Position numbers and translations under genes: made by a program. Under the pieces are notes generated by a model, which saw nothing but the letters and a program-made list of their open reading frames with translations, was not told the origin of the DNA and made no database searches. This document shows positions 1-64,000 of a DNA stretch of 64,000 nucleotides, in pieces; the stretch's first letter is position 1, and every line of letters begins with the position of its first letter. The DNA lies in assembly GCF_014204895.1 (NCBI RefSeq), contig NZ_JACHMF010000001.1:7564001-7628000 (forward strand), given 5' to 3'. Origin of the DNA: Paractinoplanes abujensis (lineage in GTDB: Bacteria; Actinomycetota; Actinomycetes; Mycobacteriales; Micromonosporaceae).

Positions 1-96
1 GCGCCGCTTCTGGCGGCCGGGATGCTCACCTGGTACGCGTTGCATCGAGCCGGGAGAGCGCCGGCAGACGCGTCCGCTCATGATCGAATGACCTGA
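1..96 (+). CDS. C-terminal end of a truncated membrane protein gene
   Basis: Frame 1 is open from the first base to a TGA at 94-96 and encodes 31 residues. The segment PLLAAGMLTWYALHRAG looks like the end of a transmembrane helix followed by a short polar tail. The stop codon overlaps the ATG of the next gene (TGATG), which suggests translational coupling and one operon. Nothing more can be said about function because the gene begins outside the window. Confidence 0.5.
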   Translation, partial: APLLAAGMLTWYALHRAGRAPADASAHDRMT

Positions 97-527
97 TGGA
101 GCTGACTAAGCAGTTCAGCGGCGAGCAGTACGTCGCCGCGCTGGAATCGTGGTCATGGCTGGACCTGCACGGCAAGAGTCCTCGGTTCACTTCGCTGTTC
201 GGCGATGTGTTCCTGGAGGACGAGAACGGCGCCTGGTGGTTCCTCAGCACGCTCACCGGTGAGCTGCATCCGGGCTGGCCGGACGGCGCCGCGCTGGCCG
301 CCGAACTGGACACCGAGGCCGGCCAGGATGAATACCTGCTGGGCGCCTTGGCCATGGCCGCGTTTCACCGGCGTGGGCTCACGCTGGGCGATGACGACGT
401 TTACGCCTACGTGCCACCGCCCGTCGTGACGGGCAAGTTCGACGTGGACCTGATCCAGGTGTTCAAGTTCTCGGTCGCGGTGAACATGGCCGGTCAGCTG
501 CACCAGCAACTTCGGGAAGGCACCTGA
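96..527 (+). CDS. DUF1851-like (Tdi1-type immunity domain) protein
   Basis: A 143-residue soluble protein with no signal peptide or membrane segment. The middle section, with FGDVFLEDENGAWWFLSTLTG near residues 36-56, resembles the DUF1851 domain, known from the type VI immunity protein Tdi1 and found widely in SMI1/GAD-like small proteins. The ATG overlaps the preceding stop codon, so it is probably translated with the upstream membrane protein. No toxin gene is visible on this side of the window edge, so an immunity role is only a possibility. The family call is from recall of the motif and is moderate; that this is a real gene is well supported by its composition and overlap. Confidence 0.6.
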   Translation: MELTKQFSGEQYVAALESWSWLDLHGKSPRFTSLFGDVFLEDENGAWWFLSTLTGELHPGWPDGAALAAELDTEAGQDEYLLGALAMAAFHRRGLTLGDDDVYAYVPPPVVTGKFDVDLIQVFKFSVAVNMAGQLHQQLREGT

Positions 528-565
528 CAGATCGACCGGAACTGATCGGCGGGAGGGCTGAGCAC

Positions 566-1678
566 ATGCGACTGTTCGACGTGGCCGTAGTGGGAGCAGG
601 GCCGGCCGGAGCAGCGGCGGCTCTGGCCGCCCGTCGTGAAGGGGCCGGCGTTCTGCTGCTCGACAAGGCGGCCTTCCCCCGCGACAAGACCTGTGGCGAC
701 GGCATCGCGGCCGAGGCCGTGACCGTCCTCGAAGAACTCGGCGTGCACGGCGTGACCGACGGCTACCCGCCGGTCGATCGTCTGCGCCTCGTCGCCCCCG
801 GTGGCGCCGCGGTCGCCCGCCCCCTGCCGCGGGCCGCGCACACCGTGCCGCGCCGGGTTTTCGACGAGCGGCTCGTGCGGGCGGCCGTCGCCGCGGGGGC
901 CGAACTGCGGCAGCACACGGTGCGCGACATCCGCGACGACGGCGACGCGGTCACGGTCGACGACCGGTTCCGGGCGCGCATGCTGATCGGGGCCGACGGC
1001 GCCGGGTCGGTGGTGCGGCGGGCGCTCGGTCACCCCGCCAACCCGCCCGGCCACCTGGCCATGGCGATCCGCGGCTACACCCGTACGGCCAACACGACCG
1101 AGCAGGTGATCGTGACCACCGAGCGGCGCTGGCCGGCGTACGCGTGGGAGTTTCCGCTCGGTGACGGCACCGCGAACGTCGGCTACGGCGAGGTGTTGCG
1201 GGGCGAGCCGCTCTCCCGGACGTACCTGCTGGAACGTCTCGACCGTCTGCTGCCCGGCCTCGACCCGCCGACCGCGGTCCGGGGTCACCACCTCCCGCTG
1301 TCGACCCGGCGTCCGCCGCCGGCGCATGGGCGCGTGCTGCTGGCGGGCGATGCGCTGTCGCTGATCAACCCGTTCACCGGTGAGGGCATCTTCTATGCGG
1401 TGCTGTCCGGTTCCCTGGCCGGGCGGGCAGCCGCGCGGAATACCGATTACCGGCGCGCCCTGCGGATGCGACTCGGCCGGCATCTGCGGCACTCGGGGTT
1501 GGCGGCTCTGCTCACCCGTCAGTCGCGGGTGGTCGACGCCGCGGTCGACGCGGCCGCCCGGGATGCTGCCGTTTTCGACCGGATGGTGGACCTCGGCCTC
1601 GGTGACGGGGTTTTCGATCTTCGCACTATCGGGCGCATCGTCTCCCGGTTGGGTCACCGTCATGTGGCCACCCCTTGA
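566..1678 (+). CDS. Geranylgeranyl reductase family FAD-dependent oxidoreductase
   Basis: A 370-residue flavoprotein. An N-terminal Rossmann fingerprint (VVGAGPAGAAAAL, residues 8-20) binds the FAD ADP moiety. It is followed by the PRDKTCGDG motif typical of the geranylgeranyl reductase/menaquinone reductase family, a DGAGS motif near residue 142, and a second FAD motif (GDALSLINPFTGEG) near residues 260-273. Family members saturate double bonds of prenyl chains, for example in menaquinones or polyprenyl lipids. A GGGAGGG ribosome site lies 8 nt before the ATG. The next gene makes a Z-prenyl diphosphate 32 bp downstream, which supports a prenyl substrate. The exact substrate cannot be read from the sequence. 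Confidence 0.85.
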   Translation: MRLFDVAVVGAGPAGAAAALAARREGAGVLLLDKAAFPRDKTCGDGIAAEAVTVLEELGVHGVTDGYPPVDRLRLVAPGGAAVARPLPRAAHTVPRRVFDERLVRAAVAAGAELRQHTVRDIRDDGDAVTVDDRFRARMLIGADGAGSVVRRALGHPANPPGHLAMAIRGYTRTANTTEQVIVTTERRWPAYAWEFPLGDGTANVGYGEVLRGEPLSRTYLLERLDRLLPGLDPPTAVRGHHLPLSTRRPPPAHGRVLLAGDALSLINPFTGEGIFYAVLSGSLAGRAAARNTDYRRALRMRLGRHLRHSGLAALLTRQSRVVDAAVDAAARDAAVFDRMVDLGLGDGVFDLRTIGRIVSRLGHRHVATP

Positions 1679-1702
1679 GTCGCTACCGGTGAGGGCTAGG
1701 GT
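1675..1702 (+). promoter_or_regulatory. Promoter of the Z-prenyl synthase gene
   Basis: TTGAGT (1675-1680), a 16 bp spacer and TAGGGT (1697-1702) resemble a housekeeping sigma promoter. The -35 overlaps the stop codon of the preceding gene. Initiation about 7 nt after the -10 would leave a leader of only one or two bases before ATG 1711. The gene may therefore have its own near-leaderless start besides read-through. Confidence 0.45.
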
Positions 1703-1710
1703 TTGAGGCG

Positions 1711-2493
1711 ATGAGTCTGCGGTCCTTGATTGTTACTCCGTTCTACCGCGTGTACGAACGGCGGCTGGCCGGCAAGCTGGCCGGTAAACCCGTGCCCCAG
1801 CACGTCGGCGTCATGTGTGACGGCAATCGCCGCTGGGCCCGCGAGATGGGTTTCGTCGACCCCAACGACGGTCACCGGGTCGGCGCGGCCCGGGTCAAGG
1901 AGTTGCTCACCTGGTGCGACCAGGCCGGCATCAAGCACGTGACTCTCTACCTGCTGGCCACCGACAATCTGCGTCGCCCGGCTGTCGAGCTCGACCCGCT
2001 GCTGAAGATCATCGAGGATCTCGCGACCGAGCTCGCCGAGGACGGCAACCCGTGGCGGCTACGGATGGTGGGCGCGCTCGACCTGCTGCCCGCTCCGACG
2101 GCGGTGGCGCTCAAGGCGGCCCAGGAGAGGACCCGCAACCGTACGGTCGGGGTCGAGGTCAACATGGCGGTGGGCTACGGCGGCCGGCGGGAGATCGCCG
2201 ACGCGGTCCGCTCGCTGCTGCACGAGCAGGCCGCGGCCGGGCGCACGATCGAGGAGATGGCCGAGATCCTCGACGTCGAGCACATCGCCGAGCACCTTTA
2301 CACCCGTGGGCAGCCCGATCCTGACCTGGTCATCCGCACCAGCGGCGAGCAGCGGCTCTCCGGCTTCCTGCTTTGGCAGTCGGCGCACTCGGAGTTCTAC
2401 TTCCACGACGCCAACTGGCCCGATTTCCGGCGCATCGATTTCCTGCGGGCGCTGCGGTCGTACGGGAACCGGCAGCGCCGTTACGGAGCCTGA
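1711..2493 (+). CDS. Short-chain Z-isoprenyl diphosphate synthase (Rv1086-like)
   Basis: A 260-residue cis-prenyltransferase. It has the catalytic motif CDGNRRWAR near residues 34-42; long-chain UppS enzymes have MDGNGRWA at this place, and the CDGNRR form is what I recall from mycobacterial Rv1086, which makes (2Z,6E)-farnesyl diphosphate. The conserved C-terminal motif DLVIRTSGEQRLSGFLLWQ (residues 207-225) and YGGRREI are intact, so the enzyme should be active. Its product would feed decaprenyl phosphate synthesis for the cell envelope, or serve as substrate for the reductase-family enzyme encoded just upstream. The gene meets otsB stop to stop with no gap. Confidence 0.88.
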   Translation: MSLRSLIVTPFYRVYERRLAGKLAGKPVPQHVGVMCDGNRRWAREMGFVDPNDGHRVGAARVKELLTWCDQAGIKHVTLYLLATDNLRRPAVELDPLLKIIEDLATELAEDGNPWRLRMVGALDLLPAPTAVALKAAQERTRNRTVGVEVNMAVGYGGRREIADAVRSLLHEQAAAGRTIEEMAEILDVEHIAEHLYTRGQPDPDLVIRTSGEQRLSGFLLWQSAHSEFYFHDANWPDFRRIDFLRALRSYGNRQRRYGA

Positions 2494-3300
2494 TCAGAAC
2501 TTCGTGAGGCCCTCGGTGAGGAAGGCCGCCACGGCGTCGGGCGACTCCAGCGTGAGATCGGCCGCGCTGGACACCTCGGCCCCCGTCTCGGGGTTGGCCA
2601 CGGCCACCGCGACCCCGAAGAACGACGGGTCGACGGCCTCGCGGGCGCGCAGCGCGTCGAACGCCTTGATGTCGGACATGTCATCCCCGAAATACCACGC
2701 GCACCCGGCGTTGCGGACGCCCTCGGTGATGACCATGCCCTTGTCCTGATCGACCGGGGGCTTGAGCTCGACGACCATGCGGCCGCCCTGCACGCGCAAC
2801 CCGAGTTTCTCGGCCTGCTCGTGGCCCCAGCGCTCGACCGTCGCGGCCAGGGCGGGCGCCGTGCGGTAGTGCAGGGCCACCGAGAGGCGCTTGTATTCCA
2901 CCAGCGTCGGGGCGGGCAGCTCGGCCTTGGCCCGCTCGGCCAGGTCGGCCATCGCGGGCACCCAGGGCAGCGCGGCGGGCTCGGTGACGACCTCGCCGTC
3001 GTGCCACACCTCGAGGCCGTAGAGCCCGTAGAGGTCCACGTGCTCGAGCGACGAGAAACGCGAGCGCAGGAAGCTGACCGGGCGGGCGGAGACGATGGCC
3101 ACCCGCTGGACGACCCCGGCCAGGCGCTCGAGGACGCCGAGGACGGCGGGTGCGGGCTGCGAGGCGTCCGGGTCGTCGGTGACCGGGGAGAGAACGCCGT
3201 CGAAGTCGAAGAAGAAGGTGGTCGAAGCGGCCTTGCCGGCGGTGAACGCCCAGGCCTCGTCGATGCTCAGCGGATGGGTCGGACGCGGAGTCTGTGCCAC
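2494..3300 (-). CDS. otsB: Trehalose-6-phosphate phosphatase
   Basis: A 268-residue HAD-superfamily phosphatase that removes phosphate from trehalose 6-phosphate. Motif I DFDGVLSP (residues 32-39) carries the nucleophile D32 and acid/base D34. Motif II is VSARP, and motif IV FGDDMSD provides Mg-binding aspartates. Length and motif order fit OtsB/TreB. It is cytoplasmic, and trehalose serves as osmoprotectant and glycolipid precursor in actinobacteria. The GTG start is preceded by TAATCT 6 nt upstream (3312-3307) with no ribosome site, so a leaderless mRNA is likely. It is transcribed divergently from phoH; no otsA is in the window. Confidence 0.92.
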   Translation of the reverse strand: MAQTPRPTHPLSIDEAWAFTAGKAASTTFFFDFDGVLSPVTDDPDASQPAPAVLGVLERLAGVVQRVAIVSARPVSFLRSRFSSLEHVDLYGLYGLEVWHDGEVVTEPAALPWVPAMADLAERAKAELPAPTLVEYKRLSVALHYRTAPALAATVERWGHEQAEKLGLRVQGGRMVVELKPPVDQDKGMVITEGVRNAGCAWYFGDDMSDIKAFDALRAREAVDPSFFGVAVAVANPETGAEVSSAADLTLESPDAVAAFLTEGLTKF

Positions 3301-3416
3301 GTCGTCAGATTACCTGCCGGACGTCCCGATGCACGTCAGAGAAATTAGCCAAGAGTTGAGCGTCACCCGTTTTTACGTACTACCGCGTAGCGGAGTTGAC
3401 CGCTAGCGTTTGAGTC
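3301..3416. promoter_or_regulatory. Divergent otsB/phoH promoter region
   Basis: On the minus strand TAATCT (3312-3307) lies 6 nt from the otsB GTG. On the plus strand TAGCGT (3404-3409) lies 7 nt before an ATG at 3417. Both have the spacing of leaderless actinobacterial promoters. Clear -35 hexamers are not seen. The plus-strand signal marks a probable transcript start near 3416-3417 for the phoH unit, whichever start codon is used. Confidence 0.4.
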
Positions 3417-3569
3417 ATGGCACGGGGTCATCCCGAGCCAGCCGGCCGGCCCGGACCTGCGACAAGTGCGCCACGGGGCCCCGCAATCCGACCCCGTGCA
3501 TGGAAACGGGCGCCGGAGGTGGCGGACCGCGGGCGTACCGGGTTGCACGCCCGCCGCTGGAGCAGGCCT

Positions 3570-4982
3570 GTGACATCTCGCCGTTCTGACGCCGACGTCT
3601 CTTCCCGCGACGCGGCCGTCGAAGTCTCCACAAGTCGAGCCCGAACGGGACGGCAGTCCCGAGACAGGCACGCTGACGCGGAACCGGCCCCTGAGGGCCG
3701 TGTTTTCGTTCTGGACACTTCGGTCCTGCTGTCCGACCCGGCGGCGTTCCGCCGGTTCACCGACCACGAGGTGATCATTCCCTTGGTGGTCATCTCCGAG
3801 TTGGAGGGCAAGCGTCACCACCCCGAGCTGGGTTGGTTCGCGCGGCAGTCGCTGCGCTTCCTCGACGAGTTGCGGGTCAAGTACGGCCGGCTCGATCAGC
3901 CGGTGCTCTGCAACGACGAGGGCGGCACTCTGCGGGTCGAGCTCAACCACGCCGACCAGAGTGTGCTGCCGCAGGGCTTCCGCAACGACTCGAACGACAC
4001 CCGCATCCTGTCGGTGGCCCTCGGGCTCGCCGCCGAGGGTCGCGAGGTGACGCTGGTCAGCAAGGACATGCCGCTGCGGGTCAAGGCGGCGTCGGTGGGC
4101 CTGACGGCCGACGAGTATCGCCACGGCCAGGCCAGCGATCCCACCTGGACCGGCATGGCCGACCTCAAGCTGGGCGAGGACCAGGTCAGTTCCCTGTACG
4201 GCGGGGACGAGCTGGAGCTGGAGGAGGTCGAGCACCTGCCGTGTCACACGGGGCTGGTGGTGCATTCGTCGCGCGGGTCGGCGCTGGCCCGGGTCACGCC
4301 GGACAAAACCGTGCGGCTCGTGCGGGGTGACCGGGAGGCGTTCGGTCTGCGGGGCCGGTCGGCGGAGCAGCGGGTCGCCCTCGACATCCTGCTCGACGAG
4401 TCGGTCGGCATCGTCTCGCTGGGCGGCCGGGCCGGCACCGGCAAGTCGGCGCTCGCGCTGAGCGCCGGCCTCGAGGCCACCATGGAGCGCAACCGCCACA
4501 AGAAGGTGATCGTCTTCCGTCCCCTGTACGCGGTGGGCGGTCAGGAACTCGGCTATCTGCCCGGTTCGGAGAACGAGAAGATGTCGCCCTGGGCGCAGGC
4601 GGTGTTCGACACCCTGGGCGCGGTGGCCCACGCCAACGTGGTCGAGGAGGTCATGGCCCGCGGCATGCTCGAGGTGCTGCCGCTGACCCACATCCGTGGC
4701 CGCAGCCTGCACGACGCGTTCGTGATCGTGGACGAGGCCCAGTCGCTGGAACGCAACGTGCTGCTGACCGTGCTGTCCCGGATCGGCCAGGGCTCGCGGG
4801 TGGTGCTGACCCACGACGTGGCCCAGCGCGACAACCTGCGGGTGGGCCGGCACGACGGCGTCACGGCGGTGATCGAGGCGCTCAAGGGTCACCCGATCTT
4901 TGCGCACGTCACGCTGACCCGGTCCGAGCGGTCGCCCATTGCCGAAGTGGTGACCGACTTGCTCGAGGAAATTCCACTCTGA
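3570..4982 (+). CDS. PhoH family ATPase with N-terminal PIN domain
   Basis: Reading from GTG 3570 gives 470 residues. A disordered N-terminus of about 44 residues is followed by a PIN ribonuclease domain ([13 protein letters not shown] with the catalytic Asp), then a PhoH ATPase domain with Walker [12 protein letters not shown] and Walker B VIVDEAQ. This is the PhoH2 architecture, an RNA helicase-nuclease. The GTG has GGAG 8 nt upstream. An in-frame ATG at 3417 would add 51 residues and has a leaderless-type -10 in front of it. However, the 3417-3569 stretch has G+C about as high in codon positions 1 and 2 as in position 3, unlike coding DNA here, so I prefer GTG 3570. A strong hairpin follows the stop. 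Confidence 0.85.
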
Positions 4983-4987
4983 GTAGT

Positions 4988-5022
4988 GAGGGGAATCCGT
5001 GCCGTTAGTGCGGATTCCCCTC
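4988..5022 (+). terminator. Hairpin after phoH
   Basis: A perfect 12 bp stem (GAGGGGAATCCG at 4988-4999 pairing with 5011-5022) with an 11 nt loop starts 5 nt after the phoH stop. There is no U-tract, as is common for terminators in high-GC actinobacteria. The rest of the gap up to 5277 holds only the leader of the next gene; no riboswitch or RNA gene was recognised there. Confidence 0.65.
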
Positions 5023-5277
5023 CGGAAGGATACGGTTCCGGCGGCTTTTCACCCGGTTTGAGCGGGAAATCGGTGTGAGCAAGTTCACAAGACCGCCTGG
5101 TCATTTCACATCCACTTCACCGTGAGCCATGGTGTCTGACGAGCGCCAAACGTGGTCACGGTGGTCGGAGATCGACTTCACCCCACAGTCCCGGCCCGGT
5201 TGGGTCGCGGTGCTCGCGGCACGGTCCGCCTGATCGGCGGGGCTGCCGCGTCATTGCCCCCGACGAAGGGATTCTTC

Positions 5278-6006
5278 GTGAATCGGCTCTGGAGCCGGGT
5301 CGGAGTACGAGTCACCGCGGTCAGCCTGCTGGTAGTGGGTGCGGCCGGCGGTATCTACCTCGGACAGGACCGGGAAGTCCAGCGCAGCGCCGAGGCGAGT
5401 GTCGTCGCGCAGATCGCCGTCGACGATTCGCAGCTGCTGCAGCAACGTCAGGCCGAGCACGCCGCCGCTCGTGCGTTCCAGCGCCAGACCGAGGCCAACG
5501 CCGCCGAGAAGGCCGCGTCCGCCGCGAAGGTCGCCGCCGGTAAGGCGCACACGGCCGAGCGCAAGGTGATCGCCCAGAAGAAGGCGGCCGCCGAGGCCGA
5601 GGCGAAGAAGAAGGCCGAGGAAGAGGCGGCCGAGAAGGAGTCCGGCTCGGATTCGGGCAGCACCCCGGAGTTCGACGGCGACATTCCCGCCTCCTGCAAC
5701 GAGTTCAGCGGCAACCGGGCCACCGGCTGCGCGTTGATGCTCGATGCCGGCTTCAAGATCTCCCAGTTCTCGTGCCTCGAGAAGCTGTGGAAGAAGGAAA
5801 GCGGCTGGAACCACAAGGCCACCAACAGGAGCTCCGGCGCGTACGGCATCCCCCAGGCTCTGCCGGGCAAGAAGATGGCCTCCGCCGGCAGCGACTGGAA
5901 GACCAACCCGGCCACCCAGATCGAGTGGGGCCTCGGCTACATCGAGGGCCGCTACGGCACCCCCTGCAGTGCCTGGGGCCACTCGCAGGACGTGGGCTGG
6001 TACTAA
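5278..6006 (+). CDS. Secreted lytic transglycosylase-like protein
   Basis: A 242-residue exported protein. The chosen start is GTG 5278, with AAGGG 7 nt upstream; an in-frame ATG at 5152 lacks a ribosome site. Residues 10-27 form a hydrophobic signal or anchor segment. An alanine/lysine/glutamate-rich coiled coil (about residues 45-125) follows, then a serine/glycine linker and a small C-terminal domain with KKESGWNHKATN, AYGIPQALPG and the GYIEGRYGTP motif. These are typical of actinobacterial SLT/lysozyme-like domains that cleave peptidoglycan; the Glu of KKESGWN would be catalytic. It acts outside the membrane in wall turnover. A strong terminator follows. Confidence 0.82.
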   Translation: MNRLWSRVGVRVTAVSLLVVGAAGGIYLGQDREVQRSAEASVVAQIAVDDSQLLQQRQAEHAAARAFQRQTEANAAEKAASAAKVAAGKAHTAERKVIAQKKAAAEAEAKKKAEEEAAEKESGSDSGSTPEFDGDIPASCNEFSGNRATGCALMLDAGFKISQFSCLEKLWKKESGWNHKATNRSSGAYGIPQALPGKKMASAGSDWKTNPATQIEWGLGYIEGRYGTPCSAWGHSQDVGWY

Positions 6007-6023
6007 GTAGACAGGCAATCGGG

Positions 6024-6051
6024 CAGGCCGCGCGGCGAACCGCGCGGCCTG
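6024..6051 (+). terminator. Intrinsic terminator after the transglycosylase gene
   Basis: CAGGCCGCGCGG (6024-6035) pairs perfectly with 6040-6051 around a CGAA tetraloop, and is followed by TTCCTTTGT. The stem of 12 bp, tight loop and T-rich tail make this the most convincing rho-independent terminator in the window. Confidence 0.85.
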
Positions 6052-6074
6052 TTCCTTTGTGATCAAATGCCGAT

Positions 6075-6857
6075 ATGGTCCGAAATGCCGTTTCGGTGAT
6101 TCTGGTCTTACTGGTGACCGCCGTGCTGACGACCGACGCCCGGCCCGTGGAGGCCGGCGTGACCGTCAGGCCCGTCGTCGGTGGCCTGGTGGCGCCGCAG
6201 GGCAAGTTCCCGTGGGCGGTGCGGCTTTCGATGGGCTGCGGCGGCACCCTGACCGAGCCCCGGGTGGTGCTCACGGCGGGGCACTGCGTCGACGGCACCG
6301 GCCAGAACGACGGCATCGAGGTCACCGCGGGGGTTTCCGACCTCAGGTCCCGGAGCGCGCAGACCGCCCGATCCGAACGGGTTATCCGGGCCGAGGGCTT
6401 CGTCGACGAGGTGCACGGTGACGACTGGGCGGTGATCCGGCTCGACCGTCCGCTCGGCCTGCCCACCCTGCCGCTGGCCCAGGACCCGATCGGGGTCGGA
6501 CGCTACGTCGTGATGGGCTGGGGTCAGACCCGCGAGGACTCCGTCCAGCAGGAACAGCGGCTGCACTACGCCACCGTGCCCACCGTGCCCGACGACAAGT
6601 GCGCGGCGGCGTACGAGAAGGCGGGGGTCAAGCTGGTGCGCGACGAGCAGCTGTGCGCCGGGTCGCCCGGGGTGGACACCTGCCAGGGCGACAGCGGCGG
6701 CCCGATGATCGGGCGCGGCCGGCACGGCGAATGGGTGCAGGTGGGCATCGTGAGCTGGGGCCTGGGCTGTGCTCGGGACGGTTATCCCGGCGTCTACACG
6801 CAGCTCTCGACGTTTCGTCCCGAAATCAAGAAGGCCATCCGGAAACTCAGAAATTGA
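6075..6857 (+). CDS. Secreted trypsin-like serine protease (S1 family)
   Basis: A 260-residue protein with a signal peptide (hydrophobic residues 6-19, likely cleavage after VEA near residue 27). The chymotrypsin-fold triad is complete: His70 in LTAGHC, Asp117 in DDWAVI and Ser207 in GDSGGP. Asp201, six residues before the serine, predicts trypsin-like cleavage after Arg or Lys. Paired cysteines (for example C55/C71, C194, C203) fit the family disulfides. It probably matures by cleavage before VVGG (residues 34-37). It overlaps the 3' end of the convergent rhomboid gene by 11 bp. The substrate is unknown. Confidence 0.9.
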   Translation: MVRNAVSVILVLLVTAVLTTDARPVEAGVTVRPVVGGLVAPQGKFPWAVRLSMGCGGTLTEPRVVLTAGHCVDGTGQNDGIEVTAGVSDLRSRSAQTARSERVIRAEGFVDEVHGDDWAVIRLDRPLGLPTLPLAQDPIGVGRYVVMGWGQTREDSVQQEQRLHYATVPTVPDDKCAAAYEKAGVKLVRDEQLCAGSPGVDTCQGDSGGPMIGRGRHGEWVQVGIVSWGLGCARDGYPGVYTQLSTFRPEIKKAIRKLRN

Positions 6858-7503
6858 GCGTGGTGTCGAGCTTCGCCGGCCGGACCCGCTTGCGGCGGAA
6901 CAGGATCGCCGCGATGACGCCGCCCAGCAGGCCGAGCAGGTGACCCTGCCACGACACGGGCTGATCCGTCGGCAGGATGTTGTAGAGCTGATACCAGTAC
7001 AGCAGGCCGATGAACGCGGCCACGCCGAAATTCCACCACGAGCGCTCGACCAGGCCCCGCATGACCAGCAGGCCGAGATAGCCGAAGATCACGCCGCTGG
7101 CCCCGACGACCACGCTGTTCGGGTCGCCCACGAACCAGACGCCCAGGCCGCTGACCAGCATGATCACGAACGTCGACCAGATGAACCGCTTGGTGCCGCC
7201 GGCCAGCGCGAACGTGCCGACCAGGATGAGCGGGACAGCATTGCCGTAGAGGTGGTCCCACCCGGCGTGCAGGAACGGGCTGAACAGCACGCCGTCGAGC
7301 CCGTCGACCCGGTGCGGGATGATGCCGCCGGCCACGTCGAGCTGGCCCGCGCCGATGCCGACGTCGATCGCCTCGATCAGGAAGAGCACCGGGATCACGG
7401 CGCACATCGTCACGAAGGCCCGGCCCAGCGACGCGTAGAAAGCGTCAGTGCCGAACTTGGCCTCTGCCTCGGCGCGCGCCTCGGATGCCCCGTAACTCAT
7501 CAT
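6847..7503 (-). CDS. Rhomboid family intramembrane serine protease
   Basis: From ATG 7503 the protein has 218 residues and about six transmembrane helices. The rhomboid dyad is present: Ser136 in VGASGVIFG and His188 in WQGHLLG. The HLYGNA motif (residues 84-89) supplies the oxyanion Asn. It cleaves substrates within the membrane. Reading further upstream would give 11 more residues, but that extension runs into a terminator hairpin at 7526-7548, and GGAA lies 7 nt before ATG 7503, so the shorter start is preferred. The substrate cannot be inferred from the neighbours. Confidence 0.88.
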   Translation of the reverse strand: MMSYGASEARAEAEAKFGTDAFYASLGRAFVTMCAVIPVLFLIEAIDVGIGAGQLDVAGGIIPHRVDGLDGVLFSPFLHAGWDHLYGNAVPLILVGTFALAGGTKRFIWSTFVIMLVSGLGVWFVGDPNSVVVGASGVIFGYLGLLVMRGLVERSWWNFGVAAFIGLLYWYQLYNILPTDQPVSWQGHLLGLLGGVIAAILFRRKRVRPAKLDTTLNF

Positions 7504-7525
7504 TCGATAGTTCCAGGCGATGGCG

Positions 7526-7548
7526 AGGCCCGCCAAACGGGCGGGCCT
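7526..7548 (-). terminator. Terminator hairpin after glpX
   Basis: AGGCCCGCC (7526-7534) pairs perfectly with GGCGGGCCT (7540-7548) across a 5 nt loop, 15 bp past the glpX stop. It also separates glpX from the rhomboid gene and helps fix the rhomboid start downstream of it. Confidence 0.65.
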
Positions 7549-7562
7549 GCCACAGCGAATTC

Positions 7563-8606
7563 TCAGATTACGGGCTCGCCATCACCCAGCGTCACCGTCG
7601 GGAGGTGGCCGTCGAAGTCGACCGCCGAATACAGGGCCAGCTTCTCCAGGCGGTGGTACGAGTCGATGACCCGGATGGTGCCGCTCTTGGACCGCATGAC
7701 GATCGACTGGGTGTGCGCGCCGCCCGAGCGGTAACGCACGCCCTTGAGCAGGTCGCCCGACGTCACGCCGGTGGCCACGAAGAAGCAGTTGTCCCCGGTG
7801 ACCAGGTCGTCGGTGGTCAGCACCCGGTCCAGGTCGTGCCCCGCGGCCAGCGCCTTCTCGCGCTCGGCGTCGTCGCGCGGCCACAGCTTGGCCTGAATCA
7901 TGCCGCCCAGGCACTTGAGCGCGCAGGCCGCCGTGATGCCCTCGGGCGTGCCGCCGATGCCCATCAGCACGTCCACGTCGGACTCGAGCCGGGCCGCCGA
8001 GATCGCGCCGGCGATGTCGCCGTCCGAGATGAACTTGATGTTCGCCCCGGCCTGACGCACCTCCTCGACCAGCGTCGCGTGCCGCGGGCGGTCGAGGATG
8101 CAGACGGTCACATCGGAGATGCTGGACCGTTTGGCCTGGGCGATCCGCTTGAGGTTCTCGGCGGTGCCGGCGTTGATGTCGATGACGTCGGCGCAGTCCG
8201 GCCCGACGGCGATCTTCTCCATGTAGAAGACGGCGCTGGGGTCGAACATCGCGCCCCGCTCGGCCACGGCCAGCACCGCCACCGCGCCCGGCATGCCCTT
8301 GCTCATCAGCGTCGTGCCGTCGATCGGGTCCACCGCCACGTCGACCTCGGGCCCGGTACCGTCGCCCACCTGCTCCCCGTTGAAGAGCATGGGCGCCTCG
8401 TCCTTCTCGCCCTCACCGATCACCACGACGCCGCGCATCTGAATCGAGTTGATCAGTTTGCGCATGGCGTCGACAGCCGCGCCGTCACCGCCGTTCTTGT
8501 CGCCGCGGCCGACCCAGCGGCCCGCCGCCATCGCGGCGGCCTCGGTGACGCGGACCAGGTCGAGGGCGATGTTGCGGTCGAGATCCTGCGGGAACCGTGC
8601 GGGCAT
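7563..8606 (-). CDS. glpX: Class II fructose-1,6-bisphosphatase GlpX
   Basis: A 347-residue cytoplasmic enzyme that hydrolyses fructose 1,6-bisphosphate to fructose 6-phosphate in gluconeogenesis. Family motifs are intact: [19 protein letters not shown] near residues 31-49, [12 protein letters not shown] for metal binding, and [16 protein letters not shown] near residues 93-108. In actinobacteria GlpX is usually the only FBPase. A GAGGAGG ribosome site stands before the ATG. The roughly 100 bp upstream is shared with the divergent DUF4245 gene. A hairpin ends the transcript. Confidence 0.95.
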
Positions 8607-8706
8607 GGGCGCCTCCTCGCGACGATGCGGGGCCGGTGGATGACCCGATCCTCACACGTCCGGATGCGCAAAGTCCCGCGTCAGCGACATGGTTAACAAT
8701 GGGTGA

Positions 8707-9300
8707 GTGGAACCCGCATCGCCCGCCGCACCCGCGCCCGCCCCGGCCGACCCGCCGGCCCCGGCCGACCCGCCCGCGCGCCTCGGCCGCGGTGAGGGAC
8801 GCTCGCCCAAAGACATGATCATGTCGCTGGCCGTCCTGCTGATCCCGATCGCGCTGCTGCTCACCTTCTATCGGCTGGTGCTCGACGGCGACAAGCCGGT
8901 CTCGGTCGACGCCGCGCCGACGTTCCAGGAGGCACAGCGGGCCGGCCTGTTCCCCGTGCTGACGCCCGCCGCCCTGGGCGACGACTGGCACACCTCGACC
9001 GCGACCTTCCGCCGGGCCGAGAACGGCGCGACGCTGCGGGTCGGCTACGTCGACCCCGACAAGGACCCGGTGCAGTTGGTGCAGAGCAACGTGCCCTCGG
9101 CCACGCTGCTGCCCACCGAACTGACCAAGGGGGCCGAGCGGGTCGGCACCTTCCGCTCCACCGCCGGGGTGTGGCAGCTCTACAACACCCGGCCGGGGGA
9201 GCAGGCCCTCGTGCTGACCGACCAGACCCGTACGGTCGTGGTCATCGGCAAGACCGACGTCGACAACCTGGAGACGCTGGCCGGCGCGCTGAAGCCATAA
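8707..9300 (+). CDS. DUF4245 membrane-anchored protein
   Basis: A 197-residue protein starting at GTG. A proline/alanine-rich cytoplasmic N-terminus (about 35 residues) is followed by one transmembrane helix (roughly residues 38-57, MIMSLAVLLIPIALLLTFY) and an extracytoplasmic domain with the DUF4245 pattern (PTFQEAQRAGLFPVLTP, then LGDDW). The family has no known function but regularly sits between glpX and xseA/xseB in actinobacteria, as it does here. A palindrome (9300-9314) separates it from the convergent xseB. Confidence 0.8.
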   Translation: MEPASPAAPAPAPADPPAPADPPARLGRGEGRSPKDMIMSLAVLLIPIALLLTFYRLVLDGDKPVSVDAAPTFQEAQRAGLFPVLTPAALGDDWHTSTATFRRAENGATLRVGYVDPDKDPVQLVQSNVPSATLLPTELTKGAERVGTFRSTAGVWQLYNTRPGEQALVLTDQTRTVVVIGKTDVDNLETLAGALKP

Positions 9301-9314
9301 GGCCGGATCGGCCT
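9300..9314. terminator. Short bidirectional hairpin between DUF4245 gene and xseB
   Basis: AGGCCG-GAT-CGGCCT is a perfect 6 bp stem with a 3 nt loop lying exactly between two convergent genes. It is short and has no T-run, so terminator function is only suggested. Confidence 0.35.
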
Positions 9315-9517
9315 CAGCTCTCGCTGCGAGCCGCGCGGGCGGTCTCGATCCGCTCGCGGGCCCCGTCGAGCCAGCGCTGACAGACGTCGGCCAGCTTCTC
9401 GCCGCGCTCCCACAGGGCCAGCGACTCCTCCAGCGAGCTGCCGCCCTGCTCCAGCCGCTCGACCACGGTGGCCAGCTCGGTGCGGGCCTGCTCGTAGCTC
9501 AGTTTCTCGTCACTCAC
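9314..9517 (-). CDS. xseB: Exodeoxyribonuclease VII small subunit
   Basis: 67 residues, the normal size of XseB. The family core [21 protein letters not shown] (written in two parts: [10 protein letters not shown] then [11 protein letters not shown]) and [17 protein letters not shown] is clear. Several small subunits bind one XseA to form the single-strand-specific exonuclease that degrades DNA to acid-soluble oligonucleotides. The GTG start overlaps the xseA stop (GTGA), so the subunits are translationally coupled. Confidence 0.93.
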
Positions 9518-10758
9518 TCGTTCTCCCGTACGGCTGCTCGCAGCTCACCCTCGGCGAGCCGCACCCTGACCACATCGTCGGTCTTGACCTCGTCGGCCGC
9601 GCGCACCACGTGCCCGTCGGCGCGCTGCACGATCGCGTAGCCCCGCTGCAGGGTGGCCGCCGGGGACAACGCGCGCAGCCGGGCCACCGTGTGCCGCAGG
9701 TCGTCGTCGGCCCGGCGCACCCGGTGCTCGAGGCTGCGCACGGCCCGGTCGCGCAGCGCCGTCACCTCGGCCGCGCGCTGGTCGATCAGCTGCTCGGGGC
9801 GGGCCAGCGAGGGCCGCGAGCGCCACGACTCGATGCGGTGGGCCTCGCGGTCGATCAGCGTCAGCACGGCCCGGTCGAGCCGGCGCCGGGCGTGCTCGAT
9901 GAGCTGCGTCTCCTCGCCCAGGTCGGGCACGATCCGCTTGGCCGCGTCGGTCGGGGTGGAGGCGCGCAGGTCGGCCACATAGTCGAGCAGCGGCGCGTCG
10001 GTCTCGTGGCCGATCGCGCTGACCACCGGGGTGCGGGCGCCGAAAACGGCCCGGCAGAGCGCCTCGTCGCTGAACGGCAGCAGGTCTTCCACGCTGCCGC
10101 CGCCGCGGGCGATCACGATGACGTCGATCGTGTCGTCGTTGTCGAGCACCTTGAGCGCGTCGATGATCTGCGGCACCGCGGTGGGACCCTGGACCGGCAC
10201 GTTGACCACCCGGAAGTCGACCGAGGGCCAGCGGCGGCGCGTGTTCATCAGCACGTCGCGCTCGGCCGCGCTGGCCCGGCCGGTGATCAGGCCGATCCGC
10301 TGCGGCAGGAACGGCAACCGCCGCTTGCGTTCACGGGCGAACAGGCCCTCGGCGGCCAGCAGCTTTTTCAGCCGTTCGAGGCGGGCCAGCAGCTCGCCCA
10401 GCCCGACCTGACGGATCTCGTCGGCGCGCAGGCTGAGGGTGCCGCGGGCCGGATAGAACTCGGGCTTGGCGTGCAGCGTGACCCGGGCCCCCTCGGCCAG
10501 CTCGGGCGCGCCGGAGTCGAGCACGTCGCGGTGGGCGGTGACGGTGAGGCTGAGGTCGGCCGAAGGGTCGCGCAGGGTCAGGAAGACGACGCTGGAGCCG
10601 GGGCGGCGGCTGATCTGGGCGACCTGACCGTCGACCCAGACCCAGCCCAGCTTGGCGATCCAGGCGCTGACCTTCTGACTCACGACGCGCACCGGCCACG
10701 GCTCGTCGGCCGTGCTCTTGGGAGGCGCGGTCGGCGGCGTCGCGGTCGGCTCACTCAC
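9514..10758 (-). CDS. xseA: Exodeoxyribonuclease VII large subunit
   Basis: A 414-residue catalytic subunit. An N-terminal OB-fold (about residues 25-120, with VWVDGQVAQ and [14 protein letters not shown]) binds single-stranded DNA. The nuclease core carries the [15 protein letters not shown] and [16 protein letters not shown] motifs and [20 protein letters not shown], followed by coiled coil. It works in DNA repair with XseB. The GTG start has TAGTCT 6 nt upstream (10770-10765), overlapping the stop of the previous gene, which suggests a leaderless start within the gene string. Confidence 0.95.
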
Positions 10759-10767
10759 CCGGCCAGA

Positions 10768-11361
10768 CTACGGAAGCCCTCCGACATTCTCGTCGTCCGC
10801 CGCCCGGGACCGGTCCGGTCGGGCGTGCCTGCCGGTGCTGCGGGGCTCGGCGTGCCCGGCGGGCCGCCCCCACGGCGACTCGGCCCGGCGCGGCCTCGTC
10901 GTCGGGGCCGGGGCCGGGCGTACCCGGGCCACCAGCAGCGCGACGACCACCCCGGCGCAGAGCCAGAAGACCAGATCGGCCACCGTACGCCCGGGGTCGA
11001 ACCGCCACCCGCCGGGATCACGGGCCAGCATCGTGAACGGGAAGCCGTGCCGGTTCGCATATCCGCCGGAGCAGCACTCCACCGCCAGCGCCGGTAGTGC
11101 CGTCCCGATCAGCCCGGCCAGGGCGACCGCGAGACCGGTCAGCGCCGCGAACCCCGGCAGTGGCCGTCCGGCCCGGCCCGGGCCGAGCAGCAGCACGCCG
11201 GTGACCAGCAGCATCACGTGGAAGGTGACGTACGTGGCCGAGGTGAGACCCATGGCCAGGTTGAGCACGCCGAGCGCTGCACAGGCCCATCCGAGGATCA
11301 GACGCAGCGTCGCGATCGTCGAGGCGAGGGTGCCGGGTTCGTCCTCGGCGGCCTGAGGCAT
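10768..11361 (-). CDS. Four-helix membrane protein with CC motif (paralog A)
   Basis: A 197-residue protein of unknown function with about four transmembrane helices (near residues 15-38, 45-62, 70-92 and 130-148). An extracytoplasmic loop before the last helix holds [15 protein letters not shown]. The tail after the last helix is rich in proline, arginine and charged residues. The same helix plan and a matching CC-x(3)-Y-x(2)-R-G-x-PF loop occur in the protein encoded 50 bp upstream, so the two are diverged tandem paralogs. It lies 9 bp before xseA on the same strand. Confidence 0.7.
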
Positions 11362-11411
11362 GGATCCGAGTATCGGCCGAAAAGGCGCCGGTCATCGGCG
11401 GTTCGCCCGAC

Positions 11412-11939
11412 TTACCCCCGGTGGGCCACCCGGCGGATCAGCACCACCGCCACGACCAGGATCAGGCCCACGTACGACCAGATCAGCAGGTCGGTGGCGA
11501 GCGAGACCAGATCGGCCGACCAGGGACTGGTCCGGGCGACCCGGAAGGCTGTGCCGGGGTCGTCGGCCACCGCGCCCCGCTGGGCCCACTGGAACGGCCA
11601 GCCGCGGTCGGTGATGTACGCGAACATGCAGCACGTCTTCGAGCGCACGACGAGCAGGCCGGCCGCCGTGCCCGCCACCGCGGTCCCGGCCATCACGGCT
11701 GCGGTCGTCCGGCGGGGCAGCCGGATGCGGTGCGGCATGAGCAGCACGAGCCCGCCGAGCGCGAGCACGGTGCCCACCGCGGCGTCGACGGCCGCGCTGG
11801 CCGAGTGCACGTTGAGCAGGATCCACAGCAGGCCGAGGACCAGCGAGGCCCCGCCCAGCAGAAAGCGCAGCGCGTTCCCGGTGACCACCCACCACGGATC
11901 CAGTTCGACCGCTTTGTCCCGCCGATCCTCGTCAAGCAC
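11412..11939 (-). CDS. Four-helix membrane protein with CC motif (paralog B)
   Basis: Starting at GTG 11939 (GGGA 9 nt upstream) it has 175 residues and about four transmembrane helices. The loop before the last helix reads [17 protein letters not shown], matching the CC-Y-RG-PF loop of its neighbour. A longer reading frame upstream would run over the ispH start and is unlikely. Function is unknown. The paired cysteines on a hydrophobic scaffold could bind metal or form a disulfide, which is speculation. Confidence 0.65.
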
Positions 11940-12036
11940 CCGACGAGTATCCCGGTCGGCAGCGTCCGGGTCGAGGGGCGCTGTGGCGCTGATCGCAGCC
12001 GAGCCGGGTGTCGGCCCCGGCACGTACCATGGCCGG

Positions 12037-13005
12037 GTGAGCGAACCTCGTAAGCGAGTCCTGCTGGCCAAGCCGCGCGGCTACTGCGCGGGTGTCGACC
12101 GTGCGGTGCAGACCGTGGAAGAGGCGCTGAAGCTCTACGGCGCCCCGGTCTATGTGCGCAAGCAGATCGTGCACAACAAACACGTGGTCAGCACGCTCGA
12201 GGCCGCCGGCGCGATCTTCGTGGAGGAGAACGAGGAGGTCCCCGAGGGTTCGACGGTGGTCTTCTCGGCCCACGGCGTCGCGCCCGAGGTGCACGAGCAG
12301 GCCAAGGAGCGCAACCTCAAGGCCATCGACGCCACGTGCCCGCTGGTGACCAAGGTGCACCACGAGGCCAAGCGGTTCGCCAAGGACGACTACGACATCC
12401 TGCTCATCGGTCACGAGGGCCACGAGGAGGTCATCGGCACGTCCGGCGAGGCCCCCGCGCACATCCAGCTCGTCGACGGTCCCGACGCGGTCGACCAGGT
12501 CGTGGTGCGTGACCCCGCGAAGGTCGTCTGGCTGTCGCAGACCACGCTCTCGGTCGACGAGACGATGGAGACGGTGGCCCGGCTCAAGACCCGGCTGCCG
12601 CTGCTGCAGTCGCCGCCCAGCGACGACATCTGCTACGCCACGTCGAACCGCCAGCACGTGGTCAAGGAGATCGCGCCCGAGTGCGACGTCGTGATCGTGG
12701 TCGGCTCGACCAACTCCTCCAATTCCGTCCGGCTGGTCGAGGTCGCACTCACCGCCGGCGCCCGCGCCGGTCACCTGGTCGACTACGCCTCCGAGATCCA
12801 GGAGGAGTGGCTCGAGGGCGCCACCACGGTCGGCGTCTCGTCGGGCGCCAGCGTGCCCGACGACCTGGTCATGGAGGTGCTGGCCTTCCTGGCCGAGCGC
12901 GGCTTCGGCGAGGTCACCGAGTTCACCACGGCCGAGGAACGCCTGACGTTCTCGCTGCCCCAGGAGCTGCGCCGCGACATGAAGAAAGCAGCTGCGTCTA
13001 GCTGA
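12037..13005 (+). CDS. ispH: 4-hydroxy-3-methylbut-2-enyl diphosphate reductase
   Basis: A 322-residue [4Fe-4S] enzyme for the last step of the MEP pathway, making IPP and DMAPP. The three cluster cysteines are C17 (RGYCAGV), C101 (DATCPLV) and C199 (DDICYAT). The catalytic Glu motif and the substrate-binding SAHGV and GSTNSSNS motifs are present. The GTG start is set by homology to the conserved [13 protein letters not shown] beginning and by TACCAT 6 nt upstream (12025-12030), which implies a leaderless mRNA. Its last 8 bp overlap the convergent rmuC gene. Confidence 0.95.
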
Positions 13006-14131
13006 GTTCCGGCGCCTGGGGCTGGCGCGGGGCCACTTCGAGCTGGATGGGAGCGGGAATCTCGTCGTCCGAGACGCCCATCTCGGCCAGCTTGCGCGCG
13101 CTGACCAGCACGCGTGATTCCAAGGAGCCGACTGCCCGGTTGTACGCCGTGACGGCTCCACCCAGCGACGCGCCGAGCTTGCCGACGTGGTCGCCCAGCG
13201 TGGCCAGCCGGGCGTGCAGCTCGCGGGCCAGGCTGTGCACCTCGACGGCGTTGCGGGCCAGCTCCTCCTGCCGCCACGAGAACGCCACCGTGCGCAGCAG
13301 CGCGATCAGCGTGGCCGGCGTGGCCAGCACCACGTTGCGCCGGAACGCGTGTTCCATCACCGCCGGGTCGTGACGCAGGGCGGCGTCCAGGAACGGGTCG
13401 GCCGGCACGAACAGCACCACGAAGTCGGGCGCCGACTCGAACGCCGTCCAGTACTCCTTGGCCGCCAGCGCGTCGACGTGCAGGCGCAGGTGCCGCGCGT
13501 GCTGGTCGAGAAAGCCGTCACGGGTGCGCTCGTCACGGGCCTCCAGCGCCGACAGGTAGGCCTCCAGGGGCGCCTTGGCGTCCACGACCACGGTCCGGCC
13601 GCCGTGCAGCTTGACGATCAGATCGGGGCGTACGCCGGAATTGTCCGTAGCCGCCGTGACCTGCTCAGCGAAGTCACAGTGTTCCAGCAGGCCGGCCGCC
13701 TCCACGATGCGCCGCAGCTGGTGCTCGCCCCACCGGCCGCGCACCTGGGGCGTACGCAGGGCCGACACCAGCTGCTTGGTCTCGGTGCGCAGCTCGCCGG
13801 AGACCGTGCTCATCGCGCGCACCTGCTCGCGCAGCTCGGCGTACGCGTCCACGCGGTCCCGCTCCAGCTCAGCAACCCTCTCCTCGTAGCGGCGCAGCGT
13901 CTCGTGCAGCGGCGCCACGGCCCGCGCCACCGCCTCCTGGGACTGCGCGGTGGCCTCGTACGACAGTGACCGCAGCGACTGCTCCAGCCGTTCCTCACCG
14001 TCGGCCCGGGCCTGCACCGTGGCCTCGAGCCGTGCGATGTCGGCGGCCGCCCGCAGCCGTGCGGCCAGCCAGCCCAGGGCACCGCCGACGGCCAAGCAGA
14101 CAAGCACTACGAGCAGCGTCGAAACAGTCAC
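12998..14131 (-). CDS. rmuC: DNA recombination protein RmuC
   Basis: 377 residues from GTG 14131. One N-terminal transmembrane helix (residues 4-22) anchors a long coiled coil (about residues 30-120), followed by the RmuC domain with [38 protein letters not shown] and [12 protein letters not shown]. The PD-(D/E)XK-like core (D of PDLIV; DAK) fits the family. RmuC limits recombination at inverted repeats in E. coli. A reading frame open for 150 more codons upstream runs antisense to the next gene and is not used. Confidence 0.88.
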
Positions 14132-14185
14132 ATACCGGAGCCTGCCAGACCGTGGTCGCGAGAAATGCGCGGGTACCGTGGAAAC

Positions 14186-14950
14186 ATGAGCGTGTTGCTG
14201 ATTCTCGGCATCGTCATTGTCGTCCTTCTGGTGATCCTCCTGGCCCGGCGCAGCGGCGCGGCGTCGCAGCAGACCCGGCTGGAGGACGCGCGCGCCGAGG
14301 CTCAGCGGTGGTACGAGCGGCTCGGCGGCCAGCTGATGAATCTGCACGGCGACGACGCGGCGGCCCGCCAGGCGCTGTCCGACGCGGGCGAGCGTTACAA
14401 CGCGGCCGGCGGCCAGTTGCAGCAGGCCAACTCCGTGAAGCAGTACGAGCTGGCTCGCGAGTCGGCGCTCGAGGGCCTGCAGTACGTCCGGGCGGCGCGC
14501 CTGGCCATGGGCATCGACCCCGGCCCCGACCTGCCCGCGCTCGCGGCCGCCCAGGGCGCCGGTCAGCTGACCAAGGAGCGCGAGGTCAACGTGCAGGGCC
14601 ACGCGTACAAGGCGGGTCCCCAGCCCGGCGCCGACACGCCCTATTACTACCCCGGCGGCCGTGTCCAGGGCCGTCCGGTGCCCGCCGGGTGGTATTCGAC
14701 GCCGGTCTGGAAGACGGCGCTGGGCGCGGGTGCGGGTGTGCTCGGCGGCATGCTGATCTTCGACGCTCTGCTGTCACCCGGTTTCGGCGACATGGGTTAC
14801 GGCGACGGCTTCTCCGACGGTTACGCCGACGCCGCGCAGGATTTCGGTGGCGATGGCGGCGACATGGGTGGCAATGACTTCGGCAATGACTTCGGCGGCG
14901 ACTTCGGTGGAGATTTCGGCGGCGGCGGAGATTTCGGGGGCGACTTCTAG
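14186..14950 (+). CDS. Membrane-anchored protein with Asp-Phe-Gly-Gly tail
   Basis: A 254-residue protein beginning with a transmembrane helix (residues 2-20), a helical region rich in A, Q and R (30-110), a proline/tyrosine segment (PYYYPGGRV), a second hydrophobic stretch (about 180-195) and a low-complexity tail built of DFGG repeats. The middle AARQALSDAGERYNAAGGQL region is seen in actinobacterial proteins of unknown function. ATG 14186 is preceded by TACCGT at 6 nt, a leaderless arrangement. It converges on the next gene with a 4 bp overlap. Confidence 0.75.
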   Translation: MSVLLILGIVIVVLLVILLARRSGAASQQTRLEDARAEAQRWYERLGGQLMNLHGDDAAARQALSDAGERYNAAGGQLQQANSVKQYELARESALEGLQYVRAARLAMGIDPGPDLPALAAAQGAGQLTKEREVNVQGHAYKAGPQPGADTPYYYPGGRVQGRPVPAGWYSTPVWKTALGAGAGVLGGMLIFDALLSPGFGDMGYGDGFSDGYADAAQDFGGDGGDMGGNDFGNDFGGDFGGDFGGGGDFGGDF

Positions 14951-15495
14951 CCGTCGGCCGGCAGGTATTTGGCCAGCTCGCGACGCAGGCGGCGCGGGCT
15001 CGGCCAGATCTCGCTGAGGTCCGCGGTGAACGACTGCCCGTCCACCGTCTCGGCCAGCGCGGGCGGCCCGGCCTCCTCGCCCTGCACCGGATGCACCACG
15101 TCGAGGTCGACCGGCGTCACCTCGAGCAGGTTCTTCAGGCCCTCCCGCCGTACGGTCACGTGTTTGATGTCGGCCCAGTCCAGCAGGATCGGATCGCTGT
15201 CCTGGGCGGCCAGTTCCAGCCCGCCCGCCGACACCCGCACCCAGGTGGTCAGCGAGCCGCGGGTCGAATACGTGTAGGCCCCGGCGGCCAGCCCGGCCAC
15301 CACGGCCGCCTGCAGCGCGGTCTGCCACCAGCGATACCCGGCCCCGCCCTCACCGAGCAGCGCGGCCAGCGGCGCCACCACGGCGAACGACAGCATCAAC
15401 AGCACAAAGAGCGCGAGGAACGTCCGCACCGGCGACGACTTGAACAGCACGGCGTCGCGGGCGGGCGCCTCGACCTGCTCGGGCGCGATCGGCAT
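14947..15495 (-). CDS. Membrane protein with PH-like domain
   Basis: 182 residues from ATG 15495. Two transmembrane helices (about residues 20-45 and 55-75) are followed by a compact beta-rich domain (RGSLTTWVRVSAGGLELAAQ, then DWADIKHVTVRREG and LLEVTPVDLDVVHP) like bacterial PH/YdbS-type domains. A GTG at 15516 would add 7 residues but lies in the stem of the valS terminator, so the ATG is preferred. The function is unknown; membrane association is clear. Confidence 0.7.
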   Translation of the reverse strand: MPIAPEQVEAPARDAVLFKSSPVRTFLALFVLLMLSFAVVAPLAALLGEGGAGYRWWQTALQAAVVAGLAAGAYTYSTRGSLTTWVRVSAGGLELAAQDSDPILLDWADIKHVTVRREGLKNLLEVTPVDLDVVHPVQGEEAGPPALAETVDGQSFTADLSEIWPSPRRLRRELAKYLPADG

Positions 15496-15513
15496 GCTTT
15501 CATGCTGCCCTGC

Positions 15514-15557
15514 CACGGGCCCCGGGTCCGGCGAAATCGCCAGAGCCGGGGCCCGTG
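15514..15557 (-). terminator. Terminator hairpin after valS
   Basis: CACGGGCCCCGG (15514-15525) pairs perfectly over 12 bp with 15546-15557 across a 20 nt loop, starting 5 bp beyond the valS stop. There is no T-tract. Confidence 0.6.
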
Positions 15558-15562
15558 GGACA

Positions 15563-18100
15563 TCAGAACGCGCTGGCGATGACCAGCTCGGGGGTGCGGC
15601 CCGGCAGCATGTCGAGCTTGGCTATCCGCCCGGCCGCCTTGAGGTCGCCCTCGACCAGCGCCAGCCGCTCCAGCAGGTCGGCCGGGCCCAGCGCCTCGGC
15701 CAGCGGCACCTCCGCCTTCATTGACAGCTTGCGGTCCGACTTGGCCCGCCGGACCTGCCGCAGCGCCTCCCCGGCCAGGTCGAGCAGCGAGGCGTCACCC
15801 GCACCGGCGACCCGGGTGAGCTCGTACGAGGTGGGCCAGGTCGACTGGTGGACCGAGCCGTAACGCCACCACGACCAGACCTCCTCCGACACGTACGGCA
15901 GGAAGGGGGCGAACAGCCGCAGCAGCACGGACAGCCCCGCCGCGAGCGCCGCCCGGGCCGAGTCGGCCGCCGGCCCCTGTGCGTACGCCCGTTCTTTGAC
16001 CAGCTCGATGTAGTCGTCGCAGAACGTCCAGAAGAACGCCTCGGTCGTCTGCAGCGCCTCGGTGTGGTCGTAGCGGTCGAACGCCTCGGTGGCGGTGGTG
16101 ACCACCGAGGCCAGCCGGGCCAGCATCGCCCGGTCGAGCGGCTCGGTCACCGGCTGCCGCAGCGCCTCGGCCGCGCCCAGCCCGAGCGCGAACTTCGACG
16201 CGTTGAGCAGCTTGGTCGCCAGCCGCCGCCCGACCTTGATCTGGGCCGGGTCGAAGGCGAGGTCGGCGCCGGGCCGACCGTTGGCCGCCCAATAGCGCAC
16301 GGCGTCGGAGCCGTTCTGTTCGAGCAGGGCCATCGGCGTGACGACGTTGCCCTTGGACTTGGCCATCTTCTTGCGGTCGGGGTCGAGGATCCAGCCCGAC
16401 AGGACGGCCGAGCGCCAGGGCAGGACGCCGTTCTCGAGGTCGGCCCGCAGAACGGTGGAGAACAACCAGGTGCGGATGATCTCGTGGGCCTGCGGGCGAT
16501 GGTCCATCGGGAAGACCCGGCGGAACAGGTCCTCGTCGTCGTGCCAGCCGCCGACGATCTGCGGCGTCAGCGACGACGTGGCCCAGGTGTCCATGACGTC
16601 GGGGTCGGCCGTGAAGCCCCCCGGGACGTCGCGCTGGGACTCGTCGAAGCCGGGCGGGCATTCCGACGAGGGGTCCACCGGCAGTGCCGCTTCATCCGGT
16701 ATGAGAAACTTGTCGTAGTCCGGTTCGCCAGCGTTGTCGAGCCGGTACCAGATCGGGATGGGCACGCCGAAGAACCGCTGCCGGCTGACCAGCCAATCAC
16801 CGGTCAGGCCGTTGACCCAGTGCTCATAGCGGTGCCGCATGTGCTCGGGGAACCAGCGCAGCTCACGGCCGCGCTCGATCATCTTCTCCCGGATCCCGGA
16901 GTCGCGGCCGCCGTTGCGGAAGAACCACTGCCGGCTCGTGACGATCTCGAGCGGCGAGTCACCCTTCTCGTAGAACTTGACCGGGTGCGTGATCGGCCGC
17001 GGCTCGCCCAGCAGGTCACCGGTCTCGGTGAGGATACGGACGATCTCGCGCCGGGCTGCGTTGACGGTCAGGCCGGCGAAGTCGCGATAGGCCGCCTCGG
17101 AGACGCCGGCCGGGCGGTCGGGCAGGAACCGGCCGTCGCGCCCGAGCACGACCCGCGTCTCCAACTGCAGGTCACGCCACCAGATGACGTCGGTCAGGTC
17201 ACCGAACGTGCAGACCATCGCGATGCCGGTGCCCTTGTCCTTCGCGGCCGCCGGGTGGGCCAGGACGGGCACCTCGACGTCAAAATAGGGCGTGCGGACC
17301 GTGGTCAGGCGCTCGTAGCGCTCGTCACCGGGGTGATACACCAGCGCGACGCAGGCCGGCAGCAGCTCGGGCCGGGTCGTCTCGATCTCGACCGGGCCGT
17401 CCGCGCCGTGGAAGCGCAGCCGGTGGTAGGCGCCGGGACGTTCCCGATCCTCCAGCTCGGCCTGCGCGACAGCGGTGCGGAACCCGACATCCCACAATGT
17501 CGGGGCCTCGGCCGTGTACGCCTCGCCGCGCGCCAGGTTGTTGAGGAAGGCACGCTGCGAGACGGTCTGGGACCGCCGCCCGATCGTCGTGTACGTCATG
17601 GCCCAGTCGACTGACAGTCCCAGCCGCCGCCACAGCGCCTCGAACGCCTTCTCGTCCTCGGCGGTGAGCCGGCCGCACAGCTCGACGAAGTTGCGCCGCG
17701 AGATCGCGATCGGCTGCTTGGGCGGGCTGGCCGGCGGCTGCCACTCAGGGTCGTAGGGCAGCGCCGGGTCGCACCGGACGCCGTAGACGACCTGGACCCG
17801 GCGCTCGGTCGGCAGGCCGTTGTCGTCCCAGCCCATCGGATAGAAGACGGCCTTGCCGCGCATGCGCTGGAACCGCGCGACCGTGTCGGTGTGCGTGTAG
17901 GAGAAGACGTGCCCCATGTGCAGCTCGCCCGATACGGTCGGCGGAGGCGTGTCGATCGCGTATACATCCGCCCGCTCCTTCGAGCGGTCGAACGCATACG
18001 TGCCCTCCTCCTGCCAGGTGCGCGCCCACTTGTCCTCGAGGCCGTCGAGCGACGGCCGCTCGGGCAGACCGGCGCGCCCGGTCGTTCCCGTATCAGTCAT
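15563..18100 (-). CDS. valS: Valyl-tRNA synthetase
   Basis: An 845-residue class I aminoacyl-tRNA synthetase that charges tRNA-Val. The HIGH motif reads HMGH (in SGELHMGHVFSYTHTD, residues 57-72), and the KMSKS loop is KKMAKSKGNVV. The PMGWDDNGLPTERRVQ segment and an internal editing domain place it in the compact ValS type seen in actinobacteria. ATG 18100 has TAGCAT 7 nt upstream (18113-18108) and no ribosome site, which suggests a leaderless mRNA. The short upstream gap leaves no room for a T-box leader. A strong hairpin ends the gene. Confidence 0.96.
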   Translation of the reverse strand: MTDTGTTGRAGLPERPSLDGLEDKWARTWQEEGTYAFDRSKERADVYAIDTPPPTVSGELHMGHVFSYTHTDTVARFQRMRGKAVFYPMGWDDNGLPTERRVQVVYGVRCDPALPYDPEWQPPASPPKQPIAISRRNFVELCGRLTAEDEKAFEALWRRLGLSVDWAMTYTTIGRRSQTVSQRAFLNNLARGEAYTAEAPTLWDVGFRTAVAQAELEDRERPGAYHRLRFHGADGPVEIETTRPELLPACVALVYHPGDERYERLTTVRTPYFDVEVPVLAHPAAAKDKGTGIAMVCTFGDLTDVIWWRDLQLETRVVLGRDGRFLPDRPAGVSEAAYRDFAGLTVNAARREIVRILTETGDLLGEPRPITHPVKFYEKGDSPLEIVTSRQWFFRNGGRDSGIREKMIERGRELRWFPEHMRHRYEHWVNGLTGDWLVSRQRFFGVPIPIWYRLDNAGEPDYDKFLIPDEAALPVDPSSECPPGFDESQRDVPGGFTADPDVMDTWATSSLTPQIVGGWHDDEDLFRRVFPMDHRPQAHEIIRTWLFSTVLRADLENGVLPWRSAVLSGWILDPDRKKMAKSKGNVVTPMALLEQNGSDAVRYWAANGRPGADLAFDPAQIKVGRRLATKLLNASKFALGLGAAEALRQPVTEPLDRAMLARLASVVTTATEAFDRYDHTEALQTTEAFFWTFCDDYIELVKERAYAQGPAADSARAALAAGLSVLLRLFAPFLPYVSEEVWSWWRYGSVHQSTWPTSYELTRVAGAGDASLLDLAGEALRQVRRAKSDRKLSMKAEVPLAEALGPADLLERLALVEGDLKAAGRIAKLDMLPGRTPELVIASAF

Positions 18101-18141
18101 GGCAGGAATGCTACGGCCGCCCGCACCGAAACGACTTGTGA

Positions 18142-18642
18142 TTAAGCCGCGGCCTGCTCATGGTCGAGCAGAAGCCGCTTGACCGGCAGCCCCCAGCGGT
18201 AGCCGCCGAGCGACCCGTCGGTGCGTAGCACCCGATGGCACGGCGTGAACAGGGCCACCGGGTTGCGCGCGCAGGCCGCGGCGGCCGCCCGGATCGCCGC
18301 GGGCCGGCCGCTGAGCCGCGCGAACTCCGAATAGGTCACCGGAGCGCCCGGCTTGATCTCACGCATGACCAGCCACGCGTGGCGCATGAACTCGCCCCCG
18401 CTGAACTGCTCGACCACCACGGCGTCGAGCGCGGCCCGGTCGCCGTCGAAATAGGACCGGACGTGCCCCGCCACCGGGCCCACGTCGTCGGCCGGCTCCG
18501 CCGGGTCGCGCAGATCGGGGTGGATGAGGGGAATGAGCTCGCCCACGTCGTCGGTGAAACCGGCCGCGCGAACGCCTCCGGTGTCGCTCACCACGACGGT
18601 GAACGCGCCGGCCGGGGTGTCGAGCGTGCGGTACTTCAGCAT
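18142..18642 (-). CDS. ogt: Methylated-DNA-protein cysteine methyltransferase
   Basis: A 166-residue suicide repair protein that takes the methyl group from O6-methylguanine onto Cys135 in the PCHRV motif. The helix-turn-helix core GRPAAIRAAAAACARNPVAL and the C-terminal GGYRWGLPVKRLLL motif are intact. The ATG has GGAGGA 6 nt upstream. It lies 70 bp downstream of the Ada-AlkA fusion gene on the same strand, so the two alkylation-repair genes probably form one transcription unit. Confidence 0.93.
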   Translation of the reverse strand: MLKYRTLDTPAGAFTVVVSDTGGVRAAGFTDDVGELIPLIHPDLRDPAEPADDVGPVAGHVRSYFDGDRAALDAVVVEQFSGGEFMRHAWLVMREIKPGAPVTYSEFARLSGRPAAIRAAAAACARNPVALFTPCHRVLRTDGSLGGYRWGLPVKRLLLDHEQAAA

Positions 18643-18700
18643 GATGTCCTCCAGGGGGTTGCGGCACAGTCTGGCTTCTCGGCGACGACCGTGGGGAAGG

Positions 18701-18731
18701 CCTGTGGATAACTCAGCTCGCTCTCCACAGG
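18701..18731. promoter_or_regulatory. Inverted repeat containing a perfect DnaA box
   Basis: CCTGTGGA (18701-18708) and TCCACAGG (18724-18731) are perfect inverted copies that flank the stop codon of the Ada-AlkA gene. TGTGGATAA at 18703-18711 is the complement of the DnaA box consensus TTATCCACA. A single box inside a gene junction may be chance, a DnaA-titration or regulatory site, or the repeat may simply form an RNA hairpin before ogt. Confidence 0.3.
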
Positions 18732-20131
18732 CGGATGAGCGCGTACGACCGCCACGGGCGCCACCTCTCGGCGTACGAGGAAAGGGTCTTGGGGTTGCCG
18801 GGCAGGCCCAGGGCCTCGGCGCCGCGGCGAACCGCCAGGTCAGTGGGGAGAAAGACGTCCGGGTCGCCGATCGCGCGCATCGCCACGTAACCCGCAGTCC
18901 ACGCGCCGATCCCGGGCAGCTCCATCAGCCGGGCGACGGTCTCGTCGCGATCGGAGCCCGGGTTCAGGTCGAGCTTGCCGTCGGCGACCGCCTCGGCCAG
19001 CGCGCGGATCGACTCGCGCCGCTTCACCGGCATCCCGAACGCGGAGTCGGGCAGGTCTGCGATCTCGGCCGCGCCCGGGAACCCGACCAGGCCGTCCGGC
19101 GTCCGGAACGAGCGGATCAGACGGCCCAGCGTGGTGCGCGCGCCGGACACACTGACCTGCTGCCCGACGATCGCCCGGACCGCCGTCTCGAAACCGTCGA
19201 CCGAGCGGGGCACCCGTACGCCGGGCTCCTTCGCCACCATCTCGGCGAACGCGGGATCGGCACCCAGAGTGGCGTCGACGGCCTCCGGATCGGCGTCCAG
19301 ATCGAAAAGCCGGCGGCAGCGGGCCACGGCCGGCGCCAGATCGCGCACGTCGCTCAGCCGCAGCGTGGCCGAGACCCAGCGCTCGGCCGGGGTGAGCGTG
19401 ACGGTCGCGCTTCCGTGCGGCAAGGACAGACCCCGCCCGTACGAGTTCCCGTCGCGCCGCTCGATGCCGGGCAGCGCGCGCATCTCGAGGAAGTCGAGCA
19501 GCGACGGGATGTGCAGCGGCGAACGGTACGCCAGGCGCAGGTTGATCGTGCCCGCCTCGGCCCGCGCGATCGGGCGCTTCTCGCGCAGCTTCCCCGGCGC
19601 CTGCGCGTAGACCTCCAGGATCGTGTCGTTGAACTGCCGCACGCTGCCGAAACCGGCCGCGAACGCGATCTCGGACAGGCCCAGGTCGGTCGTCTCGATC
19701 AGGATGCGCGCCGTCTGCGCGCGCTGCGCCCGGGCCAGCGCCAGCGGACCGGCGCCCAGTTCCGCGGTGAGCAGGCGGTTGAGGTGGCGCTCGGTGTAGC
19801 CGAGCCGGCTGGCCAGGCCCGGCACGCCCTCGCGGTCGACCACGCCGTCGCCGATCAGCCGCATTGCGCGCCCGACGAGATCGGCCCGCACGTCCCACTC
19901 GGGCGAGCCGGGCGCGGCGTCCGGGCGGCAGCGCTTGCAGGCGCGGAAACCGGCGCGCTGGGCGGCGGCCGCGCTCGGGTAGAAGCGGACGTTCTCCCGC
20001 TTCGGGGTCAACGCCGGGCAGGACGGGCGGCAGTAGATGCCGGTGCTGGTCACCGCGGTGCAGAACCAGCCGTCGAACCGCTGGTCCCGGCTGTCCACGG
20101 CGCGGTAGCACCGCTCGAAGTCCAGTTCCAT
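18713..20131 (-). CDS. Ada-AlkA fusion: regulator and 3-methyladenine DNA glycosylase
   Basis: 472 residues in three parts. Residues 1-75 form the Ada methylphosphotriester domain with zinc cysteines C34, C38, C65 and C68 (C34 corresponds to the methyl acceptor). Residues about 80-180 are an AraC-type DNA-binding domain. Residues about 190-472 form an AlkA glycosylase with the HhH motif LPGIGAWTAGY and catalytic Asp431 in PTDLAVRR. When methylated, the first part should activate transcription; the last part excises alkylated purines. This combination is known in actinobacteria. It is followed by ogt, which gives direct reversal of O6-methylguanine. Confidence 0.92.
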   Translation of the reverse strand: MELDFERCYRAVDSRDQRFDGWFCTAVTSTGIYCRPSCPALTPKRENVRFYPSAAAAQRAGFRACKRCRPDAAPGSPEWDVRADLVGRAMRLIGDGVVDREGVPGLASRLGYTERHLNRLLTAELGAGPLALARAQRAQTARILIETTDLGLSEIAFAAGFGSVRQFNDTILEVYAQAPGKLREKRPIARAEAGTINLRLAYRSPLHIPSLLDFLEMRALPGIERRDGNSYGRGLSLPHGSATVTLTPAERWVSATLRLSDVRDLAPAVARCRRLFDLDADPEAVDATLGADPAFAEMVAKEPGVRVPRSVDGFETAVRAIVGQQVSVSGARTTLGRLIRSFRTPDGLVGFPGAAEIADLPDSAFGMPVKRRESIRALAEAVADGKLDLNPGSDRDETVARLMELPGIGAWTAGYVAMRAIGDPDVFLPTDLAVRRGAEALGLPGNPKTLSSYAERWRPWRSYALIRLWRAS

Positions 20132-20194
20132 GTTTGGGATTCTGCGCGGCCGGCCCCTTAGACGTCTGGCGGGATTCGGACATCAGCCTCGTCT

Positions 20195-20238
20195 GTCAAC
20201 TTTGGTTGACGAGCGGCATCGTGTCAACTACGGTTGAC
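20195..20238 (+). promoter_or_regulatory. Double palindromic operator overlapping a leaderless promoter
   Basis: GTCAACTTTGGTTGAC (20195-20210) and GTCAACTACGGTTGAC (20223-20238) are perfect inverted repeats with 4 bp centres, spaced 28 bp centre to centre. TTGACG (20206-20211), a 17 bp spacer and TACGGT (20229-20234) form a promoter with its -35 in the first palindrome and its -10 in the second. TACGGT ends 6 nt before ATG 20241. A repressor binding both sites would block the promoter completely. No regulator gene is adjacent. Confidence 0.75.
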
Positions 20239-20240
20239 GC

Positions 20241-21059
20241 ATGGAGACCCTTGGTGCAACCGACATTCGGTACCGGACCTTCGGGGACGGCGGGGAAAAG
20301 ATCGTGCTGCTGCACGGCGGGATGCAGACGTCCCGCAACTTCACCCGGCTCGCGTTGTCGCTGGCCACAACCTTCACCGTGTACGTGCCGGACCGCCGCG
20401 GCCGCGGTCTGAGCGGTCCGGTCGCCGACGACTACGGGCTGGCCCGCGAGATCGACGATCTGGGGGCGGTGCTCGACCAGACGGGGGCGGGCAACGTCTT
20501 CGGGCTCAGCTCGGGCGCCGTGATCGCGCTGCAGGCCGCGCTCGCACTGCCGCAGATCCGGCGGCTGGCCGTCTACGAGCCGCCCCTCTGGCACGACACG
20601 ACCAACCCGGTCAGGTGGCGGCCCCGCTTCGAGAAAGAGCTCGCCGCCGGGCGTACGGCGGCCGCCTTCGTCACAACCGTGAAAGGCACGGGTGGTCTGC
20701 GCTTCGTGCCCCGCGCCGCGATCACCCCGCTCGTGCGGCTCGGCATGCGGCTCGACGCGCGCGGCCAGCGGCCGGTCGACTACACGCCGTTCGGGCGTCT
20801 CGTACCGACCATGCGTCAGGACGCCACGGTCGTCGAACAGTCGGACGGGCCGCTGACCCGGTACGCCGCGGTGCAGGCCGAAACGCTCCTGCTCGGCGGT
20901 GAGCGCTCCCCGGCGTACCTGAAAAGGGTCTTGAACGGCCTGGAACCCGTCCTGCCGCACGTGCGGCGGGTGACGCTGAGCGGCGTGGGGCATCTCGCGG
21001 CCGACAACCGGGGCCGGCCGGAACTGGTCGCGGCGGAACTGCGGAAGTTCTTCCGGTGA
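20241..21059 (+). CDS. Alpha/beta hydrolase
   Basis: A 272-residue alpha/beta-hydrolase. The oxyanion HGG motif (VLLHGGMQTSRNF) is near residues 24-36, the nucleophile elbow is GLSSGAV near residue 90, and the catalytic His is probably in the C-terminal SGVGHLAADN. Members hydrolyse esters, lactones or related bonds. The mRNA is probably leaderless, and the promoter sits between two identical operators, so the gene appears tightly repressed until an inducer appears. The substrate is unknown. Confidence 0.85.
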   Translation: METLGATDIRYRTFGDGGEKIVLLHGGMQTSRNFTRLALSLATTFTVYVPDRRGRGLSGPVADDYGLAREIDDLGAVLDQTGAGNVFGLSSGAVIALQAALALPQIRRLAVYEPPLWHDTTNPVRWRPRFEKELAAGRTAAAFVTTVKGTGGLRFVPRAAITPLVRLGMRLDARGQRPVDYTPFGRLVPTMRQDATVVEQSDGPLTRYAAVQAETLLLGGERSPAYLKRVLNGLEPVLPHVRRVTLSGVGHLAADNRGRPELVAAELRKFFR

Positions 21060-21081
21060 GGCTTGCGTAGACTGACGTTCC

Positions 21082-22167
<1,086 letters not shown>

Positions 22168-22186
22168 CGCGGTCGGCGTCCCCGGC

Positions 22187-22766
22187 TCAGCTCTTGCGGC
22201 CGGGGACCAACCTGTCGAGATCGAGTTGAATGGCGAAGGGCAGAGAGCTTCGTAGCTCGTGGCGGTAGATGCCGGTCGGTGCGTATGACCGGGTCGGCTC
22301 GTCGAGTTCGTAGGCGTGAACCGCAGGAGTCGCGTCTTCTTCGTCGATGCGCCAGTAATGCTTGATGCCAGCTTCTGCGTACTTCCGCAACTTGACCGTC
22401 CGATCGCGGTGAGCGGATTCCGGCGACACGACCTCGATGACCAGAAGCACCTGGTCAGGTGTGTAGAACGTTCGATTCGGATCGTAGGGCGCCGTGATGA
22501 CGAGGACGTCCGGCTCCGGGCGATTCCGCTCGTCGAGCCGGATCGTCATCTCTCTCCACCTCGATGCCGTCCGGCGCTTGTTCCGCCAGGAGAAAAGCCA
22601 ACGCTGTGACGATCCTGGCGTGCCAGGAGCGTTGGGGCGACATCATGAAGACAAGAGCTCCATCGATGAGTTCGGTGTGGCGGGGAGCTTCGGGCAGGTG
22701 GTCGAGGTCATCGGCGAACCAACCCTCGAGCCGGGGCGGCCGCATCCACTCGGGCACCGCAGTCAT
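22187..22766 (-). pseudogene. Uma2 family gene split by a 2 nt deletion in a GA tract
   Basis: The first frame (ATG 22766) gives a Uma2 N-terminus up to GIEVER, then runs off into unrelated sequence. The second frame continues the family sequence from MTIRLDERNRPEPDVLVI to the stop at 22187. The frames meet at (GA)4 (22556-22549 on the minus strand); one more GA pair would restore EREMTIRL. The PD-(D/E)XK core residues (PDVLVI, LLVIEVVSPES, KLRKYAEAG) are otherwise intact. It may be a recent pseudogene, a slippage-controlled gene, a sequencing error, or two polypeptides, because GGAGAG stands right before the second ATG. The start has TACGGT at 6 nt. Confidence 0.75.
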
Positions 22767-22818
22767 GGCGTCACCGTAGCACTCTGTGATGACGATCTCG
22801 CCGTCATCGTCTCCGCCC

Positions 22819-23907
22819 TCAGAGGGTCACTACCGAGCGGGCGCCCTCGCCGCGGGACATGCGGTCGAAAGCCTCGGGGATCTCGGGCAGGGTGATGCGG
22901 TCGGTGATCAGGTGGTCCAGGGGGAGGCGGCCCGTCAGCACGTCGTCGGCCAGGCGGGGGATCTCGAGGTCGAAGTCGGCGGAGCCGTAGACCGAGGAGC
23001 GCAGGGTGCGGGCCGACGAGAAGATGTCCAGGGCGGACAGTGACACCTGGTCGTCGTTGGAGCCCATGCCGACCACTGTCACTTTGCCGCCGCGGCGGGT
23101 GGCGCGCCAGGCGGCTCGGATCGTGGCGGCGCGGCCCACGCACTCGAAGGCGTGGTCGGCGCCGCGGCCCGACGTACGGCCTCGGATGTCTTTGGACAGG
23201 GTGTCGGAGGAGACCACGAAGTCGGTGGCGCCCGCGGCTTCGGCCAAGCTCTTCTTGGCCTCGGTGACGTCGACCGCGATGACCTGGCCGGCGCCGGCGG
23301 CTCGGGCGGCGGCGACGACGGAAAGGCCCACGCCGCCCAGGCCGATGACGACCACCGACTCGCCGGGGCGCACCTGGGCCGTGTTGCGCACGGCGCCCGC
23401 GCCGGTCAGCACGCCGCAGCTGAGCAGGGCGGCCAGTTCCAGCGGGAGGGCCGGCGGGACCTTGATCACGGCGTTTTCGGGGGCTACGACCTGCTCGGCG
23501 AACGCGCCCAGGCCGAGAGCCACGTGCACCGGCACGCCGTCCAGGGTCACGCCGTTCTCCAGTGACGCCACACCCGACGACGTGGAGCACAGCCACGGCT
23601 CGCCCTGCTCGCAGAACCAGCACGTGCGGCAGGCGGGCTGCCAGTTGAGCACCACGTGATCGCCGACCGCGGCCCGCGTGACGTGCGCGCCCACCTCGAC
23701 GACCTCGCCCGCCGCCTCGTGCCCGAGCACCAGCGGGAACGACGGGCGGATGGTGCCGTTGACCATGGACAGGTCGGAGTGGCACACCCCGGCCGCCCGC
23801 ACCCGTACGCGGACCTGGCCCGGGCCGACCTCGGGCAGCCGCAACTCGGCCACGCCGGGTCGCGCGCCCGCTTCGGTGAGCACCAGGCCGTTGAAGTACG
23901 CCGTCAT
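22819..23907 (-). CDS. Zinc-dependent alcohol dehydrogenase (MDR family)
   Basis: A 362-residue medium-chain dehydrogenase. Catalytic zinc ligands lie in GVCHSD (C near residue 41) and GHEAAGE. The structural zinc site CRTCWFCEQGEPWLC has all four cysteines. The cofactor motif is GLGGVGLSVV. It oxidises an alcohol to an aldehyde with NAD or a bound nicotinoprotein cofactor. Its ATG overlaps the stop of the aldehyde dehydrogenase gene by 4 bp, so alcohol and aldehyde oxidation are coupled in a TetR-ALDH-ADH operon. Confidence 0.92.
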   Translation of the reverse strand: MTAYFNGLVLTEAGARPGVAELRLPEVGPGQVRVRVRAAGVCHSDLSMVNGTIRPSFPLVLGHEAAGEVVEVGAHVTRAAVGDHVVLNWQPACRTCWFCEQGEPWLCSTSSGVASLENGVTLDGVPVHVALGLGAFAEQVVAPENAVIKVPPALPLELAALLSCGVLTGAGAVRNTAQVRPGESVVVIGLGGVGLSVVAAARAAGAGQVIAVDVTEAKKSLAEAAGATDFVVSSDTLSKDIRGRTSGRGADHAFECVGRAATIRAAWRATRRGGKVTVVGMGSNDDQVSLSALDIFSSARTLRSSVYGSADFDLEIPRLADDVLTGRLPLDHLITDRITLPEIPEAFDRMSRGEGARSVVTL

Positions 23908-25295
23908 CTCTGGATCGCCTTCACCTGCTGGAACTCGGCGAGGCCGTGCTCGCCCAGTTCACGTCCGACACCTGACTGCTTGTAGCCACCGAACGGCGCC
24001 CGCGGGTTGAACGCGCCGCCGTTGATGTCGACCTGACCCGTACGCATGCGGCGGGCCACCGACAACGCGCGTTCCTCGGAGCCCCACACGCCGCCGGCCA
24101 GACCGTACTTGGAGTTGTTGGCGATCGCCACGGCCTCGTCGTCGGACGCGAACGGGATGATCGACAGCACCGGGCCGAAGATCTCCTCCTGGGCCAGCTC
24201 GCTGCCGGGGTCGACGTCGGCGAAGACGGTCGGCGCGACGAAATATCCCTTCTCCGGAACGGGGGAGTCGCCTGCCACCTGCCGCGCCGAGGCCCGGGAG
24301 ATGAATCCCAGCACCCGATCGCGTTGAGCGGCCGAGGCCAGCGGCCCCAGCCGGGTCGACTCGTCGAAAGGATCACCGACGGTGTAGCCCCCGGCGGTCT
24401 TGGCGGCCAGCGCGACGGCCTCGTCGTAGTGGCTCTGGTGCACGAGCATCCTGGTCCACGCCGTGCAGGTCTGGCCGGAGTTGAGGTACGCGTTGCCCAC
24501 TCCCACTTTCACCGCCCGTACGAGGTCGGCGTCTTCCAGGATGACGTTGGCCGACTTGCCCCCGAGCTCGAGCGCGACCTTGGCGATGCGGTCGGCGGCG
24601 GCGTGGGTGATGGCCCGCCCTGTCGCCGTGGAACCGGTGAACGAGACCATGTCGACGTCGGGGTGCCCGGCGATGGCGGCGCCGACGACCGGACCCGTGC
24701 CCGTCACCACGTTGAGCACGCCGGGCGGCAACTCGGCCTCCGCGGCCGCGTCGACCAGCAGGAACGCCACGAGCGGGGTCAGCTCGCTCGGCTTGAGCAC
24801 CACCGTGCAGCCGGCGGCCAGGGCGGCGGCCACCTTGGCCACGACCTGGTGCAGCGGATAGTTCCAGGGGGTGATCGCGCCGACCACCCCGATCGGCTCG
24901 CGCTCGATCAGCGAGTTGCCGACGGTTTCCGGCCCGGGGAGAGACAGATCCGCGTACGAGCGGAGGACCGTGAGCGGCAGGCCGGCCTGCACCGCTTTGG
25001 CGATCTTGAGGGGCGTGCCGAGTTCGAGTCCCACCGTACGAGCGATGTCGCCCGCGCGGGCCGAGAGCGCGGTGTGCAGCCGGTCCAGGTGAACGAACCG
25101 GTCGGGTGAGACGGACCAGCTCGCGAAGGCCGCCCGGGCCGCCGCGACCGCGCGATCGACGTCGGCGGCCGTGCCCGCGGGCACGTGGGCCAGCACTTCC
25201 TCGGTAGCCGGGTTCTCCACCGCGATCGTCTCGGCGGAGTCGGGCGCGACCCACTCCCCGCCGATGTAGAGGTGCTTGCGGTCGAGCGATGTCAT
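23904..25295 (-). CDS. NAD-dependent aldehyde dehydrogenase
   Basis: 463 residues with the ALDH signature: ITPWNYPLHQ, the general base Glu in ALELGGKSANVI, and the catalytic Cys in NSGQTCTAWTRM. It turns aldehydes into carboxylic acids. The start overlaps the TetR stop by 1 bp and the end overlaps the ADH start by 4 bp. Together with the divergent CoA ligase and acyl-CoA dehydrogenase it suggests stepwise catabolism of an alcohol through the free acid. Confidence 0.93.
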   Translation of the reverse strand: MTSLDRKHLYIGGEWVAPDSAETIAVENPATEEVLAHVPAGTAADVDRAVAAARAAFASWSVSPDRFVHLDRLHTALSARAGDIARTVGLELGTPLKIAKAVQAGLPLTVLRSYADLSLPGPETVGNSLIEREPIGVVGAITPWNYPLHQVVAKVAAALAAGCTVVLKPSELTPLVAFLLVDAAAEAELPPGVLNVVTGTGPVVGAAIAGHPDVDMVSFTGSTATGRAITHAAADRIAKVALELGGKSANVILEDADLVRAVKVGVGNAYLNSGQTCTAWTRMLVHQSHYDEAVALAAKTAGGYTVGDPFDESTRLGPLASAAQRDRVLGFISRASARQVAGDSPVPEKGYFVAPTVFADVDPGSELAQEEIFGPVLSIIPFASDDEAVAIANNSKYGLAGGVWGSEERALSVARRMRTGQVDINGGAFNPRAPFGGYKQSGVGRELGEHGLAEFQQVKAIQR

Positions 25296-25921
25296 CAGCG
25301 GGTCCCCATCTCGTATCGGGCCGTCAGGCCGGTGATCAGCAGGTCCAGTCCGAGTTCGAAGGCGCCCTCGTCCACGGCTTCATGATGCTCCGCCAGGCGG
25401 GGGGCGTGGCCGAGGTGTGGATAACGGTCGTACAGCTGGGGGTCGACGTCGAAGCCGAGCGCGAACGATCCCAGCGCCGAACCGGTGACCAGGTAGCGCA
25501 TGAGCGCGCCGATGTGCGTGGCCCGCGCGTACGACCAGCCGGCGTCGACCAGGGCGCCGTACACGGCCTCGGCCATGGCCAGACCGCCCGGACGCCGCCC
25601 CGGACCCTGGGCCAGCACGGGCACGATGTTGGGGTGGGCGGAGAGCACCGCGTGGTAGGAGCGGGCCCAGCGCCGCAAAGCCTCGTCCCACGGGAACGTC
25701 CCGAACGCCGACACGTCGACCTGTTCGATCACGGCGTCGGCCACCGCGTCCACTATGTCGGACTTGGTGGCGAAGTGGTTGTAGAGGGAGGGGCCCTGCA
25801 CGCTCAGCTCGGTGGCGAGCCGGCGGGTCGAGAGCGCGTCCAGGCCCTCCGCGTCGACCAGGGCTGACGCCGCCTCGACGATCCGTTCCCGGGTCAGGAG
25901 GGCCTGCCGTGGCCGGGCCAT
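25295..25921 (-). CDS. TetR/AcrR family transcriptional regulator
   Basis: 208 residues. The N-terminal helix-turn-helix (about residues 10-55, with LSTRRLATELSVQGPSLYNHF) is clear and the C-terminal part is a TetR_C-like ligand domain. It is the first gene of the operon with ALDH and ADH, and is divergent from the acyl-CoA dehydrogenase gene. A palindrome AAACT-N9-AGTTT (25962-25980) between them is a candidate operator. GAGGGAG precedes the ATG. The ligand is probably an acyl-CoA or the pathway alcohol, which is inference from the neighbours. Confidence 0.9.
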   Translation of the reverse strand: MARPRQALLTRERIVEAASALVDAEGLDALSTRRLATELSVQGPSLYNHFATKSDIVDAVADAVIEQVDVSAFGTFPWDEALRRWARSYHAVLSAHPNIVPVLAQGPGRRPGGLAMAEAVYGALVDAGWSYARATHIGALMRYLVTGSALGSFALGFDVDPQLYDRYPHLGHAPRLAEHHEAVDEGAFELGLDLLITGLTARYEMGTR

Positions 25922-25950
25922 GCGATCTCCCTCATCTGAGAAATGTGCAC

Positions 25951-25986
25951 TGGACGCGCTAAAACTTACACCGCTAGTTTAACGGC
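25951..25986 (+). promoter_or_regulatory. Leaderless promoter and candidate TetR operator before the acyl-CoA dehydrogenase gene
   Basis: TGGACG (25951-25956), an 18 bp spacer and TAGTTT (25975-25980) are followed by 6 nt and ATG 25987, the leaderless pattern. The inverted repeat AAACT-N9-AGTTT (25962-25980) covers the spacer and the -10 box, where a repressor such as the divergent TetR would block transcription. Confidence 0.5.
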
Positions 25987-27159
25987 ATGGACTTCTCGCT
26001 CACCGACGAGGAACGCGCGATTCGCGACACCGCCCGCCAGTTCATCACCCGCGAGGTCATGCCGCTGGAGCAGGAGGCGCTGCTCCGCGAGCGCCGCCAC
26101 GAGCCCGGCCTCGACCGCAGCGAACTGCGCGAGCTACAGCTCAAGGCCAAGAAGTTCGGCTTCTGGGGTCTGTCCACACCGGAGGAATACGGCGGGATGA
26201 ACCTGCCGGCCGTCCTGCAGTCGCTGATCTGGACCGAGGTGGGCCGCACCTTCGTGCAGTTCAAATTCGGCGGCGAGGCCGACAACATCCTCTACTACGC
26301 CAATGAGCAGCAGAAACAGGAGTTCCTGGTCCCGACGATCGAGGGCGACCGGATCTCCTGCTTCGCGATCACCGAACCCGGGGCCGGCTCCGACGCGGCC
26401 AACATCAAACTCAGCGCCCGCCAGGACGGCGACGACTGGATCCTCAACGGCGAGAAGACGTTCATCACCAACGGCAACGACGCCGACTTCGTGATCGTCG
26501 TCGCGGTCACCGACCGGGAGAAGGGCGTCCGCGGTGGCGGCACCACGGCCTTCCTGGTCGACCGCGACATGGGCTGGCGCAGCGAGTTCATCCAGACCAT
26601 GGGCGAGGGCGGGCCGGCGTCGCTGATCTTCGACGACGTACGGGTGCCCGCGCGCAACATCCTGGGCGAGATCGGCCAAGGCTTCGAGCTGGGCATGAAG
26701 TGGATCGGCAAGGGGCGCTACCTGATCCCCTCCAACGCGCTGGGCATCGCCGAGCGGTCGCTGGGCATGGCGGTCGACTATGCCAACACGCGCGAGACCT
26801 TCGGCCGGAAGATCGGCGAGAACCAGGCCATCCAGTGGATGATCGCCGACTCCGAGGTCGAGCTGGAGGCGGCCCGCTGGCTCATCCTGCGCGCGGCCTG
26901 GACCGTTGACCAGGGCGAAGACCCGCGGCACGCGTCGTCGATGGCCAAGCTTTACGGCGCCCAGATGGTCAACAACGTGGTCGACCGGGTCATGCAGATC
27001 CACGGCGGGATGGGGTACACCCGCGAGCTTCCGATCGAACGGTGGTACCGCCAGGTGCGACTCATGCGTATCTATGAAGGTACAGATGAGATGCAGCGCC
27101 TGATCATTTCCCGCGACCTGCTCCGCGGGTACACCAAGATCGGAGGGCACTTGGCATGA
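25987..27159 (+). CDS. Acyl-CoA dehydrogenase
   Basis: 390 residues with the family fold: FAD-binding CFAITEPGAGSDAANI near residues 119-134, the WILNGEKTFITNG segment, and the C-terminal GGMGYTRELPIERWYRQ and IYEGTDEMQR with the usual catalytic Glu region. It introduces a 2,3-double bond into acyl-CoA, passing electrons to ETF. Its stop codon overlaps the first of three repeated mini-ORFs (ATGA), which link it to the CoA ligase gene. Confidence 0.93.
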   Translation: MDFSLTDEERAIRDTARQFITREVMPLEQEALLRERRHEPGLDRSELRELQLKAKKFGFWGLSTPEEYGGMNLPAVLQSLIWTEVGRTFVQFKFGGEADNILYYANEQQKQEFLVPTIEGDRISCFAITEPGAGSDAANIKLSARQDGDDWILNGEKTFITNGNDADFVIVVAVTDREKGVRGGGTTAFLVDRDMGWRSEFIQTMGEGGPASLIFDDVRVPARNILGEIGQGFELGMKWIGKGRYLIPSNALGIAERSLGMAVDYANTRETFGRKIGENQAIQWMIADSEVELEAARWLILRAAWTVDQGEDPRHASSMAKLYGAQMVNNVVDRVMQIHGGMGYTRELPIERWYRQVRLMRIYEGTDEMQRLIISRDLLRGYTKIGGHLA

Positions 27160-27357
27160 CTGACTGCACCGGAGTCAGCGAAGCGGCCGTAGGGCCAGGA
27201 AGGCATGCCGGGGAGGCTCAGCATGACTGACTGCACCGGAGTCAGCGAAGCGGCCGTAGGGCCAGGAAGGCATGCCGGGGAGGCTCAGCATGACTGACTG
27301 CACCGGAGTCAGCGAAGCGGCCGTAGGGCCAGGAAGGCATGCCGGGGGAGGCTCAGC
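27156..27357 (+). repeat. Three tandem 67/67/68 bp repeats between two operon genes
   Basis: Copies start at 27156, 27223 and 27290 and appear identical except for one extra G in the third. Each contains ATGACTGACTG at its start, the 8 bp palindrome GGCATGCC, and GGGGAGG placed 6 nt before the next ATG. The fourth ATG, at 27358, is the start of the CoA ligase gene. The array therefore multiplies the ribosome site plus ATGA junction. It has no resemblance to a CRISPR array because there are no spacers. Confidence 0.95.
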
Positions 27358-27361
27358 ATGA
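27156..27361 (+). other. Chain of three overlapping mini-ORFs
   Basis: The three repeats encode peptides of 24, 24 and 23 residues (27156-27230, 27223-27297, 27290-27361), each beginning MTDCTGVSEAAVGPGRHAG. The first ATG overlaps the dehydrogenase stop (ATGA), the next two overlap the preceding mini-ORF by 8 nt (ATGACTGA), and the last stop overlaps the ligase ATG (ATGA). Each start has a strong purine-rich ribosome site. A ribosome could pass from gene to gene by reinitiation. Whether the peptides themselves matter is unknown. Confidence 0.55.
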
Positions 27362-28896
27362 CGCAACTGTCGCTCGCCACCGTCCTGGCGGAGTCGGCCC
27401 GGAAATATCCCGACAAAATTGCCGTAATAGACAGCTTGACCACCGAGCGGATCACCTATCGCGACCTGTGGCAACAGACCTTGGCGTACGCGGGAGGTCT
27501 GCAGAGCCTCGGCATCGGACCCGGTGACGTGGTCGCGATCCAGATCCCCAACCTCGCCGACTTTCCCCGTGTCTACTACGCGGTGCTGGCGGCGGGCGCC
27601 ACGATCGTCCCGATGCACCTGCTCCTGACCCCTGAGGAAAACGCGTTCGTCCTCCAGGACAGTGGCGCAAAGCTGCTCATCGCACACTCCAGCCAGCTGG
27701 AGAACGCAACGGCGGCCGCCAGGATCGCAGGAGTGAAGATCGCCTCGGTCGGTCCGCCCGTACCGGGAATTGACCGTCTGGAGGAAGCGGGGGAGAAACC
27801 GCTCAAAAGGTACGTCAGTCGCGAGGCCGAGGACGTGGCGGTCGTCTTCTACACGAGCGGCACCACCGGCAAACCCAAGGGCGCCCTGCTCACCCACCTC
27901 AACCTCGTGATGAACACGATGGTCAACGTCTTCGACATCCACGACCTCAACGACGACGACATCGTGATGGGCTGCCTGCCGCTGTTCCACACCTTCGGCC
28001 AGACCGTAGGCATGAACGGCACGTTCCGGCTGGGCGGCACGATAGTGCTGATGGCCCGTTTCACCGGCGAGGCCGCGATCCAGCTGATGGTCCGCGAGAA
28101 CGTGACGATCTTCCACGGCGTCCCGACGATGTACATCGGCCTGCTCGAGGCCGCGGCCAAGGCCGACACCCTGCCCCAGCTGCGGCTCTGCGTGTCGGGC
28201 GGCGCGTCGCTGCCGGTGGCCGTGCTGGAGAAGTTCACCGAGACCTTCCACGCGACGATCTACGAGGGCTACGGGCTGTCCGAGACCTCACCCACGGCGA
28301 CCACCAACCAGCCCGCGTTCGGCGCCAAGCCGGGCACGATCGGGCATCCGATCTGGGGTGTCGAGGTGGAGATCGCGCGGGCTGAGGTCGACGAGCGGAT
28401 CGAGCTGCTCGACGACGGCGAGCTGGGCGAGATCGTGATCCGGGGGCACAACGTGTTCGCCGGCTACCTCAACAACCCTGAGGCCACGGCGGAGGCGGTC
28501 GTCGACGGCTGGTTCCGTACGGGGGATCTCGGGGTCAAGGACGCGGACGGCTTCATCTCGATCGTGGACCGCAAGAAGGACCTGGTGATCCGGGGCGGTT
28601 TCAACGTGTATCCGCGTGAGGTGGAGGAGGCGCTGGCCCGGCACCCGGCCGTGCAGCAGGTGGCCGTGATCGGCGTGCCTGACCCGGTGCACGGCGAGGA
28701 GATCTGCGCGGTGGTCGTGCCCGACCCGGGCGGTGTCACTGCCGAGGAACTGATCGACTGGTCGCGCGAGAAGCTCGGCAAGCACAAATATCCGCGGCAG
28801 ATCCGGTTCGCCGAGACGCTCCCGCTGGGGCCCAGTTTCAAGGTGCTCAAGCGTGAGCTGCGCAAGACGTACGGGTCAGGTCAGCAGGGCGGGTAG
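27358..28896 (+). CDS. Acyl-CoA synthetase (fatty acid-CoA ligase)
   Basis: 512 residues of the ANL adenylating superfamily. The P-loop YTSGTTGKPKG lies near residues 165-175, the A5 motif is EGYGLSETSP, the A7/A8 region is GWFRTGDLG and DRKKDLVIRGGFNVYPREVE, and the A10 lysine is in the terminal SFKVLKRELRK. It activates a carboxylic acid through acyl-AMP to acyl-CoA, the substrate for the dehydrogenase upstream. GGGGAGG stands 6 nt before the ATG. The end overlaps the convergent Nudix gene by 21 bp. Confidence 0.93.
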   Translation: MTQLSLATVLAESARKYPDKIAVIDSLTTERITYRDLWQQTLAYAGGLQSLGIGPGDVVAIQIPNLADFPRVYYAVLAAGATIVPMHLLLTPEENAFVLQDSGAKLLIAHSSQLENATAAARIAGVKIASVGPPVPGIDRLEEAGEKPLKRYVSREAEDVAVVFYTSGTTGKPKGALLTHLNLVMNTMVNVFDIHDLNDDDIVMGCLPLFHTFGQTVGMNGTFRLGGTIVLMARFTGEAAIQLMVRENVTIFHGVPTMYIGLLEAAAKADTLPQLRLCVSGGASLPVAVLEKFTETFHATIYEGYGLSETSPTATTNQPAFGAKPGTIGHPIWGVEVEIARAEVDERIELLDDGELGEIVIRGHNVFAGYLNNPEATAEAVVDGWFRTGDLGVKDADGFISIVDRKKDLVIRGGFNVYPREVEEALARHPAVQQVAVIGVPDPVHGEEICAVVVPDPGGVTAEELIDWSREKLGKHKYPRQIRFAETLPLGPSFKVLKRELRKTYGSGQQGG

Positions 28897-29298
28897 TTCG
28901 GCGACGATCGGCTTGTCCGCGGGCAGCCAGTGCACGCTGTCCAGCTCGTCCTTGGCGAGCCAGCGCATGGACGTGTGTTCCAGCGCCCGCGGCATGTCGC
29001 CGTCCAGCAGCCGTACGGCGAAGACGCGCAGCACGGCCCGGCCGTGCGCCAGCGGCACGTCGGGGCCGACCCGGTCGCCCACCTCGACGCGGACACCCAG
29101 TTCCTCGACGCATTCGCGGGCCAGCGCCACTTGATCGCTCTCGCCCGGTTCGACCTTTCCGCCCGGAAACTCCCAGCGGCCGGCCACCTCGGGCGGGGCC
29201 GAGCGTTCGCAAGCCAAAACCCGACCATCGACGATGATCACCGCAGCCACGATGACTCTGCGTGACGTCGGCGTCTTGACGTGCTGTTTCGGCGGCAT
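28876..29298 (-). CDS. Nudix hydrolase, MutT type
   Basis: 140 residues from ATG 29298. The Nudix box is perfect (pattern G-x5-E-x7-RE-x2-EE-x-G; it begins GGKVEPGESD and ends RECVEELGV, about residues 51-73 here). Size and FPGGKVEPGE suit an 8-oxo-dGTP diphosphatase that cleans the nucleotide pool. A GTG at 29316 could add 6 residues but lies inside an inverted repeat. It converges on the CoA ligase gene. Confidence 0.88.
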   Translation of the reverse strand: MPPKQHVKTPTSRRVIVAAVIIVDGRVLACERSAPPEVAGRWEFPGGKVEPGESDQVALARECVEELGVRVEVGDRVGPDVPLAHGRAVLRVFAVRLLDGDMPRALEHTSMRWLAKDELDSVHWLPADKPIVAELPALLT

Positions 29299-29303
29299 GA
29301 GAT

Positions 29304-29325
29304 CAAAGTTTCCCACAAAACTTTG
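29304..29325. promoter_or_regulatory. Perfect inverted repeat upstream of the mutT-like gene
   Basis: CAAAGTTT (29304-29311) and AAACTTTG (29318-29325) are perfect inverted copies with a 6 nt centre, just upstream of ATG 29298 on the minus strand. The AT-rich composition stands out from the surroundings. It could be an operator or a 5' hairpin controlling the Nudix gene. The rest of the gap to 29481 shows no recognised signal. Confidence 0.45.
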
Positions 29326-29481
29326 CCCGTCAGGGTGCCCGAGGCGTCCCGATCGTCACGCAAACACGTATATGTGGGCGTGGACATGCTTGCCGAGGAA
29401 GGCAAGACTGTGGGCACCGACCATGACGACACGGCGACAGTTTGGCCACAAGCCGGCAACGACGCCAAGGGGGGTGCGGCG

Positions 29482-29799
29482 ATGCGGGTCAGAAGACAGC
29501 GGGTCAAGACTTCCGACTACCTCAGCGACGCGCTGACGCTGCTCAGCGGCTGGGAACGCGACGGTGTCCAGATCAAGCGCGAACTGGCGTGCGACGACAG
29601 TCAGCATGCCGCATTGACGGAACGGATCAAGGTGGCGGCGGACACACTTCGCATACGCCCGTCGATCCGGCGAACCAACGGTCACACTCAGATCTGTCTG
29701 GGTGACCGCGACGGCGACGCCATCACTGATGGTGAGGTTACCCTCGCGGCTCGGATCGAGGACTTCTACCGTACGGTGACGGCTCCGCATAGCTCTTGA
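29482..29799 (+). CDS. Pterin-4a-carbinolamine dehydratase-like protein
   Basis: A 105-residue protein starting at ATG 29482, with AAGGGGGG about 8 nt upstream. The pattern LLSGWERDGVQIKREL followed by a helical VAADTLRIRP, a strand TQICLGD and a terminal helix LAARIEDFYRTV resembles the PCD/DCoH fold. The usual catalytic His pair (HHPE) is absent: the matching place reads RIRPSIRR. It may be a non-enzymatic PCD-like protein. The family call rests on pattern similarity and is moderate. Confidence 0.6.
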   Translation: MRVRRQRVKTSDYLSDALTLLSGWERDGVQIKRELACDDSQHAALTERIKVAADTLRIRPSIRRTNGHTQICLGDRDGDAITDGEVTLAARIEDFYRTVTAPHSS

Positions 29800-29816
29800 T
29801 CGCTACCCTCGGGTCC

Positions 29817-30179
29817 ATGAGCGAAGTCATCTACGACAACAAGGGCCAGCTCCAGCAGATCGAGAGCGGCCTGCTCGACGGCGAACAGATCATCGCCGTG
29901 TACGACGCGGTGGGGGTCGGCACGGGCTTCATCGGGCTGACCAACCGGCGCGTGATCATCCAGGACAAGTCGTTCGTCGGCAAGCGCGTCGCGCTCACCA
30001 GCATCCCGTACTCCAAGGTGAGCAGCGTCAGCGTCGTCAGCAACAAGAGCTGGGCCGGTCAGTTCTTCTCCACCGGCACGATCGCCCTCACTGTCGGCAC
30101 GCACGTCTACGAGGTCGAGTTCCGCGGCTCCGAGAAGACCCACCACGTGCACAACGTGATCCTGCACTACGCCAGTTAG
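29817..30179 (+). CDS. PH domain-containing protein
   Basis: A 120-residue soluble protein made of beta-strands with the bacterial PH pattern: GEQIIAVYDAVGVGTGFIGLTN (as two parts, GEQIIAVYDAVG and GTGFIGLTNRRVII), IPYSKVSSVSVVS, and TGTIALTVGTHVYEVEF, ending in a helix. Such domains bind lipids or proteins, and no membrane segment is present. ATG 29817 has TACCCT 7 nt upstream, a leaderless arrangement. It overlaps the convergent peptidase gene by 4 bp. Confidence 0.75.
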   Translation: MSEVIYDNKGQLQQIESGLLDGEQIIAVYDAVGVGTGFIGLTNRRVIIQDKSFVGKRVALTSIPYSKVSSVSVVSNKSWAGQFFSTGTIALTVGTHVYEVEFRGSEKTHHVHNVILHYAS

Positions 30180-30907
30180 AGCACCCGCGTGGGCAGCGGC
30201 GACTCGGTCACCGAACCGTCGGCCGCACGCACGAGCGAGTAACCCCGCGAGCCGGGCCGGTCGGCCACCACCTCGGCCAGCGTGGTGCCGCGATAGACCA
30301 GCCCGGCGCCGTCGTCGGTGGCGTAGCCGTCGCCGAGCGTGCCGTCGCCGATCAGCTCGTGCATTTTGGGCCGCCGCTGCTCCTCGGCGTCGTAGTGCAC
30401 GCCGTTGGAGTAGGGCAGCCAGCCCAGCCCGCCGGTGAAGCCGCGCAGGTCGGGCCCGAAGCTGTCGGTGCTGCCGCCCTGATGCCAGCAGATCGAGCCG
30501 GCCGAGACGCCGCTCAGCACCACGCCCGACTGCCAGGCCTCGTGCAGGATCTCGTCGACGCCGTGCACCCGCCACACCGCGCACAAGTTGGCCACGCTGC
30601 CCCCGTGCACCCAGATGATGTCCTGCGCGAGCAGGTGGGCACGGATGTCGGCGACGTTGGGCATCGGGAACAGCTGCAGATGCGACGCCACGAACTCGGT
30701 GCCCGCGAACGCGCGGTAGTGCGCGCCGATGACCTCCTCGGGGTCGCCGCCGGCCTGCGTCAGCACGCAGATGCGGGGCCGCTCCGTCGCGTTCGCGAGC
30801 TCCGCGGCCAGCCGATGGATCTTGCCGGGCCGCCAGTCGTTGTGGCCGAACCGGCCGACCTCGAAGAACGCGCTGGTGGCCAGGATCGTGGGCTCGTCGG
30901 CAGTCAC
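30176..30907 (-). CDS. Peptidase E-like (S51) protein
   Basis: 243 residues from GTG 30907, whose first bases overlap the stop of the preceding gene (GTGA). The class I glutamine-amidotransferase-like fold carries the nucleophile Ser in LSGVSAGSICW, and WVHGGSVANL precedes it. S51 enzymes include Asp-specific dipeptidase PepE and cyanophycinase. An ATG at 30925 would add 6 residues. It is the last gene of a four-gene operon; its job there is unknown. Confidence 0.8.
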   Translation of the reverse strand: MTADEPTILATSAFFEVGRFGHNDWRPGKIHRLAAELANATERPRICVLTQAGGDPEEVIGAHYRAFAGTEFVASHLQLFPMPNVADIRAHLLAQDIIWVHGGSVANLCAVWRVHGVDEILHEAWQSGVVLSGVSAGSICWHQGGSTDSFGPDLRGFTGGLGWLPYSNGVHYDAEEQRRPKMHELIGDGTLGDGYATDDGAGLVYRGTTLAEVVADRPGSRGYSLVRAADGSVTESPLPTRVL

Positions 30908-31737
30908 CGCACCATCATGGTGCATGCGTCGGCGGTGTCCAGCACGAGATCGGCCGCGATGTCGACGGCCAGCCGCACCTTGAGCGGGTCGCCTTCGAGC
31001 GCTGCGAAGGCCTGGTCGACCCGCTCGGCGAACCGCTCCGGCGCCCCGGGCAGCTGCGCCGTCGCGGCCACGGCGCCCTTCTCGTTGATCAGCCAGCGGC
31101 CGGCCGCGCCGTGCAGGGCGTGCGTGCACACGCCGACCATCCGGAACAGGCATCCGGCGACGTAGGCGGTGTCGGCCCGGCTGATGCCCTTGCGGGCCAG
31201 CGCCACCAGGAAGTCGGCCTCCCACAACCCGGCCACCAGGGCCTGCGACAGCGCGGGCGGAAACGTCTGCAGGTCGGCGCGCAGCCGGGTCAGCTCGCCG
31301 GCCGGGTCGCTCAGGATCTTGCCGAGGGCCAGTTCCCCCGCGTACGCGTGATCGGCGAACCCGAGCGGATGGCCGGCCTGCTGGTGGAACGCGTAGCGGC
31401 CCTGCTCGGCGTCGGCGATCACCCCGCGTACGCGGTCGAGGTCTCGATAAATGAAGTCGAGTGCGGCCCCGTCGACCTGCAGCCACCCGCCCCCGTCGAC
31501 CCACGGCCCCCACCCGCCGGGCCCGGTGACCTGCGCCGAGTCCCCGGCCAGGGCCCGCGCGACCCGGCCCAGCTGGTCGAGGTCGAGCGGCTGGCGGTAG
31601 TAGAGGCCCAGGTCGGTGTCGGACTCGGGGGTGTGCGTGCCGCGGGCCCGGCTGCCGCCCAGCACCACGCCGACGATGCCGGGCACGCGCGCCACCTCGG
31701 CGGCGATCCCGGCCAGGCGGGCATCGCTCAGGCTCAT
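30904..31737 (-). CDS. Nucleotidyltransferase domain protein
   Basis: 277 residues. The N-terminal Pol-beta-type nucleotidyltransferase motif GGSRARGTHTPESDTDLGLYY (the GS at about residues 28-29 and the two aspartates of DTD at 40-42) is intact, so nucleotide transfer is plausible. A helical C-terminal domain follows (DFLVALARKGISRADTAYVAG). Such proteins modify antibiotics, proteins or tRNA. No HEPN partner is seen next to it, which argues against a MNT/HEPN toxin pair. It overlaps both neighbours by 4 bp. Confidence 0.8.
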   Translation of the reverse strand: MSLSDARLAGIAAEVARVPGIVGVVLGGSRARGTHTPESDTDLGLYYRQPLDLDQLGRVARALAGDSAQVTGPGGWGPWVDGGGWLQVDGAALDFIYRDLDRVRGVIADAEQGRYAFHQQAGHPLGFADHAYAGELALGKILSDPAGELTRLRADLQTFPPALSQALVAGLWEADFLVALARKGISRADTAYVAGCLFRMVGVCTHALHGAAGRWLINEKGAVAATAQLPGAPERFAERVDQAFAALEGDPLKVRLAVDIAADLVLDTADACTMMVR

Positions 31738-32462
31738 GCGCGGGCCTCGATCAGAACCCGGGTGGCGTGCGAGACGAACATGCCCTTCACGGTGATCTGC
31801 TCGTGCACGGCCCGCAACCGGTCCCGGTATTTCCCGATGGTGAAACCGGGCACCGTCCAGACGACCTTGCGCAGGAAATGTGCGACCGCGGCGACGTCGT
31901 AGAACTCCAGCCGCAGCCGTTCGGCCTCCAGGCGCACGACCTCGAGCCCGGCGGCCTCGGCGGCGGCCCGGATCTGCTCGGGATGCTGCCGGTCGGGCGG
32001 TGGCAGCGGGCCCAGCATCGCCTCCGAGAGCTCACGGTTGCTGCCCGCGCCGATCTGCTGCGACAGGAAGACCCCGCGCGGGGAGAGGATGCGCGCCGTC
32101 TCGGCCCACCGGGTGTTTACCGGGTGGCGGCTGACGACCAGGTCGAACGCGCCGTCGCGGAACGGCAGCCCGTCCGTCGCCACCACGTGGGGCACCCGCG
32201 TGCGCGCGGTCACCGGCATCCAGGCCTCGGTGGCGACCAGCGTCCCGGTGGCATGCGCCTTGTTGATCGCGTACGCGTAGACCTCGCCCCCGCCGGTCTG
32301 CACGTCCAGGGCCCGGGCGGCGTGGGTGAGCCGCTCGGCGACCAGGCCGGCGTACCCCCAGGAGGGTCGCTGCTCGGTGGCCCGGCCTTCGAACCAGGCG
32401 AAGTCCCAGCCGTCGAGCGGCACGGCCGCGGCCTCGGCGAGCAAGGCGTCGAAGTCGTTCAC
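31734..32462 (-). CDS. SAM-dependent methyltransferase
   Basis: 242 residues from GTG 32462 (GTGA overlap with the upstream gene). The class I methyltransferase motif I reads ALDVQTGGGEV, motif II is in HVVATDGLPF, and the PFRDGAFDLVVSRHPV motif IV is clear. The region LSPRGVFLSQQIG resembles motif V. The methyl acceptor cannot be predicted. Operon mates are a G5-domain membrane protein, a nucleotidyltransferase and an S51-like peptidase. Confidence 0.83.
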   Translation of the reverse strand: MNDFDALLAEAAAVPLDGWDFAWFEGRATEQRPSWGYAGLVAERLTHAARALDVQTGGGEVYAYAINKAHATGTLVATEAWMPVTARTRVPHVVATDGLPFRDGAFDLVVSRHPVNTRWAETARILSPRGVFLSQQIGAGSNRELSEAMLGPLPPPDRQHPEQIRAAAEAAGLEVVRLEAERLRLEFYDVAAVAHFLRKVVWTVPGFTIGKYRDRLRAVHEQITVKGMFVSHATRVLIEARA

Positions 32463-33442
32463 TCGGGTGAGTCTGCGACCGGCTCCTTCGGTGTGCAATT
32501 CATTTGCGGCAGCCCGCCCGCGGTGTCGCCGCTGAGCAGCGTGATGTCCTGGTCGAGCACGCTGACCGAGCCGTCCAGGGCCGGTGTGCTCTTCTCCGGG
32601 CAGGCTTTACGCCCGAGCGGCACGCAGAGGTAAATGCGCCTCTCGTCGCAGCGGTCGTCGTCGAACGGACGGTCGAAGTCGCGCCGGGAGCCGAATGCGA
32701 TCACGCGGTGCTGCGGCTGCCGGGTGACGGTGGTGTCCATGAGCTTGCGGTCGGTCTCCCGGCCGTCGGTCAGCGTCACCAGGTAGCGCAGCGTCTCCTC
32801 CCCGGCCACGCCCGCCGCCTGCACCTTTCGAACCCCCCGAGGCAGGGAGGGGTCGCGGACGAACCGGGTCTGGAACGGGACCTCGCGCGTCTCGAACTCG
32901 GTGCGCGTCGTGATCTGCGCTTGCGACGGGGCCGCGGCGGTGCCCGAGTTCGAGTTCGTGGCAGCGGGCGGCTTCTGTACGGCCGGTGGCGCGATCGGCT
33001 TGGCCGGGGCCTGCCGCGGAGTGCCGGGCTCCGCCTTCGGCGCGCGGGTGGCCGTACGGTCGGCCTTGTCGGAGACGCGCGGGACGCCGGCGGCGCCTCC
33101 AGCCGCGTGCCCGGCCGCGACGGGCGGGGGGTCGACGGCGAGCGCCGCCGGCGGGGGCATGGGCACACTGCCGGGCTCGGCGGTGACGAGGCCCGGGTCG
33201 GACTGGGCGGCGGCCGTCCCGGTGCCGGTGCCCGCGGCCTGGCCCACCGAGGTCACGATCCGGGGCGCGGCGGGGCCGTCCTCGGACAGCACGGCGAACC
33301 CGGCGACCCCGCCGCCGATCGCGAGGAGCAGCGCACTCGTGCCGGCCGTCATGCGTACGCCGAACGGCAGCCGGGCCCACCAAGACTTTCGTGGCATTTC
33401 GAGCAATTGCTGAAGAGAGTCACTAGTTGTCTGGTTTTGCAC
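32459..33442 (-). CDS. Membrane-anchored protein with G5 domain
   Basis: 327 residues. A transmembrane helix near residues 31-52 is followed by a long Pro/Ala/Gly linker (about 55-175) and a G5 domain (TRTEFETREVPFQTRFVRD to RQPQHRVIAFGSR, about residues 180-255), then a cysteine-containing tail (four cysteines). G5 domains bind wall sugars or lie next to peptidases and resuscitation factors. The start is GTG 33442; CACAAT 6 nt upstream (33454-33449) suggests a leaderless mRNA. It heads an operon joined by GTGA/ATGA overlaps. Confidence 0.8.
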   Translation of the reverse strand: MQNQTTSDSLQQLLEMPRKSWWARLPFGVRMTAGTSALLLAIGGGVAGFAVLSEDGPAAPRIVTSVGQAAGTGTGTAAAQSDPGLVTAEPGSVPMPPPAALAVDPPPVAAGHAAGGAAGVPRVSDKADRTATRAPKAEPGTPRQAPAKPIAPPAVQKPPAATNSNSGTAAAPSQAQITTRTEFETREVPFQTRFVRDPSLPRGVRKVQAAGVAGEETLRYLVTLTDGRETDRKLMDTTVTRQPQHRVIAFGSRRDFDRPFDDDRCDERRIYLCVPLGRKACPEKSTPALDGSVSVLDQDITLLSGDTAGGLPQMNCTPKEPVADSPE

Positions 33443-33462
33443 CCAAGCATTGTGCGCCGCGA

Positions 33463-33489
33463 CCCCCGCGATGCAAGCATCTGCGGGGG
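33463..33489 (-). terminator. Terminator hairpin after the FMN reductase gene
   Basis: CCCCCGC and GATGC (33463-33474) pair with GCATC and GCGGGGG (33477-33489) across a 2 nt loop with a single bulged base, giving 12 base pairs. It lies 44 bp past the reductase stop and just before the promoter of the next operon. Confidence 0.6.
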
Positions 33490-33533
33490 CCGCGTTGTGC
33501 TTTACGCCCTTTTCGGGCGGACTTGCGTTACCT

Positions 33534-34097
33534 TCAGGCGGCCTGGCGAACCGTCTCGAGCGCCTTGCTCCACGTCACCGTCTGGTCGAGAACGGCGGTG
33601 AGGGCCTGCTCCTGACGCTCGCTCGGCAGGAAGGTGCTGTAGTTCTCGAAGTCGGTCGCGAGCGACAGCAGAACCTGGGCGCGCACGTCGGCCAGCATGA
33701 GCTCGCCGGCGATCAGGCGCAGGTGCTCGACGGCACGGGCGCCACCGACCGAGCCGTAGCCGACGAAGCCGACGGCCTTGTTGTTCCACTCCGCGAAGAG
33801 GAAGTCGATCGCGTTCTTCAGGGCGCCCGAGGTGGAGTGGTTGTACTCCGGGGTGACGAAGATGAAGCCGTCGAACGAGGCGATCTTCTTGGCCCACTCG
33901 ATGGTGTGCGGCTGGCTGTACTGACCCATCGACGGCGGGATCGCCTCGTCGAGGTGGGGCAGGTTGTAGTCGAGGAGGTCGACCAGCTCGAACTCGGCGT
34001 CGGAGCGCTTGGCGGCGACGTCGTAGACCCACTTGGCCACGGCCTCGCCGTTACGGCCCGGGCGGGTGCTGCCGAGGATGATTCCGATCTTGGTCAT
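33534..34097 (-). CDS. NADPH-dependent FMN reductase
   Basis: 187 residues with a flavodoxin-like fold. The FMN phosphate loop GSTRPGRNGEAVA (residues 9-21) and VTPEYNHSTSGALKNAIDFL are hallmark motifs of the NADPH-dependent FMN/quinone reductase family. It reduces FMN, quinones or azo/chromate compounds in oxidative stress defence. AAGGAAG stands a few bases before the ATG. It is divergent from a MarR gene with a palindrome between them, so redox or phenolic control by MarR is likely. Confidence 0.9.
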   Translation of the reverse strand: MTKIGIILGSTRPGRNGEAVAKWVYDVAAKRSDAEFELVDLLDYNLPHLDEAIPPSMGQYSQPHTIEWAKKIASFDGFIFVTPEYNHSTSGALKNAIDFLFAEWNNKAVGFVGYGSVGGARAVEHLRLIAGELMLADVRAQVLLSLATDFENYSTFLPSERQEQALTAVLDQTVTWSKALETVRQAA

Positions 34098-34149
34098 GAT
34101 CTTCCTTGCCTTTGGGGATGTCGCGCTGGGTGTGTCCTTGCGCTCTAAC

Positions 34150-34165
34150 TTGCTTCGTCAAACAA
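34150..34165. promoter_or_regulatory. Candidate MarR operator
   Basis: TTGCTTCGTCAAACAA has matching arms TTG-N-TT and AA-N-CAA, a 16 bp near-palindrome of the size bound by MarR dimers. It lies in the 101 bp gap between the divergent FMN reductase and MarR genes. Confidence 0.45.
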
Positions 34166-34198
34166 CTATTCCGGCATGCGCGGCCTACGATCAATGTC

Positions 34199-34678
34199 AT
34201 GTCCGCCACATCACCCGATCCGGGACTGCCGCCGGGTCTCAACGCGCTCTCGGAGAGCGAAGAGGCGGTCATGCGGGCCTTCGGACGCATCCTGCTCGTC
34301 CTCCCGCGCGCGATGAACGCCGACCTCGAAGCCGAACAGCGCATGTCGCTCAGCGAATACAGCGTGCTGCGACACCTCTCAGAGTCGCCGCACCGCCGCA
34401 TGCGGATGAGCGAATTGGCCCAGGCGTGCGACATGTCACTCAGCGGCATGACCCGGCTGGCCGCCAAACTGGAGACGCTCGGCTTCGTCAAACGCGTCAA
34501 ATGCGACGAGGACGCCCGCGGCTGGAACGCCGTGCTGACCGACAAGGGGCTGGCCCGCCTGCGGGAGGCCTGGCCGGCTCACCTGAGCAGCGTGCGCCGG
34601 CACATCTTCGACCACCTGGGCGATCTAGACCTCGACGCGCTGGCCAAGACGCTCAACAAAATCGCCGGAGATGCCTAG
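34199..34678 (+). CDS. MarR family transcriptional regulator
   Basis: 159 residues with the winged-helix core: LSEYSVLRHLSESPHRRMRMSELA, then SLSGMTRLAAKLETLGFVKRVKCDEDARGWNAVLTDKG for recognition helix and wing (about residues 45-115). ATG 34199 has TACGAT 7 nt upstream (34186-34191), a leaderless arrangement. It probably represses itself and the divergent FMN reductase gene. Its last 54 bp overlap the convergent TetR gene. Confidence 0.9.
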   Translation: MSATSPDPGLPPGLNALSESEEAVMRAFGRILLVLPRAMNADLEAEQRMSLSEYSVLRHLSESPHRRMRMSELAQACDMSLSGMTRLAAKLETLGFVKRVKCDEDARGWNAVLTDKGLARLREAWPAHLSSVRRHIFDHLGDLDLDALAKTLNKIAGDA

Positions 34679-35257
34679 CCCGTACGAGGTGAGGGCCGCA
34701 TCAAGCATGCGTTCCTGCTCGGCTGCGGGATAGTGCGACGGGTCGGCGGCGGCGAACGCGGCCACACCCTCGGCCATCGCGATCAGGCCCAGCGCCACCG
34801 GCTCGACCCGCTCGCGCGGCCACTCCGGGGCGGCCGTCGCGACCAGCCGCTCGACCCGTTCCCGCCACGACCGGTTGTGGCGCCGGTGCATCGCGATCAG
34901 CTCGTCGTCCGACACCGCGGCGGCCAGAAAACCCACCCAGACGACGCTGTCGGTGACGGTCTCGGGGTCGGTCGCGAGCCCCCGGTGGAGGACCGCCCGC
35001 AGCGCCTCCCGCGGCGAGGCGGCGTCGGCCTCGAGGGCGTCGACGCGCGCCCGGCTCTTCTCGTGCAGCAGCTCACGCGCGTGCAGCAGCAGCGCGCGCC
35101 GGTTGGGGAAGCGGTGCATGACCAGCCCGGTCGTGCACCCGGCGGCCGCGGCCACCGCCCGCACGGTCAACTTCTCCAGACCCTGCTGCGCCAGCACGTC
35201 CCACACCGCGCGCGACAGCGCTTCCCCCTGAGCCGGCCGATCCGCCGTCCTAGTCAT
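34625..35257 (-). CDS. TetR/AcrR family transcriptional regulator
   Basis: 210 residues from ATG 35257. The helix-turn-helix is at about residues 15-60 (LTVRAVAAAAGCTTGLVMHRF). The C-terminal domain is of the TetR_C type seen in regulators of small-molecule efflux or modification. TACGCT stands 7 nt before the ATG (35270-35265). Two palindromic operators lie directly upstream and overlap this -10, so autorepression is very likely. The divergent acetyltransferase gene shares them. Confidence 0.9.
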   Translation of the reverse strand: MTRTADRPAQGEALSRAVWDVLAQQGLEKLTVRAVAAAAGCTTGLVMHRFPNRRALLLHARELLHEKSRARVDALEADAASPREALRAVLHRGLATDPETVTDSVVWVGFLAAAVSDDELIAMHRRHNRSWRERVERLVATAAPEWPRERVEPVALGLIAMAEGVAAFAAADPSHYPAAEQERMLDAALTSYGLGISGDFVERLGQRVEV

Positions 35258-35267
35258 GCGCACCAGC

Positions 35268-35296
35268 GTAACAGGTGTTACCGTAACAAGTGTTAT
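35268..35296. promoter_or_regulatory. Two tandem palindromic operators (GTAACA-N2-TGTTAY)
   Basis: GTAACAGGTGTTAC (35268-35281) and GTAACAAGTGTTAT (35283-35296) are spaced 15 bp centre to centre. The first overlaps the -10 of the TetR gene; the second contains a possible -10 (TGTTAT) for the divergent acetyltransferase gene. The neighbouring TetR protein is the obvious ligand. Confidence 0.7.
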
Positions 35297-35321
35297 GTCG
35301 CCGTCTCGCTCGGGGGAAACC

Positions 35322-35774
35322 ATGACCACCATCGAGGAACGCCCGTGGGACGACCCGGCAGGGGCCGACCTGCGCCGGGCCCAGCAGGCCGAACTGGACC
35401 TGCGCTACGGCTCCGGCAACCACGAACCCGGCCCGCTCCCGTCAGCCGCCGACATCGACGTCTTCCTGGTCGCCGTCACCGCCGACGGCCAGCCCCTCGG
35501 CTGCGGCGCCCTGCGCCGGCTGTCGGAGGACAGCGCCGAGATCAAACGCATGTACGTCACCCCGCCGGCCCGCGGCACCGGCGTGTCCACCGCCATCCTG
35601 CGCGCCCTGGAAGCCGCCGCCCTGACCCGAGGCTGGACCACGATGCGCCTGGAAACCGGCCCCGGCCAGCCCGATGCGATCCGCTTCTACGAACGCGAGG
35701 GCTACAAGCAGATCCCCCTCTACGGCCACTACATCGGCTCAACCATCTCCGTCTGCTACGAACGGACGCTCTAA
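35322..35774 (+). CDS. GNAT family N-acetyltransferase
   Basis: 150 residues from ATG 35322, with GGGGGAAA just upstream. The GNAT core is visible: LVAVTADGQPLGCGALRRL, IKRMYVTPPARGTGVSTAIL (acetyl-CoA pyrophosphate loop RGTG) and the terminal AIRFYEREGYKQIPLYGHY. It moves an acetyl group onto an amine. Under the same operators as the TetR gene it may be an inducible detoxifying acetyltransferase. Its substrate is unknown. Confidence 0.87.
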   Translation: MTTIEERPWDDPAGADLRRAQQAELDLRYGSGNHEPGPLPSAADIDVFLVAVTADGQPLGCGALRRLSEDSAEIKRMYVTPPARGTGVSTAILRALEAAALTRGWTTMRLETGPGQPDAIRFYEREGYKQIPLYGHYIGSTISVCYERTL

Positions 35775-35779
35775 GGCTC

Positions 35780-36150
35780 GCTTTCCAGCACCCGGTCACC
35801 TCCCGCCGGCCCATGTCGGAGATGACCGCCGTGAATCGGTGCGCGGCCGGCGTGAACTCGATCCCGAACGACTTCAGCGCCTCGCGCTCGCTCCGGTTGT
35901 TGGCGGGCCTTGAGCGTCGCGTCGCGGCCTGATCGTTCAGCTCCCTGGCCGGGGTCGCCACGATCGAAGCTGCCGCTCCCACTTGTCACCCTGCACGATC
36001 GGCGGCGCGTCCTCTAGCAGCGACGCCTCGGCCAAGTAAGCGACGATCGTGACGTGCGCGCCCCGGAACGCGTTCAGCTCGACCCCGTACCAACGCGACG
36101 CCACCGGCCGCTGAGCGATGAAGACCGCGGCCCGCGACCGCTCCGAAGCG
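35780..36150 (-). pseudogene. Frameshifted coding remnant of unknown family
   Basis: In this stretch of about 475 bp without an intact gene, two minus-strand frames have coding-like composition (about 88 percent G/C in the third position) one after the other. The first gives RWYGVELNAFRGAHVTIVAY and runs to a stop near 35940. The second takes over near 35985 with LNDQAATRRS and later ALKSFGIEFTPAAHRFTAV. I recognise no family. The switch suggests a decayed gene; a short or overlapping real gene cannot be excluded. No start or ribosome site is convincing. Confidence 0.35.
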
Positions 36151-36249
36151 ACGCGCCGGCCGCACTGGCGGCCCCGGCCGCGATCGGCAACGGCCGGAAG
36201 GGTGAGGCGGACAGGGTGTGCGACTGTCGCCGCCACCAGGGGATTCAGG

Positions 36250-36369
36250 ATGTCGGGCGTGGTGGGGTGGTTGCTGGTCGTGGGCGTGACCGCCGCGTTC
36301 GGTGCTGTCTTCTGGGTCGGCGAGCGGCTGATCGGGCGCGACGGCCGCGAGGAGATCGAGCAGATGTGA
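36250..36369 (+). CDS. Small membrane protein, 39 residues
   Basis: ATG 36250 has AGGGGA 6 nt upstream. The 39-residue product starts MSGVVGWLLVVGVTAAF, one transmembrane helix (residues 4-23), followed by a charged tail GERLIGRDGREEIEQM. Small single-helix proteins of this plan are common and unannotated in actinobacteria. It lies 27 bp before the DUF6886 gene and may be cotranscribed with it. Function is unknown. Confidence 0.6.
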   Translation: MSGVVGWLLVVGVTAAFGAVFWVGERLIGRDGREEIEQM

Positions 36370-36396
36370 GGCGACGCCGTGGGGTAGGACCTAGGT

Positions 36397-36948
36397 ATGC
36401 GTCCTGCGGCTGGTGAGGTTCTGCATTTCAGTGAGGATCCGACTATCACGCGGTTCGTGCCGCATGTGGCACCGACGTCGGCGGAGGCGGAGGCGTACGT
36501 CTGGGCTGTCGGGTTTGATCGTGCGCCCGATTACTGGTTTCCCCGGCAGTGTCCGCGGGCCATGGCCTGGGTGGTCGACGGCACGTCCGATGTGGATCGG
36601 GAACGGATCGTCGGGGCCGGGTGCGGGGTGCGGGTGCACGCGGTCGAGTTCGGGTGGCTGGAGGCGATGCGTACGGTGAAGCTGTTTGCCTATCGGTTGC
36701 CGGCGCAGCCGTTCCGGCCGATCGCGTCTCCGGGGTCGGCGCCGCATGCGATGGTCGCCACCGAGGCGGTGGAGCCGTTGGGCCCGCCCGGCCCGGTGGG
36801 CGACCTGTTCGCGCTGCACGCCGAGGCCGGCATTCAGCTGCGCGTGCTCGGCAACCTCTGGTCGTTCTGGGACGAGGTCACCGCGAGCACGCTCGACTTC
36901 AGTGGGATTCGGCTGCGGAACGCTCAGCCGAGGCCAGCAGCGCGGTGA
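36397..36948 (+). CDS. DUF6886 family protein
   Basis: A 183-residue soluble protein. The N-terminal pattern VLHFSEDPTITRFVPH, then YVWAVGFDRAPDYWFPRQCPRAMAW, fits DUF6886, a family seen in Bacillus and actinobacteria with no known function. AGGA lies 7 nt before the ATG. The final 50 bp overlap the convergent TetR gene of the large catabolic operon. Confidence 0.75.
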   Translation: MRPAAGEVLHFSEDPTITRFVPHVAPTSAEAEAYVWAVGFDRAPDYWFPRQCPRAMAWVVDGTSDVDRERIVGAGCGVRVHAVEFGWLEAMRTVKLFAYRLPAQPFRPIASPGSAPHAMVATEAVEPLGPPGPVGDLFALHAEAGIQLRVLGNLWSFWDEVTASTLDFSGIRLRNAQPRPAAR

Positions 36949-37500
36949 TCGTGCGGTTGAGGCGGGCCCGGGCCGCGGTGACCGACAGGTCCATGTTCTC
37001 GCGCCACGTCGACCATGTCGGCCACATGCTGACCGCGGTCAGCGCGTCGAGCAGTTCTTCGTTGTCTTTCACCTGCTCGGCGAAGAGTTCCGTGAGTTCG
37101 TCGCGGACGCGTTTGACGTGCATGCGGCGGTAGCGGCGCAGTGTCTCGGAGAACGGTTCCTTGATGGCGGCCGCCTTCGCCGTGGGGCCGATCTGTTCGA
37201 GCAGGCGGGCCCGTTGCCGGCAGTAGGCGTCGATGCGGTCGGGCAGGGGCAGGCCGGGTGAGATCGGCCGGTGGGCGGCGTCGCGCACCTCGAGCACCCG
37301 TTTGCCGCTGGCCGTGAACAACGCCTCCATGTCGGCGAAGTGGCTCCACAGCGCCCGCAGCGAGACGCCGGCCGTCTTGGCGATGCGGTCGGCTGTCGGT
37401 CGCAGGTCGCCTTCGCCGATCAGCTGCAGGTGGGCGTCGACGATGGCGTTGCGGGTGCGTTCGGATCGGGCCGTGCGCCCGTCGACGCGCTGCTGTCCAG

Positions 37501-37504
<4 letters not shown>
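36899..37504 (-). CDS. TetR family transcriptional regulator
   Basis: 201 residues from GTG 37504, which overlaps the acyl-CoA dehydrogenase stop (GTGA). The helix-turn-helix is TADRIAKTAGVSLRALWSHF (about residues 37-56). It is the last gene of the ten-gene liv/ACAD operon and is the best local candidate to bind the palindrome TTACACT-GGC-AGTGTAA in front of livG, and perhaps ACTGATCAGT before the SDR genes. The effector is probably an acyl-CoA intermediate, which is inference. Confidence 0.88.
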
Positions 37505-38702
<1,198 letters not shown>

Positions 38703-38703
<1 letters not shown>

Positions 38704-39695
38704 CAGTGTCCCTCCAGCGCCTCGTGGCCGCGCATGACCAGCGGGCCGACCATCTGGCCGATCGTCTCGAAGCCCGCGCCCACGGTCTGGCCCTGAACGT
38801 ATCGGTAGTGCACCCCTTCGAGAATCACCGCCAGCTTGAATGCGGCGAATCCCACGTACCACTGCAGATCGCTCACGTCGCGGCGGCTGCGTTCGGCGTA
38901 TCGGGCGCCCAGCTCGGCCAGGCTCGGGTGGCCCGGCACGCGCAGCGGCGCCTTCGGTTTGCCGTCGGTGGCCACGTTGAGCGGCAGATCCGCGTAGACG
39001 AACATCAGCGCGACGTCGCTGAGCGGATCGCCGAGCGTCGACATCTCCCAGTCGAGCACGGCGTTGACCTGCAGTTCGTCGCCGATCAGCACGTTGTCGA
39101 GGCGGAAGTCGCCGTGCACGACAGTGCCCGGGCCGCCGGTCGGGATGTCGACGGCGAGCCGGGCGTGCAGCTCGTCGATGCCCGCCACGTCGCGGCTGCG
39201 GGACGCGTCGAGCTGCTTCTTCCACCGGTTGACCTGCCGCTGGTTGAAGCCTTCGGGCCGCCCGAAGTCGGCCAGGCCGATCGCCGCCGGGTCGAGTGCG
39301 TGCAGTTCGGCCAGGGTATCCACAAGCGACAGAGTGAGGGTGCGCATGGCCTCGGGGCCGAGCGCCTCCAGGTCGGTGATGTCGCGGTAGATCTTCCCGT
39401 CGACGTGTTCCATCAGGTAGAAGGGCGCTCCGATCACGTCGGTGTCGGTGCACAGCAGCACCGGGCGGGGCGCCGGGAACCCGGCCTTGGCCAGCGCCTC
39501 CAGCACCTTGTGCTCGCGGGTCATGTCGTGCGCGGTGGGCAGCACGTGACCGAGCGGCGGACGGCGCAGCACCCAGCGCTGCTTGCCGTCGGTCACCGCG
39601 TACGTCAAATTGGATCGTCCGCCGGCGAACATCTGGCCCGTCAGCTCGCCGCTCTTGAGATAGGCCTGCAGGCGGGACAGGTCGAGACCCTTCAC
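38703..39695 (-). CDS. APH-fold kinase, ACAD10/11 N-terminal or LvaA type
   Basis: 330 residues from GTG 39695 (GTGA overlap with the SDR gene). The kinase signatures are intact: nucleotide loop GGRSNLTYAV (residues 27-36), the catalytic loop VVHGDFRLDNVLIG with Asp as base, and the metal motif LDWEMSTLGDP. This group is usually called aminoglycoside phosphotransferase family, but beside an ACAD10/11-type dehydrogenase it more likely phosphorylates a hydroxyacyl-CoA. It is cytoplasmic. Confidence 0.87.
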
Positions 39696-40468
39696 CGGGG
39701 GCCGCCCTCGAACGCGCGCTGCATCTTGTTCATGCCGCCGAGCCAGCGGTCGGTGTCGGAGGCGCGCAGCCGGTAGAACTCGGCCACCTCCGGATGCGGC
39801 AGGATCAGGAAGCTGTCGCCCGCGAGCGCCTCGTCCACCTTGGCCGCGACCGCGTCGGGTTCCAGCGCGCTCTCGGCCAGCAGGGCCGCGCTCGCGCTGC
39901 CCCGGGCGTTGCCGCGAGTCAGCATGTCGGTGCGCACGCCTTGCGGGCAGAGCGCTTGCACGACCACACCCCGATGCCCGTACGTGGCCCGCAGCCATTC
40001 CGCGTACGCCAGCGCGGCGTGTTTGGTGACGGCGTAGGGCGCGCTGCCCAGCAGCGACAGCAGCCCGGCCGCGCTCACCGTGATCACCAGCCGCTTCGGC
40101 TCGCCCTGATCGAGCCAGCGGGGCAGCAAGGCGCGGGTGACGTAGACGTGCGACATCATGTTGACCGCGAAGTCGCGCGTCCACACCTCGTCGGGGGTGT
40201 TCTCGTCGCCGGCGCTCAGCACGCCCGCGTTCGCGCAGAACAGGTCGATGCCGCCCAGTTCGGCCCAGGCCGTGTCGATCAGCCGGCGGGTGTCGTCCTC
40301 GTTCGCCGCGTCGCCCGGCACCGGCAGCCCGCCGATCTCGCTGGCCACCGCCTCGGCCGCGGCCGGGTCGAGATCGTTGACGATCACCTCGGCCCCCTGG
40401 GCGGCGAACCGGCGGGCCAGCGCCGCGCCGATCCCGCCGCCGGCGCCGGTGACCACGACCCGCTTCAC
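39692..40468 (-). CDS. Short-chain dehydrogenase/reductase
   Basis: 258 residues. The NAD(P) loop TGAGGGIGAALARRFAAQG starts at residue 7, NAG is at FCANAGVL, and the catalytic Ser-Tyr-x3-Lys is in SAAGLLSLLGSAPYAVTKHAAL. It oxidises or reduces a hydroxyl/keto pair, plausibly on the acyl-CoA handled by the operon. It overlaps both neighbours by 4 bp. Confidence 0.9.
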   Translation of the reverse strand: MKRVVVTGAGGGIGAALARRFAAQGAEVIVNDLDPAAAEAVASEIGGLPVPGDAANEDDTRRLIDTAWAELGGIDLFCANAGVLSAGDENTPDEVWTRDFAVNMMSHVYVTRALLPRWLDQGEPKRLVITVSAAGLLSLLGSAPYAVTKHAALAYAEWLRATYGHRGVVVQALCPQGVRTDMLTRGNARGSASAALLAESALEPDAVAAKVDEALAGDSFLILPHPEVAEFYRLRASDTDRWLGGMNKMQRAFEGGPR

Positions 40469-41208
40469 TGCATCTTCCCGGTCAGCGTGACGCCCCCGTC
40501 GAGCACGAGGGTCTGCCCGGTGATCCAGCCCGCGTCGGGCGAACTGAGGAAGGCCACCGCGCCCGCCACGTCTTCCGGCACGCCCAGCCGGGCCAGCGGA
40601 TAGCCCGCCGAGACCTGCTCCTCGCGCCCCTCGAACAGGGCCGACGCGAACTTGGTCTTGACCACGGCCGGGGCGACCGCGTTGACCCGCACCTTGGGGG
40701 CCAGCTCGACGGCCAGTTCCTCGGTGAGGTGGATCAGCGCGGCCTTGGTGACCCCGTAGAAGCCGATGCCGGGCGCGGGGCGCACGCCCGAGACCGACGA
40801 GATGTTGACGATCGAGCCGCCCTCGGTCAGCCCGCCGCGCAACGCCTCCTGCACCCAGCCCAGGGTGCCGACCACGTTGACCTCGAAGATCTTGCGAGCC
40901 GCGCCCAGGTCGAGCCCGGCCAGCGGGCCGTACACCGGGTTGATGCCGATGTTGTTGACCAGCGCGGTGACCGGGCCGAACTGCCCGAGCACGGTGTCGA
41001 CGACCGCGGCCCGGTGATCGGGATCGTCACCCTTGCCGGCCACGCCGACCGCGACCGCGGCCCCGCCCAGGTCCTTGGCCGCCGATTCCAGGGCCGCCGC
41101 GTCACGGCCGGTGATGCACACCTTGTAGCCGTCGGCCACGAAACGTTGCGCGATGGCGAACCCGATTCCCCTGCTGGCCCCGGTCACGATCGCCACTTGG
41201 TCCGCCAT
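40465..41208 (-). CDS. SDR family oxidoreductase (FabG-like)
   Basis: 247 residues with TGASRGIGFAIAQRF (residues 9-23), NNIGINPVYG and the active-site triad in NISSVSGVRPAPGIGFYGVTKAAL. The C-terminal GRRGVPEDVAGAV-type stretch (RLGVPEDVAGAVAFLSSPDAGWITG, seen in two parts) is typical of 3-ketoacyl-reductase-like SDRs. GAGGGAG precedes the ATG. A perfect palindrome ACTGATCAGT lies 20 bp upstream, the only clear break in the operon, so an internal promoter or operator is possible. Confidence 0.9.
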   Translation of the reverse strand: MADQVAIVTGASRGIGFAIAQRFVADGYKVCITGRDAAALESAAKDLGGAAVAVGVAGKGDDPDHRAAVVDTVLGQFGPVTALVNNIGINPVYGPLAGLDLGAARKIFEVNVVGTLGWVQEALRGGLTEGGSIVNISSVSGVRPAPGIGFYGVTKAALIHLTEELAVELAPKVRVNAVAPAVVKTKFASALFEGREEQVSAGYPLARLGVPEDVAGAVAFLSSPDAGWITGQTLVLDGGVTLTGKMQ

Positions 41209-41225
41209 CGGCGCTCCCTCGCTCG

Positions 41226-41239
41226 TTACTGATCAGTTC
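41226..41239. promoter_or_regulatory. Palindrome in the 47 bp operon gap
   Basis: ACTGATCAGT (41228-41237) is a perfect 10 bp palindrome in the gap between the binding-protein gene and the SDR genes, the only non-overlapping junction of note in this operon. Its size and place fit an internal TetR-type operator. Confidence 0.35.
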
Positions 41240-41255
41240 GGTCCCGCGGTCCACC

Positions 41256-42518
41256 CTATGCAGCGGGGATGCCGTTCGCTGGCGGGGCCACCGCGGCGGC
41301 CTCGTAGACCTCCACCGCGCCGTCGCCGTCGTCGGTGCGGTACGGCTTGCCGAAATACTTGGCCACGCCGCCCTCGATGGTCGTCAGCTGCTCACCGCCG
41401 TACCCGGAGTGGTCGCCGGCCGAATAGCGCACGGGCACCAGGCCGGGCCCGGTGAAGCCGCCCTTCTTGACCGCCTCGATGATGCCGTCGCGGGTCAGGT
41501 CCTTGCCCGCCGACTGCAGCGCCTGGACGAACAGGTACGCGACGGACATGCCGTACACGACGTTGTTGTCCAGCTCGGCGCCGTTGTTGTACTCCTTGTT
41601 GACCTTTGTGTAGAGCTGGATCCACGGGTTGGCCGAGTCGTTGGCCAGCGGCAGGTAGTTGGCCGCGACGACCCCCTCGAGCAGCGGCGCGGCGGCGCCC
41701 AGGGTCTTGGCCAGCGTGGCCGGGTCGGAGCCGACGTTGCTCACCACGAACTGCGGCTTGAACCCGATCTTGGCGGCGGTGCCGATCGACAGCGCGGTGA
41801 AGCCGGGCACCGTGGCCAGCACAACGACCTGACAGGCGGCCGCCTTGAGCGCGCCGATCTGCGGCCCGACGTTCGGGTTGCTGGTCACGTACGACTGTTT
41901 GGCCGCGACGGGGCCGAGCACCTTCTCGATCCCGGCCAGGCTGTCCCGCCCGAAGTCGTCGTCCTGCCCCAGGAAGCAGACCTTCTTGCCCGCGTACGTC
42001 TCCTTGACGTGCGTGGCCAGGATCTTGCCTTCGACCGTGTAGTCCGGGTTGAAGCCGAAGGTGCCCGGATACTTGTCGGGCTGGTTCCAGCTGCGGCTGC
42101 CGCTGGCCACGAACAGGTCGGGGACCCGGTTGGTCTTGAGGAAGTCGAGCACGCCGCTGTGGGTCGGGGTGCCCAGCCCGTTGAGGATCGCGAACACCTT
42201 GTCCTGCAGCACCAGCTGGCGCACGACCTGCTGCGTGTTCGCCGGGTTGTAGCCGTCGTCCATGATCTTGTACGTGATCTTGCGGCCGTGCACGCCGCCG
42301 TTCGCGTTCACGTAGTCGAAGTAGGCCTTGGTAGCCGGAGCAATCTTGGAATAGCCGGCGGCCGCGGGGCCGGTGAGCGGCATGTGCGTGCCCACGACGA
42401 TCTCGGTGTCGGTCACCCCGGGCGTGTCGGCGCTGCCGCTGCTGCCTCCGCCGCCCGAGTTGCTGCAGCCTGCCGCGGCCAGCAGCACGGCGGCAAGGAC
42501 GGTCGCTGTGCGTTTCAT
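41256..42518 (-). CDS. ABC transporter substrate-binding lipoprotein (Leu/Ile/Val-binding family)
   Basis: 420 residues. The signal peptide ends in a lipobox AAAGC (Cys19 or so), so it is a lipoprotein on the outer face of the membrane. The periplasmic-binding fold type I follows: TEIVVGTHMPLTGPAAAGY, FDYVNANGGVHGRKI and QQVVRQLVLQDKVFAILNG. It captures the substrate for the LivHM/FG channel encoded upstream. The ligand in this family ranges from amino acids to amides, urea and aromatic or short organic acids. It overlaps livM by 1 bp (TGATG). Confidence 0.92.
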   Translation of the reverse strand: MKRTATVLAAVLLAAAGCSNSGGGGSSGSADTPGVTDTEIVVGTHMPLTGPAAAGYSKIAPATKAYFDYVNANGGVHGRKITYKIMDDGYNPANTQQVVRQLVLQDKVFAILNGLGTPTHSGVLDFLKTNRVPDLFVASGSRSWNQPDKYPGTFGFNPDYTVEGKILATHVKETYAGKKVCFLGQDDDFGRDSLAGIEKVLGPVAAKQSYVTSNPNVGPQIGALKAAACQVVVLATVPGFTALSIGTAAKIGFKPQFVVSNVGSDPATLAKTLGAAAPLLEGVVAANYLPLANDSANPWIQLYTKVNKEYNNGAELDNNVVYGMSVAYLFVQALQSAGKDLTRDGIIEAVKKGGFTGPGLVPVRYSAGDHSGYGGEQLTTIEGGVAKYFGKPYRTDDGDGAVEVYEAAAVAPPANGIPAA

Positions 42519-43525
42519 CAGTGGCCTTTCTTTTTGAAGGGGATGCGCAGGGACGCGAGCCCACCCGGCGCGGCGAGCATGACGACGACGAGAACGACGC
42601 CGAAGAACGTGAGCGCGAGATTGCCCTCCAGCCGCTGCGAGCCGGCCGCCTCGCCGATCTCGTGCGCCACCGCGGGCAGGGCCACCAGCAGCACCGCGCC
42701 GATCAGCGCGCCCGACAACCGGCCCAGGCCGCCGATGACGATCGCCATCAGCAGGAACAGCGACAGGGTGAGCGGGAAAGCGCCGGGGGAGACGCTCTGG
42801 GCGATGACGGCGAACAGGGCCCCGGCCAGACCGGCGCACGCTGCGGAAACCACAAAAGCCGCGACCTGCGTACGGGCGACGCTGATGCCCGCCAGGCGAG
42901 CCGCGGTCTCGTCATCCCGTACGGCCTTCATGTCCCGCCCGAACCGGCCGCGCGTCAGCAACGCCAGCACCAGCACCGTGAGCAGCGCGCCGCCCCAGCA
43001 CAGCCAGGCCTGCCACTGCTCGTTCGTCATCGACTCGGGCGGCGGGTTCAGCATGACCGACAGGCCCTGGTCGCTGTTGAACGTCTCGTCGAACGTGCTG
43101 GTGATGCTGGGCACGACGACCGCCACAGCAAGAGTCAGGCCGGCCAGATAGGGACCGCGCAGGCGGGCGGCGGCCAGGCCGATCACGGCGCCGACCGCGG
43201 TGGTGACCAGGATTGCGACCAGGATGCCGACGGGCAGCAGGTTGAACTTGTTCTGCCAGAGCGCGAGCGTGTACGCCCCCGTGGCCATCAGGGCGCCGTG
43301 GCCCAGGGAAAGCTGTCCGTTGAGTCCGGTGAGGACGGTCAGGCCGGCGGTGACGCAGAGGTACGCGCCCACGGTTGCCAGCTGATACGTGCGGAACGGC
43401 GGGAGCGTGTACGTCAGGGCGACCACGATGACGGCGCCCACGACGACGACGATCCACGGGCTCAGTCGGGTTCGCTGCCGGTGGGCGGCTTTCTTGGTGG
43501 CGGCCCGATCCTGGAGGGCGGTCAT
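42518..43525 (-). CDS. livM: Branched-chain amino acid-type ABC permease LivM
   Basis: 335 residues with about ten hydrophobic segments and the LivM permease motif LTGLNGQLSLGHGALMATGAYTLAL. The cytoplasmic coupling region RAVRDDETAARLAGISV-like (KAVRDDETAARLAGISVA) is clear. It forms the channel with LivH. GAGG stands 5 nt before the ATG. The ATG overlaps the stop of a mini-ORF in the repeat-like junction with livH. Confidence 0.92.
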   Translation of the reverse strand: MTALQDRAATKKAAHRQRTRLSPWIVVVVGAVIVVALTYTLPPFRTYQLATVGAYLCVTAGLTVLTGLNGQLSLGHGALMATGAYTLALWQNKFNLLPVGILVAILVTTAVGAVIGLAAARLRGPYLAGLTLAVAVVVPSITSTFDETFNSDQGLSVMLNPPPESMTNEQWQAWLCWGGALLTVLVLALLTRGRFGRDMKAVRDDETAARLAGISVARTQVAAFVVSAACAGLAGALFAVIAQSVSPGAFPLTLSLFLLMAIVIGGLGRLSGALIGAVLLVALPAVAHEIGEAAGSQRLEGNLALTFFGVVLVVVMLAAPGGLASLRIPFKKKGH

Positions 43526-43631
43526 ACGGTCCTCGCTTTCGATCGGGTCCGGTTTTCCGTCAGACGCTTCATGCCGCTCCGGCCTTCGATCGGGCGGTCA
43601 TGCGGCTCGGGCCTTCGGGCGGGCGGGTCAT
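43522..43631 (-). repeat. Repeated ATGA junction with two mini-ORFs between livH and livM
   Basis: The end of livH (RSKARAA then TGA) is imperfectly repeated as roughly 30 bp units across the 102 bp gap. Reading on the minus strand, mini-ORF 1 (43631-43569, 20 residues, MTRPPEGPSRMTARSKAGAA) starts in the livH stop (ATGA). Mini-ORF 2 (43572-43522, 16 residues, MKRLTENRTRSKARTV) starts in the stop of mini-ORF 1 (ATGA). The livM ATG (43525) lies in the stop of mini-ORF 2 (ATGA). The peptides share the tail RSKAxx with LivH, so the gap arose by duplicating the gene junction. Confidence 0.75.
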
Positions 43632-44506
43632 GCGGCTCGGGCCTTGGAACGGGCGAACAGGCCGTCCGGGCGGCTGAGCAGGACGACGACGAGCAGGGCG
43701 AGCACTGCCATGGGAGCGACCGTGGCGCCGAGATAACCGCTGATGTACGAGAGCAGCAGACCCACCAGCAGGCCGCCGAGCACCGCGCCGATGGGGCTGT
43801 CCAGGCCGCCCAGCACGGCCGCGGTGAAGGCGGAGATGAAGACGATGTCCATGGCCGTCGGGTGCAGCCCCAGCTCGGTCGGGATCACGAGCATCCCGGC
43901 CAGCGAACCGACCCCCGCGGCCAGCGCCCAGCCCAGCGTCAGCATGCCGCCGACGGGCACGCCGAGCAGCCGGGACACGTCGGGCGCGAACGCGGCCGCC
44001 CGCATGCGCAGGCCGGTCGGCGTACGGGTGAAAAGCAACGTGAGCAGGACGACCACCGCGCCCACCGCACCGAACACGAAAAGGTCGTAGCGCGACAGCA
44101 GCGCGATCCCGCCGACCTCGAACGCGTCGCGGCTCAGCGGGGCCGCGGCCGGCCGGAACTCGTTGCCGTAAATCATCCCCAGCACGCCCTGGATGATCAG
44201 CACCAGCCCGAGCGCGACGACCACGCCGTTGAGCGGCGACGAATGGTCGACGAAACGCATCACCACCCGCTCGACGCCCGCCCCCAGCAGCAGCCCGGCG
44301 GTGATCGCGACGAGGAAACCCAGCCAGTACGAGCCCGTGGCGTCGGCCACCGAATAGCCCACGTACGCCGTGGCCACCGCCATCGCACCCTGCGCGAAGT
44401 TGACGATCCGGGCCGCCCGCCAGATCAGCACCAGGGCCAGCGCGAACGCCGCGTAGACAGCGCCCCGGCTGAGCCCGTCGAACGTGAGAAACACGAAACG
44501 GTCCAT
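43628..44506 (-). CDS. livH: Branched-chain amino acid-type ABC permease LivH
   Basis: 292 residues with about eight transmembrane helices. The LivH signature (LIWRAARIVNFAQGAMAV, GVERVVMRFVDHSSPLNGVVVALGL, FISAFTAAVLGGLDSPIGAVLGG) is complete. The C-terminal FARSKARAA is the sequence whose copies fill the gap to livM. One base separates it from the livF stop. Confidence 0.92.
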   Translation of the reverse strand: MDRFVFLTFDGLSRGAVYAAFALALVLIWRAARIVNFAQGAMAVATAYVGYSVADATGSYWLGFLVAITAGLLLGAGVERVVMRFVDHSSPLNGVVVALGLVLIIQGVLGMIYGNEFRPAAAPLSRDAFEVGGIALLSRYDLFVFGAVGAVVVLLTLLFTRTPTGLRMRAAAFAPDVSRLLGVPVGGMLTLGWALAAGVGSLAGMLVIPTELGLHPTAMDIVFISAFTAAVLGGLDSPIGAVLGGLLVGLLLSYISGYLGATVAPMAVLALLVVVLLSRPDGLFARSKARAA

Positions 44507-44507
44507 G

Positions 44508-45211
<704 letters not shown>

Positions 45212-45215
<4 letters not shown>

Positions 45216-45898
45216 GCGGCTGCTCCCAGGTAGGCCTCGGCGACCTTCTCGTTGCTGCGGATCTCGCCCGGGGTGCCGAGCGCGATCGGCTTGCCGAAGT
45301 CGAGCACCAGAATCTCGTCGCACACCGACATGACCAGCTCCATGTGGTGCTCGACCAGCAGGACCGTGCAGTCGGTGTCGCGGATCAGGTCGGCCAGCCA
45401 GCGGATCTCGTCGGTGTCGAGACCACCGGCCGGCTCGTCGAGCATCAGGATGCGCGGCTGCGCGGCGAGCGCACGAGCCAACTCGACGCGCTTGCGTTTC
45501 GCGTACGGGAGCATCTTGGGAAAACTGCGGGCGTGCTCGGCGACCCCGCACCGCTCGAGCGCCGCCCACGCCGCGGCTTCGCTGCGCGGACCCACCTGCA
45601 CGTTGTCGAGAACCGTCATGCCGTCGAACTGGCCCACACCCTGCAACGTGCGGGCGATGCCGTGCCGGGTGAGCTGATGGGGGCGGGCCCGGAACGGTTT
45701 GCCGTCGAGCGTCATGGAGCCCGTTTCCGGGGTGACGAACCCGCTGATGACGTTGAACAGGGTCGTCTTGCCGGCGCCGTTGGGCCCGATGATGCCGACC
45801 ACGCGCCCCGGTGCGACACGCAACGAGACGTCATCGAGGGCAATAAGGCCACCGAATTTCACGGTGATGTGGTGAAGAGAAAGGCCTTGCTCGGACAT
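45212..45898 (-). CDS. livG: ABC transporter ATP-binding protein LivG
   Basis: 228 residues from ATG 45898, with GAGG 5 nt upstream. Walker A is GPNGAGKTTLFNVISG. Walker B is ILMLDEPAGGLD. The signature is degenerate: the usual LSGGQ region reads MLPYAKRKRVELARALAAQP, so the partner LivF supplies the canonical LSGGE. This is the first gene of the operon. A palindromic operator lies about 80 bp upstream. Confidence 0.9.
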
Positions 45899-45976
45899 GG
45901 TCACCTCGGCTTGGACGCGACGGAGTGGCCTGACGAACGACGTGGTCGTCCTCTGTGGAGCACGAAGGTCAACTAT

Positions 45977-45993
45977 TTACACTGGCAGTGTAA
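45977..45993. promoter_or_regulatory. Palindromic operator upstream of livG
   Basis: TTACACT-GGC-AGTGTAA is a perfect 7 bp inverted repeat with a 3 bp centre, lying 79 bp before the livG start in AT-rich sequence (TAAATAG follows on the minus strand and may include the -10). It is a typical TetR-family site. Confidence 0.65.
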
Positions 45994-46130
45994 CTTTCTC
46001 TCCGCGCACGTCAACCGCCTGTTTCCAACTTGTTTCCATGCGCATTTCCCGGATGGCGCGCCCTTTGCCGCCGCGCACCATCCCCGGGCCGGCTGCCTTG
46101 ATCGCCCACCCGCCGCCCGCGCCGCGCCTT

Positions 46131-46440
46131 GCCGCGCCGCACCGAGCCGAGCCGAACCGCGCCGCACCGAGCCGAGCCGCACCGAGCCGCGCCGCCCCGA
46201 GCCGCGCCGAGCCGAGCCGCGCCGAGCCGAGCCGCGCCGAGCCGAGCCGCGCCGAGCCGAGCCGCGCCGAGCCGAGCCGCGCCGAGCCGAGCCGCGCCAC
46301 CGCGCCGCGCCGAGCCGAGGCGCGCCGCACCGAGCCGAGCCGCGCCGCGCCGCGCCGAGCCGCGCTGAGCCGCGCCGCGGTATGCCGTGCCGCGGTACGC
46401 CGTGCCGAGCCGCGCTACGCCGAGCCCTGCCGTGCCCACG
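46131..46440. repeat. Pentamer array (GCCGM)n with 15 bp higher-order unit
   Basis: About 62 pentamers GCCGA/GCCGC follow each other, with one register shift near 46300. From 46201 to 46290 the 15-mer GCCGCGCCGAGCCGA is repeated six times without a change. Since 15 is a multiple of three, most frames on both strands stay open (AEPSR-type or ARRGS-type repeats), which does not imply a protein. The 924 bp between livG and alkB otherwise holds the operator at 45977, the 27 bp array at 46551 and, in 46441-46544, nothing I can recognise. Confidence 0.95.
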
Positions 46441-46550
46441 GCGCGATGCCGCGCCGGCCCGCGCGTTGATACGCAACGCGCCCATGCGATCGCGCCACGA
46501 TCAGACCGCATCGGGACGCGCTGGGCTGGTTACGCTTCAATGTCATGCAG

Positions 46551-46712
46551 GCTCCGCGCCGCGTAAAGGTTGCGCTGGCTCCGCGCCGCGTAAAGGGTGG
46601 GCTGGGTCTGCGCCGCGTAAAGGTTGGGCTGGGGCCGCGCCGGGCGAAGGTTGGGCTGGGTCTGCGCCGCGTAAAGGTTGGGTTGGGGCCGCGCCGGGCG
46701 AAGGTTGGGCTG
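46551..46712. repeat. Six tandem 27 bp repeats
   Basis: Units start at 46551, 46578, 46605, 46632, 46659 and 46686. Units 3-4 and 5-6 form a nearly identical 54 bp higher-order pair, alternating CGCCGCGTAAAGG and CGCCGGGCGAAGG cores. An open frame from ATG 46545 to 46790 reads them as nine-residue units such as PRRVKVGLG and LRRVKVGLG, and TACGCT stands 8 nt before that ATG. On the minus strand the same units read QPNLYAAQT/QPNLRPARP. Which, if any, is expressed is unknown. Confidence 0.9.
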
Positions 46713-46822
46713 GGTTCGCGGTCGGCCGGGACGGGCGGCGTGGGTCGCGGCCGATGGCCGGCGTGGCGGCGGGCGCGTAGGTGGTGGTGAGGTCGGGCGG
46801 GGGCTCCGTGTCGGTGGTGGGG

Positions 46823-47467
46823 TCAGGCGACGTTGATCGGCCGGAACTGGACACTGATGCGCGGGCCGACGGCCTTGGCGGTTTTGAGGATGGCGTGTTC
46901 CCACGTGCGCTGGCAGGAGCCGCCCATGACGATCAGGTCGCCGTGGCCGAGGGGGAAGCGGACGGTTTCGTGGTTGCCGGCCCGGGGCCGCAGTGAGAGG
47001 TTGCGCGGCGAGCCCAGCGACACGATGGCGACCATGGTGTCGTGGCGGGCCGAGCGGCCGATCGTGTCGCCGTGCCAGGCCACGCTGTCACGGCCGTCGC
47101 GGTAGAGGCACATGCCCGCGGTGACGAACTCTTCGCCCAGCTCGTCGGCGTAGTGGGTGTTGAGCGCCTGTTTGGCTTCGGTGAGGGTCGGATGCGGCAG
47201 CTCTTCGTCGCTGCCGAACCACCGGAGCAGTCGCGGGACGTCGACGACGTTGTCATACATCTGGCGGCGGTCGGCCCGCCAGTCGATGCCCAGCAGGGTC
47301 TCGAAGACGGTGTCGGACCCTTGCAGCCAGCCCGGCAGCACGTCGACCCAGGCGCCTGCGGTGAGCTCGTGGCGGGTGATGCGCCCGGCCAGCTCACCGA
47401 CGCCGGAAGCGGGCCCGCCTCCGGCGTCGGTCAGGTCGAACATCGACGGCTGATAGGTGCTGGTCAT
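46823..47467 (-). CDS. alkB: AlkB-like 2-oxoglutarate/Fe(II) dioxygenase
   Basis: 214 residues. The iron ligands are H and D in AWHGDTIG and the second His in TWEHAI, and the 2-oxoglutarate arginine is in GPRISVQFRP. The nucleotide-recognition part includes MYDNVVDVPRLLRWF. It removes methyl groups from N1-methyladenine and N3-methylcytosine by oxidation, and is the third alkylation-repair gene of the window. ATG 47467 has TAACAT 6 nt upstream (47479-47474), which includes the stop codon of the MFS gene, so the mRNA is likely leaderless. Confidence 0.9.
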   Translation of the reverse strand: MTSTYQPSMFDLTDAGGGPASGVGELAGRITRHELTAGAWVDVLPGWLQGSDTVFETLLGIDWRADRRQMYDNVVDVPRLLRWFGSDEELPHPTLTEAKQALNTHYADELGEEFVTAGMCLYRDGRDSVAWHGDTIGRSARHDTMVAIVSLGSPRNLSLRPRAGNHETVRFPLGHGDLIVMGGSCQRTWEHAILKTAKAVGPRISVQFRPINVA

Positions 47468-47476
47468 GCCGACATG

Positions 47477-48985
47477 TTAGTACGAATGTTCGATGATCGT
47501 CGCGTCGTCCACAGGCTCTTCGACCGGGCGTTTGGGTCGCAGCACCGCGATGGCCAGCACAGCCGCCGCGAGGCCGCCGATCACGCCGATCAGGGAGGTG
47601 GACGCGATGGCCGAGACGAAGGAGTCCTGGGCGACCCGGGCCAGCGCGGCGTCGCCCGTGGTGGCGGCGATGGTCAGGGCGTCGCCGATGGAGTCGCGGG
47701 CCTGCGACGTCACGTCGGTCGGCATGGCCGCGCGGTAGGTGGCGGTGAGCACGCTGCCCAGCACCGCGACGCTCAGCGCGGTGCCGACCTGCTGGACGGT
47801 GTCGTTGACGGCCGAGCCGACGCCCACCCGGTCGGGGGGCAGCGCGGCCATCAGTGTGCCGTAGGCGGCGGGGCCCGCGGTGCCGCTGCCCATGCCCATG
47901 ACGACCAGGGCGAACGCCAGTTTGGCGTAGCCGTCGGCGGGGGTCAGCGTCGTGAGGATGACGAAGCCCGCGGCCATCAGGAGCAAGCCGGCGGCCAGGG
48001 CCGTACGGGTGCCGAATTTTTTGTCGACGACGACGCCGACACCGTTGAAGACCATGGCGGTGACGATCATCGGGATGAATGCCGTGCCGGCTTTGAGAGG
48101 CTCGTAGCCGAGGACGAACTGCAGGTATTGCGTGAGGGCGAGCAGCACGCCGCCGGCGGAGAAGGAGAGCAGGACGATCGACAGGCTGGCGCCCGCGAAG
48201 TTGCGGTCGCGGAACAGTTTCAGCGGCAGCATGGGCTCGGCGACCCGGCGTTCCCACAGGCCGAAGGCGGTGAGCGCGACCGCCGCGACGGCGAAGCCGC
48301 CCAGCGTGGAGGCCGAGGCCCAGCCGCTCTGCGCCGTCGAGATCACGCCCCAGACCAGGGCGGCCATGCCGATCGTGGAGAGCAACGCGCCGAGCAGGTC
48401 GGGGCGGCCGGCGGTGCCGCGCGACTCGGGGATGACGGCCAGTGCGGCCACGATACCGAGTAACGCGATGGGCACGTTGAGCAGGAAGATCGAGCCCCAC
48501 CAGAAGTGTTCGAGCAGCAGCCCGCCGAGGCTGGGACCGCCGAGTGCGCCCAGCATGAGCACCGAACTCCAGATGGCGATGGCCTTCTTGCGCTCGTCCT
48601 CGGCGAAGACGGTGGTGAGGATGGACAGGGTGCCCGGCATGAGGAAGGCCGCGCCGACCCCCATCAGGCCCCGTACGGCGATGAGTTGTTCCGGGGTTTG
48701 GCAGAGGGTGGCCAGAACGGACGCGCTGCCGAAGACGATCAGGCCGATCACCAGGCCGCGGCGGCGGCCGTGGCGGTCGGAGAGGCTGCCCGCGGTGAGC
48801 AGCAGGCCGGCGAAGACCAGGATGTACGCGTCGATGATCCACTGAATGTGGGCGGTGCTCGCGCCGAGGTCGCGGATCAGCGACGGGATCGCGATGTTGA
48901 GCACCATGTTGTCGACGACGACGACCAGCAGGCTCAGGCAGAGCACGCCCAGGATCAGCCAGCGCCGGGGATTGCGCTCGGTCAT
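47477..48985 (-). CDS. MFS drug exporter, DHA2 (EmrB/QacA) family
   Basis: 502 residues from ATG 48985, with GAGAGGG upstream. About 14 transmembrane helices fit the DHA2 group. Motif A is SLSDRHGRRRGL, motif C is in GVGAAFLMPGTLSIL, and VVVDNMVLNIAIPSL matches motif D1. It exports toxic or signalling compounds with proton exchange. The divergent TetR gene and four evenly spaced operator copies between them make a classic inducible efflux pair. Confidence 0.93.
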   Translation of the reverse strand: MTERNPRRWLILGVLCLSLLVVVVDNMVLNIAIPSLIRDLGASTAHIQWIIDAYILVFAGLLLTAGSLSDRHGRRRGLVIGLIVFGSASVLATLCQTPEQLIAVRGLMGVGAAFLMPGTLSILTTVFAEDERKKAIAIWSSVLMLGALGGPSLGGLLLEHFWWGSIFLLNVPIALLGIVAALAVIPESRGTAGRPDLLGALLSTIGMAALVWGVISTAQSGWASASTLGGFAVAAVALTAFGLWERRVAEPMLPLKLFRDRNFAGASLSIVLLSFSAGGVLLALTQYLQFVLGYEPLKAGTAFIPMIVTAMVFNGVGVVVDKKFGTRTALAAGLLLMAAGFVILTTLTPADGYAKLAFALVVMGMGSGTAGPAAYGTLMAALPPDRVGVGSAVNDTVQQVGTALSVAVLGSVLTATYRAAMPTDVTSQARDSIGDALTIAATTGDAALARVAQDSFVSAIASTSLIGVIGGLAAAVLAIAVLRPKRPVEEPVDDATIIEHSY

Positions 48986-48997
48986 GACGACCCTCTC

Positions 48998-49072
48998 TCG
49001 TACGGTGTGCGATGACTCGAACAACGTACCAGTGCAGTCGAACACTGTGCGAGCGGATCGAACAGTGTCCGA
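48998..49072. promoter_or_regulatory. Phased array of four 15 bp operators
   Basis: Near-palindromes with consensus TCGAACA-N-TGTNCGA occur at 48998 (TCGTACGGTGTGCGA), 49038 (TCGAACACTGTGCGA) and 49058 (TCGAACAGTGTCCGA), with a weaker copy at 49017 (TCGAACAACGTACCA). Start spacings are 19, 21 and 20 bp, about two helical turns each. They fill the gap between the MFS and TetR genes. A possible -10 for the TetR gene, TAGAAT, follows at 49080. Confidence 0.7.
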
Positions 49073-49115
49073 GAGTGGATAGAATGCGCTGGTGAGAGGG
49101 TCGAGAGGAATCTGA

Positions 49116-49883
49116 ATGGCGCCGGAGCAGGACTCGTTCGTCAGTTCGGTGTGGTTGAAGCCGCCGCGCGTGCAGAGTGGGCAGCCCGCCCTGAGCCGGG
49201 AGCAGATCGTCCGAGCGGCGATCGAGATCCTTGATCAGGAAGGCACGGCCGGGCTCAGCATGCGCCGGCTGGGCACCAAACTCGGCGCGGGCGCGACCTC
49301 GCTCTACTGGCATGTCGCGCACAAGGACGAGCTGCTCGAGCTGGTCGTCGACGAGGTGTTCGGCGAGGTCTACGTGCCCGAGCCGGGCGACACGAGCTGG
49401 CGGGTCGCCGCGTCGATCATGGCTAACGGCCTGCGGGCCACATTGTTGCGGCACCCGTGGGTGATCGGCCTGCTGGGCCTGCACCCCACCATCGGCCCGA
49501 ACGCGATGCGCGTCGGTGAGCGGCTGGTCGCGCTGTTCACGGCGGCGGGCTTCGAGGGGGTCGAGGTGTCGCACGCCGGCGCGGTCCTCAACTCCCACGC
49601 GATCGGCTCGGCGACCTCGGATGCGGCGGTGATGGCGGCCATCAAGCGAACCGGCAAGACGCACGCTGAGATCGCCGACGAGGTCGAGCCCTACCTCGAG
49701 CAGCTCGCGCCCGACCACCCGAACTACGACGCGTGGCGCAAGGAGACGGGCCAGCTGCACCGGGATCCCGAAAAACTGCTCGCGGAGACGTACGCCTTCG
49801 GCCTCGAACGCATCCTCGACGGGCTCGAGTCATGGTTGGTGGCGAAGCGCCCGGACGGCCTGAGCAGCCCGGGCGCTGCGTAA
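49116..49883 (+). CDS. TetR family repressor of the MFS exporter
   Basis: 255 residues. The helix-turn-helix lies at about residues 28-75 (LSMRRLGTKLGAGATSLYWHV), with the tetracycline-repressor-type TetR_C domain behind it (ALFTAAGFEGVEVSHAGAVLNSH). GAGAGGAA precedes the ATG. It is divergent from the exporter gene and is the natural ligand of the four operators between them. The inducer is unknown. Confidence 0.92.
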   Translation: MAPEQDSFVSSVWLKPPRVQSGQPALSREQIVRAAIEILDQEGTAGLSMRRLGTKLGAGATSLYWHVAHKDELLELVVDEVFGEVYVPEPGDTSWRVAASIMANGLRATLLRHPWVIGLLGLHPTIGPNAMRVGERLVALFTAAGFEGVEVSHAGAVLNSHAIGSATSDAAVMAAIKRTGKTHAEIADEVEPYLEQLAPDHPNYDAWRKETGQLHRDPEKLLAETYAFGLERILDGLESWLVAKRPDGLSSPGAA

Positions 49884-49886
49884 CCG

Positions 49887-50873
49887 TCAGTCGCGCGGAT
49901 CAGGCTTGTGATAGCTGATCTGGTCGAGCGGCAGCGGGAACTCCTGGTCGCCGAACGGGGACGGACCGCCCTGCACGGGCAGCGTGACCTCGGTGACGTC
50001 CATCTTGCCGTCCTCGCGGACCGGCGGCGCCTCGGGCAGCCGGTTGGTGGTGAACGGCGCGCCCTTGGCCACGTCGGTGACGCCGACCGAGGTGCTGGGG
50101 GCCATGTTCTCGGATTCCAGTTGGTCGCGGCGGAAAATCTTGCGGCCGAGCCAGACCAGCGGGTCGTACCGGCGGTCGACCACGCGCTCCTTCATCGGGA
50201 TGATCGCGTTGTCGGTGATCTTGATGTGCTCGGGGCAGACCTCGGTGCAGCACTTGGTGATGTTGCAGTAGCCGAGGCCCTGGTTGGCCTGCGCGTACTG
50301 TTTGCGGTCCTCGCGGGCGTCGAGCGGGTGCATGTCGAGCTCGGCCGCGCGGATGAAATAGCGGGGGCCGGAGAAGGCCTCCTTGTTGTCCTCGTGGTCG
50401 CGCACGACGTGGCACGTGTTCTGGCAGAGGAAGCATTCGATGCACTTGCGGAACTCCTGGCTCCGCTCGACGTCGACCTGCTGCATCCGGTACTGCCCCG
50501 GGGCCACGCCGGCCGGCGGCGCGAAGGCCGGTGTCTCGCGCGCCTTCTCGTAGTTGAAGGACACGTCGGTGACCAGGTCGCGGATCACCGGGAAGGTGCG
50601 CAGCGGCGTGATCGTGACGGTCTCGTTCTCCTCGAAGGTGGACATCCGGGTCATGCAGCCGAGCCGGGGCTTGCCGTTGATCTCGACCGAGCACGAGCCG
50701 CACTTGCCCGCCTTGCAGTTCCAGCGGCAGGCCAGATCGGGCGTCTGGGTCGCCTGCAGGCGGTGGATGATGTCGAGCACGACTTCACCGTCGTTGACCT
50801 CGACGTCGTAGTCCTGGATGTCGCCGCCGGACTCGTCGCCCCGCCAGACGCGGAAGTGGCGCTTGGTGCCCAT
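49887..50873 (-). CDS. sdhB: Succinate dehydrogenase/fumarate reductase iron-sulfur subunit
   Basis: 328 residues. The [2Fe-2S] site is CRWNCKAGKCGSC with a distal Cys in RLGC. The [4Fe-4S] and [3Fe-4S] cysteines are in CIECFLCQNTCHV and CTEVCPEH. After about residue 250 a proline-rich C-terminal extension of some 80 residues follows (KRIFRRDQ-like start, then NMAPSTSVGVT), longer than the usual subunit. It carries electrons from SdhA to quinone. The ATG overlaps the sdhA stop by 1 bp. Confidence 0.94.
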   Translation of the reverse strand: MGTKRHFRVWRGDESGGDIQDYDVEVNDGEVVLDIIHRLQATQTPDLACRWNCKAGKCGSCSVEINGKPRLGCMTRMSTFEENETVTITPLRTFPVIRDLVTDVSFNYEKARETPAFAPPAGVAPGQYRMQQVDVERSQEFRKCIECFLCQNTCHVVRDHEDNKEAFSGPRYFIRAAELDMHPLDAREDRKQYAQANQGLGYCNITKCCTEVCPEHIKITDNAIIPMKERVVDRRYDPLVWLGRKIFRRDQLESENMAPSTSVGVTDVAKGAPFTTNRLPEAPPVREDGKMDVTEVTLPVQGGPSPFGDQEFPLPLDQISYHKPDPRD

Positions 50874-52840
50874 TACTTCGCCTCCGTCTTGCTCTGCGCG
50901 TCGGTTCGCGCGCCGGGGATCCGGGCGTCGCCCTTCGGGCCCTCGATCGCGTCGAACTGGGTCAGCTCGTCCTCGGTCAGATATTTGGAAAGCTCGGTGC
51001 GCTCGAACAGCTGGATCAGCTCGTCGCGCATGCGGGGCAGCGGCTTGCGTTCGAGGTGCACGTCGCCGTCGTCGCCGAGCGCACAGACCAGGTTGACTTG
51101 CCGCCAAGCCGCGTTCATCTGCGGGAAGTCCTCACGGGTGTGCCCGCCGCGTGACTCCTCCCGCTCCAGCGCGGCCTTGGCCGTGCACTCCGAGACGATC
51201 AGCATGTTGCGCAGGTCGAGCGCGAGGTGCCAGCCCGGGTTGTAGCGCCGTCCGCCGGTCGCGCCGACGTTGGCCACCCGCAGCTTGAGCTCCTGGATCC
51301 GCTTGAGCGCATCGGTCAGTTCGCCCTCGCGCCGGATGATGCCGACCAGGTCACCCATCACGGCTTGAAGATCTTGCTGCAGCCCGTACGGGTTCTCGCC
51401 GCTCTGCCGTTGCAGGGGCGCGAGGGCCGTCGTGACCGCAGCCTCGACGTCCTTCGTGCTCACCTTGGGCTTCTTCTCCAGCGTTTCCGTGTACGCCGCG
51501 GCGTGCTCACCGGCCCGCTTGCCGAACACCAGCAGGTCGGACAGCGAGTTGCCGCCGAGGCGGTTGGACCCGTGCATGCCGCCCGACACCTCGCCCGCCG
51601 CGAACAGGCCCTGAACGGTGCCCATGGCCGCCGTCGAGTCGGGTTCGACCTCGACCCCGCCCATCACGTAGTGGCAGGTGGGACCGACCTCCATCGGCTC
51701 CTTCGTGATGTCGACGTCGGCCAGCTCCTTGAACTGGTGATACATCGACGGCAGGCGCTTGGTGATCGTCTCGGCCGGCATGCGGGTCGACACGTCGAGC
51801 AGCACACCGCCCGACTTGGTGCCGCGACCGGCCTTGACCTCGGAGTTGATCGCGCGGGCGACCTCGTCGCGGGGCAGCAGCTCGGGTGGGCGGCGGTTGT
51901 TGTCGGGGTCGTTGTACCAGCGGTCGGCCTCCTCCTCGGTGTCCGCGTACTGCTTGCGGAACACGTCGGGGACGTAGTCGAACATGAAGCGCTTGCCCTC
52001 GCTGTTGCGCAGCACGCCGCCGTCGCCCCGCACCGACTCGGTGACCAGGATGCCCTTGACGCTGGGGGGCCAGACCATGCCGGTCGGGTGGAACTGGAGG
52101 AACTCCATGTTGATCAGCGTCGCGCCCGCCCGCAGCGCGAGCGCATGGCCGTCGCCGGTGTATTCCCAACTGTTCGACGTGACCTTGTAGCTGCGGCCCA
52201 CGCCGCCGGTCGCCAGGATCACCGCGGGCGCCTCGAGCAGCAGGAACTCGCCCGACTCGCGGTAGTAGCCGAACGCACCGGCCACCCGGACGCCGTCGAG
52301 CAGCAGCTCGGTGATCGTGGTCTCGGAGAAGACCTTGATGCGCGACTCGTAGTTGCCGGTCTCGGCGAAGTCCTCCTGCTGCAGCGAGACGATCTTCTGC
52401 TGCAGGGTGCGGATCAGTTCCAGACCCGTACGGTCGCCGACGTGCGCAAGCCGCGGATATTCGTGCCCGCCGAAGTTGCGCTGCGAAATCTTGCCGTCCT
52501 TCGTGCGGTCGAAGAGCGCCCCGTACGTCTCCAGCTCCCAGATCCGCTCCGGCGCCTCCTTGGCGTGCAGCTCGGCCATGCGGAAGTTGTTGAGGAACTT
52601 GCCGCCGCGCATCGTGTCGCGGAAATGGACCATCCAGTTGTCGCGCGAGTTGACGTTGCCCATCGCCGCCGCCGCGCCGCCCTCGGCCATCACCGTGTGC
52701 GCCTTGCCGAACAGGGACTTCGAGATGATCGCCGTACGCTTGCCGGCCAGCCGGGCCTCGATCGCCGCGCGCAGACCGGCGCCGCCGGCCCCGATCACGA
52801 CAACGTCGTACAGGTGTCGTTCGATTCGTGCAGTAGTCAT
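50873..52840 (-). CDS. sdhA: Succinate dehydrogenase/fumarate reductase flavoprotein subunit
   Basis: 655 residues. The FAD fingerprint is VVVIGAGGAGLRAAIEA, the covalent FAD His is in LFGKAHTVMAEGGAAAAMG, and the active-site RGDGG and HGSNRLGGNSLSDLL segments are intact. It oxidises succinate in the TCA cycle at the inner face of the membrane. It sits between the membrane subunit (14 bp upstream) and sdhB in an sdhCAB order. Confidence 0.95.
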   Translation of the reverse strand: MTTARIERHLYDVVVIGAGGAGLRAAIEARLAGKRTAIISKSLFGKAHTVMAEGGAAAAMGNVNSRDNWMVHFRDTMRGGKFLNNFRMAELHAKEAPERIWELETYGALFDRTKDGKISQRNFGGHEYPRLAHVGDRTGLELIRTLQQKIVSLQQEDFAETGNYESRIKVFSETTITELLLDGVRVAGAFGYYRESGEFLLLEAPAVILATGGVGRSYKVTSNSWEYTGDGHALALRAGATLINMEFLQFHPTGMVWPPSVKGILVTESVRGDGGVLRNSEGKRFMFDYVPDVFRKQYADTEEEADRWYNDPDNNRRPPELLPRDEVARAINSEVKAGRGTKSGGVLLDVSTRMPAETITKRLPSMYHQFKELADVDITKEPMEVGPTCHYVMGGVEVEPDSTAAMGTVQGLFAAGEVSGGMHGSNRLGGNSLSDLLVFGKRAGEHAAAYTETLEKKPKVSTKDVEAAVTTALAPLQRQSGENPYGLQQDLQAVMGDLVGIIRREGELTDALKRIQELKLRVANVGATGGRRYNPGWHLALDLRNMLIVSECTAKAALEREESRGGHTREDFPQMNAAWRQVNLVCALGDDGDVHLERKPLPRMRDELIQLFERTELSKYLTEDELTQFDAIEGPKGDARIPGARTDAQSKTEAK

Positions 52841-52854
52841 GATCTGCGTGCCCC

Positions 52855-53679
52855 TCAGCCGACGAACCGAAGATCGGAGAACCAGCCGAGCTCCAGCGCC
52901 ATGATGTAGAAGTCGGTCAGCGCCAGCGTGCCGAGCGTGATCCAGGCCAGTTGCATGTGGCGCACGTTCAGCTTCGACACGAAGGTCCAGACGCGATAGC
53001 GCACCGGGTGCTTCGAGAAATGCTTGAGGCGGCCGCCCGTGATGTGCCGGCACGAGTGGCAGGACAACGTGTACGCCCAGAGCATGACCACGTTGCCGAC
53101 CAGGATCACGTTGCCCAGGCCGAAGCCGAACCCGCCGTCGCCGCTGCGGAAGGCGATGATCGCGTCCCACGTGTTGATCAGCGAAATGATCATCGCGGCG
53201 TAGAACGCGTAACGGTGGGCGTTCTGGAAGATCAGCGGGAATCGGGTCTCACCCGAGTAGTTCTTGTGGCCGTCGGGCACCGCGCACGCGGGCGGCGAGA
53301 GCCAGAAGGCGCGGTAGTACGCCTTGCGGTAGTAGTAGCACGTCAGGCGGAAGAGCAGCAGGAACGGCAGCGTGAAAGCGGCCTCGGGGAGCAGCCAGAA
53401 GCTGGGCAGCGGCGTGCCGAACAGCGACGAACCCTCGACGCAGCGGTCGGTGACGCACGGCGAGTAGAACGGCGTGAGGTAGTGATACTCCTCGACGAAG
53501 TAATAGTTGTGCATGAATACGCGGACGGTGGCGTAGGTGACCCACGCCCCGAGCCCGATGACGGTGATCAGCGGCGCCAGCCACCATCGGTCGGTGCGCA
53601 ACGTCTTGGCCGTGATCGCCGCGCGTGATCGTTGTGGACCGTTGGGCCCCGCGCCCGGCCTCGTTGCCGTCGTCGTCAT
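52855..53679 (-). CDS. sdhC: Succinate dehydrogenase membrane subunit (single large subunit type)
   Basis: 274 residues from ATG 53679, with AGGAGA about 6 nt upstream. About five transmembrane helices (near residues 30-52, 100-120, 145-165, 180-200 and 235-255). Histidines such as those in ENAHR-like QNAHRYAF, LSCHSCRHITG and VRHMQLAW could bind heme. One large membrane subunit instead of SdhC plus SdhD is the form linked to the actinobacterial Sdh1-type complex. It anchors SdhAB and passes electrons to menaquinone. Confidence 0.82.
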   Translation of the reverse strand: MTTTATRPGAGPNGPQRSRAAITAKTLRTDRWWLAPLITVIGLGAWVTYATVRVFMHNYYFVEEYHYLTPFYSPCVTDRCVEGSSLFGTPLPSFWLLPEAAFTLPFLLLFRLTCYYYRKAYYRAFWLSPPACAVPDGHKNYSGETRFPLIFQNAHRYAFYAAMIISLINTWDAIIAFRSGDGGFGFGLGNVILVGNVVMLWAYTLSCHSCRHITGGRLKHFSKHPVRYRVWTFVSKLNVRHMQLAWITLGTLALTDFYIMALELGWFSDLRFVG

Positions 53680-53966
53680 TCGATCTCCTGACGTGCCTGT
53701 CCAGTGACCCGGCCGGCGAGCGAGGGGTAGCCCGGCAGCCGCCAATGCTTCCGTGATGTGTGGCACACGTTACGCCGAGGGGCGGACAGTTTCGCGCTCA
53801 GGGATGGGGTCTGGATCACAAAGTTCGACCCCGATCACATCGATAGGCCGACAAGCGCTAATGGATCTTGAAGTAGCTGATCCAAAACGGACGCCTGGGC
53901 AGCTTCTGTGCGCCTTGTTTCGGATCGCCCGAGGACCGCAGCGGGCAGGTTCGAGGTCCGAGCGGG
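53680..53966 (-). promoter_or_regulatory. Upstream region of sdhCAB
   Basis: The 287 bp gap contains GTGTG-G-CACAC (53758-53768), an 11 bp palindrome, and two direct copies of GATCACA (53815-53821 and 53836-53842), which on the minus strand read TGTGATC, a CRP-type half site. Control of sdh by a CRP/FNR-like factor is possible. No definite promoter hexamers were recognised. Confidence 0.3.
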
Positions 53967-54932
53967 TCAGAGGTCCGGGGCGGCCAGGCGGCGGATCGAA
54001 CCGGCACACGGATCCGGTGACCATTCCTCCAGGGCCTCCACCAGCGGAGCGCCGTCGTCGCTCTTGGGGGCGGCGAAGAAGGCCGGCGTACGGGCCTTCG
54101 ACTGCCGGTCGAGGGCGTCGGCATACACGGCGCGGGCGTCGAGAAGCTGCCGCCAGCCGTCCAAGGCCCGGTCGTCGCGCACCTCGCCCAGATAGAGGCG
54201 TACGGCGGAGTTCTCATCACGGATCGCCACGGCCCGGCCGGCCGGTCCTGCGGTGGCGCCGGGCGGAGTCAGGCGGTTGAGCCGGCTCTCCAGATCAAGA
54301 CAGCTCTGATCACGCAGAGCCCGAGTCTCACGAGCGTCGTCGGCGCTGTCCCGCACGCCGTTGACCGCGTCGATGAGTGACAGGCCACCCACACACAACG
54401 CGATCACAACGACGGCGGCGCCCAGCGAAATGCCCGCGACCCACCACCGGCGCCGCCGGCGTTGCCGCTCATCCGGCTCCCCACCGGCCTCCCCGAAACT
54501 GAACATGGCCCGCCGCCGCCCACCCGCGGCTTTCGGAGCGTCAGTGCCAGTGCCACTGCCGGCGCCCGTGCGCGTGCCATCGCCCGAGCCGGCGTCGGGC
54601 GCGGTGTCGGTGCCGGTGCGCTGCCCGGAACGGGAGCCGGAGGCCCAGCTCCACCCCGATCCCGAGCCGGTTCGCGATCGGGGGCCCGCCTCGCCGCGTC
54701 CACCCGCATCCGCGTCGGGTCTCGTGCCTGACGCGCTGCGCGCAGGCGCACCCGAACGACGGCCCGGGTTGGAGTCGCCGGAGGCGAGGCTTCCGGGGTC
54801 GATGTACTCCGTCCGGGCCTCTTCGGCGTCCGAATTATCCCGTGTAGACGATTCCGCGGCTTCCGGGGAAGATCGCAGCACTCGCCGGGTGGCGTCGTCG
54901 TCCCGATCGGGGTCGCGCGGCGTGTCGCTCAC
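53967..54932 (-). CDS. Single-pass membrane protein with long disordered N-terminus
   Basis: 321 residues from GTG 54932. Residues 1-155 are low-complexity, rich in Ser, Gly, Thr, Asp and Arg (GSGSGWSWASGSRSGQRTG). A transmembrane helix at about residues 164-186 follows a basic RQRRRRRWW stretch, so the long N-terminus is inside and the C-terminal domain outside. That domain (LRDQSCLDLESRLNRLTPPG to DPCAGSIRRL) has two cysteines that could pair. No family is recognised. Confidence 0.65.
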   Translation of the reverse strand: MSDTPRDPDRDDDATRRVLRSSPEAAESSTRDNSDAEEARTEYIDPGSLASGDSNPGRRSGAPARSASGTRPDADAGGRGEAGPRSRTGSGSGWSWASGSRSGQRTGTDTAPDAGSGDGTRTGAGSGTGTDAPKAAGGRRRAMFSFGEAGGEPDERQRRRRRWWVAGISLGAAVVVIALCVGGLSLIDAVNGVRDSADDARETRALRDQSCLDLESRLNRLTPPGATAGPAGRAVAIRDENSAVRLYLGEVRDDRALDGWRQLLDARAVYADALDRQSKARTPAFFAAPKSDDGAPLVEALEEWSPDPCAGSIRRLAAPDL

Positions 54933-54973
54933 GGGCTCAGTGAAGCACGCCGGTCAATGCACCGGCCGGGCTC

Positions 54974-55154
54974 AAACCGGCGAACTCGATGCATCAGGCC
55001 CGACGCGCCGAGGCAGACACGCCAGGGGCGATGCGCCGGACCCAACACGCCAGAGCCGACAGGCGGGACCGATGCACCGGGTCCGACGCGCCGGAGCCCA
55101 CTCGCCGGGAGCAATGCGCCAGGCTCGATGCATCAGAGCCGATTTGCCGGGTCC
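54974..55154. repeat. Degenerate tandem array of 14 bp units
   Basis: Thirteen units follow each other, nearly all exactly 14 bp (one is 13 bp), with consensus GATGCGCCGGRSCC; examples are GATGCGCCGGACCC, GACGCGCCGGAGCC, AATGCGCCAGGCTC and GATGCATCAGAGCC. The period is not a multiple of three and stops occur in most frames, so it is not coding. It fills the 257 bp gap between two minus-strand genes. Confidence 0.85.
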
Positions 55155-55189
55155 GACTGAGCCGATCGAGCCCGGCGCGGCGCGACGGT

Positions 55190-56641
55190 TCAGCCCGAGG
55201 CGTTGCCGGTCAGGTTCCACGACGCCAGGTGCAGGGCCGGCGCCGCGTAGCGGGTGCCCGACCAGCGATCGGGCAGCAGGATCGATTCGCTGCCGATGCC
55301 CAGCACCTGACCGTTCGCCAAAGCCTGCGGATAGGACTGGGTGAAGCGCATGTTGCTCACCGCCCCGGTCACCTCGCCGTCTTCCACGAGCCAGACGCCG
55401 TTGCGGGTCAGGCCGGTGATGACCAGCGTCTTGGGGTCGAGGACCCGCGTGTACCACAAGTCGGTGATCAGCAGGCCGCGCCGCATGCGGGCGATCAGGG
55501 GCTGGGCCGACTCGGCGACCGGGGAGGCCGGGTCGGCGGGCTCGGTCGCGGCGGGTGCGGCCTCCATCCGGACGTGGGAGGGGTAGGGGCCCCAGGTGCG
55601 TGAGGCCGGCGACGCATGGCCCGTAGACGTGGTCCCGGCTTCGGCCGCCGACGAGCGGTCGTGGGCCACTGCCTTGGTCACGCCGTCGCGCACCAGCACC
55701 AGCGATTCGCGCGGTGTGCCCTCGTCGTCGAACGGCAGGCCCGGCGCGTGCTCGGCCCGGCTGCCCAGCGGCTCGTCGATCAGGGTCACCGACGGGTCGA
55801 ACTGTTCCGCTTCGAGCTCGGCGAAGGACTGTTTCTGCGCGTACGCCTTGCCGTTGAACCCGAACATCGAGAAGTTGTCGAGCAGATCGGCCACCGCCTC
55901 GGGTTCGAGCACCACCTCGTAGTGGCCCGGGGGCAGCTCGACGGGGTCGAGCCCGGCCCGCGCCTTGGCCGCCGCCCGCGCGCCCAGCACCGCACCGTCG
56001 AGGTCGCCGAGCCGTCCACTGGCCAGCCGGGCCACCCCGTCGGCGCCGCCGGCCCGGGCGATGCCGTCCATCGCGGCCTCGGCCGTGCGCCCTTCGACCG
56101 ACTGCCCCGCACTGTTGGCGAAGGCCGCCGAGCTGTACGTCGTGCGGCAGTAGCCCGCCGTTTCCAGGCCGCCTGCGGCCCGCACGAAGTCGCGGACGCG
56201 GCCGGCTCTTTCGGCCGGGTCGGCCCGCGCGGTCGCTTCGTCGAAGCCGAAGTCGAGGCCGGACCGTTCGCCCGAGCCGTGGTGGCCCGACGAGCGGTGC
56301 AGCGGGGTGGGCGAGGTCAGGCCGGGCCAGGTGGCGTCGGGCGGGCTCAGCCGCGCCGCCGCGACCGTGCGTTCGACCAGCCCGCGCAGGCCGTCGGTGT
56401 CGACGAGAGTGGTCGCGCCCGCTGCCGTACGTCCGTCGAGGTGCAGCCGGAGCCGGACGTTGGTGGCGGCGTCGGCCACGTTCTGGTGGATCATCGAGTT
56501 CGCGAAGCGGGTCAGCGCCTCGGCGTCGTGCCGCACCATGACCTCGGCCTCGGCCCCCGGACCGGCCACCTGCCGCACCAGTTCGACGACCCGGGCCGCC
56601 AGTTCGAGCTCGGCCCCCGTCCGGATGATGTCGATGCTCAT
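55190..56641 (-). CDS. pmbA: TldE/PmbA family metallopeptidase subunit
   Basis: 483 residues. It has the TldD/PmbA fold, with RFANSMIHQNVADAATNVRLRL (in parts: RFANSMIHQNV), GYCRTTYSSAAFANSAGQSVEGR and the C-terminal LITDLWYTRVLDPKTLVITGLTRNGVW. Like other TldE subunits it lacks the HExxxH zinc motif, which its partner TldD has. The heterodimer degrades unfolded peptides and in some bacteria trims modified peptides such as microcins. The ATG overlaps the tldD stop (ATGA). Confidence 0.9.
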   Translation of the reverse strand: MSIDIIRTGAELELAARVVELVRQVAGPGAEAEVMVRHDAEALTRFANSMIHQNVADAATNVRLRLHLDGRTAAGATTLVDTDGLRGLVERTVAAARLSPPDATWPGLTSPTPLHRSSGHHGSGERSGLDFGFDEATARADPAERAGRVRDFVRAAGGLETAGYCRTTYSSAAFANSAGQSVEGRTAEAAMDGIARAGGADGVARLASGRLGDLDGAVLGARAAAKARAGLDPVELPPGHYEVVLEPEAVADLLDNFSMFGFNGKAYAQKQSFAELEAEQFDPSVTLIDEPLGSRAEHAPGLPFDDEGTPRESLVLVRDGVTKAVAHDRSSAAEAGTTSTGHASPASRTWGPYPSHVRMEAAPAATEPADPASPVAESAQPLIARMRRGLLITDLWYTRVLDPKTLVITGLTRNGVWLVEDGEVTGAVSNMRFTQSYPQALANGQVLGIGSESILLPDRWSGTRYAAPALHLASWNLTGNASG

Positions 56642-58074
56642 CCCCGCACCCCCACACGCACGTTGGTGAACCGGGCCGGAGCGGCCGGATGGCCGGTGTG
56701 CCCCACCTGCCCGGGCTGGCCCTTGCCGCAGTTCGGCGTGCCCCAGGCGACGGTCTCGGCGGAGAGCATGTCCATCGACTGCCAGAACTTGGGGCCGATG
56801 CCGGTGTACGTCGGGTTGCGCAGCATGCGGCCGAGCTTGCCGTTCTTGATCTCGTAGCCGATCTCGCAGCCGAACTGGAAGTTGAGCCGGCGGTCGTCGA
56901 TCGACCAGGAGCGGTTGACGTCCATGAAGACGCCGTCGTCGGTGTTCGCGATGATCTCGTCGAGCGTGTGCGGGCCCGGTTCGAGGCCCACATTGGTCAT
57001 CCGGACCATGGGCAGCCGGGCCCAGCCGTCGGAGCGCACGCTGCCCGCGTAGTCGAGCCCGGCCACGGCGGCCGAGTCGCGCCCGGCCAGCACGCCGACC
57101 CAGATGCCGTCGCGCACGGCGTCGCGTTTGGTGGCCGGGGTGCCCTCGTCGTCGAAGCCGAAGCTGCCCAGCGCGCCCGGCCGGCCCGGGTCGATCGTGA
57201 TGTTCATCAGCTCGGAGCCGTAGCGCAGGGAACCCAACTGGCTGAGATCGAGCCAGCTCGTGCCGGCGAACGCGGCCTCCCACCCGAGGATGCGGTCGAG
57301 CTCGATGGCGTGCCCGACCGACTCGTGGATCTGCAGCGCGAGCTGCTCGCCGCCGAGCACCAGCGTGGTCTCGCCGGACGGGCACAGCGGCGCGCTGAGC
57401 AGGGCGCGGGCCTCCTCGGCCATGCGCGGGGCGTTGCCGATCAGATCGAGGCTCTCGACCAGCTCCCAGCCGCTCGTGCCGTACTGGCCCCCATACGACG
57501 GCCAGGAGCGCCGCTGGATCTCGCCGTCGCCGAACGCGCTGGCCCAGACGCCGGCGCCGCACTCTCGGGTGTGCTGGTCGATGCGGTGGCCTTCGCTGGA
57601 GACGAACCACTTGCGGGTGTCCCAGACCTGGTAGGCGGCCTCGGCCAGGTCGGCCCCGGCCTGCTTGGCCGCGGTGGTGGCCCCGACCAGCAGGTCGCCC
57701 TTGGCCGACAGCGACACCTCGAGCGGGTCGATCTCGCATGCGTTGGCCCAGCTGGCCTCGACGGCGGCGGCGGGCACGAGGTCGACCGGTGGCCCCGGCA
57801 CGGTGGCACTGGCCGCGGCGATCTGGGCGGCCCGGCGCCCGGCAGCCCGTGCGGCCCCGTCGGACAGATCGGGCACGGCGTAGAAACCCCAGGAGGAACC
57901 GACCAGAGCCCGGACGCCGAGACCGGCGCTCTCGCCCGACCCGACATCCTCGATGTCGCCGTCGCGGGCGCTCATCGACTCCCCGCGGCGCACCATCACG
58001 CGGCAGTCGGCGTAACGCGCCCCGGCCTCGAGAGCGGCCTGCACCGCCGCGGAAGCCTCATCGAAGTGACTCAT
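56638..58074 (-). CDS. tldD: TldD family metallopeptidase
   Basis: 478 residues. The zinc-binding motif HESVGH (in LALQIHESVGHAIELDRI, near residue 245) is intact, as are GSFGFDDEGTPATKRDAVRDG and the C-terminal GNPTYTGIGPKFW-type motif (RNPTYTGIGPKFWQSMD). It is the catalytic subunit of the TldD/TldE protease. ATG 58074 has TAGGGT 6 nt upstream (58086-58081), a leaderless start. Confidence 0.93.
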   Translation of the reverse strand: MSHFDEASAAVQAALEAGARYADCRVMVRRGESMSARDGDIEDVGSGESAGLGVRALVGSSWGFYAVPDLSDGAARAAGRRAAQIAAASATVPGPPVDLVPAAAVEASWANACEIDPLEVSLSAKGDLLVGATTAAKQAGADLAEAAYQVWDTRKWFVSSEGHRIDQHTRECGAGVWASAFGDGEIQRRSWPSYGGQYGTSGWELVESLDLIGNAPRMAEEARALLSAPLCPSGETTLVLGGEQLALQIHESVGHAIELDRILGWEAAFAGTSWLDLSQLGSLRYGSELMNITIDPGRPGALGSFGFDDEGTPATKRDAVRDGIWVGVLAGRDSAAVAGLDYAGSVRSDGWARLPMVRMTNVGLEPGPHTLDEIIANTDDGVFMDVNRSWSIDDRRLNFQFGCEIGYEIKNGKLGRMLRNPTYTGIGPKFWQSMDMLSAETVAWGTPNCGKGQPGQVGHTGHPAAPARFTNVRVGVRG

Positions 58075-58106
58075 GACCCGACCCTAGGGGACCGGTACGA
58101 CAGAAA

Positions 58107-58706
58107 TCAGTCCCGATGACCGGCGCCGCCGGGGAACAACGCCTCCACGTCCAGGTGGGCCGCCACCGGTGCGCTTAGATGGAGGATTTCGCCCGCCTGG
58201 GCGGCCGAATGCTCTTTGTACGAGGCGCCGGACAATTCATAGAGGTACAGCGCCGGGCTCGTGGGATCGACCACCAGGTACCACGGGATGCCTGCCTCCG
58301 CATAGAGGTGCATCTTCAACACCTTGTCGGTGGTCGGATTGGACGGGGAGAGGATCTCGCAGATCAGCGCCACCGCTTCGGCCTCCACGAACACCACCTC
58401 CCCGACGTCGGCCGAGTAGGCCGCGACGTCGGGGATGAAGAACCGATCGGGAGTCAACCGGACGTTCACGGCCTCGTCGATCTGAAGGTGTGCTGCGTCC
58501 GCGTTCTCCTCCAGCCTGTTGGCGAGGCGGCGGGCGATCCGCTGATGCGTGTTGGTGGGGTTGGGCGTCACGAGCAGGCTCCCGTCGAGGAGTTCGACTC
58601 GGGGGGAGGTCACGCCGAGGGCCAGGTAGTCGTCGCCGGTCATCGGCCGACCATCGGGGAAGATCGAAGTCGCGGGCGGCTGGTCCGCCGTGAACAACGT
58701 GGTCAT
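58107..58706 (-). CDS. Uma2 family endonuclease-like protein, intact
   Basis: 199 residues from ATG 58706, with GGGAGA upstream. The Uma2 (DUF820) PD-(D/E)XK fold is complete: PRVELLDGSLLVTPNP, FIPDVAAYS with the catalytic Asp, ALICEILSPSN with the Glu, and DKVLKMHLYAEAGIPWYLVVDP. The family is very common in cyanobacteria and filamentous actinobacteria and its role is not settled. A broken homolog lies at 22187-22766. Confidence 0.87.
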   Translation of the reverse strand: MTTLFTADQPPATSIFPDGRPMTGDDYLALGVTSPRVELLDGSLLVTPNPTNTHQRIARRLANRLEENADAAHLQIDEAVNVRLTPDRFFIPDVAAYSADVGEVVFVEAEAVALICEILSPSNPTTDKVLKMHLYAEAGIPWYLVVDPTSPALYLYELSGASYKEHSAAQAGEILHLSAPVAAHLDVEALFPGGAGHRD

Positions 58707-58781
58707 CGCGTCTCCCGAGCTGTCGGGTTCGGACTCTCCCACAAAGACTAGTCTCATGACAACTCTCCTCGCGACTACCTG

Positions 58782-60626
58782 CTAACGCTGTGGAGCAGCC
58801 GTGCTGTGTCCCTGCAGGAAGGCTAGCTCCTCGTCAAGGGTGGCCGCGGGGTGTGAGGGCAGGCCGGGAAGGTCGGCGCCGATCAGGAGCAGGGCGTCGG
58901 TGGGTTCGGCGCCGTGCAGGCTGTGGTGGGTGTAGACGTCGGCCGAGTCGCGGTGGTCGCCCAGGTAGCGTTCGGCCGGCACGGAGGGCTCGTCGTGCCA
59001 GTCGATCACCGGGTTGCGGGCCACGCCTCGGTGGAAGACGTCGGTCCGGCGCAGCACGGCCATCGCGGCCAGCCAACCCCCGACACCGGTTCCCCGTACG
59101 GCGACCGTGCTCAGGTCGAGGTCGGGGTGTTTGCCCTGCAGGGCGTGCAGCGCGTCGACCTGGTCCGACAACGACACGTCGACCAGCCGGCGGTGCACCA
59201 CCTTCTCGTAGCTGGGGGCGACCCCGGGCGTGCCCCGGCCGTCGATGCTGACGACGGCGAACCCCGCGTCGGCCCACCACTGCCGTTCCTGCCAGGCCGC
59301 GGGGTCGTTCACCACCTGCTGGTGGCCGGGGCCGTCGCCCAGGGTGACCAGCACGGGGATCTTCCTGCCGCCGACGAACGCCGCCGGGTAGAGCACCGCG
59401 GCGGGCAGGCGGCGGTCGGTGACCCGTCCGAGCACGGGCGCCGGGGCGTACGGGAGCGGCATCGAAAGGTTGCCCAGCGCGGCCACCCGGGCCTCGCCGC
59501 GCCACACCACGTCGTCCACGACCAGCACGTCGCCGCCGGTGTGGGCGTGGTGCCAGCCGGGGGTGCCGGTGATGCTGCGGGCCTCGGCCCCGCCGCCGCC
59601 GAGCGACGTGCGGACGCGGAAGACCGACTGGTCGGCCGGGTCGTCGTCGGTGCCTTCGACGATCAGGTCGGGCGCGGGGCTGCCGGGCCGCGGCACCGTG
59701 CCCACCACCCGCCGCACGTACAGGCCGGGCGGGGTGAGCAGGCTGCCGTCGGCGAACAAGCAGCGCGCGTCGAAGCCGTCGTGGGCCAGTTCGCCGCCGA
59801 CCAGCACGCGGCCGTCGGGCAGGTGCCGGGGCGTGCCGGCCACCGGTTCGACCCAGCGGGCGTCGGCCAGCTCGGCGTGCACCTGGGTCTCGCCCGTACG
59901 GGGGTCGACCGCGAGGACCAGACCGTGCTGCTGCATGCGACGCAGCACGGTGATCAGCGGCCCGCCGCCGTCGGCCCAGCGCACGCTGACGACGTGCGGA
60001 TACGTCTCGCGGTCCCAGTGCACGTCGACCCAGCCGAAGTCGAGGTCGAGCAGGTGCAGGCTGGTCGAGGCGGCCGTGCGGGCGGCCAGGATCTGGCTGC
60101 CGTCGGGCGACCACCACCAGCCGCGGTCGCGCCCGAAGCGCCGGGCCGTCTCGTCCGGCACCCCCCAGCCGATCGTGCCGCAGTGCTCGCGCCACGCGTT
60201 GCCCGGCTCGCCGGCCAGCAACCGGTCGCCGTCGGGGCCGACGACCCGCAGCGACGGGGAGCCGCCCGCCGGGCTCACGTAGCCGATGGTGACGCCGCGG
60301 GGGTCGGGCCGCGGGTCCTCGGCGGGGGCGTCGGTCGGCACCTCGGTCACCGTGCCCCGCACCAGGTCGGCCCGGAACAGACGGCCCTCGCGGGTGAACG
60401 CGGCCACCGTTGCGTCGCGGTCGGTCGCGTACGAGGAAACGGGTCCCGGCGCGACGAGGGACTCGGCCGCCGTCGCGACGTTGAGCACCCAGAGCGACGC
60501 GACCCTGTCCTCGGGGCCGCTGGAACGCAGGAACGTGACCCGCCGGCCGTCCCCGCCGACCTTCACCGCGTGCGGCGCGCCGTGGCGGAAGTGGCCGGTG
60601 CGCTCCGCGAGTCCAGGGAAGTCCAC
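58782..60626 (-). CDS. S9 family (DPP IV-like) protein lacking the catalytic Ser
   Basis: From GTG 60626 it has 614 residues. An N-terminal beta-propeller ([52 protein letters not shown]) precedes an alpha/beta-hydrolase domain with [13 protein letters not shown] and VALRG-like [15 protein letters not shown]. The nucleophile elbow, normally GxSYGG, reads GTGVGG, so the Ser is replaced by Gly, and the catalytic Asp and His regions are absent or shortened. It is probably a pseudoenzyme. No clear ribosome site is seen, and the start is uncertain. Confidence 0.78.
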
Positions 60627-60720
60627 CTGGACAGCATCGCTGATCAAGGGCCACTTGTGCGCCCCAAACCCGCGCACGGCGTCCGAACCGTCGCCGATGA
60701 TCCCGCGTACAGTTGCGCGC

Positions 60721-61623
60721 GTGACTGACGCCCTGCCCGCGCGACGACTGCTGCTGGTCCACGCCCACCCCGACGACGAGGTCACCGGCACCGGCGCCAC
60801 CATGGCCCACTACGCGGCCACCGGCGCTCACGTGACGCTCGTGACCTGCACGCTCGGCGAGGAGGGCGAGATCCACGTCCCCGAGCTGGCCCAGCTGGAG
60901 GCGGCCCAGGCCGACCAGCTCGGGGGTTATCGGCTGGTCGAGCTGTCCCGGGCGTGTGCCGCGCTGGGTGTGACCGACCACCGGTTCCTCGGCGGCGCCG
61001 GGCGGTATCGCGACTCCGGCATGATGGGCCTGCCCACCAACGACCACGCCCGCGCGTTCTGGCAGGCCGACCTCGACGAGGCCGCCGCGCACCTGGTCGA
61101 GATCATGCGTGAGATCAGGCCCCAGGTGATGATCACGTACGACCCGAACGGGTTCTACGGGCATCCCGACCACATCCAGGCGCACCGGGTGGCCATGCGC
61201 GCGGCCGAGCTGGCCGGCGCCGACGCCCCGCAGAAGATCTACTGGACGGCGATGCCGCTGAGCGTGCTGCGCGACGGCATGGACGCGTTCCGCGAGCTCT
61301 CCGACAACCCGTTCGCCGGGGTGGAGAAGGTCGAGGACCTGCCGTTCGGCCACCCCGACGACGAGATCGCCGCGCGCATCGACGGCACCGACCACTACCA
61401 GCAGAAGGTCGCGGCCATGCAGGCCCACGCCACGCAGATCCCCGACAACTCCTGGCTCTACGGCATCGCCGGGGACTTCGGCGGCGAGTTCATGGGCGTG
61501 GAGTACTTCACGATCGCCAAGGGGTCGCGCGGCCCGGGCGAGGGCCCGCACGGCTGGGAGAGCGACCTGTTCGGCGGTCTCGACCTCGAGCAGCCGGCGG
61601 CCGCCGACGCCGCCTCCCGATGA
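60721..61623 (+). CDS. mshB: GlcNAc-Ins deacetylase for mycothiol synthesis
   Basis: 300 residues of the LmbE/PIG-L fold. The zinc motif AHPDDE (residues 15-20) and the second metal His in GHPDH (in [14 protein letters not shown]) are intact. It removes the acetyl group from 1-O-(2-acetamido-2-deoxy-glucosyl)-inositol in mycothiol synthesis; the related Mca is an amidase of mycothiol conjugates, but length and motifs favour MshB. GTG 60721 has TACAGT 7 nt upstream (60708-60713), a leaderless start. It overlaps the next gene by ATGA. Confidence 0.9.
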
Positions 61624-62099
61624 GCACCGAGGTGAGCACGCCGCTGGAGGAACCACCCGCGCCCGAGGCCAAGAAGCTCGACTGGGATCCGCTGCTCCGG
61701 GTCGCGGGCGTCGTGATCTCGATCCTGGCCGCCCTGATCAGCGGCTTCCTCGAGATCAACCTGAGCACGCTGCGGGCCGGTGACTTCGTGACGATCTGGC
61801 GCGGCGACGCGATCGGCTCCGGCGGCGGCCCGCTGCTGGGCCTGTCGATCCTGCTGGCCGGCGGGTTGAACTGGGCCATCGCCTGGTTCGCGGTCTCGAC
61901 CACCCGCCGCCGCTGGGCGCTCGGCCCGCCGTGGGCGCTGTGGACGCTGCTCATGCTGGGCGCGGCCGGGGTGCGCACCGAGGAGGGCGACTACCTGCTG
62001 GGCGGCGAGAACTGGATCGCTCTCGTGATGATCCTGGTCGGAAGCCTGACGTACGCTGTTTACTCCTATCGCCTGATCCTGAAGGGGCGGTTGCCGTAA
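61620..62099 (+). CDS. Four-helix membrane protein downstream of mshB
   Basis: 159 residues with four transmembrane helices (about residues 26-44, 70-90, 100-117 and 132-152) and an acidic/proline-rich cytoplasmic N-terminus. It may belong to the DUF6113-type proteins that I recall next to mshB in actinobacteria. The ATG overlaps the mshB stop (ATGA), so it is coexpressed with mshB. No function can be assigned. Confidence 0.75.
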
Positions 62100-62123
62100 C
62101 CAACGCCACGGTGAGGTGAGCAC

Positions 62124-63995
62124 GTGACGTCGTCGGAATGGTTCGGTCCGCAGCCGTCCTCGGGAGCGAGGCCGGACGACACCGTCATTCTCAACGAGAC
62201 TCCCGACGGCACCGTTGCGACCCCCGATGGGGCGGATGCCACGGTTGCGCTGCCCACCAGCTCGGAAACGGTGATCATCCCGCCGCCGCGTCCGGTGCCG
62301 CCGCAGGAAAAGATCGAGACCCCACCTCCGCCGCCCCGGAAGCGTCGCCGCCGGCCGGTGGCGGTCGCGGTGGTCGCGCTGCTGGGTGCCGGCGCGGCGG
62401 GCTCGGCGGCGTACGCGACCACCGGAGACATCCCGCGCGGCGTCGAGGTGCTCGGTCTCAGCCTGGGCGCGCTCACCCTGGCCGAGGCCGAGAAGGCCTT
62501 GCGGGAGCACGTCGCGACCCGCTCGGCCCAGCCGGCCCGCGTCCGCCTCGACGGTCAGGACGTCACGGTCACGCCCGCGTCGGTCGACCTCACCTTCGAC
62601 GTGCCGGCCACCGTCGACGCGGCCGCCACCAGCGGCATCCGGCTCTTCGGGACCAAAACCATTCCCCCCGCCGTACGGGTTGACGAGACCAAACTCGAGA
62701 CGGCGCTCCGCAAGCAGCTGGACCCGGAGCGCGTCACCGTGCTGCGACCCGCGATCGCCTTCCGCGGCGTCACACCCGTGGCCCGGTACGCGAAAGCCGG
62801 TGTCGATCTGGACCGTGCGCTCGCAGCCGAGCGGGTCAAGGCGGCCTGGCCGACCGGCGGGGTGGCCGACGTGCCGCTCACCGAACGCACCCCGGTGATG
62901 ACTGACGAGCAGGTCGACGCGCTGGTCGAAGGCGTCGCCAAACCCGCCGTGGCCGCACCGGTGACGGTCACCGTGGGCGGCGAATCGATCGAACTCGGCC
63001 CCGCGGCCATCGCGAAGGGTCTGGTCTTCCGGCCCGACGGCCAGGGCCGGCTGAGCCCGGCGATCGATGCCAAGCGGTTGCGCGCGGCCGGCGCCACCGC
63101 GTTCGGCCCCGTCGAGACCCCCGCCGAACCGGCCACCGTACGTCTGCGGAACGGCCGGCCGCAGGTCGTGCCGGGCACCCCCGGCCGCCTGGTCGACGTG
63201 GCCAAGCTCGGTCCCGAGCTGCTCGAGGTGCTGCCGGCGACAGGGCCGCGCAAGGTCACCGGCGTGCTCGCGGCGGCCGAGCCGGAGACGAGTGCGGCCG
63301 ACGTGACCAAGCTCGGCATCAAGCAGAAGGTGTCGACCTTCACGACGTACTTCACCGGCGGCCGCAACGCCCCGCGCAGCCAGAACATCATCACGATCGC
63401 CAAGGCCGTGGACGGCGCGGTCGTCCAGCCGGGCGCGACGTTCTCGCTGAACCGGCACACCGGCGAGCGCACCTACGCCAAGGGCTACAAGGACGCGCCG
63501 GTGATCGTCGGCGGCGTGCTCGAGCCGGGCGTCGGCGGTGGCGCCTCGCAGTTCACGACGACGCTGTTCAACGCGGCCTACTACGCGGGCCTGCAGGACG
63601 TCGAGCACAAGCCGCACTCGTTCTACTTCTCGCGCTACCCGTCGGTCATCGAGGCGACGATCTTCTACCCCACGCTGGATCTCAAATTCAAGAACACGAC
63701 CCCGTACGGGATCCTGATCGACACCGCCACCACCGGGCGCTCGGTGACCGTCACGTTGTGGAGCACCAAGGTCTACGACAGCGTGAAGACCGTCTACGGC
63801 CCCCGGCGCAACCAGACCAGCCCGCCCACCGTGCGGCGCGAAGCCGGCCCGAAATGCATTTCTACCAGCGGACTCCCAGGCTTCACCCAGGACGCATGGC
63901 GCGTCATCCGCAAGGATGGCCAGGAGGTCGAGCGCAAGAAGTTCACTTGGCGTTACGATCCCGAGCCACGATTCGTCTGCGGCGGCACGGAGTAG
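62124..63995 (+). CDS. VanW family protein with peptidoglycan-binding domains
   Basis: 623 residues from GTG 62124, with GAGGTGA upstream. A disordered N-terminus rich in Thr, Asp and Pro is followed by a basic stretch (KRRRRPV), one transmembrane helix (about residues 76-93), two YoaR-like putative peptidoglycan-binding repeats (about residues 100-400) and a C-terminal VanW domain (FTTYFTGGRNAPRSQNI, ATFSLNRHTGERTYAKGY, GGGASQFTTTLFNAAYYAG). It is probably a wall-associated protein, named after vanW of the vancomycin cluster; its biochemical role is unknown. It follows mshB and a membrane protein on the same strand. Confidence 0.9.
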   Translation: MTSSEWFGPQPSSGARPDDTVILNETPDGTVATPDGADATVALPTSSETVIIPPPRPVPPQEKIETPPPPPRKRRRRPVAVAVVALLGAGAAGSAAYATTGDIPRGVEVLGLSLGALTLAEAEKALREHVATRSAQPARVRLDGQDVTVTPASVDLTFDVPATVDAAATSGIRLFGTKTIPPAVRVDETKLETALRKQLDPERVTVLRPAIAFRGVTPVARYAKAGVDLDRALAAERVKAAWPTGGVADVPLTERTPVMTDEQVDALVEGVAKPAVAAPVTVTVGGESIELGPAAIAKGLVFRPDGQGRLSPAIDAKRLRAAGATAFGPVETPAEPATVRLRNGRPQVVPGTPGRLVDVAKLGPELLEVLPATGPRKVTGVLAAAEPETSAADVTKLGIKQKVSTFTTYFTGGRNAPRSQNIITIAKAVDGAVVQPGATFSLNRHTGERTYAKGYKDAPVIVGGVLEPGVGGGASQFTTTLFNAAYYAGLQDVEHKPHSFYFSRYPSVIEATIFYPTLDLKFKNTTPYGILIDTATTGRSVTVTLWSTKVYDSVKTVYGPRRNQTSPPTVRREAGPKCISTSGLPGFTQDAWRVIRKDGQEVERKKFTWRYDPEPRFVCGGTE

Positions 63996-64000
63996 TCCGC

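Follow-up and report, generated by a model that had tools for sequence, protein, structure and literature searches.

The three tandem repeats that connect an acyl-CoA dehydrogenase gene to an acyl-CoA ligase gene in the window (the whole 64,000-nt stretch of DNA analysed here) belong to a dispersed family, which we consider likely to be a mobile, non-autonomous element that inserts at (A/G)TGA (RTGA) stop/start overlaps or start codons matching its own inner arm, with translation kept through a mini-ORF. As far as sequence can tell, the family is dispersed, occupies sites that are empty in relatives, is constrained in its reading frame, carries SD tails in association with that frame, covaries between flank and inner arm, and is biased in its targets.

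The array (27156-27357) consists of three units of 67, 67 and 68 nt, each with an ATG mini-ORF and an SD tail, and chains the dehydrogenase stop to the ligase start, the ligase ATG lying at 27358. TRF scored the array at 409 with 99% matches, well beyond what chance would produce, and units 1 and 2 are identical. An earlier note on this DNA had described three tandem copies, each holding GGGGAGG, an ATG and an ORF of 23-24 codons, and the coordinates, TRF and ORF positions agree with that description. Its reading of the junctions can likewise be made directly in the sequence: ATGA stands at both outer junctions, where the first mini-ORF start overlaps the dehydrogenase stop (27156-27159) and the last mini-ORF stop overlaps the ligase start (27358-27361), and ATGACTGA forms the overlap between units 1/2 and 2/3. 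GGGGAGG occurs at 27210, 27277 and 27345, with CTCAGC between each occurrence and the next start. The features of the locus are as follows:

25987..27159, + strand: acyl-CoA dehydrogenase gene (Pfam PF00441, PF02770, PF02771); its stop, TGA, shares bases with the first ATG of the element
27142..27147, + strand: GGAGGG within the dehydrogenase 3' end, seen in the sequence; possibly the junction's original ribosome site, which now faces mini-ORF 1
27153..27155, + strand: target flank GGC, forming the covarying stem's 5' side
27156..27222, + strand: element unit 1, 67 nt, 44-nt core class
27156..27230, + strand: mini-ORF 1, 24 aa
27201..27209, + strand: AGGCATGCC, the inner arm belonging to unit 1; it complements GGCATG as well as the CT that follows ATGA, and its invariant G faces the A of ATGA
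27210..27216, + strand: GGGGAGG, SD-like tail of unit 1
27223..27289, + strand: element unit 2, 67 nt
27223..27297, + strand: mini-ORF 2, 24 aa; an alternative in-frame ATG at 27205 is possible
27277..27283, + strand: GGGGAGG of unit 2
27290..27357, + strand: element unit 3, 68 nt, a length usual in its class
27290..27361, + strand: mini-ORF 3, 23 aa, whose TGA overlaps the ligase ATG; an alternative in-frame ATG at 27272 is possible
27345..27351, + strand: GGGGAGG of unit 3, SD-like site for the ligase
27358..28896, + strand: acyl-CoA ligase (AMP-binding enzyme) gene (Pfam PF00501, PF13193)

GGAGGG is present also ahead of the empty site in the ortholog L224. The one-base insertion that had been proposed for the third copy was not borne out: 68 nt is the usual unit length, found in 30/35 final copies with a 44-nt core, and units 1 and 2 therefore appear to lack a base, rather than unit 3 having gained one. 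The two shorter units still stop, because ATGACTGA supplies a TGA in their frame. Elsewhere in the window, long GC-rich tandem arrays with periods of 5/15 and 27/54 nt extend over 46111-46720; they have no visible relation to the element.

Stretches similar to the array recur elsewhere in the genome of the window (9.33 Mb, single contig), with E-values down to 2.4e-41. A covariance model matched this genome 16 times and, since one array that was matched twice (L377) holds three units, the genome carries at least 17. At E up to 0.01, the same model matched 88 of 250 genomes of the family, namely 57/61 genomes of the same genus (judging from the named matches, apparently Actinoplanes in the GTDB sense) and 31/189 genomes of the family's other genera, spread over six of them. 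A strict pattern matched 47/200 relatives, all 47 within the 67 same-genus genomes, and its reversed control matched none. At the level of the class, model R1 (E up to 0.001) matched 3/394 genomes: the window's own, one from the related genus g4 and one that belongs to a distant family. The last of these (G646) holds a single strong match (L423), which could reflect recent transfer or assembly contamination. A scan with organism names returned 117 stretches; the 80 named ones came from Actinoplanes, Paractinoplanes and near genera, together with scattered chance-looking matches in unrelated bacteria, and Mycobacterium was absent among these 80. Such repeats in Actinoplanes or Micromonosporaceae, or at ATGA overlaps, were not reported among the matches listed in a literature search that covered little of the subscription literature, and none is described in the available portion of the Actinoplanes SE50/110 genome paper.

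Elements are mostly about 57-93 nt long, and their cores (ATGA to GGCCAGG) fall mainly into classes of 64, 44 and 35 nt. Tandem copies were found in other genomes as well. In the window's genome, going by Pfam, two units separate a PALP-type enzyme gene from tryptophan synthase alpha, and others stand between the two members of an ABC transporter gene pair, of a BPD_transp_1 permease pair and of a WYL regulator pair, or lie ahead of a ROK gene; four units of 87-89 nt at 1.16 Mb are flanked by genes without a Pfam match. The search of the genome and its relatives that the earlier note had proposed yielded a dispersed family, with zero to three copies at the dehydrogenase/ligase junction. Scatter over unrelated places with random frame relations, which the same note had named as the observation that would count against it, was found in its first half: units do sit at unrelated places, but in frame relations that are non-random. 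Units mostly run in the same direction as the contiguous ORFs, with antisense exceptions such as L041 and L377. In both of these, the start codon at the target reads GTCATGAC, which is nearly palindromic, and the elements or arrays lying antisense to neighbouring genes also include L106 and L203.

A close homolog of the dehydrogenase was present in 41 genomes, of which G058 (64%, junction not orthologous) and G024 (plain spacer) were set aside, leaving 39 for comparison. Among these comparable orthologous junctions, 30 are empty, with a plain RTGA overlap, and nine are filled with one to three copies of 44-, 64- or 35-class units. The filled tips are spread over the gene tree of the dehydrogenase (40 tips), on which the filled/empty state needs nine Fitch changes. 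The filled sites are also biased in sequence: GGC precedes ATGA in 9/9 filled and 14/30 empty orthologous junctions (Fisher p 0.005; here as in all site, frame and stem counts, genomes are taken as independent, shared ancestry included). Against a wider background, the flank is GGC or GTC in 97 of 138 filled junctions, which include non-overlap sites, versus 41 of 186 empty RTGA junctions, which were taken from DNA around other elements via a coding heuristic (p 2.6e-18). First copies start on the stop of the upstream gene in 86/110 cases, and the other 24 lack, by the test used, a gene ending at the element TGA. Two decayed copies (50 and 47 nt) have lost the stem and keep the frame at 2 mod 3.

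To describe how reading frames pass through the element, we used the distance from its RTG to the downstream start in 116 final copies of the Actinoplanes set, a count from which we excluded 25 internal copies, 14 copies with no start in the interval where one was expected and three with no frame downstream. The distance was 2 mod 3 in 95 copies, 0 in 16 and 1 in five. Of the 95, all except two stop exactly on the downstream start, whereas the 16 with a distance of 0 fuse in frame with the downstream gene. The SD tail follows this division: a match of at least 5 was present in 68/95 copies at 2 mod 3 versus 2/16 in-frame fusions. Indels compensate one another, so that cores of 43, 44 and 45 nt all reach the downstream start at 68 nt. 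The unbroken termination-reinitiation path that had been noticed in the window is therefore general, the mini-ORF stop overlapping the downstream start in 93/116 final copies here and in 11/41 in other genera.

In those other genera, fusion prevails. The 41 final copies counted there (48 internal copies and 18 others left out) comprise 29 fused, 11 stop-restart and one other; a cruder count over these loci, 48 in all, assigned 28 to fusion, 10 to stop-restart and none to other, and left 10 without assignment. An SD match of at least 4 was found in 0/29 fused versus 9/11 stop-restart copies. Eight of the 11 stop-restart copies lie at one shared junction (L317, L318, L320, L321, L324, L325, L340 and L344). 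At L317, the downstream gene is the acetolactate synthase small subunit, a Pfam assignment made for this locus alone, with a similar downstream start in the other seven, and the upstream ORF ends just ahead of the element rather than on it. The elements at the acetolactate synthase junction measure 56-59 nt, have an SD and follow a GTC flank (CTC in L340). Thus, as judged from frames and SD matches, passage through the element by way of the mini-ORF is constrained, mostly to two forms, stop-restart with an SD tail or in-frame fusion mostly without one, and we infer that ribosomes actually travel the mini-ORF.

The encoded peptide is another matter. A motif shared at the DNA level reads EGQE in 72/74 cores of the 64-nt class and GPG or GPR in 46/46 of the 44-nt class; because the conserved DNA is read in different frames, the peptide beyond the first residues is not conserved across classes. 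The suggestion that a conserved peptide is itself a product accordingly found no footing, the recurring part being the first residues alone (M-T/S/I-D/E-C/R-T).

The three bases before the element, together with its A/GTG, pair with an internal arm to form a stem that covaries from site to site. The A of ATGA stands opposite G in 124/124 units, and the next two bases pair in 94/124 and 124/124. Across 63 aligned units, 95.1% of cells are paired versus 85.3% in shuffles, and 61 cells show two-sided changes against a shuffle mean of 11.9, a value that 0/500 shuffles equalled; one of the five stem measures, the number of pairs changed on both sides, was less striking at 6 versus 4.1 and was reached by 15/500 shuffles. 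When the stem partner was slid by one to three columns, pairing fell to 24-48% of cells. G-U pairs are tolerated in the stem. The pairing extends to the RTG itself: units with GTG on the left have CAC in 29/32 cases, and those with ATG have T at the same position (CAT) in 116/124, the 32 being those of 42 GTG places with a retrieved locus, the armless L285 left out. Furthermore, both sides of the stem differ together between orthologous junctions, with ATG/CAT versus GTG/CAC and similar interiors in L090 versus L267 and in L204 versus L282; L271 and L274, which share one 35-nt-class interior, carry GTC/GAC and GGC/GCC, respectively.

All three flank bases pair in 101/112 first copies (shuffle mean 48, maximum 62). 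The 11 that are unpaired at some flank base include one with an alternative 7-nt match and two likely chance matches (L143 and L152), which are contained in the 112 and were excluded from later counts. In L087, the usual register could give way to pairing between the arm and a 7-nt flank that is shifted (CGCTGCC with GGCAGCG). The fourth flank base pairs less often than in shuffles (18 versus 29 of 112), as if the stem must end after three. Later tandem copies pair at all three flank bases in 4/14 cases, less than first copies do. In other genera, 37/49 first copies pair at the three bases (shuffle mean 22.9, maximum 33), with three of the 49 read in the wrong register and scored as unpaired. 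The idea that a polymerase copies the target into the arm is disfavoured, since it predicts T across from the A of ATGA, where G is found in 124/124.

Under the insertion reading, the element would target (A/G)TGA stop/start overlaps, or start codons, that are preceded by bases matching its inner arm, and the resulting unit would run from the target's RTGA through a body, whose arm is complementary to the three flank bases plus RTG, and a tail to a second RTGA. The upstream gene would keep its stop, the mini-ORF would start on that same RTG and then end on the downstream RTGA beside a new SD; in the alternative outcome, the mini-ORF would continue in frame into the downstream gene, with no need of an SD. 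Both genes would still be readable, and insertion would therefore be nearly neutral for the operon. Tandem copies probably represent later duplication. The target bias and the antisense insertions suggest a target-guide role for the arm, the survival of decayed copies without a stem also counts in its favour, and the match between arm and target seems to precede insertion, because filled sites prefer GGC/GTC over the empty-junction background. For the step in which flank-arm pairing directs insertion, we consider the case evenly poised. A more specific version sees a minimal element without genes except for the mini-ORF; here the arm CA(T/C)N'N'N' would act as a guide that pairs with NNN(A/G)TG, would thereby select stop/start overlaps in operons as well as start codons, and would diversify to new sites in the service of a mobilising enzyme. 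This is offered tentatively and with somewhat less than even confidence; no candidate for the enzyme was found, Y1_Tnp being detected in 21/67 genomes of the genus and not in the window's own genome. Besides the missing enzyme, what weighs against the insertion reading is that energy folding shows the stem in one of four units, that 11 first copies and most later tandem copies pair incompletely with the flank, and that 24 first copies do not follow a gene ending at the element TGA; the joint differences of both stem sides at orthologous sites could equally reflect post-insertion selection.

The main competing account takes the stem to be an mRNA structure selected after insertion, which would keep the junction closed until it is melted by the ribosome that completes the upstream gene and would thereby enforce coupling, the arm evolving to fit the flank. 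We regard this as rather unlikely, although the tolerance of G-U pairs and the joint differences of both stem sides at the orthologous junctions L090/L267, L204/L282 and L271/L274 are what it would lead one to expect. The two decayed copies persist stemless with their frame kept, the antisense insertions have no obvious coupling role, and the preference for GGC/GTC flanks over the empty background speaks for a match at the time of insertion. Moreover, minimum-energy RNA folding of four units showed the stem in the 35-nt class alone (z -1.98); it was not seen in the unit from the window (z -1.03), in one of the 64-nt class (z -0.59) or in one from another genus (z +0.83), which weighs against a strong role in the mRNA outside the 35-nt class.

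Movement in trans by TnpA of a non-autonomous IS200/IS605-type (Y1, single-strand) element strikes us as improbable. In IS608, the guide lies at the 5' foot of the hairpin, whereas the putative guide here is 3' of the hairpin, and a genome with at least 16 units lacks any detected Y1_Tnp, so that a Y1 transposase as the present-day mover is unsupported. The 35-nt-class body nevertheless folds as one long hairpin, and IS608 is known to recognise a short target by base pairing (PMC5934647). More doubtful still is a regulator specific to this locus, whose copy number would tune the coupling of the two enzymes or whose peptide (MTDCTGVSEAAVGP...) would be a functional product, as the earlier note had proposed. 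The kept mini-ORF frame and the variation from zero to three copies among species would suit such a role, but units also adjoin unrelated genes (tryptophan synthase, ABC transporters, ROK, WYL), 30/39 comparable orthologous junctions have none, and the peptide beyond its start is not conserved, the classes using different frames; tuning of one pathway by copy number thus loses its ground. The identity of units 1 and 2 could be taken for an assembly artefact or for plain slippage of local coding DNA, an explanation that dispersed relatives and empty sites across many independent assemblies, together with the tandem copies of other genomes, render scarcely credible.

Among known systems, the closest in apparent manner of working are the mycobacterial MIRUs. 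According to a 2025 review (PMC12548453), MIRUs are apparently mobile, insert at start codons and affect the gene little, because their inner ORF is coupled to it with a spacing of -4 nt. Another article (PMC4473831) describes small ORFs that overlap the contiguous ORFs and run in the same direction, without dyad symmetry, and a passage in PMC4213456 reports three identical 77-bp units between senX3 and regX3 of H37Rv. Similarly, the present element is short and dispersed, its small ORF overlaps the contiguous ORFs at its ends (93/116 downstream, 86/110 upstream), and its direction is mostly theirs, the antisense cases excepted. It differs in the covarying stem, which includes the target flank and contrasts with the reported absence of dyad symmetry in MIRUs, compared here by published description, in its fused variant without SD, and in a host family that is not mycobacterial. 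Thus, the Actinoplanes-family element appears, by analogy, to work like MIRUs, and we did not file it as one because the host and the missing dyad symmetry of MIRUs do not fit.

Resemblance to other systems is narrower. Elements of the REP/BIME type are small, dispersed, hairpin-based and non-autonomous, all of which the present family shares, and REP sequences have a conserved GTAG at the hairpin foot. GTAG is not among the conserved columns of our alignment A2, and the present element differs further in lying at stop/start overlaps with a mini-ORF and often an SD. HEARO elements prefer ATGA/GTGA flanks, and like HEARO/IscB omega-RNA the family combines mobility with a structured RNA; its units are, however, too short for an IscB ORF. 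ATGA has no occurrence in the available portion of one HEARO paper, and an Rfam search of window positions 26900-27600 gave just two matches at E up to 10, both irrelevant and well short of the threshold, with the HEARO family not among them. With IS200/IS605 elements, the likeness would lie in target pairing by an internal sequence, as in IS608, whose target is recognised through base pairing with a short element sequence (PMC5934647); covariation and target bias fit this here, but may equally stem from selection after insertion. The differences are a target of about 6 nt with the start codon inside, an anatomy compatible with translation, and a host genome in which no Y1 transposase was detected.

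If the analogy with MIRUs holds, their way of life, insertion at a translational junction with the operon left unbroken, extends to another actinobacterial family, in which dozens of genomes offer clean empty sites and a statistical view of the frame and SD logic. Relative to the parts of the MIRU descriptions consulted, the novelty is the target-complementary arm that covaries with each site, and the choice of stop/start overlaps by such repeats therefore becomes directly testable, in soil bacteria for which an ordinary laboratory is sufficient. For annotation, the family is a warning that N-terminal extensions can be element-derived. In the window's genome, two 66-nt units (G000:C1:682042-682178; L002, L040) run in frame and without SD into the tryptophan synthase alpha gene, so that TrpA may carry an element-derived N-terminal extension of 44 residues. 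Extensions of 19n residues may arise in a related genus, where L345 (G328:C1:2528150-2528680) contains nine tandem in-frame units of 57 nt (19 codons), which would give the downstream protein a repetitive N-terminal extension.
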